A DNA stretch of 35,090 bases. Source: Chloroflexota bacterium (GTDB lineage: Bacteria; Chloroflexota; Anaerolineae; J102). The position numbers and the translations under genes were made by a program. The notes beneath the pieces are model-generated. The model was not told where the DNA came from. It did not search any database and saw only the letters and a list, made by a program, of their open reading frames with translations. Positions within the stretch are counted from its first letter, which is position 1, and every line of letters begins with the position of its first letter. The stretch is taken from assembly GCA_013151415.1 (NCBI GenBank), contig JAADII010000112.1:1-35090 (forward strand). Direction: 5' to 3'. Below, one piece after another: positions 1 to 35,090 of the stretch.

Positions 1-1
1 C

Positions 2-460
2 GTCTATCGCCTGCTTGGCGGCGGCGATCTAGAAGAGATGGAAACACTGAGAGTTTACTACCAGCGTCACAGCGCCGAGGAGATCAGAGAGACTATCAAC
101 CATCTCTATGGGAATACCCTGGCCGCCTGGCACAATAGCGAATCGGACATGCTCCAGGATGTGAGTCCTCGCTCCCTTTACTTCAAATGGTTGGGGTTGG
201 ATAACAAAGAGACTAAAACCTTGCTGTTGAACAAAGTGAATAAACTGTGCTCTCATGCCCAACAATTCCTTCGCCCCAAGTGCACTCCCAAAACCCTTAC
301 ACTGCATTTACAAGCCGGCGATAACCCCACCTTCCCCAATCCCATTGAGGTTCTTTTCGGCAGAACGCTGGTCATCAGAAACCACGTTCCCTCCGGCGTC
401 ACTCATGCCGGATCGATCTTGAATCGGTGCTGGTCAACAAACAGGGCCGGGCCTGGATGA
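2..460 (+). pseudogene. TCAD9-like (kinase-fold) regulator, 5' fragment, frameshifted and cut by window edge
   Basis: The frame is open from the window edge, so the true N-terminus is missing. The translation resembles the ternary-complex-associated domain 9 (TCAD9), a kinase/aminoglycoside-phosphotransferase-like domain of bacterial signalling proteins: it has a YYQRHSAEEIRETI helix, then LYGNTLAAWH, then FPNPIEVLF, ending near THA where relatives continue as THGDL. At about 405-420 the reading frame breaks. The continuation (DLESVLVNKQGRAWMIGF, the catalytic-loop region) lies in the next frame and is part of the downstream piece. The two pieces together read as one protein with a winged-helix C-terminus. 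The family call is from memory of the motif pattern and is moderately sure; the frame break itself is directly visible. A sequencing error is possible. Confidence 0.6.
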
Positions 461-1215
461 TCGGGTTTCGTCATGCCGAGCCGGGTCCGATGTTCCGCGA
501 TTTCATCTCTCTGGAGGACGCTCTCACCACCTTCACGGCTCACGGCATGGAACTGGTCGATTTCTACGATCTGGAACAGCGCCTTCTATCCGTCGAGAGC
601 CTTCTCACCCAAATTCCCATCGAAAACCTTTCCTTTTACCAACAGAAGCTTGTGGAAACTGTGGCTCATATTCGCCGCCTGGCCGCACAGCGCGCGGGCG
701 ATGACATCAGCACCTATTTTATTGGGTTGTTGGCTACATCTCTGGCCCATATCGCCACCTTTGACGAAGGCGTGAAATACTACTCCAACCGCGAACTCAT
801 CCCCTACCTTCGTAGCCTCTTGCGAGCGGCCATGCTCGCAGAAAAACTGACCGCATCCATGAAGAAGCCCATCCCCATTGATTTGCCCCATCAGGCGCGT
901 ACCGGTCTATGGATCGATGAGGGAAACTCCATGGTTTGGGTGGAGGGAAAGGAGGTGACATTAACGACACAGGAATACAACCTTTTGCTCTATTTTTATC
1001 ACCATGAAGGGAAACTACGCACTCGAGAACAGATTCTAAAAGAAGGGTTGGACGATTCCAGTGAATATATCTACGTTCGAAGCAAATTTCACAACGCCAT
1101 CCGGCGTCTGCGACAAAAGATCGAACCAAATCCCCAAAAACCCAAGTATCTGCTGACCGTCCATGGACGAGGATACAAATTCGTTTTACCCGGGAAAGAG
1201 TACCGAGAATTGTAA
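427..1215 (+). CDS. 3' part of the same gene: degenerate kinase-like loop plus OmpR/PhoB-type winged-helix domain
   Basis: This 262-codon frame (GTG start, no convincing ribosome binding site) continues the fragment upstream. Residues 1-30 hold LVNKQGRAWMIGFRHAEPGP, which aligns with the LVDxxGxAWLIDFARTGPG loop of TCAD9-like domains but has Gly where the conserved Asp should be. A helical middle of about 110 residues follows. Residues about 160-258 form a Trans_reg_C winged helix: GNSMVWVEGKEVTLTTQEYN, then the recognition-helix region RSKFHNAIRRLRQKIEPN, then the wing LLTVHGRGYKF. The product would therefore bind DNA, probably as a response-regulator-like transcription factor controlled by the N-terminal part. 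Whether the half-gene is translated alone is unknown. The winged helix is certain; the rest is less so. Confidence 0.72.
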   Translation: MLVNKQGRAWMIGFRHAEPGPMFRDFISLEDALTTFTAHGMELVDFYDLEQRLLSVESLLTQIPIENLSFYQQKLVETVAHIRRLAAQRAGDDISTYFIGLLATSLAHIATFDEGVKYYSNRELIPYLRSLLRAAMLAEKLTASMKKPIPIDLPHQARTGLWIDEGNSMVWVEGKEVTLTTQEYNLLLYFYHHEGKLRTREQILKEGLDDSSEYIYVRSKFHNAIRRLRQKIEPNPQKPKYLLTVHGRGYKFVLPGKEYREL

Positions 1216-1432
1216 CAAATTGATGTAATTTTACGGGACGGATAGCGCGATTTAGGGCAAAAAACGTGTAAAGGCCGAAGGGACGAGCGACAAATGATTG
1301 TAAGAAATCAGAGGCGCGTCTTCTGGCCACCGCGAATTATCGGGAGATGATTCAGCATGTATGGTTTCGCTTTTCAGTCATAATGGGATTGAGTAAAGTG
1401 TTATCCATTCTCGCACTCAGAGGAGCAATCTC

Positions 1433-1522
1433 ATGACAGAACAAGGCTTGATTTTGGTGGTGGCCGGGGTCGCCATCTTATTCCTCAGCATCTATGCACT
1501 TGTCCTGAGACTCAGGCTCTAG
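1433..1522 (+). CDS. 29-residue single-span membrane peptide
   Basis: A short frame with an AGAGGAG ribosome binding site seven bases before the ATG. The product is almost entirely one hydrophobic helix (LILVVAGVAILFLSIYALVL) preceded by MTEQG and followed by basic RLRL, the layout of a small single-span inner-membrane protein. It is followed after 21 bases by a second small membrane ORF, and both lie before a shared terminator, so they probably form one small transcript. I recognise no family. The good start signal and the neat helix support it, but a 90-base ORF cannot be proved from composition alone. Confidence 0.5.
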   Translation: MTEQGLILVVAGVAILFLSIYALVLRLRL

Positions 1523-1543
1523 TTCATCGGCAGCGTGATCAGT

Positions 1544-1690
1544 ATGCTAACCTCCTTGCTTCCTCGACAGACGGTTCCGCGATCATCCAACAACGACGCT
1601 TCTTCTAAATCGGGTATTGGAGGAACGCTGCTTGTTGCCATCTGGCTCTTCAACATCATCGCTTTGCTTTGGCTCTTGAATCAGTTGTAA
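1544..1690 (+). CDS. 48-residue single-span membrane protein
   Basis: The frame starts at ATG 1544 (an in-frame GTG lies at 1535) and ends just before a terminator hairpin. The first half is polar with several Ser and Asn residues; residues about 26-46 form a hydrophobic span, GTLLVAIWLFNIIALLWLLN. Only 21 bases separate it from the 29-residue membrane peptide upstream, which suggests co-transcription. There is no clear ribosome binding site, so it may depend on translation of its neighbour. The function is unknown. Small accessory subunits of membrane complexes look like this, but nothing in the sequence names the complex. Confidence 0.42.
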   Translation: MLTSLLPRQTVPRSSNNDASSKSGIGGTLLVAIWLFNIIALLWLLNQL

Positions 1691-1730
1691 TCGTCTCGTT
1701 TGTCTGTATTCCCCGACCTTTCCTCAAGAA

Positions 1731-1763
1731 AGCCCCCGCTACAACCGACAGCGGCGGCTTTTT
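1731..1763. terminator. Bidirectional intrinsic terminator between the small membrane ORFs and acnA
   Basis: The arms AGCCCCCGCT (1731-1740) and AGCGGCGGCT (1750-1759) pair with one C-C mismatch around a nine-base loop and are followed by TTTTT on the plus strand. Read on the minus strand, the same stem is followed by TTTC just downstream of the acnA stop at 1786, so it can serve both converging transcripts. Confidence 0.65.
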
Positions 1764-1785
1764 CTCCCTGGTGACTTCACGGGGG

Positions 1786-4497
1786 TCATTCCGTCATCAT
1801 CCGTCGCAGCACCGTGTGTAGAATGCCGCCATTGCGATAGTATGCCACCTCCACCGGCGTGTCGATGCGGCTAACGACCTGGAATTCGGTCACGCGGCCG
1901 TCGTCGGCCACAGCGCGGACGGCGTAGGTCTGGCCGGGCTGCATGGCGTCGTCCAGCCCCAGGATGTCGTAGGTCTCGAAACCGGTCAGGCCCAGGCTCT
2001 TGGCGCTTTGGCCGGGCATGAATTGCAAGGGCAAGACGCCCATGCCCACCAGGTTCGAGCGATGAATGCGCTCATAGCTTTCGGCGATGACGGCCTTGAC
2101 GCCCAGTAAATAAGGCCCTTTCGCAGCCCAATCGCGGCTGGACCCGGTCCCATACTCCTTGCCGGCGATGACCAGCAGCGGCGTCCCCTCTTCCTGATAT
2201 TTCATGGCCGCGTCGAACACGCTCATCTGCTCGCCCGTGGGCTGATAGACGGTGTAGCCGCCCTCGACGCCGGGAACCAGCTTGTTGCGAATGCGAATAT
2301 TCGCGAACGTGCCGCGCATCATCACCTCGTGATTGCCGCGACGCGCGCCGTAGGTGTTCCATTCGCGGCGTTCGATGCCGTGCGCCAGCAAATATCGGGC
2401 CGCGGGGCTGTCGGGAGCAATTGGCCCGGCCGGGGAGATATGATCGGTGGTCACGGTGTCGCCCAAAAGCAGCAACACCTTCGCGCCTTCGATGGGTTGC
2501 ACCGGCGGCGTGTCGGCCGAAGTCACATCCAGGAAGAAAGGCGGCTCCTTGATGTAGGTGCTCTCATCGCTCCATTCATAAATATCGCCCTCGGGCACTG
2601 GGATCTCATTCCAGGTTTCGTTGCCGCCAAACACATTGCCGTATTCCTCCTGGAACATTTCCGGTCGCAGCGAGCGCCGGATCTCGCTCTGAATCTCGGC
2701 CTGAGTGGGCCAGATGTCTTTGAGATAGACCGGCTCGCCGTTGGGGTCGTGGCCGATGGGCTCGGACGCGAAGTCGATATCCACCGTGCCGGCCAGCGCA
2801 TAGGCCACCACCAGCGGCGGCGAGGCCAGATAGTTGGCCTTGGTGTGTGGACTGACGCGGCCCTCGAAGTTGCGATTGCCGCTCAACACCGCGGCCACGG
2901 CCAGATCGCCCTTCTCCACGGCCTCGCGGATGGGTGCGGGCAGAGGGCCGCTGTTGCCGATGCAAGTGGTGCAACCGAAACCCACAATATGGAAGCGCAA
3001 CGCCTCAAGGAATGGCAGCAAGCCAGACGCTTCGAGATAGCGCTGCACCACCTTGGAGCCGGGCGCCATGCTGGTCTTCACCCAGGGTTTTACGCTCAAG
3101 CCGCGCTCCACGGCCTTCTTCGCCACCAGGCCCGCGCCGACCATGACGCTGGGATTGCTGGTGTTGGTGCAAGAGGTGATGGCCGCGATGACCACATCGC
3201 CGTGCTTCAATTCATATTTCACGCCGTCCTCTTCCACGGTCACCTGAGCGTCCACGTTCGCCGGGTCCACGCCCAAACCCTGCGGCCCGGGCGGCGCGGT
3301 GAGCGCGGCGCGGAAAGCCTGCTTCATCTCGGCCAGGCGCACGCGGTCCGCGGGGCGCTTGGGCCCGGCCAGGCTCGGCTCAACCGTGCTCATATCCAGC
3401 TCCAGCGTGCTGGTGTACGTCGGCTCGGGACTGTCGTCCGTGCGGAAGAGGCCTTGCTCCTTCGCGTATCGCGCCACCAGCTCCACCAATTCCTCGCTGC
3501 GGCCCGTGCCAATGAGATAGCGCAGGGTCTCCTCATCCACCGGGAAGAAGCCCATAGTCGCGCCGTATTCGGGGCTCATGTTGGCGATGGTGGCGCGGTC
3601 GGCCAAGGTAAGATGGCTGACGCCGGGGCCGTAGAACTCGACGAACTTGCCCACCACGCCGTGCTTGCGCAGCATTTCGGTCACGGTCAACACCAGATCG
3701 GTCGCGGTCGCGCCTTCGGGCAACTGGCCGGTGAGCTTGAAGCCCACCACATCGGGCGTAAGCATGTAGATGGGCTGGCCCAGCATCACGGCCTCGGCCT
3801 CGATGCCGCCCACGCCCCAGCCCACCACGCCGAGACCGTTGATCATGGTGGTGTGGCTGTCGGTGCCGACCAGGCTGTCGGGATACGCGATCACATCGCC
3901 GTTGCTGCGTCGCGTTTGCACCACCTTGGCCAGATATTCCAGATTGACCTGATGCACGATGCCCGTGGCCGGCGGCACGACGCGCAAATTGTCGAAAGCC
4001 TGGCTCCCCCATTTCAGAAATTCGTAGCGCTCGCGATTGCGCTCGAATTCGCGCTCGGCATTATAGAAAAGCGCGAACAGCGAACCAAAACGATCCACCT
4101 GCACCGAGTGGTCGATGACCAGATCAACAGGGATGAGGGGGTTCACCTTGGCGGGATCGCCTCCCACGCGGCCCATCTGACTGCGCAACGCGGCCAGGTC
4201 CACCACGCCCGGCACGCCCGTAAAATCCTGCATGATCACCCGCGCGGGTTTGAAAGGCATCTCTTGGCGTTCATCGACCTGCGGCTCCCAATTGGCCAGG
4301 GCCGCGACGTCCGCTTCGGTGATCTCGAAGCCGTCCATTTGTCGCAATGCGGCTTCGAGCAGCACTTTGATGGAATAGGGCAAGCGCGAAACATGGCCGA
4401 CGCCCTCCTTTTCCAATGCGTCCAGCCGATAGATGATGGCCGGGCCGGAGCCGGTGTCGAACACGGCCTTCGCGCCGAATGGATTTTGTGTGCTCAT
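1786..4497 (-). CDS. acnA: Aconitate hydratase A (aconitase)
   Basis: A full-length AcnA/IRP-type aconitase of 903 residues (E. coli AcnA has about 890). It interconverts citrate and isocitrate in the TCA cycle and carries a 4Fe-4S cluster. The three cluster cysteines are visible: Cys443 in [11 protein letters not shown], and Cys509 and Cys512 in [10 protein letters not shown]. The C-terminal swivel domain has [12 protein letters not shown] and [16 protein letters not shown]. The ATG is preceded by GGGAG with an eight-base spacer. The gene is monocistronic, with a hairpin repeat in its leader region and a terminator just past its stop. No active-site change was noticed. Confidence 0.97.
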
Positions 4498-4524
4498 AAA
4501 ATATGCTCCCGAATTATGAGAAAC

Positions 4525-4602
4525 AGGACGATAGGATAGCGGGACGATGAGATGATGGCCTCGCGGCCCCGTCGTCTCATCGTCCCACTATCAATCGTTC
4601 CT
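4525..4602. repeat. Intergenic inverted repeat of octamer units (copy 1)
   Basis: The arms at 4535-4558 and 4569-4592 pair over about 24 bp. The mismatches are one C-A pair and T-G pairs, which are tolerated in RNA read on the plus strand. The pairing extends outward through AGGACGAT (4525) and ATCGTTCCT (4594). Each arm looks like degenerate eight-base units of the form GATRRGAY. A related element lies at 32059-32134. It sits in the acnA leader region, between acnA and the downstream toxin-antitoxin pair. The 306-base gap 4498-4803 otherwise holds only a possible minus-strand -10 box. Confidence 0.7.
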
Positions 4603-4661
4603 AAAAGGTGAAACCTGCAATCGAAAGACGATCTACATTAGCAGATCTGTTTCGGCCTGAC

Positions 4662-4667
4662 ATTATA
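4662..4667 (-). promoter_or_regulatory. Candidate -10 box for acnA
   Basis: TATAAT on the minus strand, about 165 bases before the acnA start. No good -35 box was found at 16-18 bases, so this rests on the -10 hexamer alone. If used, the transcript leader would contain the octamer hairpin. Confidence 0.25.
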
Positions 4668-4803
4668 GCACGCACTTCCGACAAAAGCTGAAACCTTCGC
4701 CCCATTCCGCGACTCACCTAACCCTATTTTTGCTGACTTTGGGGTGGGGCGGTAAACTATGAACGTCGCCGCTGTTGGCAAGTCTATTTGGATGGAGGAA
4801 ATC

Positions 4804-5064
4804 ATGACGCGAACAATTACCGCTGTTTTCGACGGCGAGACGTTACGGCCCGATTCACCACTGGGTCTTGAACGAGACAAACGGTATCTCATCACCATTG
4901 CCGCGCAAGAAGAAACAGAGGAAACCGAGACGGGCGGCAATGCCTGGAGTGTGCTCACCGCTATCACAGGAACGATTGAAGCGCCCGAGGACTGGTCATT
5001 GGAGCACGATCATTATTTGTATGGGACGCCCAAACAATACTCGGAGACGCTTCATGAATTATGA
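4804..5064 (+). CDS. DUF104 / AF2212-like antitoxin
   Basis: An 86-residue protein beginning MTRTITAVFDGETLRPDSPL, the pattern of AF2212-like (DUF104) antitoxins, in which a small beta domain (VFDGxxLRP...L..G..Y..TI) is followed by a toxin-binding tail. I chose ATG 4804 because GGAGG lies five bases upstream; an in-frame ATG at 4759 lacks such a site and would add residues not typical of the family. The last 11 bases overlap the PIN-domain gene that follows, so the two are translationally coupled. Its expected job is to neutralise that toxin and possibly repress the operon. The family call is fairly sure; its DNA target is unknown. Confidence 0.75.
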   Translation: MTRTITAVFDGETLRPDSPLGLERDKRYLITIAAQEETEETETGGNAWSVLTAITGTIEAPEDWSLEHDHYLYGTPKQYSETLHEL

Positions 5065-5485
5065 GCGATTGTTTCTGGACACCGCTTTTATCCTCGCTCT
5101 CGTCAATAGCAAAGATCGGTATCATGCTATAGCGAGAGAGCTTCTCCCACGTGTTCAATCTGCACATCAGGTTTGGATTACAGAAGCTGTCCTGGTCGAA
5201 GTAGCCAATGCACTGAGCGTCGTCAATCGAAAAGAAGCGGTTAGATTCATACGCCAGTGTTACCACACGCCAAACATACATGTCGTCGGAGTTGACACCT
5301 TATTACTGATTCGAGCGTTAGACATGTATGACGCCCGAACCGACAAAGGATGGGGGTTAACTGACTGTATTTCGTTTGTCGTTATGCATGATCAAGGTAT
5401 TTTTACTGCTGTGACGGCTGACAGGCATTTTATCCAGGCCGGTTTTCAAGCGCTGATGTTGGAATTCGAGCAGCAAGGCCCTTGA
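5054..5485 (+). CDS. PIN-domain ribonuclease toxin (VapC-like)
   Basis: A 143-residue PIN-domain protein. The acidic metal-binding residues are in place: Asp9 in LFLDTAF, Glu49 in VLVEVANAL, Asp104 in GLTDCISF and Asp123 in TADRHF. PIN toxins cleave RNA (often tRNA or rRNA) using Mg or Mn. The ATG overlaps the end of the antitoxin gene by 11 bases, the classic arrangement of a toxin-antitoxin operon. The pair is inserted between acnA and a hydrolase gene with which it has no obvious functional link. The frame is intact, so the toxin is probably active. Confidence 0.85.
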   Translation: MNYERLFLDTAFILALVNSKDRYHAIARELLPRVQSAHQVWITEAVLVEVANALSVVNRKEAVRFIRQCYHTPNIHVVGVDTLLLIRALDMYDARTDKGWGLTDCISFVVMHDQGIFTAVTADRHFIQAGFQALMLEFEQQGP

Positions 5486-5505
5486 ATGGTCTTTCGCCAA
5501 AGTGG

Positions 5506-6459
5506 ATGAAAACGGCTTCCGCTTTCCTTATTGTGTTTCCGTCTTCTTTCCTCATTGCCTTTTTTCTTATTGTTATCCTCATTTTCTTCGTCCTTACCGA
5601 GATATTCGTCCGTCGTCGGGCGTTGAACGCGGATGAGGCGTGGCCCACGCGCCCCTTACCCGCGGTCGATGAGCAGGCCACGCGTATCGCCATTCTGGGC
5701 GATTCCATCACCTACGGCTACGAGCTGGCCGAGAGTGAAACCTGGCCCTTCTTGCTGGAGCGACGTCTGCAGCGCGAACATCCCCATCGACGCTGGCAGG
5801 TGTTCAATCTCAGCGTCAACGGCAGCACGGCCGCGGACGCCTATGTGCGTTTCGATTCCTTGTTGCGCCCTTTGCGTCCTCACATGGTCATCATGGCCCT
5901 AGGTTTAAACGATTGCCGTCAGGTCTATCGCGGCATCGACCGCCGACGCATCACCCAATTCCGGCGCAACGAGCAAACCTGGTGGGGGCGCAGTCATTTA
6001 CTTCGAGCCTTATTTTACCGTCTCCGCCCGCTCCCCCAACCCGACTACGCGCTCAACCCGCCCGATCCCGGCCCTCGCATCCCGCCCGAAACTTTTCGCG
6101 ACATCCTCACCTGGCTCGCCAAGCAAACGCGTCGCCTGGGCGCTCAACCCGTTTTCCTCACCCTGACGCCTATCTCTCCCAACCTGGACGCCACCCGACG
6201 CCGCGAATTCGCGCGGCGCGAAGCATACAACGCCATTATTCGCGAGGTCGCGCGCGACGCTTCGGCCCCTTTTATCGAGCTCAGCCACCGCTTCCCGGCC
6301 GGTCAGCCCTGGCTTGCAGATGGCGTCCATCTCTCGCCGCAGGGCGAAGCCTTCGTGGCCGACCGAGTGTGGACGGGGCTGCATCGTCCGCAGTTGGCCG
6401 CGGCCCTCTCTCTTCAAACGCAGGTTTCCAATGCGGAAATGGCCCCCTCGTTGGATTGA
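5506..6459 (+). CDS. Membrane-anchored SGNH/GDSL hydrolase
   Basis: An esterase or acetylhydrolase of the SGNH superfamily. From ATG 5506 an N-terminal hydrophobic segment of about 30 residues serves as anchor or signal. Then come block I ILGDSITYG (nucleophile Ser67), block II with LSVNGST, block III with ALGLND, and block V DGVHLSPQGE with the Asp-His dyad. All catalytic elements are present. An in-frame TTG at 5482, overlapping the toxin stop, is an alternative start adding eight residues; neither start has a strong ribosome binding site. Family members remove acyl groups from sugars or lipids; the substrate here cannot be told. The end overlaps pcm by 29 bases, so the two are likely co-transcribed. 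Confidence 0.85.
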   Translation: MKTASAFLIVFPSSFLIAFFLIVILIFFVLTEIFVRRRALNADEAWPTRPLPAVDEQATRIAILGDSITYGYELAESETWPFLLERRLQREHPHRRWQVFNLSVNGSTAADAYVRFDSLLRPLRPHMVIMALGLNDCRQVYRGIDRRRITQFRRNEQTWWGRSHLLRALFYRLRPLPQPDYALNPPDPGPRIPPETFRDILTWLAKQTRRLGAQPVFLTLTPISPNLDATRRREFARREAYNAIIREVARDASAPFIELSHRFPAGQPWLADGVHLSPQGEAFVADRVWTGLHRPQLAAALSLQTQVSNAEMAPSLD

Positions 6460-7084
6460 CATCACCGACCGCGACGTTCTGGCCGCGATAGAACGCGTGC
6501 CGCGTCATCGTTTTGTGCCCGCCGAATTTCAAGACTACGCCTACGAAGATCGGCCGCTTCCCATCGGCCACGGCCAGACCATTTCCCAGCCTTATGTCGT
6601 GGCCCTGATGACGCAACTACTCGAGATCACGCCCGATTCCAAAGTGCTGGAAATCGGCACAGGCTGCGGCTACCAGACCGCGATCCTGGCCGAGCTGGCC
6701 AAAGAAGTCTACACGGTCGAGGTCATCCCCGAGCTGTCGGAGCGGGCGAAGAAAACGCTCACCGAGCTGGGGTACGAGAACATCCATTTTCGGGTGGGCG
6801 ATGGTTGGGAGGGCTGGCCCGAACACGCGCCGTATGACGGCATCATTGTCACCGCGGCCGCGGCCGCCTGGCCCGAACCCCTCATCGAACAACTGGCCGA
6901 GGGCGGCCGCATGGTCATCCCGGTCGGCCCTAGCGGCTGGGATCAAATGCTCTGGAAAGCCACCAAGATCGGCGGCGCGATGGTCAAGGAACGCATCGCG
7001 CCCGTCCGCTTCGTTCCCTTGGTTTCAAAGGAAGAGCAGCCAAGAACGATAGCTGGTGATCAGAATTCGCCCCTCGGACCCTGA
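6431..7084 (+). CDS. pcm: Protein-L-isoaspartate O-methyltransferase
   Basis: A 217-residue SAM-dependent methyltransferase that methylates isoaspartyl residues in aged proteins, starting their repair. Visible motifs are GHGQTISQP at residues 47-54 (the family signature) and VLEIGTGCG (motif I, SAM binding) at 72-80, followed by YTVEVIPEL and an alanine-rich strand in place of the usual VTAAAP. I chose ATG 6431 because family members start shortly before the IxDxxVLxAIxxVPRHxFVP segment; the frame is open further upstream but that part merely overlaps the SGNH gene. Overlap of 29 bases with the SGNH hydrolase suggests one transcript. Confidence 0.93.
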   Translation: MRKWPPRWIDITDRDVLAAIERVPRHRFVPAEFQDYAYEDRPLPIGHGQTISQPYVVALMTQLLEITPDSKVLEIGTGCGYQTAILAELAKEVYTVEVIPELSERAKKTLTELGYENIHFRVGDGWEGWPEHAPYDGIIVTAAAAAWPEPLIEQLAEGGRMVIPVGPSGWDQMLWKATKIGGAMVKERIAPVRFVPLVSKEEQPRTIAGDQNSPLGP

Positions 7085-7111
7085 TACACTCGATAGTTAT
7101 AAAAGCCAGCA

Positions 7112-7348
7112 TTACAGCACACTTACCGGTTCGAGTTCATATGTTTCTTCGAAACGCATGCGCCGTTCGGCAAACGACAGTGCAGCGATGATGTCTTCTT
7201 CGGTAAGCACCGGATAGGCTTCGATGATGCGCTCGAAACTATAACCGGATGCCAGAAGATTCAAAATAAGGTACACCGGAATGCGCGTGCCGGCTATGAC
7301 CGGCTTGCCCAACAAGATGTTTGGATTGATCTCAATACGTTCGTTCAT
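7112..7348 (-). CDS. DUF433 antitoxin-like protein without a partner
   Basis: A 78-residue protein matching DUF433: RIEINPNILLGKPVIAGTRI is the conserved N-terminal signature, followed by a helix-turn-helix-like part (EDIIAALSFAERR). DUF433 proteins are usually antitoxins of PIN-like DUF5615 toxins encoded directly downstream. Here the downstream side is the 3' end of pcm on the other strand, so no toxin is present. I chose ATG 7348 because GAGGTG lies six bases upstream; an in-frame ATG at 7372 has no such site. It may be a remnant or a solitary regulator. Confidence 0.8.
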   Translation of the reverse strand: MNERIEINPNILLGKPVIAGTRIPVYLILNLLASGYSFERIIEAYPVLTEEDIIAALSFAERRMRFEETYELEPVSVL

Positions 7349-7436
7349 AGGCGCCACCTCTGCGTCAGACATACTCGACTACTCAGATATTATAAACGGT
7401 TTAACCTGATTGTTCCACATTCTGCAAGGAGCCATC

Positions 7437-8291
7437 GTGACCATCCTAATTCTCGGCCACAAAGGGCAACTAGGACGATTACTATATGAATATAAGTCCG
7501 GCAAACCGCATGTGGGGCTGGATTTGCCCGAATTCGACATGACCGACGGAGCCGCGGTCATGGCCCGCTTGCGCGACATTCGACCGGAACTGGTCATCAA
7601 CGCGGCTGCATACACCAATGTGGATGGCGCCGAGGCCAACCCCGATCTGGCCTATGCGGTGAACGCGCACGCGGTGGCCCATGTGGCTCGCGCCTGTCGC
7701 GAATTGGACGTGCCTCTGTTGCATATCTCCACCAACGAGGTGTTCGACGGCACGCGCGAGGGCCAGCCTTACGATGAATGGGACCAACCTCATGCCCTGA
7801 GCACCTACGCGCGCTCGAAGCTGGCCGGCGAGAATGCGGCTCGTTTTCATCATCATCGGCTCTACATTGTGCGCATCGCCTGGCTTTTTGCGCCGCAGGG
7901 CAACAATTTTCCCGCCAAAATCGTGGCCGCGGCCGATAAATACGGCGCGCTTCGCGTAGTCAACGATGAGTTCGGCAACCCCACCTACGCGCCACATCTG
8001 GTCCAGGCCATCTTCACCTTGCTCCAACGAGAAGCCCCTTACGGCATTTATCATCTCACCAACCAGGGCTACGCCAGTCGCTACGAATTTGCGCGCGAAG
8101 TGCTACGCGAAAGCGGCCGCGAACACATCCCCGTCACGCCCATCCCCCACACCGACTGGCCCCGCCCCAGCCAGCCGCCCCTGCGCGCGATCCTGGCCAA
8201 CCGCGCGGCCGCGGCCTTGGGCGTGCAACTCCCCCCCTGGCAAGAAGCCGTGGCCGAATGGGCGAGACGCCATAGACAGGAAACGAAGTAA
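7437..8291 (+). CDS. rfbD: dTDP-4-dehydrorhamnose reductase
   Basis: A 284-residue short-chain dehydrogenase of the RmlD family that makes dTDP-L-rhamnose, the last step of the rhamnose donor pathway. It has GHKGQLG (residues 7-13) for NADPH binding, INAAAYTNVDGAE, STNEVFDG, and the catalytic Tyr124/Lys128 in STYARSK. The GTG start at 7437 has AAGGAG five bases upstream and begins exactly at the beta strand of the nucleotide-binding fold. No other rml genes are in the window. A rhamnosyltransferase-like GT2 gene lies 0.9 kb downstream. STN replaces the more usual STDY, a mild change. Confidence 0.92.
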   Translation: MTILILGHKGQLGRLLYEYKSGKPHVGLDLPEFDMTDGAAVMARLRDIRPELVINAAAYTNVDGAEANPDLAYAVNAHAVAHVARACRELDVPLLHISTNEVFDGTREGQPYDEWDQPHALSTYARSKLAGENAARFHHHRLYIVRIAWLFAPQGNNFPAKIVAAADKYGALRVVNDEFGNPTYAPHLVQAIFTLLQREAPYGIYHLTNQGYASRYEFAREVLRESGREHIPVTPIPHTDWPRPSQPPLRAILANRAAAALGVQLPPWQEAVAEWARRHRQETK

Positions 8292-8308
8292 GCGAGAAGC
8301 AACTATGA

Positions 8309-8804
8309 TTACTCTTCACCGCTTTCCGACAGTGCAAACGAGATCACTTGCTCGCTTAGCCAGATGCCTCGCGAAACCATACGATCAATGGCGGCTCGCA
8401 TAGAAAGTGAATAACCCTCATGTTTTGCACGTAACAAAACTCCAATGGAACCCGTGACGTATAACCCATGCAATCTGGCCACGCGACGACCAACCATTTC
8501 ATCGATACAGACTGTGCGGACATTTTCATCCAATGCCAGTTGGATAACCGCGGCTTCTCCCTTGTCAAGTGTATTGAGCAGCACAGGAGAAATCACTAAG
8601 GGCTCAGTCCGCTTTTTCAGCCATGTTGCCGCTTGAAACTCGGCGACGGCAAACCATCGCCCCTCTCCCCCCCACGATTTCCTGTTGCACCTCATACGGA
8701 ACCCACACTCGCTCGTAGATTTGCAATACGCTCAAATCGCCCATTGCCGCCACAAGGGCAATGATTGGGCCGGTGTTGATGACGATCTCTCTGGTTTCAG
8801 GCAT
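8309..8804 (-). pseudogene. DUF3368 (PIN-like) toxin, split by a frameshift in a G run
   Basis: The two frames join into one DUF3368 protein. The first, from ATG 8804, reads MPETREIVINTGPIIALVAA up to EIVGG; the second continues EGRWFAVAEF, then LDKGEAAVIQLALDE, CIDEMVGRRVARLHGL, TGSIGVLLRAKHEG to the stop at 8309. The break falls in a run of seven G (minus strand; C at about 8668-8674): six G would restore one frame. The start overlaps the stop of the UPF0175 antitoxin, as expected for this toxin-antitoxin type. Asp and Glu of the PIN-like site (CIDE, GEA) remain. It could be an inactivated toxin, a phase-variable one, or a sequencing error. Confidence 0.8.
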
Positions 8805-9045
8805 TTTCAAGATCGGAGCGAAGTTCTTCTTCTTCGAGATCGATCATGGGCACACCATACTGATGGAGGCCAAGCAGAAACCTCACGCGATCAACACCCG
8901 CTAATTTTGCCGCCATCCCTGAAGATAGGCGTTTCATTTCGAACAACTTCACGGCCATAGCCATTTTGGCCTCTTGTTCGAATTCGGCCGGCGTTTTCTG
9001 TAGCGCATCCGGCAATAATTCGGGATATTGGATCACGATTTGCAT
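8797..9045 (-). CDS. UPF0175 family antitoxin
   Basis: An 82-residue protein with the UPF0175 layout: YPELLPDAL near the start, then EFEQEAKMAMAVKLFEMKRL, then SSGMAAKLAGVDRVRFLLGL, a helix-turn-helix-like segment, then the tail LHQYGVPMIDLEEEEL. These proteins pair with DUF3368 toxins, and here the toxin gene follows with an eight-base overlap. It probably neutralises the toxin and represses its own operon. The start is ATG 9045 with a weak AGAGAAAG upstream. The antitoxin is intact while the toxin is frameshifted. Confidence 0.82.
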   Translation of the reverse strand: MQIVIQYPELLPDALQKTPAEFEQEAKMAMAVKLFEMKRLSSGMAAKLAGVDRVRFLLGLHQYGVPMIDLEEEELRSDLENA

Positions 9046-9134
9046 AATGACTTTCTCTCAATTGATATTCCTAACTTCAGCTTCTCGGCGGGATTAATTC
9101 TCCTGATATCAATCATATTCGCACTACGACCATT

Positions 9135-9163
9135 CTGTCAAGTTGACTCAATAACCTTATAAT
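9135..9163 (+). promoter_or_regulatory. Candidate promoter of the GT2 gene
   Basis: CTGTCA (9135-9140), a 17-base spacer, and a perfect TATAAT (9158-9163). Transcription would begin near 9170, only about 12 bases before the start codon, giving a very short leader. Confidence 0.45.
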
Positions 9164-9181
9164 CTTTCTCTCTCTTGAGCC

Positions 9182-10081
9182 ATGTTATTCCATCCTGTAG
9201 CGCAATCCTCTCCCCTCCCCTCGGCTGCGGTGATCATCGTCAATTGGAACGGGAAAGAGTATCTGCGCGTGTGCCTGGATAGCCTGCGCAGGCAGACCCA
9301 CCCCAATTTCGAGATCATCGTAGTGGACAATGGCTCGACCGACGGCTCGGTGGAGATGCTGCGCGAGGATTATCCCGAAGTGCGGGTGTTGGAACTGGGG
9401 CGGAACTACGGCTTTGTGGTGGCCAGCAATCGCGGCGCGGCCCTGAGCGACGCCGACATCCTGGTTATGCTCAACAACGATACGGAAGCCGAACCGCAAT
9501 GGCTGGAAGCTCTCTGTCGCGCGCTGGCCAAACACCCCGAAGCCGGCAGCGCGGCTAGCAAGATGTTGCTCTTCGACCGCCGCGACACGCTACACTCGGC
9601 CGGCGACGCACTCGGCCCCGACTACATGCCCCGCAATCGCGGGGTGTGGGAAAAGGACGAAGGCCAATACGATGAGGATGTATGGGTGTTCGGGCCGTGC
9701 GGCGGCGCGGCCGCGTATCGACGCAGCATGTGGGAGCAATTGGGCGGCTTCGACGAACGGCTATTTATGTATCTCGAAGACGTGGACCTGGCCTGGCGCG
9801 CGCAAAACGCGGGCTGGAAATGCATCTTCGTTCCCGAAGCCCGCGTTTATCATCATCTTAGCGCGACCGGAGGCGGGGTTATCGCCAGTTATTATGTGGG
9901 CCGAAACACCATTTTGCTCCACCGCCGCTATCTCACGCCGCGGCAATGGCTACGCGCCCTCCCTGCACACGCTAAAGTCGCGTGGGATGCGCTACGCGCC
10001 TGGCGGGGGGAAGCGGCCCGAGCCAGGCTACGCGGGATCTGGCACGGCATACGCGGTGTGGAGGGAAAAACTCACGAATAG
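9182..10081 (+). CDS. GT2 family glycosyltransferase (rhamnosyltransferase-like)
   Basis: A 299-residue inverting GT-A glycosyltransferase of the WbbL/RfbF-like group, acting in the cytoplasm on nucleotide-sugar donors. The signature VVDNGSTDGS (residues 48-56) binds the nucleotide, LNNDTE (Asp100) takes the place of the DXD metal site, and GGFDERLFMYLEDVDLAWR is the acceptor-side ED motif typical of this group. The gene stands alone with its own promoter and converges on the ANTAR regulator. Rhamnose is a reasonable donor guess because rfbD is 0.9 kb upstream, but this is inference from proximity only. Confidence 0.85.
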   Translation: MLFHPVAQSSPLPSAAVIIVNWNGKEYLRVCLDSLRRQTHPNFEIIVVDNGSTDGSVEMLREDYPEVRVLELGRNYGFVVASNRGAALSDADILVMLNNDTEAEPQWLEALCRALAKHPEAGSAASKMLLFDRRDTLHSAGDALGPDYMPRNRGVWEKDEGQYDEDVWVFGPCGGAAAYRRSMWEQLGGFDERLFMYLEDVDLAWRAQNAGWKCIFVPEARVYHHLSATGGGVIASYYVGRNTILLHRRYLTPRQWLRALPAHAKVAWDALRAWRGEAARARLRGIWHGIRGVEGKTHE

Positions 10082-10122
10082 GGCAAAACGCGCATAGACG
10101 ACGCATCATGCGCAACAAACCT

Positions 10123-10734
10123 CTACCGTTCGCCGTTGATTTGGTGAGCCATGATAATGGCCTCGGCCACTTCGCGCATGGGTTTGCGGTAATTCATGGA
10201 TAGCTTCTGAATGCGACGAAAGGCCTCCGCCTCGGACATGCCGCGTTTGTCCATTAGCAGGCCTTTGGCCCGATCCACCAACTTGCGCGTCTCCAACGCC
10301 TCGCGCAGGCTATCGGCCTCTTTTTTCACCATCTTGAATTCTTCGAAACGAGCCAATGCGGTTTCGATGGCGGGGGCAAGGTCCGCTTCGGTGAAGGGTT
10401 TCACCAAATATCCCACCACGCCCGCCTCTCGTGCGCGCTCCACCAGATCGCGTTGGCTATAAGCGCTCAGCAAAAGCACCGGCGCGATGCCTTCTTCGGT
10501 CAGGATAGCGGCCGCATCCACGCCATCTGAGTCCTCTCCCTCGAATCGGATATCCATGATCACGAGATCCGGTTTTAGCTTACGCGCCAGTTCAATGGCG
10601 CTCACGCCGTCGCTGGCTTCGCCCACCACCAAATAACCCTGATTGGTCAACATTTCGCGCAGGTCGCGGCGGATCAGAGATTCGTCATCACAAATAATGA
10701 TGCGTTTTCGTTTGGACGATGATGTTTGGCTCAT
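10123..10734 (-). CDS. ANTAR-domain response regulator
   Basis: A 203-residue regulator with an N-terminal receiver domain (acidic pocket Asp16/Asp17, phospho-acceptor Asp61 in VIMDIRFEG, Ser90, Lys112 in YLVKPF), a short coiled linker (about residues 125-145), and a C-terminal ANTAR domain with AKGLLMDKRGMSEAEAFRRI and the VAEAI helix. ANTAR domains bind paired stem-loops in nascent RNA and act as antiterminators, so this is probably a post-initiation regulator like PdtaR or NasT. The ATG overlaps the kinase stop (ATGA), showing that the two are a cognate pair. No target RNA was identified in the window. Confidence 0.93.
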   Translation of the reverse strand: MSQTSSSKRKRIIICDDESLIRRDLREMLTNQGYLVVGEASDGVSAIELARKLKPDLVIMDIRFEGEDSDGVDAAAILTEEGIAPVLLLSAYSQRDLVERAREAGVVGYLVKPFTEADLAPAIETALARFEEFKMVKKEADSLREALETRKLVDRAKGLLMDKRGMSEAEAFRRIQKLSMNYRKPMREVAEAIIMAHQINGER

Positions 10735-12245
10735 GACTGGCCTCCAGAGATATTGGGAAAACACACCACGGCCTGGGTTCCGCCTCCAGGTCGGGAAGTG
10801 AGTTCGATTTCGCCTTTTAGATCATCGTGCACCAAGGTGCGCACGATGTCAAGACCAAGGCTGCTTTCGGATTCAAACGAAAATCCATTGGGCAAGCCCA
10901 GACCATTGTCTACGATGCGGAATTCCACCTGCTCGCCTCTATCATATAAGTACACCCATACCTGCCCTTGGATGCGCTTATCGAAACCATGTTCAATGGC
11001 GTTGAGCATTAGTTCGTTTACGACCAACGCGCAAATGGTGGCTTTGTTTGTGGGTAGGATGACATCATCGGCATGGACCAAGCCGATGCGAATGTCTTGC
11101 CCCGGGCCCACCGTGCTTTGCTGAAGATGGGCCAGGATGCGTCGGATTACATCGGCCAGATTGAGCGCATCCCCCTCGCCTTCGGAAAGAGATTCGTGGA
11201 TGACCGACATGCTGAGAATACGGTGAATGGCGTCTTGAAGCAATTGGCGAGCCTCCTCGGTTTGCGCGCGTCGGGCCTGGATGCGCATGATGGAGACCAG
11301 CATTTGTAAGTTGTTCTTAACCCGATGATGCATTTCTTTGAGCATCATGCCTTTCACGCGCAGCTCTTGGGCTTTGCGCCGCGTTTCGGTGGCGTCGGTC
11401 ACCAAAATGAGGGCGCCATAACGGTGGGGGTGTTTGCGCCAAAACTGAACGCGCTCGCCAAAACTGAGATCGGGCGGCCCCAAAAGCGGCGCCACCCGGC
11501 GCAATAGGATGCGTCGGCGCACCGTTTCTTCGCTGAACACGCATTGTTTATTATTCCAGGCGCGTTGCACCAGTTCGAGATCGCCCGCGGCCACCTCATC
11601 CAATGTGCGTCCGCGTAAATCGTCCAAATAGCCCAAGCGCCGATAAATGTTATTGGCCTGACCGCTGAGATAACGGTAACGCGCGGCGTGATCGACAAAG
11701 ACGATGCCGTCTTGCTCGCGGAAAGGCGGGAGGTTTTCGGCGCCGTCGATCATCCCTTCGGCCACCAGGTTGAGAAAACGCGACAAAGCCCTTTGGAACG
11801 CGGGATCGCGCCGGCGATGGCGTTCTCGTTCGATGGCGTTGGTGTAGACGGCCATGGCGGCCATGGGTTTCTTGCGCGCATCAAAGATTGGCCACACCTG
11901 TTGGCGCACTTCCGGCCCCTGTTCGGGAGACATCGACACGACGCGTTGGCTGCGCAGACCATTGGCCACGGCCGCGCCCAACCAGCGCCGTTCGTGACGA
12001 TGATAACAACGCCCCACCGGTGAAGTTCCGTAAAGCGAGGCCATGGAATGCGGTTGCGCATGAATGGCCACGCAGAATTGATCGCCTTCCCCTGGCGTGA
12101 GCAAAAACACGTCGGATCGGGACACATCGGCCGCCAGCGAGAGCGCCGCGCGTACGCGTTCCAACTTTTCCCGATCCTTTTCAGATAACGACTTAATCCG
12201 GCGGCGCCAGATTCGGTCGGCGATATGAAAGTGCTTGTGAGTCAC
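10731..12245 (-). CDS. PdtaS-like sensor histidine kinase (HisKA_2)
   Basis: A 504-residue soluble kinase; no membrane span was seen. Residues about 20-175 form a GAF-like sensor region, residues about 180-290 a PAS-like domain ([20 protein letters not shown]), and then HisKA_2 with [14 protein letters not shown] (phospho-acceptor His306 or His307) and a HATPase domain with [12 protein letters not shown] (N box), VDNGLGLP (G1) and SSLGLDIV. This is the architecture of PdtaS and of kinases that pair with ANTAR regulators, and the partner is encoded immediately downstream with an ATGA overlap. The signal is unknown. tRNA-Pro and its terminator lie just upstream. Confidence 0.9.
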
Positions 12246-12282
12246 GGTGATCTTCTTTGATCGACAAACGCGCAGGGGGTGT

Positions 12283-12318
12283 AAAAAGGCGGGCCGATGG
12301 CTGGTTGACCATCGGCCC
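12283..12318 (-). terminator. Intrinsic terminator after tRNA-Pro
   Basis: On the minus strand GGGCCGATGG (12318-12309) pairs perfectly with CCATCGGCCC (12300-12291) around an eight-base loop and is followed by GCCTTTTT. It lies between the tRNA and the histidine kinase. Confidence 0.85.
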
Positions 12319-12321
12319 GGC

Positions 12322-12398
12322 TGGTCGGGGCGGGGCGATTTGAACGCCCGACCTCTTGAACCCCATTCAAGCGCGCTACCGAACTGCGCTACGCCCCG
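12322..12398 (-). tRNA. tRNA-Pro (GGG anticodon), CCA encoded
   Basis: The cloverleaf folds cleanly by hand: acceptor stem CGGGGCG/CGCCCCG, D stem GCGC/GCGC with AGTTCGGTA loop, anticodon stem CTTGA/TCAAG with loop ATGGGGT (anticodon GGG), variable AGGTC, T stem GGGCG/CGCCC with TTCAAAT loop, then discriminator A and an encoded CCA. GGG decodes CCC and CCU proline codons. Confidence 0.97.
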
Positions 12399-12410
12399 AC
12401 GGCGACTCTA

Positions 12411-12439
12411 AGTATACTCGAGACGCACTCGTTTTGCAA
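12411..12439 (-). promoter_or_regulatory. Promoter of tRNA-Pro
   Basis: On the minus strand TTGCAA (12439-12434), a 17-base spacer, and TATACT (12416-12411). The expected start, near 12404, is a few bases before the mature 5' end of the tRNA. Confidence 0.65.
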
Positions 12440-12490
12440 ATTTTGGGCCGAACTGTGTGCGTGGAGTTTGCTCCTGGTGAAAATTGGCTA

Positions 12491-12519
12491 TTGATCTTCT
12501 TTACACACTTGTGTAAAAT
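12491..12519 (+). promoter_or_regulatory. Candidate spoVS promoter with a nested palindrome (possible operator)
   Basis: TTGATC (12491-12496), a 17-base spacer, and TAAAAT (12514-12519). The palindrome TTTACACA-CT-TGTGTAAA at 12500-12517 fills the spacer and reaches into the -10 box, which is where a repressor operator would sit. The transcript would have a leader of about 150 bases before the spoVS start at 12677; I see no clear gene in that leader. Confidence 0.5.
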
Positions 12520-12676
12520 GTATGGGCAGCCAACGCCTGTCTCCTGGCATCGTTGACGCTCTTGTCGTCACTGTTTACATCATCGAGTGTTTTTTATTGT
12601 GGTTTGGCCGACGCCCGGTTCGATGCTCGGCGAACTGCACATTCATGCCTCTGTAGGTGGAGGAGGAGCAGGCCTC

Positions 12677-12982
12677 ATGGAGGTCATCAAAGTATCAGCC
12701 CGATCCCGTTCCACCGCCGTCGCCGGGGCTATTGCCGGCGTGATCCGCGAGCATCAGTTGGCGGAAGTGCAGGCCATTGGGGCCAGCGCTGTTAATCAAG
12801 CGGTCAAGGCGATCGCCATTGCTCGCGGTTATCTACGCGAGGATGGTTTAGCCATCACTTGCGTGCCCACATTTCGCGAGGTGGATATCCAGGGATTGGA
12901 GCGAACCGCGGTGCGTTTCACGGTTTGGGTGTTAGAGTCGGAACATTTTCCGCCATCCGTCCGCTTCGAGACGACTTCGTAA
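12677..12982 (+). CDS. spoVS: Stage V sporulation protein S (SpoVS) family protein
   Basis: A 101-residue protein; the family is about 86 residues. It begins MEVIKVSARSRSTAVAGAIA and continues EVQAIGASAVNQAVKAIAIA, the SpoVS signature, with an Alba-like fold proposed to bind nucleic acid. In Bacillus it acts at a late sporulation step, but it is widespread in non-spore-formers such as Thermus and Chloroflexota, so no sporulation is implied here. The start was chosen for the GGAGGAG eight bases upstream and the fit to the family; the frame is open further upstream. The tail after FTVWVLE is slightly longer than usual. Confidence 0.92.
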   Translation: MEVIKVSARSRSTAVAGAIAGVIREHQLAEVQAIGASAVNQAVKAIAIARGYLREDGLAITCVPTFREVDIQGLERTAVRFTVWVLESEHFPPSVRFETTS

Positions 12983-12983
12983 C

Positions 12984-13994
12984 TTAAAGGTTGTTCAACG
13001 CCCTTTGCCAATTGGCGTCTTGCTGGCCAGGGATAAAGGGTGCATAGAACGTCATGCGGTCGAGCAAACCTTCATAGCGTTGGTGGACGCGCGCGCTGAT
13101 TTCGCTCCACGTTCCTTCGACTGCAAAGACGCGAATCATCTCGTCGCTAATAAGCGCGGGCATTTCGTCCCACCGTTGGCGGATGGCCAGACGCGCCAAT
13201 CTGTCTGTCAGCTCGCCCCAACCATGCTGTTCGAGCACTGGTCGATAAGTGGGCGTGGAGGCGTAAAAGCTAATTTGCGCGCGTACATTTTCGCGCATTT
13301 GCGCTCGTTCCGCGTCATTGTCGCCCACCACCACAAAAATCGTGGCGCTAAACTCGATCTCGTCGAGTTTACGCGAGGCTTTGGCCGCGCCGGCCGCGAC
13401 CCAGGGCCGGATATGTTGGCGAAGATATTCGGGCGTGTGGAAAGGGTGCACATGAAAGCCATCGCATAGTTCGCCCGCCAATTCGCACAAGCCGCGATTG
13501 ACTCCGGCGATGTAAATGGGGATGTGTGGGTGTTCGATGGGCCCGGGGTTGAAAAAGGGCGACATTAAAGTCATTTTGTAGAACTTGCCGCGAAAGTTGA
13601 GCCTGCCCCCGTGCTGCCATACATCCCAAATATGACGCAGGGCCAGTATGTATTCTCGCAGCCGCGCCACAGGTTTGCCCCAGGGCATGGCGAAACGCCG
13701 TTCGATATGCGGTTTGATCTGCGTGCCCAAGCCCAAAATGAAGCGCCCTTGGCTGTAGCGGGCCATGTCCCAGGTCGCGTAGGCTGTGTGCATAGGGCTG
13801 CGCGCAAAGGCCACCGCGATGGCCGTGCCCAACCGAATGTCGGAAGTGCATTCCGCGGCCAACGCCAGTTGCAGAAAGGGATCGTGTCGGGTTTCGGGCG
13901 CCCAGAGCGCGTCGAAGCCGAGCGATTCCGCGGCCGATGCGATTCGCTTGATTTCGTGAATGTCATCGGCTTCGAGGACAACGTCGAATTTCAT
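12984..13994 (-). CDS. LLM-class F420-dependent oxidoreductase
   Basis: A 336-residue TIM-barrel flavin/F420 oxidoreductase of the luciferase-like superfamily. Visible parts are MKFDVVLEADDI at the start, AESLGFDALWAPETRHDPFL, IRLGTAIAVAFARSPM, the GRFILGLGTQIKPHIERRF segment found in the TIGR03617-like subgroup, and HPHIPIYIAGVN. The substrate is unknown. I chose ATG 13994, where family members start, although the frame is open to 14111; there is no obvious ribosome binding site. The upstream region holds four CTGTGG words and a perfect DnaA box. It probably uses coenzyme F420, but FMN cannot be excluded. Confidence 0.87.
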   Translation of the reverse strand: MKFDVVLEADDIHEIKRIASAAESLGFDALWAPETRHDPFLQLALAAECTSDIRLGTAIAVAFARSPMHTAYATWDMARYSQGRFILGLGTQIKPHIERRFAMPWGKPVARLREYILALRHIWDVWQHGGRLNFRGKFYKMTLMSPFFNPGPIEHPHIPIYIAGVNRGLCELAGELCDGFHVHPFHTPEYLRQHIRPWVAAGAAKASRKLDEIEFSATIFVVVGDNDAERAQMRENVRAQISFYASTPTYRPVLEQHGWGELTDRLARLAIRQRWDEMPALISDEMIRVFAVEGTWSEISARVHQRYEGLLDRMTFYAPFIPGQQDANWQRALNNL

Positions 13995-14005
13995 GGAAGA
14001 TGGGC

Positions 14006-14014
14006 TGTGGATAA
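14006..14014. promoter_or_regulatory. Perfect DnaA-box 9-mer
   Basis: TGTGGATAA, the reverse complement of TTATCCACA, upstream of the LLM gene. Three further CTGTGG words follow at 14017, 14037 and 14061, within 62 bases. It could be a DnaA regulatory site or chance (about 0.3 expected per window of this size). Confidence 0.35.
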
Positions 14015-14077
14015 CTCTGTGGAAAAAGTGGGGGATCTGTGGGTGTTTTTTGTGTATGGTCTGTGGGAGAACGAAAC

Positions 14078-14830
14078 TTATTGATTGACGGGGATGTCGA
14101 TGAACTCCCATGAGAGACCAAATCGCGCTTCGAGATGCCGGGCCAAAGCCTGCACGCCCAGGGTTTCGGTGGCGTAATGACCGCCGTAGATCACGTTCAT
14201 GCCCAGTTCCGCGGGCATGTGCACCATGGTGTAATCGGTCTCGCCGGTGATCATGGCGTCGCAGCCCCGTTCATGGGCCTCCTCCAGGCTGCGGATGGCA
14301 TTGCCTGAGCACACGGCCACGCGTCGCACGCGCGCCGGCCCGAACGCGTCCACGCGCAAGGGCGGGCCGATGGTTTCGCCGAATCGTTGCACCAGCTCCT
14401 CGAATGTGAGCAAGCCGATGGGTTCGGCAATGACGCCGATGTCTCGCCCTTTGTAATTGAAATAGGCGTCGGCGGCCTCCAGTTCCAGCAAACGGCACAG
14501 TTCGGCGTTATTGCCCAAGGTGGGGTGACAATCGAGAGCCAGATGTGCGGCGTAGAGATTGAGATCAGCCTGGATGAAGCGTCGCACCTTGCGGCCAAAA
14601 GCGCCGGCAATGCGTTTCGGCCCGCCCCAAAAGACGCCGTGATGCACGATGAGCATGTCTGCGCCTATTTCCAAGGCGCGATCAATGGCGGGATGCGCGG
14701 CGTCTACGGCCACGGCCAGTTTGTTCACTTTATCCCGACCTTCGATCTGCAAGCCTTGCGGGCCGTAGTCGGGAATAAGGCGGATTTCCAAAAGCTCGTC
14801 GAGGTATTGCACTAACTCATCGCGTTTCAT
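14078..14830 (-). CDS. Nif3-like dinuclear metal center protein (YbgI/YqfO family)
   Basis: A 250-residue protein of the NIF3/DUF34 family, which forms hexameric rings with two metals per subunit. Metal-binding motifs are visible: LIVHHGVFW near residue 60, AAHLALDCHPTLGNN near residue 94, and the C-terminal GGHYATETLG with a His and Glu. The core folds SGNAI and DAMITGE are also typical. The family has been linked to metal homeostasis and annotated as GTP cyclohydrolase 1 type 2, but its true reaction is unsettled. The gene ends 84 bases before the LLM gene and starts five bases before the stop of the restriction endonuclease. Confidence 0.92.
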   Translation of the reverse strand: MKRDELVQYLDELLEIRLIPDYGPQGLQIEGRDKVNKLAVAVDAAHPAIDRALEIGADMLIVHHGVFWGGPKRIAGAFGRKVRRFIQADLNLYAAHLALDCHPTLGNNAELCRLLELEAADAYFNYKGRDIGVIAEPIGLLTFEELVQRFGETIGPPLRVDAFGPARVRRVAVCSGNAIRSLEEAHERGCDAMITGETDYTMVHMPAELGMNVIYGGHYATETLGVQALARHLEARFGLSWEFIDIPVNQ

Positions 14831-14834
14831 GATT

Positions 14835-15953
14835 TCATATCCCTTTAAGCAGTTCAGCCCATCTTCTACGATGATGAATATCCGATTGAACCCTGTCTAG
14901 TTCGCGTCCGATCTCGTCGAGCAACTCTACGCGCCCTTCTTCTCCCAATAGAATCAAGATTCCTTCGGCAAATTCGAAGAAGTCGGTGATATAGACATTT
15001 TGTCCACTGGTGAATTCCGATGCGATTCGCTTCTCTATTGCCTCGCCGGTTTCTTCGCGAATACCGGCCTGAGCAATGAAGAGTATCTCCGTAATGCGTT
15101 GGGCGCGTGCATGCTCCAATTTTGTATCAATCTGGATTAGGGTCAACTCCCTATCTTTGACTTCCACCAGCAATACGATGCGTTCATCTCGCCAACATTC
15201 GATATCCGCCAACATGCCGGAGGTTCCGTTAGGAGCATTTACTTTAGCTCGCCTGACTTCATCAAACAGTCGAAACCGTCGTCCGATGGTTCGAAATAGC
15301 GCCGTGCATACCGTTTCCAGTCTATCTCCTCCAGAAGTTTCGCCGATAAAGTCTCGAATCAGATTCCTGGTTTGTTCAAGACGAATTCTACTCGGTGTGG
15401 GGTACACGACGCTCACATCGCTCAAGAGACGATATATTTCGATAAGCACTTGATCGAAAACGAGTCGCGTGAACGTTTCGTCCTGTGTGTTTTCCACAGT
15501 CTCAAGCACGTACACTAATTTGTCCCAATCTTTTTTCGCCTTTTGTTGTGTGCGATACTCGGGTGTGACGGCCGGAACCCGCACCGGATTGTTTACGTAA
15601 GGTTCCGGTGATCCTCCCAAAACGCGATCATTGGTTCTATCAAAGGGCACAATCACCGAATGGGCGAGAGTGCGGGCATCGAATGCTCCGGGTCCGCCAT
15701 ACGCCGCCTGCAAAGACCGCGAATCCAACTCGGGATTCACGCATTTTGCAAGAAGCTGTGTTGGGAGAACGTAATGATACGTTTTGGTTCTGCACGTCAA
15801 TGAATCTCGAATATAGGCCAGAAGCCTTTTATGCTCTTCTTGTTGCAAAACATCCATGAGCGGACGTTCCTGAGCCGATTCAATGAGGGCCCTCCATCGC
15901 TGCTCAAGGTATTGCTTGCAATTGGCGATAAATGTTTGCTGGGGAGTCTTCAT
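14835..15953 (-). CDS. SacI-like Type II restriction endonuclease
   Basis: A 372-residue protein resembling the RE_SacI family: RDSLTCRTKTYHYVLPTQLL, FDARTLAHSVIVPFDR and VLGGSPEPYVNNPVRVP are conserved blocks of that family as I remember it. A PD-(D/E)xK-type core is visible as Asp250 in MLADIECW and Glu264-Val-Lys266 in LLVEVKDREL. SacI itself cuts GAGCTC; the target here cannot be read from sequence. ATG 15953 was chosen because the methylase stop (15904) overlaps it by 50 bases, coupling the pair, and the family begins near KTPQQTFIANCKQYL. Family call is good but not certain. Confidence 0.77.
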   Translation of the reverse strand: MKTPQQTFIANCKQYLEQRWRALIESAQERPLMDVLQQEEHKRLLAYIRDSLTCRTKTYHYVLPTQLLAKCVNPELDSRSLQAAYGGPGAFDARTLAHSVIVPFDRTNDRVLGGSPEPYVNNPVRVPAVTPEYRTQQKAKKDWDKLVYVLETVENTQDETFTRLVFDQVLIEIYRLLSDVSVVYPTPSRIRLEQTRNLIRDFIGETSGGDRLETVCTALFRTIGRRFRLFDEVRRAKVNAPNGTSGMLADIECWRDERIVLLVEVKDRELTLIQIDTKLEHARAQRITEILFIAQAGIREETGEAIEKRIASEFTSGQNVYITDFFEFAEGILILLGEEGRVELLDEIGRELDRVQSDIHHRRRWAELLKGI

Positions 15954-16776
15954 GAATCTCTGAAAGATCGTAGTTGGTCCAAAGCACTTCGATGCGTTCG
16001 GCCTTGACCGAATGGATTTTTTTCGGTGGGGCTTCGAAGACATGCCAGTCTCCATAAAGCTCGTCCATCAAGTCGCAGTGATAGCCGGAGATGGCGACCT
16101 TACCCTGAACATCGTGGAGAACTTTCGCGAGCTCACGATGTTCGTCGTCTGTCATCTCGTATCGATAAGCTTTGCTATCGCCTCTTGATGCATGGGGATA
16201 GGGAGGATCGCAATAAAAGAGCGTCTCAGGACTATCATAGCGACGAATGACGTTGATAGCCGTATCGTGTTCGATTTGCACTCGAAGAAGACGCTGAGCA
16301 ATTTCGGGCAATGCTTCCACCGCACCCAACCATCGCGACACAGCTCCGGCCATGCCCGCGCGGCTGGTCAACCGACAATGGGCCCAGCGCCCATTGCTCG
16401 CTGTCTGAGCCAAACCCGTGCGGACCTGACGGGCCCGCACATAAAAACGCCGCGCACGTTCAAGGTCGGATAATCCTTCTGTTGGTTCACTCAGCGCGAT
16501 TTCGAACTCTTCCCGTGAGAACGGAGTCAATCCTATGGCTTCGATAAGATCTTCTTTCTGTTCGCGTAACACGCGAAAGAAGTTGACCACTTCGCCATCA
16601 ATATCATTATAAGTTTCGATAGGCGATGGCTCTCGATTTAGTAGGACAGCGGCCGAACCACCAAAAGGTTCACAATAATGTTTTGTGCGCGGCAAGAGGG
16701 GGAGCAGCCATCCGAGATGACTATATTTTCCGCCGTACCACCCGAAAGCTATTAAATTGCGATTACGACCGTTCAT
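15904..16776 (-). CDS. D12-class N6-adenine DNA methyltransferase of the R-M pair
   Basis: A 290-residue Dam/D12-type methyltransferase that protects host DNA at the endonuclease's site. The N-terminus FGWYGGKYSHLGWLLPLLP and EPFGGSAAVL (motif I, SAM binding, residues 36-44) are typical, as is the catalytic motif DPPY at 190-193 (FYCDPPYPHASRG). ATG 16776 has GAGGTG seven bases upstream. It lies first in the operon and overlaps the endonuclease start, so protection is made before cutting. Its target sequence is unknown. Confidence 0.88.
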   Translation of the reverse strand: MNGRNRNLIAFGWYGGKYSHLGWLLPLLPRTKHYCEPFGGSAAVLLNREPSPIETYNDIDGEVVNFFRVLREQKEDLIEAIGLTPFSREEFEIALSEPTEGLSDLERARRFYVRARQVRTGLAQTASNGRWAHCRLTSRAGMAGAVSRWLGAVEALPEIAQRLLRVQIEHDTAINVIRRYDSPETLFYCDPPYPHASRGDSKAYRYEMTDDEHRELAKVLHDVQGKVAISGYHCDLMDELYGDWHVFEAPPKKIHSVKAERIEVLWTNYDLSEIHEDSPANIYRQLQAIP

Positions 16777-16815
16777 TGGCAACCACCTCAAATTGACAAA
16801 GCGAACATTTTTTCT

Positions 16816-16844
16816 AGTATAGCGCGATCTTCCACCATCTGCAA
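16816..16844 (-). promoter_or_regulatory. Candidate promoter of the R-M operon
   Basis: On the minus strand TTGCAG (16844-16839), a 17-base spacer, and TATACT (16821-16816). The start would be about 32 bases before the methylase ATG. It partly overlaps the space downstream of the metalloprotease gene. No C-box-like operator was seen. Confidence 0.45.
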
Positions 16845-16867
16845 ACAGGCTTGAGCGCACCGTGCGG

Positions 16868-18679
16868 CTATCCATGCCAGATTATCCCCAGCCAGGTTTT
16901 GTAAGGCGTGGGGGTTGCGGTCGGGGTGGGTGTGAGGGTGGGCGTGGAGGTCGAGGGCTCCAAGTAGATGTCAGTCAGATAAAGGGCCGCCGCGACTTGA
17001 TTCCATTCAAGAGTTGTTTCATCCACCGCGACGCTTTGTTCGCTGACTAGAGCGGTCACCACATAGCCGCGAGGTGATTCGATGACCAAACGAAAGGTGT
17101 CGTAGACCCAGGGATGGATGATGAAGAAGTTCCAGAAGCCGTCCGCAGCCGTGGTTCTTGAGGCGATGAGCGTTCCGGGCGGGGTTTGGCCCTGATTATA
17201 GCCGAATAGCCTGAGCGTGACATCGGCTAACGCCGCATGGGTGAGATAGCCCTGACCCGCAGGCTCGCCCGACATGGGGCCAATCAAAGCATAGCCGCGA
17301 AAACGCCACACTTCAGGCGTGGGAGTGGGCGTGCTGGTGGGTTGGGGGGTCGGCGTGTTGGTGGGCTGAGGCGTGGGGGTGCTGGTGGGTTGTGAGGTGG
17401 GCGTGTTGGTGGGCCGAGAGGTGGGGGTGTTGGTGGGCTGTGAAGTGGGCGTGTTGGTGGCCGGCGGGGTGGGCGTGTTGGTGGCTGGTGGAGTGGGCGT
17501 GCTGGTGGCCGCGGCCGGGTAGATGAAGCTGATGCCGTCCTTGTCGTTTTGATGGAGCACGCGCTTCAATGTGGCGCTGCTGATGTAAGCATACATCACG
17601 GCCACCGATTCGGGATCATGGTCCAGCGCCAGCCAATGCCCAAATTCGTGCAGGGCTACGCTCTGCACATCCACTTCGCCCGATGAGGGGCTTCCGGTCG
17701 CATCCCAAAGATGATCGTCATCAAACCAAACATCGGCCTCCAAAATGGTGGAGTTTCTATACCAATAAATGGTTGTAGCCAGGGTGCTGCTCGTGCTTCC
17801 ATCGGAAATGAAGACGATTTCGTTGGCGCCGTTGTATCCATAGGTGGTGGCGCTCGTCGTTCCGCCATAGATGAAGCTGAAATCCGCGGTGGGCACGATA
17901 GTCCAGGTGTATGCGGCCGCGGTGATGGCGTTGAGAAAGTCGGCGGTGGACCCATTGCCCGCATTCGCTTGGATGGAAGTGGGGTTGACTCGATAGGTGA
18001 CCGAGTTTACAGGCCACTTGTGCCCGGTGTATACGAAATCTTGCGGCGATAGATAAGCGGGAATGGCCCATCGTCGCTCAGGCGCAGCCAACCATCCATT
18101 TTTCGCCGTCTGGCCATCGATCTCGCTCCAAACTCGGTGCAAGAGCGCGGTTGCGGCCTGCGCCGCGGCCGCGGGTTTTTCGGTCAATACATACGCGGCC
18201 CGTCCCCCATCCGCCAGCCGATAGACCTGTCCTCCGCTTCGGCGAAGGCGCGATGGATACTCATCCTCGCGGGTTTCGAGAAAGGCGAGAACCTCATCCC
18301 CCACTGCGAAAGACGCGCGATGCGTGGCCCTCATGCCCAATCCGTCGGGCAATTCGCCGCCCAACATGCGCACAATCACCGCGCCTTGCTCGATTTCGCC
18401 CAGGATGACCTCCTCGACCCGCAGCAAATAATCGGTCTCGATGAACGCGCGCGAGGGATCCCAGGCGCTTCTCTTCTCGAGCACCGTCCCCCGCACGATG
18501 GCGTCCGAGCCCGCGACCCAGCTCGAAAGCGGGTCGTCCATCTGCATGGACGAGCCGGCTCGCGCCGATTCGCGCCCATTCCATGCAAACAGCGAAAAGG
18601 TCAGCGTCGCCAAAAGCGCCAGCAATCCAACGCGTCGCATCATCCGGCCCGACTTCCCCAACGATGTGACGACGCTCAC
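16868..18679 (-). CDS. Secreted matrixin-type zinc metalloprotease with Thr-Pro linker and WRFRGY module
   Basis: A 603-residue exported protein. Basic residues plus a hydrophobic stretch (RRVGLLALLATLTFSLFAW) form a signal peptide. A pro-like N-terminal domain reaches about residue 190. The matrixin catalytic domain follows with the zinc motif HEFGHWLALDHD (about residues 342-353) and a Met-turn AVMYAY. Residues about 393-456 form a linker of eight 8-residue Thr-Pro units (24-base repeats at 17312-17503). A C-terminal module beginning VWRFRGY follows, then a second short Thr-Pro stretch and the tail WLGIIWHG. The GTG start at 18679 overlaps the upstream gene's TGA. The substrate is unknown; the module is shared with the protein at 33931. 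Confidence 0.9.
   Translation of the reverse strand: MSVVTSLGKSGRMMRRVGLLALLATLTFSLFAWNGRESARAGSSMQMDDPLSSWVAGSDAIVRGTVLEKRSAWDPSRAFIETDYLLRVEEVILGEIEQGAVIVRMLGGELPDGLGMRATHRASFAVGDEVLAFLETREDEYPSRLRRSGGQVYRLADGGRAAYVLTEKPAAAAQAATALLHRVWSEIDGQTAKNGWLAAPERRWAIPAYLSPQDFVYTGHKWPVNSVTYRVNPTSIQANAGNGSTADFLNAITAAAYTWTIVPTADFSFIYGGTTSATTYGYNGANEIVFISDGSTSSTLATTIYWYRNSTILEADVWFDDDHLWDATGSPSSGEVDVQSVALHEFGHWLALDHDPESVAVMYAYISSATLKRVLHQNDKDGISFIYPAAATSTPTPPATNTPTPPATNTPTSQPTNTPTSRPTNTPTSQPTSTPTPQPTNTPTPQPTSTPTPTPEVWRFRGYALIGPMSGEPAGQGYLTHAALADVTLRLFGYNQGQTPPGTLIASRTTAADGFWNFFIIHPWVYDTFRLVIESPRGYVVTALVSEQSVAVDETTLEWNQVAAALYLTDIYLEPSTSTPTLTPTPTATPTPYKTWLGIIWHG
17312..17503. repeat. 24-base coding minisatellite (Thr-Pro linker)
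   Basis: Eight degenerate copies of a 24-base unit, encoding xTPTxxxT octapeptides such as NTPTSQPT, in the linker of the metalloprotease. The units keep frame, so the copy number can change without a frameshift. Confidence 0.9.
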
Positions 18680-19047
18680 GCTTCTTCTCTTTCCAAATCA
18701 TATGCGGCCCAGATCCGATCATCCTCCCACAATTTGATGCTGATGGCCAGCACATCGGGCGCGTAAAGCGTTTCGTCGATTTTGTGACAAAGCACGCGGG
18801 CGATGCGTTCGAGGCTGGGATTTTCGCCCTCGAATTCGGGCCGCATATTCAAGTGCTTATCGCGAAACGGGGCTACCGCCTCTTCGAGCTGAATAGCCAC
18901 CTCTTCGAGGTCGATGAGATAGCCCTGGCTATCGAGGTTTTCGCCTTCGAGCATGAGTTCGGCCCTATACACATGGGCGCGAGGCTGGTCCGCGTCGGGG
19001 TCGGTGCGTTGAGCAATGAAAGTGCGTGAAAGGGAGATGGTGTACAT
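18676..19047 (-). CDS. Divergent 6-pyruvoyl-tetrahydropterin synthase / QueD-like protein
   Basis: A 123-residue protein of the PTPS/QueD fold. Family features seen are the opening strand SLSRTFIAQ, QGYLIDLEEV (VxDFxxL in relatives), DKHLNM (catalytic His region, His65), NPSLERIA (PTxENIA in relatives), and IKLWEDDRIWAAY. However, the zinc site is degraded: the usual H of FxAAH is Gln/Arg (residues 13-14), the HGH pair reads R-A-H (His25 alone remains), and the catalytic Cys is absent. The normal queuosine or biopterin chemistry is thus doubtful. AAGGA lies six bases before the ATG, and the end overlaps the metalloprotease GTG start. Confidence 0.75.
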   Translation of the reverse strand: MYTISLSRTFIAQRTDPDADQPRAHVYRAELMLEGENLDSQGYLIDLEEVAIQLEEAVAPFRDKHLNMRPEFEGENPSLERIARVLCHKIDETLYAPDVLAISIKLWEDDRIWAAYDLEREEA

Positions 19048-19150
19048 GGGGCGTCCTTGTGGTTGGCGTCAAGTGAGAGGTTGTTCGTTGTACAAAATCG
19101 GATGAAGGAAGGAGGCCAGATGCGGCCAATAAAACCAATAGAAAAGCGGC

Positions 19151-20941
19151 CTATGCATCAAGCATGCGTTCCAGATCGCTGATTTGCTCGGCGATGATAT
19201 CGAAACCGCCTTGCCAGAAGGCGCGCTGATGGATGTCGACACCCGCGGCGGCCAAAATGCGGGCCGGCGCGTCCGAGCCGCCTGCGCGCAGAATATCGAG
19301 ATAGCGCGCCTTGAACGCCTCGCCCTCTTCTCGATATTGTCGATACAGAGCCAGCACCAATAACTGGCCAAACGCGTAGGCGTAGACATAAAATGGCGTG
19401 TGATAGATGTGGGGAATCGACACCCACTCCCAACGGAATTCCTCACTGAGATCGATGGCGTCGCCGAATTGCTCTTGCAGATTTTCCATATAGGCCGCGG
19501 CCAGCTCATCGGTTGTCGCGCCCTGGTGGACCATCTCGTGCGCGGTGCGCTCGAACAGGGCGAAGAACACCTGACGCATGATAGTGGCGTAGGCGTCGTC
19601 CACCTGGCGGAAGAGCATGTCTCGGCGCACGTCTTCGTCCTCTTCTTGGGATAGAAGTCGGTCGATGAGCAACATCTCGCCAAAAGTGGACGCGGTTTCG
19701 GCCAGGGGGAGCGAGGCGTGAAAGGTGAAGATGCTGTGATGCGACGCGAACATGCCGTGCACCGCGTGGCCCAATTCATGGGCCAGAGTCGAGATGTCGG
19801 CCGCGCGGCCCTGGTAATTGGTCAGCACCCAAGGCGTCAATTTCGGGGTCGCGCTCCAACAAAACGCGCCGCTGCGTTTGCCTTTGCGCACCTCCGCGTC
19901 CAGGTGGTTTTCGGCGAATACGCGTTCGGCCAGTTGCGCCATCTCCGCGTCGAATTCCTGAAAGGCGTCCAACACCATGTTCGCGGCCGCGGCGAAGTCG
20001 TAGCGCTTGTCGGCTTTGCTTACAGGCGCGTAAATGTCGTAGCGTCGTAGCCGCTCCATGCCGAGAACCCGGGCTTTCAGGCGGAAGTAACGCTGAAACA
20101 GCGGGGCGTTTTCTCGCGTGACGTCCAACAGCAAATCAACCACTTCATCAGGGATGTCGTTGCGCAGGTTGCGCGCGGCGATGGGCGTGTCGAAATGGCG
20201 TAAATTCACCTGCTCGTTGCGCCAATCGCGCACAAGAAACTGGTAGATCTGGCCAAGAATGGGGCCGTCATGGCCATATACTTGATAAAGGGTTTGGTAA
20301 GCGCGCGCTCGCAGATCGGGATCGGGGCTGCGCACATGTTGCATAACTTCCCCGCGCGTCAATTCTTTTTTCTCTCCATCAACCTCCAGCTCGAACACAT
20401 AGCGATTGGTGATGGTTTCATAAAGATTCACAAGCGCGGCCGAGCCGGTCACATCCTTGATGTTGATGATCTTTTCTTCGGCCTCCGAGAGCGTGTGCGG
20501 CTTGAAATGACGCATTTCTTCAAGCCAATAACGGTAGTCACCCATTTCGGCCATGAGGCGAGCCGCGTTCTCATCATCCAGCGCCTTCCACCACAGATTG
20601 AAAAAGAGCGTTCGGTTGGTGAGATCGGCTATCATCTGCTGCACGCGGCCGTACAGGCTTTGCGCATCCTGATTTTGCGTGTCTTCGCTAAACCACAGGC
20701 TCGCGAAGCCGAAGACGCGGTAGGCCAACTGGCTAATGGCTTCCATCTGCCCGATGATATCGAGAAGGGCTTCGGGTGTGATATGGTCGGATAATTGCTC
20801 GCGAACCGCCTCGAATTCGGTGACCTGTTCGTCCAATTGTTTGAGCGCGGCCTGGAACTCGGCGCTATCTGCTCCGGGAAACAAGTCGTCAAGGCTCCAG
20901 CGCGGCGGCTGAGAGGGAATGTTGAAGTGTGTGGAGATCAT
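19151..20941 (-). CDS. pepF: Oligoendopeptidase F (M3 family)
   Basis: A 596-residue cytoplasmic M3B zinc peptidase that cuts medium-size oligopeptides. The HExxH motif is at residues 388-392 in TLAHELGHAVHG, with the third zinc ligand Glu in LPLAETASTF about 25 residues on. The N-terminal M3 helical region (WSLDDLF...FAS, LRNDIPDEVVDLLL) and the C-terminal signature HIYHTPFYVYAYAFGQLL are typical of PepF. It is about the usual length (roughly 600 residues) with no break. It lies 103 bases upstream of the pterin-synthase-like gene and may share a transcript. The start has no strong ribosome binding site. Confidence 0.94.
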   Translation of the reverse strand: MISTHFNIPSQPPRWSLDDLFPGADSAEFQAALKQLDEQVTEFEAVREQLSDHITPEALLDIIGQMEAISQLAYRVFGFASLWFSEDTQNQDAQSLYGRVQQMIADLTNRTLFFNLWWKALDDENAARLMAEMGDYRYWLEEMRHFKPHTLSEAEEKIINIKDVTGSAALVNLYETITNRYVFELEVDGEKKELTRGEVMQHVRSPDPDLRARAYQTLYQVYGHDGPILGQIYQFLVRDWRNEQVNLRHFDTPIAARNLRNDIPDEVVDLLLDVTRENAPLFQRYFRLKARVLGMERLRRYDIYAPVSKADKRYDFAAAANMVLDAFQEFDAEMAQLAERVFAENHLDAEVRKGKRSGAFCWSATPKLTPWVLTNYQGRAADISTLAHELGHAVHGMFASHHSIFTFHASLPLAETASTFGEMLLIDRLLSQEEDEDVRRDMLFRQVDDAYATIMRQVFFALFERTAHEMVHQGATTDELAAAYMENLQEQFGDAIDLSEEFRWEWVSIPHIYHTPFYVYAYAFGQLLVLALYRQYREEGEAFKARYLDILRAGGSDAPARILAAAGVDIHQRAFWQGGFDIIAEQISDLERMLDA

Positions 20942-21156
20942 GGGGATTGCTTCGAAAAAATAGATCGCGGATTTTACAGATTAGTGCGCTTCGACAATAA
21001 ACGCTGGGCGATAAGGAAATGGGTTGGCGGGTTCCGTTGCCCTACTCGTCCCATCGTTCTTGTCAATCCATCGTCGCCGCGACCGAGCGCGCGGCGGTGA
21101 TGGACATGCAAACATACCACGGCCCAGGCTTGCTGCGCAAGATGGGCGGCTTCGTG

Positions 21157-21162
21157 TATAAT
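21157..21162 (+). promoter_or_regulatory. Candidate -10 box upstream of the M16C peptidase
   Basis: TATAAT preceded by TTCGTG; no good -35 was found at 16-18 bases. Transcription from here would include the heptamer inverted repeat in the leader. The 386-base gap 20942-21327 holds this box and the repeat; the rest shows nothing I can name. Confidence 0.3.
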
Positions 21163-21180
21163 TCAGATTGGATGTCTTGG

Positions 21181-21292
21181 ATGCCGGATACTAGATATCT
21201 AGATACTGGATACTGGGTATTGGGTGTTCTGATTACAGAGCCGCGTTTGACTACCCAATATCCAATACCCAGTATCCAATAACCAAACACCA
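21181..21292. repeat. Intergenic inverted repeat of heptamer units
   Basis: The arms GGATACTGGGTATTGG (21208-21223) and CCAATACCCAGTATCC (21262-21277) pair perfectly over 16 bp, with weaker pairing on both sides. Each arm is a run of degenerate seven-base units: left GGATACT-like, right YCCARTA-like (four in a row, then ACCAAAC and ACCAAAT). It is non-coding and lies just before the peptidase start. It resembles the short tandem heptamer repeats known in cyanobacteria. Confidence 0.75.
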
Positions 21293-21327
21293 AATCACGA
21301 TATATATTTCCCTTCAAGGAGCCCTTC

Positions 21328-24228
21328 ATGACCGACATTCACGGTTTCGAGCTTGTTCGCGAGATGGATATACCCGAACTGAACACTCGCGCTCGGCTTT
21401 TTCGGCATGCAAAGAGCGGCGCAGAGCTCTTGTCGCTGGAAAACGACGATGAAAACAAGGTCTTTGGCGTCGCCTTTCGCACCCCGCCCACCGATTCCAC
21501 CGGCGTTGCTCACATTTTAGAACATGTTGTGCTGGCCGGTTCGCGCAAATATCCTGTCAAAGAACCTTTCATCGAGCTGATCAAAGGTTCGCTCAAAACC
21601 TTTTTGAACGCGTTCACCTATCCCGACCGCACGGTCTATCCCGTGGCCAGCCAAAACTTGCAGGATTTCTACAATCTCATCGATGTCTATTTGGATGCGG
21701 TGTTTCATCCCTTGCTTTCGCCGCACACCTTCGCGCAAGAAGGATGGCATTATGAGGTTGAGCGGAAAAATGGTCAAGCGCTCAGCTACAAGGGCGTGGT
21801 GTTTAATGAAATGAAAGGCGCATTCGCCGACCCTGACGATCGTCTCGACGATGTGGTGCGGCGCCACCTTTTTCCCGACACCACCTACGGCCTGGAATCG
21901 GGCGGCGATCCGCGTCGCATCCCCGAACTGACCTACGAACAGTTCCTCGATTTCCATCGCCGTTATTATCATCCTTCCAACGCGCTGATCTATTTCTACG
22001 GCGATGATCCGCCCGAAGAGCGCTTGCGGCTGATGAATGAGTGGCTGAGCGAATTCGATCGGCGCGATGTGGAGGTGAAGATTGATGTGCAGCCTCGTTT
22101 TGCTCAACCTCGTCGCGAAGAAGAGGCCTACATCGCGGGCGATGACGCCAAAGCCTACCTCACGGTCAATTGGTCTTTGGCTGCGGACCCCGATCCCGAA
22201 CTCCTGTTAAGTCTGGCCATCCTCACCCACATTCTCATTGGCGATCCCGCGTCGCCTTTGCGCAAGGCGCTCATCGAATCGGGTTTGGGTGAAGACCTGG
22301 CCGGAGTGGGGTTGATGCCGGAGCTGCGTCAGGTCTATTTCTCCACCGGTCTCAAGGGCGTGGACCCGGCCCACGCAGACGCGGTCGAACGCCTGATCCT
22401 GGATACATTGGAGCATCTGGCCGCAGAGGGCGTCGAGCAAAGCGCGATTGAGTCGGCCATGAACACCATCGAGTTTCGGCTGCGCGAACAAAACACGGGC
22501 GGCATCCCGCGCGGGCTGGCTCTCATGTTGGCCGCGCTCGCGGCCTGGACATATGGTCGCGATCCCATGGAGGTCATTGCTTTTGAGCAGCCTTTAAGCC
22601 GCATCAAAAAACGTCTGGCTCGCGGGGAGCATTATTTCGAGGACTTGATCCGCCGCTATTTTCTGGAAAATCCTCATCGCGTCACGTTGCTTTTTCGGCC
22701 CGACCCCGATTTGCAGAAACGTTGGAACGAGGAGGAGGCCAGGCGTCTGGACGCGATTCGCTCGGCCATGAGTCCAGACGACTTGAAAGCGGTCATCGAG
22801 GAGATGGAAACGCTGCATCGGCTTCAAGAGACGCCCGACGACCCTCAAGCTTTGGCCGCGATCCCTCGCCTAAAGCTAGAAGACCTGGAGCGCGAGAACA
22901 AAATCATCCCCCTGGTCGAATTGTCGCTGAACGGAGGCCGCGCGCTTTATCATGATCTTTTCACCAACGGCATCCTCTATCTCGACGTGGGCATGGACCT
23001 GCGCGGCGTCGAGCAAGAATTGCTACCTTTCGTCCCCCTGTTCGGCCGGGCGTTGCTGGAAATGGGAACCGAAGACGAAGATTATGTGCAGCTCTCGCGG
23101 CGCATTGGCAGCAAGACGGGCGGCATCCGCGACGATCTCTACATCTCCAGCCGATTGGCCAGTCCTGAGCCGCTGTCCTGGCTCTTTTTACGCGGCAAGG
23201 CCACAGTCGAACGCGCCCAAGACTTGTTAGACATTCTCCATGATATCTTGCACAAAGCCCGCTTCGATGACCAGGAGCGTTTTCGTCAGATAGTGCTCGA
23301 AGAAAAAGCCGCTCAAGAGGCCCAACTCGCGCCCGCCGGATACATGGTCGTGCACGGCAGGTTGGCCGCTCATTTCCACATCGCTGGTTGGCTGACCGAG
23401 CAAATGAGCGGAGTGGATTATCTATTCTTCTTGCGAAACTTGAGCGAGCAAGTGAAGAAGGACTGGCCTTCTGTGCTTCAGGTTTTGGAAACGCTGCGCG
23501 AACGGCTCATCCAGCGCCCTTCCATGCTTTGGAATGTGACGCTGGATGAAGCGAATTGGGCGGGTGTCGAACCTCGTCTCGCCGCGTTCATTGGGGCTTT
23601 GCCCGCATCACCGGTTCCGCCGGCCTCCTGGTCTCCCACCGCTCTCCCACCCCACGAGGGGCTCGCCATCCCCGTGCAGGTGAACTATGTGGGCAAAGGC
23701 GCGAATCTCTATGACTTGGGTTACCGGCTGCACGGCTCCATTCATGTGATCAACCGTTTCCTGGCCACCACCTGGCTATGGGAGCGGGTGCGCATGAAGG
23801 GCGGCGCGTACAGCGGCTTTTCCCTCTTCGATCAGCGCACCGGCTTATTCGACTTCCTTTCTTATAGAGACCCTCATCTGAAAAAGACGTTGGAGATCTA
23901 CGACCAGACTGCTCGCTTCCTGCGCGAGGTCGATCTCAGCGAGGATGAGCTGACCAAGAGCATCATTGGCACCATCGGCGCGATGGACGCTTACCTTTTG
24001 CCCGACGCCAAAGGTTGGATATCGATGCAGCGCTGGCTGACAGGCGAAAGCGACGCGTTTCGACAACGCCTTCGCGAAGAGGTGTTGGGCGCCACCAAGG
24101 CCGACTTTCGCGCCTTCGCGGATGTGCTCGAGCGCGTGCGCGAAGCCGGGCATGTGGTGGCCATGGGGCCACAACCGCGATTGGCCGCTCTGAAATCGCC
24201 GGCCCTGGCGCTGCTCAAGGTGCTCTGA
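21328..24228 (+). CDS. M16C zinc peptidase (presequence-protease-like)
   Basis: A 966-residue pitrilysin-family peptidase of the PreP/Cym1 type, which degrades free peptides inside a closed chamber. The inverted zinc motif HxxEH is at residues 62-66 (VAHILEHVVLAGS) and the distal Glu is Glu161 in VVFNEMKGAF. LKTFLNAFTYPDRTVYPV and the C-terminal half (RMKGGAYSGFSLFD, then SYRDPHL) are typical of the M16C-associated domain. AAGGAG lies six bases before the ATG. The length matches the family (about 970). The C-terminal half normally lacks catalytic residues, as here. It is followed by a weak terminator and the ATP synthase operon. Confidence 0.94.
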   Translation: MTDIHGFELVREMDIPELNTRARLFRHAKSGAELLSLENDDENKVFGVAFRTPPTDSTGVAHILEHVVLAGSRKYPVKEPFIELIKGSLKTFLNAFTYPDRTVYPVASQNLQDFYNLIDVYLDAVFHPLLSPHTFAQEGWHYEVERKNGQALSYKGVVFNEMKGAFADPDDRLDDVVRRHLFPDTTYGLESGGDPRRIPELTYEQFLDFHRRYYHPSNALIYFYGDDPPEERLRLMNEWLSEFDRRDVEVKIDVQPRFAQPRREEEAYIAGDDAKAYLTVNWSLAADPDPELLLSLAILTHILIGDPASPLRKALIESGLGEDLAGVGLMPELRQVYFSTGLKGVDPAHADAVERLILDTLEHLAAEGVEQSAIESAMNTIEFRLREQNTGGIPRGLALMLAALAAWTYGRDPMEVIAFEQPLSRIKKRLARGEHYFEDLIRRYFLENPHRVTLLFRPDPDLQKRWNEEEARRLDAIRSAMSPDDLKAVIEEMETLHRLQETPDDPQALAAIPRLKLEDLERENKIIPLVELSLNGGRALYHDLFTNGILYLDVGMDLRGVEQELLPFVPLFGRALLEMGTEDEDYVQLSRRIGSKTGGIRDDLYISSRLASPEPLSWLFLRGKATVERAQDLLDILHDILHKARFDDQERFRQIVLEEKAAQEAQLAPAGYMVVHGRLAAHFHIAGWLTEQMSGVDYLFFLRNLSEQVKKDWPSVLQVLETLRERLIQRPSMLWNVTLDEANWAGVEPRLAAFIGALPASPVPPASWSPTALPPHEGLAIPVQVNYVGKGANLYDLGYRLHGSIHVINRFLATTWLWERVRMKGGAYSGFSLFDQRTGLFDFLSYRDPHLKKTLEIYDQTARFLREVDLSEDELTKSIIGTIGAMDAYLLPDAKGWISMQRWLTGESDAFRQRLREEVLGATKADFRAFADVLERVREAGHVVAMGPQPRLAALKSPALALLKVL

Positions 24229-24253
24229 AGCGGCAAACGAGTTAGTTGCAAAA

Positions 24254-24289
24254 GGGGACGCGTTCCCGCGTTATTCGCGGGGTCTCCAA
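24254..24289 (+). terminator. Probable terminator of the M16C peptidase gene
   Basis: CCCGCG (24265-24270) pairs with CGCGGG (24276-24281) around TTATT, and outer GGGGAC pairs with GTCTCC with a bulge. The run after it is AATTTTG, so the T tract is short. Confidence 0.4.
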
Positions 24290-24291
24290 TT

Positions 24292-24320
24292 TTGCGCGAG
24301 ATGGTGCAATCGGTTATACT
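24292..24320 (+). promoter_or_regulatory. Candidate promoter of the ATP synthase operon
   Basis: TTGCGC (24292-24297), a 17-base spacer, and TATACT (24315-24320), with an expected start near 24327. This makes the long upstream in-frame ATG at 24292 an unlikely start for the first gene. Confidence 0.45.
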
Positions 24321-24402
24321 CCCGGTCAGCGCTGTTTCAGCCCACCTTTCCGCCTATTTTCACCCGACTCTGATGCCTGTCTCCCGTGAAAGGGGGGTCA
24401 AC

Positions 24403-24663
24403 TTGCCACAACGCCCGAATGCAACGAAGCATCCAGCGTGGATGTCATTGGCGATACGCCTGAGCTTTTGGGTTTTGCTGGCGTTGTTGTCGCCTCTTTT
24501 GTTGGGACTACTGCTCGACATCGGGTTGGGCGTTGCGCCCAAAGGCTTGCTATGCGGTTCGGCCTTGGGCGCTCTTCTTGCGTCCATCGTTGTGATTCGC
24601 ACCATCCAACTGCGTTATCAAACCCTTGCACCTCCCGAAACCGACGATAAGGAGAATGCGTAG
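24403..24663 (+). CDS. ATP synthase subunit I-like / AtpZ-like small membrane protein
   Basis: A small protein with two membrane spans (LAIRLSFWVLLALLSPLLLGLLLD, abbreviated, and LLCGSALGALLASIVVIRTI), found first in the F-type ATP synthase operon. Such AtpI/AtpZ-like proteins help assemble the c-ring or the complex, or move Mg. I prefer the TTG at 24403 because AAAGGGGGG lies five bases upstream; ATG 24373 and ATG 24442 are alternatives without such a site. Its stop TAG overlaps the GTG start of atpB by one base, so it belongs to the operon. The exact subfamily is unclear. Confidence 0.7.
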   Translation: MPQRPNATKHPAWMSLAIRLSFWVLLALLSPLLLGLLLDIGLGVAPKGLLCGSALGALLASIVVIRTIQLRYQTLAPPETDDKENA

Positions 24664-25712
24664 TGCGTAAGCTCTTTCAGGGAAAGAACCTGGTCATCAT
24701 CATCGCTGTTTTGGCGGCGATTATCGTTTCCGTTTTGTTCATTAAGGTTCCCATGCCGACCATCTCGTTGCCGGCGGAGAAAATACCGGGATGGTATCTC
24801 TTTGGCATGCCAGTGACGAACACCTTCCTGGCCACGATCTTGGCCGATTTGACCGTGCTATTCCTGGCCTTTCTCGCTGTGCGCAAGGTCCAGGAGGTCC
24901 CTTCGGGCATGCAAAACCTGATGGAGTGGGTGTTTGAGACATTCGAGGGGATGCTCACGGACATTGCGGGCAAAGAAAAGGCTCGCAGATGGTTTCCCAT
25001 GTTCATGACCATCTTGCTTTTCCTTCTCTTCGCGAACTGGTGGGAGCTGGTTCCCGGCTTCGATAGCATTGGCGTGTTCGAGCCGTTGGAAGTGGCCTAT
25101 GTCAATTCAGATGGAACCATTCGCAATGGGTGGGAGAAAGGAACCTTTTTGGGGCTGCCCTCCATTGTGAAAAAGCCCGTTGTGCTCACCGAAGAACAGC
25201 AGGCCCGGGCGAGGGAGGACGCCGAGGCTTATGAGAAAAAGGGTAAGGAGTATCACGGGCCAAAGGATCCAGAGCTTGCATCAGGGGGCTATATATTGAT
25301 CCCCTTCTTCCGCGCGGCCGCAACCGATTTGAATCTCACCATTGGTTTGGCCTTGATTTCGGTGATTCTCACTCAAATTATCGGCATGCAATTCTTGGGC
25401 GCCAAGTATTGGCGGCGTTTCTTCAACCCGGTGATCACCGGTAGCAAGCCTATCGATATTTTTGTTGGTCTATTGGAGCTGGTTTCTGAATTCGCCAAAA
25501 TCATCAGTTTCTCCTTCCGTCTCTTTGGCAATATTTTCGCGGGACAGGTGTTGCTTTTTGTCATGGCGTTTTTGTTGGCGTTGCTGCTGCCCCTGCCCTT
25601 CTTTGGCCTGGAGATGTTTGTGGGCTTTATGCAGGCCTTTGTGTTCGCCATCCTCACGTTCATTTTCTTTGAGGCCGCCACCCACAGCCATGCCGGAGAC
25701 GAGCATCATTGA
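24663..25712 (+). CDS. atpB: ATP synthase F0 subunit a
   Basis: The 349-residue membrane subunit a, which forms the proton half-channels beside the c-ring. The essential Arg is Arg286 in SFRLFGNIFAG; KPIDIFVGLLELVSEFAKII and FVGFMQAFVFAILTFIF are the typical flanking helices. The protein is longer than E. coli AtpB (271) because of an insert of about 80 polar, Lys/Glu-rich residues between the early helix (LLFLLFANWWELVPGF) and the later ones (about residues 140-215). The GTG start has AAGGAG eight bases upstream. Confidence 0.95.
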   Translation: MRKLFQGKNLVIIIAVLAAIIVSVLFIKVPMPTISLPAEKIPGWYLFGMPVTNTFLATILADLTVLFLAFLAVRKVQEVPSGMQNLMEWVFETFEGMLTDIAGKEKARRWFPMFMTILLFLLFANWWELVPGFDSIGVFEPLEVAYVNSDGTIRNGWEKGTFLGLPSIVKKPVVLTEEQQARAREDAEAYEKKGKEYHGPKDPELASGGYILIPFFRAAATDLNLTIGLALISVILTQIIGMQFLGAKYWRRFFNPVITGSKPIDIFVGLLELVSEFAKIISFSFRLFGNIFAGQVLLFVMAFLLALLLPLPFFGLEMFVGFMQAFVFAILTFIFFEAATHSHAGDEHH

Positions 25713-25766
25713 TATCCTATGGCGTATGGCGTGAGTCGCCATGATGCAAGGCGCGCTTGCGCATGA

Positions 25767-26117
<351 letters not shown>

Positions 26118-26185
26118 TCCCCGGCCGACCGACTCATGTCATCTGCCGGTCAGATTCCCACGATTCAGCGTAAGGAGGCGTCTGC

Positions 26186-26677
26186 ATGAACCAATTGGGT
26201 GTAAATGGACCTTTTCTGCTTTCGCAGATCATCAACTTTATCATCCTGTTATTGCTTCTGAAGCGGTTCCTCTACCCGCCGTTGATGAACATGCTGGACG
26301 AACGCAAGCAGCGCATTGCGGATAGTCTGGCCGCGGCTGAAGTGGCCCGCAAAGAGGCGGAAGAAGAACGCGCCCGGCTCATGGCCCAGATCGAGGCCGA
26401 ACGGGCCGAGGCGCAAAAGCGCATCGCCGAGGCTTCGGCCCAGGCCGAGCGCGTGCGCGCCGACATCCTGGCCGAGGCCAAGCGCGAGGCCGAGGAGCTG
26501 AAAGCGCGCGCGATTCAGGAAGCCGAGGCCGAGAAGCAACGCATCCTGGCCGAGGCGCACAAGCAAATTGCCGAGCTCACTGTACTTGCAACCGAACGCG
26601 TTGTGCGTCATGGTCTCGACGAGTCGTTGCAGCATCAACTGATCGAAGAATTCCTCTCCGAAACGAGCCTGAATTGA
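26186..26677 (+). CDS. atpF: ATP synthase F0 subunit b
   Basis: A 163-residue stator subunit: one N-terminal membrane helix (IINFIILLLLLKRFLYPPL) and a long charged coiled coil rich in Ala, Glu and Arg (residues about 35-140) that reaches up to F1. AAGGAGG with a seven-base spacer precedes ATG 26186. It ends one base before atpH. Normal length and layout. Confidence 0.95.
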   Translation: MNQLGVNGPFLLSQIINFIILLLLLKRFLYPPLMNMLDERKQRIADSLAAAEVARKEAEEERARLMAQIEAERAEAQKRIAEASAQAERVRADILAEAKREAEELKARAIQEAEAEKQRILAEAHKQIAELTVLATERVVRHGLDESLQHQLIEEFLSETSLN

Positions 26678-26678
26678 C

Positions 26679-27206
26679 ATGAATAGGACGCCTGAAGCTT
26701 ACGCCCGCGGCATTCTGGCCGCCGTTCTCGAACCATGGCTCGACGGGTTGGAGAAGGTGAATGTCGCCGTGCACACCAATAAAAAGCTGCGGGCCCAATT
26801 GTATGATCCCAACCTCGACATTGCCGCCAAGCTGGCCGCCCTGGATGGCGTATTGCCTTCGAGCGCGCCCAAAGAACTGCGCAACTTCCTGGGCGTGTTG
26901 CTCGATAACAACGATATCGGTTTGTTGGACGATGTAGAGGAAGCCCTGGCGCGCATTTATCGCGGTGAGGGCGCAGGGCCGCAGCGGGCCATTGTCACCA
27001 CCGCGTTGCCGCTCTCAGAAGAAGAGAAAGAGCGCGTGCGGGCCCGGCTTAGCGAGCAATTCGGGTCTTTGGAGTTTGTCTTTCAAGTGGACCCCGATAT
27101 TTTGGGCGGCATCATCGTGCGCGTGGGCGATACGCTCATCGACGACAGCGTACGCGGCCGGTTGGAGGCTTTGCGTCAGAACTTGGGCGTAAGCGCAAGC
27201 GCATGA
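26679..27206 (+). CDS. atpH: ATP synthase F1 subunit delta
   Basis: The 175-residue delta subunit that links the stator b subunits to the top of the alpha/beta hexamer. The N-terminal helical domain (PEAYARGILAAVLE, PNLDIAAKLAALDGVLP) and the C-terminal part with FQVDPDILGGIIVRVGDTLI, the family signature, are both present. The start ATG follows the atpF stop by one base, indicating coupling. Confidence 0.93.
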   Translation: MNRTPEAYARGILAAVLEPWLDGLEKVNVAVHTNKKLRAQLYDPNLDIAAKLAALDGVLPSSAPKELRNFLGVLLDNNDIGLLDDVEEALARIYRGEGAGPQRAIVTTALPLSEEEKERVRARLSEQFGSLEFVFQVDPDILGGIIVRVGDTLIDDSVRGRLEALRQNLGVSASA

Positions 27207-27322
27207 CATGATTGAGCCATGAAGGCGAGGTTCATTTTGCGAAATGCGTTGTCGGAAAAGCCCGGCTTTTGAAATGAGCCGCCTCAAATTGCATTACGCC
27301 GATATCTATTTAGGAGAACCAT

Positions 27323-28825
27323 ATGGCAGTCGGACTTGACGATCTTGCTCTGCTGAAGGAACAAATTCAACACTTCGAGGCGCCCGCGCGTCGCGTGGAC
27401 GTGGGAACCGTGGTCGAGGTTGGCGATGGCATCGCCCGCATTCGCGGCCTGCGCAATTGCATGGCAAGCGAGCTGGTCGAATTTCCCAGCGGGACCTTAG
27501 GCATCGCCCTGAATCTGGACGAAGATTCGGTGGGCGCCATCATCATGGGCGAATATAGCGACATCCAGGAGGGCGATCTGGTGCGCAGCACGGGCCGCAT
27601 CGCGTCGGTGCCCGTGGGCGAGGCCCTGATTGGTCGCGTGGTCAATGCCGTGGGTCAGCCCATCGACGGCAAAGGCCCCATCGAAACCGATAAATTTCGT
27701 CCTGTAGAGCGCATCGCGCCCGGCGTGGTTTATCGGAAGAGCGTGGACACGCCGGTGCAAACAGGCATCAAGGCCATCGATTCGATGATCCCCATCGGTC
27801 GCGGCCAGCGCGAGCTGATCATTGGCGACCGACAGACCGGCAAAACCGCCGTCGCCATCGACACCATCATCAATCAGAAGGGCCAGGATCTGATCTGCAT
27901 CTACGTGGCCATTGGTCAGAAACGAGCCAGCGTGGCTCAGGTGGTGGCGACGCTGGAGAAGTACGGCGCGATGGAGCACACCATCGTGGTGGCCGCCACA
28001 GCTTCGGAGCCGGCCGCGTTGCAATATCTTGCGCCGTATGCCGGCTGCGCCATGGGCGAAGAGTTCATGGAGCAGGGCAAAGACGCGCTCATCGTCTACG
28101 ACGACCTTAGCAAGCATGCCTGGGCTTATCGCCAGGTTTCGTTGTTGCTGCGCCGCCCGCCCGGTCGCGAAGCCTACCCAGGCGATGTATTTTACCTGCA
28201 CAGCCGGTTGCTCGAGCGCGCAGCCAAGCTGGCGCCCGAATACGGCGGCGGTTCGCTCACCGCCCTGCCCATCATCGAAACGCAGGCCGGCGATGTTTCC
28301 GCCTATATTCCCACCAACGTCATTTCCATCACCGACGGCCAGATCTATCTCGAGGCCGATCTCTTCTACGCCGGCATCCGACCGGCCCTCAATGTGGGTC
28401 TTTCGGTGTCGCGCGTGGGTTCGGCCGCGCAAACCAAGGCCATGAAACAGGTGGCGGGCCGCATGAAGCTGGAGTTGGCCCAAGGTCGCGAGCTGGCCGC
28501 GTTCGCCCAGTTTGGCTCTGATCTGGACAAGGCCACGCAACGGCAGTTGGATCGCTTCCAGCGCCTGACTCAGTTGCTCAAGCAGCCTCAGTATCAGCCT
28601 GTTTCCCTGGCCAATCAGGTGATGGTTATTTACGCCGGCACCAACGGCTATCTTGATGAGATCGACATCGAGCGCATCCCCGAGTGGGAGCAGAAGTTCT
28701 ACCAGTTTATGGCCACCAACTATCCCGAAATCGGCAAGACCATCGAGCGTGAAAAGGTGCTTTCCGAACAGACCGAGGATAGCCTGAAGCTGGCCATTGA
28801 GGCGTTCAACAAGCAATTTGTGTAA
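27323..28825 (+). CDS. atpA: ATP synthase F1 subunit alpha
   Basis: The 500-residue non-catalytic nucleotide-binding subunit. Walker A GDRQTGKT is at residues 168-175, with Walker B-like [12 protein letters not shown], and the alpha signature [23 protein letters not shown] lies five bases before ATG 27323. Standard length, slightly shorter than E. coli's 513. The 116 bases after atpH hold no other gene. Confidence 0.97.
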
Positions 28826-28839
28826 TTGAGGAGATCCCC

Positions 28840-29754
28840 TTGGCTACCACGCGAGAGATCAAACGTCGTATTCGCAGCGTCAAGAATATTTCCCAGGTGA
28901 CGCGCGCGATGGAAGCGGTGTCGGCTTCGAAGATGCGCCGCGCCCAGGCGCAGGTGCAAGCCACCCGGCCTTACGCGCAAAAGGCCATGGAAGTGTTGGC
29001 TTTTCTGGCGCGGTTGCGCCAATCGTTGGCCGCGGAGCAGCCGCTATTGCAGCAACGCGAAATTCAACGCGTATGCCTGCTCTTGATCACGGCCGACCGC
29101 GGCCTGGCGGGTGGTCTCAACAGCAATATGATTCGTCGCGCGGTGGAGTCCATCAATGAATGGCGCAGCGCCGGATACGAAGTGGAACTGGTGACGGTGG
29201 GTCGTAAAGGTCGTGATTGGATGCGTCGGTACGGGCCTCCTATCCGAGCTGAGTTTGTAGGCATTGGCGACCGCCCCCGCAGCCAATATCTGGGCAAGCC
29301 GGCCGAAACCGAGAGCCATAGCGCTTCGGTCGCTCCCATTGCGCGTGTTGTCATCGATGATTTCGTCGCGGCTCGGTATGATGCGGTGTTTTTGGGCTAC
29401 ACCGATTTCGTAAACACTTTGCGGCAGGAGCCAACCGTGAAGCAGTTGCTGCCCATTGTGCCGGAGGAGCCGTCGGTGCCCATGGCCACCGATTACATCT
29501 TCGAGCCGGATGCGGCCACGGTTTTGAATCAGGTGTTGCGCAGCTTCACCGAAGTGCAAATTTTGCAAGCGCTTTATGAAGCCATCGCCAGTGAACATTC
29601 GGCCCGTATGGTGGCCATGCGCAATGCGACCGAAGCGGCCGAAGAACTCATTGGCGACCTGACCCTAACATACAACAAAGCCCGTCAGGCTTCCATCACC
29701 ATGGCTCTGCTCGACATTGCCGGTGCGGTCACCGCGCTCGAATCGCAACGTTGA
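28840..29754 (+). CDS. atpG: ATP synthase F1 subunit gamma
   Basis: The 304-residue central shaft subunit. The N-terminal helix [20 protein letters not shown] and the [13 protein letters not shown] continuation are diagnostic, as is the C-terminal ERSA-type helix region ([19 protein letters not shown]). The TTG start at 28840 has GAGGAG six bases upstream and lies just after the atpA stop. The central domain is somewhat longer than in E. coli (287 residues). Confidence 0.95.
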
Positions 29755-29919
29755 GCCTGGCTGCGGAGATGGAGGCCCCAAGAAGGTGTTGCCTGTAAGG
29801 AAAATGCACCTATTTGTCGAGTAACGGCGATTTCGTGCAATTTTCACCACTTTAATTATTGTTTTTGATTATTAGCCATCGGTTATTGGCTATTGAGTGT
29901 TTTTTGGAGGTTTTCCTGA
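29755..29919. other. Intra-operon spacer between atpG and atpD
   Basis: The 165 bases become AT-rich towards atpD. TAGCCA (about 29874) and TGGCTA pair around an eight-base loop, in a stretch rich in ATTGG-type words similar to the heptamer repeat at 21181. A second promoter or an RNA-processing site is possible. No gene is seen. Confidence 0.4.
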
Positions 29920-31353
<1,434 letters not shown>

Positions 31354-31365
31354 GGTGGTTGATCT

Positions 31366-31833
31366 ATGTCCACATTGCACTTTGAGTTCGTCGCCCAGGA
31401 TCGCATCGTCTTCGAAGGCGATGTAAATATGGTAGTTTTGCCCGGCGCGGATGGCGTCATCGGCGTATTGCCCAAACACGCGCCCCTTATGGCCGTGGTG
31501 GTTCCGGGCGAGGTGATGGTGCGCCAGGAAGGCCAGCCCGACAAATACTTTGCTGTGGGCGGCGGCTTTGTGGAAGTGCGGCCCGATAAGGTGGTTTTGG
31601 TGGCCCGTTCGGGCGAGGCGGCCGAAGAGATCGATGCGCTGCGAGCGGAAACAGCTTTGCGTCGCGCTCGCGAATGGCTGGCCAGCCACGAACACGAGCG
31701 CGATATGGACCGCCGCGTGGCGATGGAGGCCGCTCTGCGACGATCGATGGTTCGTTTGAAGCTGGCCAAGCGCCGCGGCGGTCGTCGGCCCGATCGCCCC
31801 GCCCAGCCTTACGGCGGCGAAGGAGAGCAATAG
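31366..31833 (+). CDS. atpC: ATP synthase F1 subunit epsilon
   Basis: The 155-residue epsilon subunit, an N-terminal beta sandwich (LHFEFVAQDRIVFEGDV, GADGVIGVLPKHAPLMAVV) and a C-terminal helical region that can inhibit ATP hydrolysis. It is longer than E. coli's 138 residues, with a basic Arg/Gly-rich tail (KRRGGRRPDRPAQPYGG). It starts 12 bases after atpD and closes the operon. Confidence 0.95.
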   Translation: MSTLHFEFVAQDRIVFEGDVNMVVLPGADGVIGVLPKHAPLMAVVVPGEVMVRQEGQPDKYFAVGGGFVEVRPDKVVLVARSGEAAEEIDALRAETALRRAREWLASHEHERDMDRRVAMEAALRRSMVRLKLAKRRGGRRPDRPAQPYGGEGEQ

Positions 31834-31923
31834 CCGTTGTCAAAACACCAATAGGAGGCCATGGGGCCTTGTCCTTATTTGCGTCTATGGAACGATATTG
31901 CAATTCGGGCGTATGAGAATTGG

Positions 31924-31962
31924 ACCGGGCGTTTGGTTGAGCGCCCGGTTTCGCATGTTTTC
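31924..31962 (+). terminator. Candidate terminator after the ATP synthase operon
   Basis: ACCGGGCG (31924-31931) pairs with CGCCCGGT (31942-31949) around a ten-base loop and is followed by TTCGCATGTTTT. The T tract is broken, so strength is uncertain. Confidence 0.5.
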
Positions 31963-31976
31963 GACCCGAGCGCGTT

Positions 31977-32005
31977 TTCCCATCCCTTCGCGTCTCGATT
32001 ATAAT
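31977..32005 (+). promoter_or_regulatory. Candidate mreB promoter
   Basis: TTCCCA (31977-31982), a 17-base spacer, and TATAAT (32000-32005). The leader to mreB would be about 145 bases and includes the octamer repeat at 32059. The 321-base gap 31834-32154 otherwise holds the terminator and that repeat. Confidence 0.45.
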
Positions 32006-32058
32006 CCCTGGGTCGCATCGACGCCGGCTTGAGAGCAATCGTTTCTTTTTTCGATTAC

Positions 32059-32134
32059 GGATGATGGGATGATAAGATGGTGAGACGATGAAAAAAGAGC
32101 ATCGTCCTGTCGTCCCATCGTCTTATCGTCCATC
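32059..32134. repeat. Intergenic inverted repeat of octamer units (copy 2)
   Basis: Left arm units such as GGATGATG, GGATGATA and AGATGGTG face right-arm CGTCCCAT, CGTCTTAT and CGTCCATC. Most mismatches are T opposite G, so the stem holds in plus-strand RNA. It shares its word pattern with 4525-4602. It sits in the mreB leader. Confidence 0.65.
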
Positions 32135-32154
32135 TAATAGAGGTTTTCGTTTTT

Positions 32155-33159
32155 ATGTTCGAGAAACAAATCGGCATCGATCTGGGAACGGTCAACGTGT
32201 TGGTTTATGTGCGCGGCAAGGGCGTCGTGTTGCAAGAGCCAAGCGTGGTGGCCATTTCGGTGCGCGACAATAAGATTGTGGCTGTGGGTAAGGACGCGGC
32301 CGAGATGTTGGGCCGCGTGCCCGAGAGCATTGAAGTGGCCCGCCCGGTGCGCGATGGCGTCATCGCCGATTATGTGGTCACTGAGGCCATGTTGCGTCAT
32401 TTTATTCGCCGCGTCACCGGGCGCAACCCTATGTTGCGTCCGCAAATCATGATGAGCTCGCCCAAGGGCGTGACCAGCGTGGAGCGCCGCGCGGTGTATG
32501 ATGCGGCCGTTCAGGCTGGCGCAAAAGAGGCCTATCTCATTCCTGAGCCTTTGGCCGCGGCCCTGGGCGCGGGATTGCCCATTAACACCCCTACGGGCAA
32601 CATGGTGGTGGATGTGGGCGGCGGCACCAGCGAGGCGGCTGTGGTTTCCATGAACGACATCGTGGCCTGGAGCAGTGTGCGCGTGGGCGGCAATCGCATC
32701 GATCAGGCCATCATCAACTACATTCGCCGCAAGTACAATCTCATCATCGGCGAGCAAACGGCCGAGGAATTGAAGATTCAGATCGGCTCTGCGTTGCCTT
32801 TGGACGAAACCCTGACCATGGAAGTGCGCGGCCGCGATCAGGTGGCCGGTTTGCCCAAGACGATTCAAGTGACTTCGGATGAGGTGACCGAAGCCATCAC
32901 CGATCCTCTCATGACCATCGTGGGAGCGGCGAAGCAGACTTTGGAGAAAACCCCACCCGAACTGGCCTCGGATATCATCGACCGCGGCATGGTGCTCACG
33001 GGCGGCGGCGCGCAGTTGCGCAATCTAGACAAGTTGCTCACGCGTGAGACGAATGTGCCTTGTTTTGTGGCCGAGAATCCCATCGCCTGCGTGGCCATTG
33101 GCGCGGGCCGCGCATTGGAAAACCTGGAAGTGATGAAGCGGTTCCTGCCGCAAGTGTGA
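32155..33159 (+). CDS. mreB: Rod shape-determining protein MreB
   Basis: A 334-residue bacterial actin that organises cell-wall synthesis along the cylinder. The actin-family nucleotide site is clear: phosphate 1 [14 protein letters not shown], phosphate 2 [15 protein letters not shown], and the adenosine loop [16 protein letters not shown]. The N-terminus [11 protein letters not shown] is typical. No mreC or mreD gene follows in the window; the next genes are a toxin-antitoxin pair, so mreB appears alone. The ATG has only a weak purine stretch (AGAGG) before it. Confidence 0.96.
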
Positions 33160-33171
33160 GGTCTAAGGTTA

Positions 33172-33180
33172 TGTTATAAT
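33172..33180 (+). promoter_or_regulatory. Extended -10 promoter of the TumA/TumE pair
   Basis: TGTTATAAT, a perfect extended -10 (TGnTATAAT), 12 bases after the mreB stop. No -35 is needed for this class. The leader to the ATG at 33201 would be about 14 bases. Confidence 0.5.
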
Positions 33181-33200
33181 GTTAGTGATGAGGTGATGTG

Positions 33201-33530
33201 ATGAGTACGCTTTATTTGGAGCCGACAAAACAGGCCGAGAAAACGCTTCCTCTGGTGCGCTCCGCGATCGAAGCCGAAATCGCGCGTTTGGAATTGGCCC
33301 TGGAAATGGCGCAGAAAAGGCTGGCCGAGTTCGAACAACGATATGCTGTATCTTCTGAAGAGTTTATGCAAAGCATGACGGCCGAGGACTTGAACGGCGG
33401 TGATGATGAATATGTGCAATGGGCGGGCGAGTATTTACTGATGCAGCGATTGCGGGAAAAGCTGGCGCGCTTGAGGGAGATCGAATATCCTGATTCAGGA
33501 ATATATCGCGCAGATTCGGCTCCTCGCTGA
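33201..33530 (+). CDS. TumA-like antitoxin
   Basis: A 109-residue protein, largely coiled coil (residues about 20-55: EAEIARLELALEMAQKRLAEF) followed by RYAVSSEEFMQSM and DEYVQWAGEYLLMQRLREKL. This matches TumA-type antitoxins, which have a helical body and an RYGMSSEEF-like segment, and which precede TumE toxins. AGGTGA lies four bases before ATG 33201. The C-terminal tail SGIYRADSAPR is an addition that overlaps the true N-terminus of TumE in another frame. Partner gene follows directly. Confidence 0.75.
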   Translation: MSTLYLEPTKQAEKTLPLVRSAIEAEIARLELALEMAQKRLAEFEQRYAVSSEEFMQSMTAEDLNGGDDEYVQWAGEYLLMQRLREKLARLREIEYPDSGIYRADSAPR

Positions 33531-33543
33531 TCGATATTCGGCG

Positions 33544-33873
33544 ATGCCTTTCGTGCTCGATATTCGATTGAATTATGAGCAGAGGCCAGGTGAGCAAGGT
33601 TATCTTGTTGGTTCAGTTCATTTTGTGGATGGTTCTGAGCTATTCTTTCGCGAATACCTCGATGCTACGCCCGAGGGAGTGGAAAAGTTGATGTACAGCT
33701 ATCACTATCAGGACGGTGAAAAAAGGCTGCTCTTTCGATACGATAATGCAATGCATCGGCCGCGTCTCCCTTCGCGGTCGCACAAGCATACCAAGAGCGG
33801 CGTTGAAGCCGCTCCTGCTCCGACATTAGCCCAAGTAATGGAAGAGTTTGTCCAAATGTGTGGATGGATCTAA
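33544..33873 (+). CDS. TumE-like toxin (DUF6516)
   Basis: A toxin of the TumE/DUF6516 family. VHFVDGSELFFREYLD and MYSYHYQDGEKRLLFRYDNA followed by HRPRLPSRSHKHT are typical. The first ATG is at 33544, but the same frame upstream reads LIQEYIAQIRLLADRYS (from 33490), the usual N-terminal helix of the family, and is open back to about 33475 without ATG, GTG or TTG. The true start is therefore probably upstream at a rare codon such as CTG 33490, or the region carries an error. The toxin is expected to act on RNA or translation; its mechanism is not certain. Confidence 0.75.
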   Translation: MPFVLDIRLNYEQRPGEQGYLVGSVHFVDGSELFFREYLDATPEGVEKLMYSYHYQDGEKRLLFRYDNAMHRPRLPSRSHKHTKSGVEAAPAPTLAQVMEEFVQMCGWI

Positions 33874-33912
33874 AAAGCTCCGGGCGGCGATCATCCCGAT
33901 CGCCGCCCGGAG
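33872..33912 (-). terminator. Strong terminator of the secreted repeat-protein gene
   Basis: A perfect 15-bp stem (33878-33892 with 33898-33912) around ATCCC. On the minus strand it is followed by CTTTTT. On the plus strand it may also stop tumE transcription, though no T tract follows there. Confidence 0.9.
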
Positions 33913-33930
33913 TGGGTGTGAGAATGGACT

Positions 33931-35090
33931 TCATTGGTGAAGGGGGAGCGGAAGATAGAAGGGGGCCTGGCTTAACCCAGGATTCGCGTTGATGTTGTGC
34001 TTGCGGAGGGCGAGCGGAAGGAAGAGTGGCGTTTCGCCTACGGGATAGAGGCCGAAGTCCACTCGAATGCTGGCTTGAGCGGCTCTTGTGTCAATGGGAA
34101 CCATCGAGGCCGTGGTGGGGAGGTAGTCTCCAGCCGTAATGGATACATAGAGGGCATAGGCGCCGTCGGGGATTTCGTCGAAACGATAGTAACCGCTTTC
34201 ATCGCTGATGACGCTCCAGGTGCGTTGTTGTCCCGGAGGCGCGTTCTGTTCCATAAGGGTGAGTTCGATGCCGGAAAGATGCGGCTCCGCTTCGTCGTGC
34301 AGACCATTCGCGTTCATGTCTTGCCAGGTGAACCCCTCCAGCGCGGGCGACGGCGTAGGCGTGGGCGTTGGGGTGGGCCAATCCATGTAGATCATGTTCC
34401 AATGCACGCGCTGCTCCGGTTGCGCCCATTCGATGGCGTTGTCGTCCACCACGACGCCGGTTTCGGTCTCTATGGCGCTGACCACAAATCCGGCCGGGAC
34501 TTGCACTTCAAGACGCATGATGTCGCGCACCCAGGGCTTGAGGATGTAAAGATTGAAGAAGCCGCTGCCATCGCTGACGCGCGTTTGAATGAGATCGCCG
34601 GGAGGCGGCTCGCCCTCATCACGCCCGAAGATTTGCAAAACGACGCCGGGAGCCGCTGTGTTGGCGGAAGGCTGTCCCTGTAGAGTATAGCCGCGGAAAC
34701 GCCAAACCAGAGGCGTGGATGTAGGGGTGGGCGTCGGCGTTTTGCTGGGGGTCGCGGTTGGCGTTTTTGTGGGGGTGCGAGTGGGGGTGCGAGTGAGGGT
34801 GGGCGTCGCGGTTGCGGTCGAAGTGGGCGTGGAAGTGGGCGATGGCGTATTGGTGGGTGTGGACGTAGCAACGCCGGTGGCAATGGCCGTCGGCGTAGGT
34901 GTAGGGGTGTTGGTCGGCGTGGGAGTGGGTGTGGGTGTGTTGGTCGGCGTGGGGGTGGGTGTAGGGGTGTTGGTCGGCGTGGGAGTGGGCGTAGGGGTGT
35001 TGGTCGGCGTGGGCGTGGGTGTGGGCGTGTTGGTCGGCGTGGGGGTGGGTGTGGGCGTGTTAGTCGGCGTGGGAGTGGGCGTAGGGGTGT
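33931..35090 (-). CDS. C-terminal part of a large secreted Thr-Pro repeat protein (SdrD-B-like), cut by window end
   Basis: The frame is open from the window edge to 33931, so the N-terminus is missing. From the edge it encodes a Thr-Pro array ([10 protein letters not shown] units) to about 34720, then [11 protein letters not shown], a module of about 110 residues shared with the matrixin-type protease, then a short Thr-Pro stretch, then an SdrD-B-like domain ([35 protein letters not shown]), and the tail with FLPLALR and YLPLPL, a motif frequent at the C-terminus of Chloroflexota surface proteins. The role is unknown; it may be a surface or cell-wall-associated protein. A strong terminator follows. 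Confidence 0.82.
34904..35090. repeat. 30-base coding minisatellite in the Thr-Pro repeat protein
   Basis: Six full copies and part of a seventh of a 30-base unit with the core GTGTTGGTCGGCGTGGG, encoding ten residues of Thr-Pro plus one Asn per unit on the minus strand. It continues past the window end. Confidence 0.92.

Follow-up and report, generated by a model that had tools for sequence, protein, structure and literature searches.

Cyanobacterial STRR sequences, known from heterocystous species such as Calothrix, are dispersed tandem heptanucleotides that form direct arrays. REP and REPIN sequences, which go with RAYT transposases, are small dispersed intergenic palindromes not known to contain tandem units. 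In the foldback (FB) transposons of eukaryotes a variable loop is flanked by two long inverted arms, unequal in length and composed of short tandem repeats, and the target is duplicated. A further heptamer, TAACTGA, is dispersed in Beggiatoaceae and cyanobacteria, mostly in intergenic regions and close upstream of start codons; the available part of that report counts 169 direct sets and one indirect repeat, most of them in one orientation to the gene (MacGregor 2015, PMC4679880). The GGGAATC (GGGNATC) heptamers of Xanthomonas and Nostoc are imperfect 7-bp tandem units, also mostly intergenic; inverted pairs in convergent orientation number 70 in one Xanthomonas and 75 in another (Rehm et al. 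2015, PMC4692102). In the available portion of the latter report these repeats lie on average 28 nt from the 5' neighbouring ORF and 160 nt from the other, are linked to G-quadruplexes and are generally not found with mobile elements, and genomic stability is described as increased near them (PMC4692102).

The element considered here lies in a 35,090-nucleotide stretch of Chloroflexota DNA (the window), in the leader of a peptidase gene, and consists of the following parts and neighbours:

21178 to 21225, minus strand: left arm of TGGATAC/TATTGGG-like heptamers (YCCARTA units on the minus strand), with a degenerate outer end; period 7 by TRF
21204 to 21224: exact units of the left arm
21207 to 21223, plus strand: 5' side of the perfect stem (17 bp)
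21226 to 21251, no strand: core (loop) of 26 nt, which has only heptamer remnants in common with the cores of other copies
21252 to 21291, plus strand: right arm of YCCARTA (TACCCAA-like) heptamers grading into AACCAAACACC, detected by TRF
21254 to 21281: exact units of the right arm
21262 to 21278, plus strand: 3' side of the perfect stem (17 bp)
21157 to 21162, plus strand: TATAAT, the likely -10 box of the M16C gene and a putative promoter element, upstream of the array
21316 to 21321, plus strand: AAGGAG, the likely ribosome-binding site judged by its sequence, downstream of the array
21328 to 24228, plus strand: M16C/PreP-type peptidase gene with the element in its leader (Pfam M16C_assoc, E 1.6e-66; PreP_C, 2.3e-55)
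19151 to 20941, minus strand: oligoendopeptidase F-type (M3) gene, the divergent neighbour (Pfam)

Period-7 arrays are detected by TRF at 21178-21216 and 21252-21286, and an inverted repeat of 25 nt with 88% complementarity joins 21204-21228 to 21257-21281. The RNA fold predicted for 21160-21310 has an energy of -47.5 kcal/mol (z -4.8), and none of 200 shuffles is as stable. The first-pass annotation had described heptamer units arranged as a hairpin, which the arrays, the inverted repeat and the fold confirm; its core stem is indeed perfect, and 17 bp are counted where it gave 16. The limits of the element are better given as about 21178-21291 than as 21181-21292. A perfect stem of this length is reached by none of 106 array-free intergenic segments of 112 nt taken from the sampled stretches (best, 15 bp), and among the copies of its own genome (G000) it stands at the top of the range, tied with locus L148. 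The 14-mer YCCARTAYCCARTA has 8 matches in the window at up to two mismatches, 5 of them exact and all five within the element of the M16C leader; shuffles of the window yield a mean of 0.86, and 0 of 100 reach 8. Rfam gives the element no family match, only two microRNA models far under their cut-offs, and a scan of 20900-21400 finds no intrinsic terminator. Elsewhere in the window, G-rich tandem repeats with periods of 24 to 90 bp (TRF) occupy 17319-17508 and 34826-35090, and the contig ends inside one of them.

The genome search proposed in the first-pass annotation shows that the array is not the single occurrence by which that annotation would have been refuted. In its own genome (4,520,785 bases, 4.52 Mb, 97.66% complete) YCCARTAYCCARTA has 251 matches (163 on one strand and 88 on the other) vs 0+0 for the reversed control, and among the matches listed these form at least 62 separate clusters. 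Counting this genome and 60 relatives, 27 of 61 have at least one match. The numbers run from 0 to 193 in the 19 other members of the family (G001, 193; G015, 186; G002, 148; G013, 112; G014, 69; G003, 54; the other 13, 0-33) and from 0 to 13 in 41 members of the class outside the family; within a single genus, g5, they range from 1 to 186. The array in the M16C leader is one copy of a dispersed repeat family and not a one-off regulatory hairpin. Like the STRR of Calothrix type, the family consists of dispersed heptamer arrays, but its sequence differs and STRR arrays are direct. The TAACTGA repeats are likewise dispersed intergenic heptamers, but in the accessible part of the report nearly all of them are direct (PMC4679880), whereas the arrays here are inverted.

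The arrangement of the copies was examined in 53 stretches of the own genome plus the window, all selected for carrying the repeat and drawn from the first 100 entries of each of two match lists (251 and 156 matches in all), with two clusters at contig ends (C68, C98) excluded. Genes were called with a simple home-made hexamer model, and an arm was defined as at least two exact units, giving 83 arms. Coding sequence makes up 84% of the total, yet only 5 of these arms lie mostly within called genes. In all 22 adjacent pairs from G000, to which the order count is confined (seven G002 stretches had been picked for having both arms and are excluded from it), the TATTGGR arm comes first and the YCCAATA arm second. 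A strict pattern for this order has 171 matches in 9 of 20 whole genomes, with both strands and overlaps included; the strict opposite order has 3 overlapping matches at one locus, in G013 only. The G-rich strand of each arm, read 5' to 3', points to the core, a convergent orientation. Many arms lie within 60 nt of a start or stop, and 63 of the 74 arms with genes on both sides are nearer to the outward gene (medians, 27.5 nt outward and 99 nt inward), which presents its start to 43 of the 74 and its stop to 31. By the strict unit 30 of the 74 are solo arms, several of which have a degenerate partner that the strict pattern overlooks.

Unit length and convergent inverted pairs (here 22 of 22) are common to this element and the GGGAATC repeats of Xanthomonas, the nearest case in the literature searched, and the distance rule is also alike, with reported averages of 28 vs 160 nt in the available portion of that report (PMC4692102) and medians of 27.5 vs 99 nt here (63 of 74 arms). 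The first-pass annotation had noted a likeness to heptanucleotide repeats and taken the inversion as a departure from them; the likeness holds, but the inversion is no departure, since the Xanthomonas pairs, as described in that portion, are themselves convergent and inverted (PMC4692102). The unit is not GGGNATC but TAYTGGR (sequence TATTGGR/YCCAATA), and the host belongs to the Chloroflexota. The three-tetrad quadruplex pattern of four GGG tracts occurs in 12 of 83 arms and is absent from the window copy. Four GG tracts are present in 65 of 83 arms, so that weaker, two-tetrad forms may occur. A GGG-quadruplex as the cause of the polarity was considered and rejected, given the 12 of 83; the pattern holds all the same, and also in families with few G runs.

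The placement in the leader of an M16C peptidase gene, claimed from the start, agrees with the Pfam matches. The 80 relatives of the protein retained from named genomes, among the matches listed, include 55 with Chloroflexota-type names, and the top matches are from Anaerolineae, which is most likely also the group of origin of the window. The array is flanked upstream by the likely -10 box and downstream by the likely ribosome-binding site; in the predicted fold the latter is outside the main stem and partly within a weak 4-bp hairpin of its own. A sigma-70 scan of 20900-21400, which requires a -35 hexamer as well, calls no promoter. A search for the start motif located the gene at 17 loci of the family, 16 of them with 200 nt of leader sequence, and an array of TATTGGR/YCCAATA units within these 200 nt is found in 0 of 16; G002 has one single heptamer there and carries an array copy just downstream of its M16C gene rather than in the leader. 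An exact TATAAT within 200 nt of the start is present in 13 of the 16 orthologs, a count made without a shuffle control, and its distance to the ATG is 31-53 nt in 11 of them and 108 and 113 nt in the other two, vs 165 nt here. The leader is thus longer by about 50-60 nt than those of the two long-leader relatives and by 110-135 nt than those of the other 11. In this comparison of gaps between relatives, which had also been suggested at first pass, the element looks like an insertion. The leader position is one among many gene-junction positions and not a property of M16C genes.

Other junctions give a similar picture. At the junction of PGK (like Obg, recognised by eye) with the next gene, readable in 12 of 16 loci found by start-motif search, the spacer is by eye almost nil in 7 relatives; CCAATA arrays are present in G000 and G001, a different inverted octamer element in G015 and other sequence in three more. 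The Obg leader, readable in 11 of 17 loci, contains an array in G000 and in none of the 11 readable relatives. For a 7-kb stretch of G014 the counterparts in eight species of the genus were searched, and at most five could be read per junction. At one junction the site is empty in G019, inverted CGTAAAA/TTTGACG arrays are present in G009, G017 has a CGTAAAA arm alone, G004 an octamer element, and G014 itself another element together with ACTGATT units. At the site of the G014 CCAATA array, G019 and G018 have none, G017 carries inverted GATTAAA/TTTAATC directly after a stop codon and G004 carries GCGTAAT/ATTACGC. Sister species have other inverted heptamer families, or none, at some junctions. 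Empty sites are seen for M16C, PGK, Obg and one g5 junction, in relatives that belong to other species or genera and in which the exact ends of an insertion are not visible. Orthologous sites without an array, and single junctions occupied by different families, contrast with the increased genomic stability near repeats reported in the available part of the Xanthomonas work (PMC4692102).

Several other repeats accompany these arrays. Tandem units of CATCGTCC/TATCGTCC at 32100-32131 of the window belong to a second dispersed heptamer-like family, whose CCATCGTCCATCGTC has 36 matches in G000 and up to 169 in a relative; in that search the reversed CATCGTC control has 43+3 matches in G005. Among the matches listed, close pairs of this second family show by eye a GACGATGG arm followed by a CCATCGTC arm. 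In genus g5, three loci (L300, L301, L282) contain an element of about 200 bp by eye, MITE-like in appearance, with GGCATGGTTCA/TGAACCATGCC ends, a conserved core and CCAATA arms inside; because these arrays lie inside a longer GGCATGGTTCA-ended element, arrays can travel within other elements. CCAATA arrays at loci L200 and L289 of G014 appear to have received an insertion of an element that has CACTGCAAAAAGG-like ends and octamer arms (CACGGAGGCACAGAG) in inverted order. Elements with GTAACTACTAAGG-like ends occur at L283 (3384-3643, G014) and at L312 (G004), and the one from G014 matches G012 many times.

If the hairpin were maintained, arms of the same locus should pair better than arms of different loci. 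In 29 loci of G000 the longest exact arm match averages 11.7 for the same locus vs 12.9 across loci (9906 of 10000 permutations at least as high as observed), and RNA duplex energies agree (-38.2 vs -40.4 kcal/mol; 9527 of 10000 as stable or more). In 10 loci of G002 the values are 13.6 and 12.8 (1717 of 10000), i.e., no clear difference. There is no sign of hairpin maintenance, because pairing within a locus is no better than pairing between loci, and conservation of the hairpin by co-variation of its arms was rejected on the same ground. The worse-than-random matching in G000 may reflect the instability of perfect palindromes or loss during assembly. In 73 cores from five genomes (median, 28 nt) heptamer remnants are the only enriched common motif. 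Core pairs scoring 12 or more number 24 vs 0.2 in shuffles, and L134/L151 and L121/L125 are clearly alike. The flanks of G000 arms give 23 alike pairs at E<0.01 vs 0 in the shuffle, many of them by eye adjacent CATCGTCC repeats; one pair, L123/L133, is alike over 79 nt that such repeats do not account for. No general shared body or terminal inverted repeat is found outside the arms in G000. Possible target-site duplications measure 4.7 nt at the own locus vs 4.9 nt in cross-locus pairs, without excess, and the ends of the elements are fuzzy. The inverted arms are common to this element and the foldback transposons, which are eukaryotic, but no target-duplication signal is found here.

Period 7 and the polarity of the arms extend beyond the CCAATA family. 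With a detector of arrays of period 5-12, run on loci fetched for their genes and not for arrays, 7 is the commonest noncoding period, with 11 of 17 arrays in one set and 22 of 32 in the other; one of the sets (set B) consists of genes that neighbour arrays in G000, and a block shuffle, one per set, gives zero period-7 arrays. In 46 inverted arms of CCAATA type the 5' arm has more G than C throughout and is purine-rich in 37, pyrimidine-rich in 3 and even in 6. In 28 arms of other families the 5' arm is purine-rich in 26 and pyrimidine-rich in 1, with G above C in 22 and C above G in 5; three of these 28 have period 10, two (L143 and L151) resemble degenerate CCAATA arms, and L302 and L310 represent a single locus. 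Arms in coding sequence were left in this count and 10 near-identical arms were dropped. Simple insertion does not explain a purine-rich 5' arm across unrelated families; selection may. The polarity fits equally well with selection (purine-rich after stops, pyrimidine-rich before starts) and with extension of two broken ends, and since the element is symmetric, gene orientation cannot separate selection on the mRNA from extension at a break.

The explanation we favour, held somewhat above even probability, is that the element is one of the dispersed copies of a non-coding repeat of foldback type, which has inserted many times into permissive gene junctions. Such a repeat would have a short unconserved core enclosed by two arms in inverted order, each a tandem array of imperfect 7-bp units, and would spread into those gene junctions of this Anaerolineae genome where insertion is tolerated; slippage would then make arm length and unit variants drift. 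The present copy would have inserted downstream of the likely -10 box and upstream of the ribosome-binding site, probably forming a hairpin in a transcribed 5' untranslated region, and an effect on expression, if any, would be a by-product that does not account for its presence. The dispersal, the fixed polarity, the placement at junctions and the absence from the orthologs read are observed directly; insertion as an event, slippage and transcription of the hairpin are what we infer from them. No mobiliser is found. Like REP/REPIN sequences the repeat is small, dispersed and intergenic, but it has tandem units, and the Y1 (IS200-like) transposase family PF01797 has 0 matches in G000, which is 97.66% complete. 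A RAYT/Y1 transposase was accordingly rejected as the mobiliser, as G000 has no match and copy number shows by eye no obvious relation to it across genomes.

It is unlikely that the hairpin is instead a functional RNA leader that would control translation or stability of the M16C transcript, as similar hairpins would for other genes. The strong predicted fold, the position in the stretch from the likely -10 box to the ribosome-binding site and the many arms within 60 nt of a start or stop are what such a leader would show, and selection on mRNA could also yield the purine-after-stop, pyrimidine-before-start polarity; but all 16 readable M16C leaders of relatives are free of arrays, same-locus arms are not more complementary (in the 29 G000 loci less so, with concordant duplex energies), the arrays adjoin unrelated genes and no described RNA family is matched. 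We give a similarly small chance to extension of break ends, in which each arm would be repeat DNA added to the 3' end on one side of the break, either as a copy of arrays already present or by an end-extending polymerase, and the core would be the filler with which the two ends were joined. Arms whose G-rich strands both run 5' to 3' toward the core would follow from this, as would the purine-rich 5' arm in 26 of 27 informative arms of other families, arms of one locus that look independent, mostly unrelated cores and the solo arms (30 of 74 by the strict unit); yet neither an enzyme nor an RNA template is identified, several solo arms have a degenerate partner outside the strict pattern, and alike cores occur in genus g5 and in a few pairs from G000, L134/L151 among them.

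Growth in place, in which replication slippage would enlarge heptamer arrays from chance seeds without any mobile step, appears slightly less probable still. Heptamers are reported, in the available part of one survey, as the commonest class of longer simple repeats in most of the genomes covered (PMC4679880), and period 7 prevails in noncoding sequence here (22 of 32 and 11 of 17); however, at least 62 clusters of a single genome share the same heptamer, and at sites of arrays several relatives have hardly any spacer from which one could have been seeded. A MITE of the usual kind, mobilised by a DDE transposase and recognised here only in its inner part, is about as doubtful: several g5 copies do lie inside a conserved element that has a shared core and the ends GGCATGGTTCA...TGAACCATGCC, but no general conserved body surrounds the G000 arms, and the g5 element may merely contain or have captured arrays. 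An improbable but more inclusive proposal is that inverted short-unit arrays of many unrelated sequences form one class made by one process in these bacteria, in which the two ends of a broken gene junction would be extended in purine-rich steps of 7 nt (sometimes 8 nt), with arrays at other sites or a template as the source of the copy, and then joined. If true, this would account for the unit length that prevails, the purine-rich 5' arm and the independence of the arms, as well as the unrelated cores and the different families at one orthologous junction.

In the literature searched, bacterial foldback elements and heptamers in Chloroflexi or Anaerolineae return nothing that fits, and the exact heptamer strings lead only to a yeast mismatch-repair study (heptanucleotide repeats) and an immunology paper. 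The kind of repeat is known, while this sequence family, the polarity across families and the switching of families are not found in the literature searched. Inverted heptamer arrays at gene junctions are not a peculiarity of Xanthomonas and are not bound to GGG-type quadruplex sequences. The interesting aspects are the polarity across unrelated families and the family switching at the same junction in sister species, and the origin of heptamer repeats, including why the unit has seven bases, becomes directly testable in closely related strains. Within one Chloroflexota family, the same architecture and the same purine polarity recur with many unrelated heptamers.
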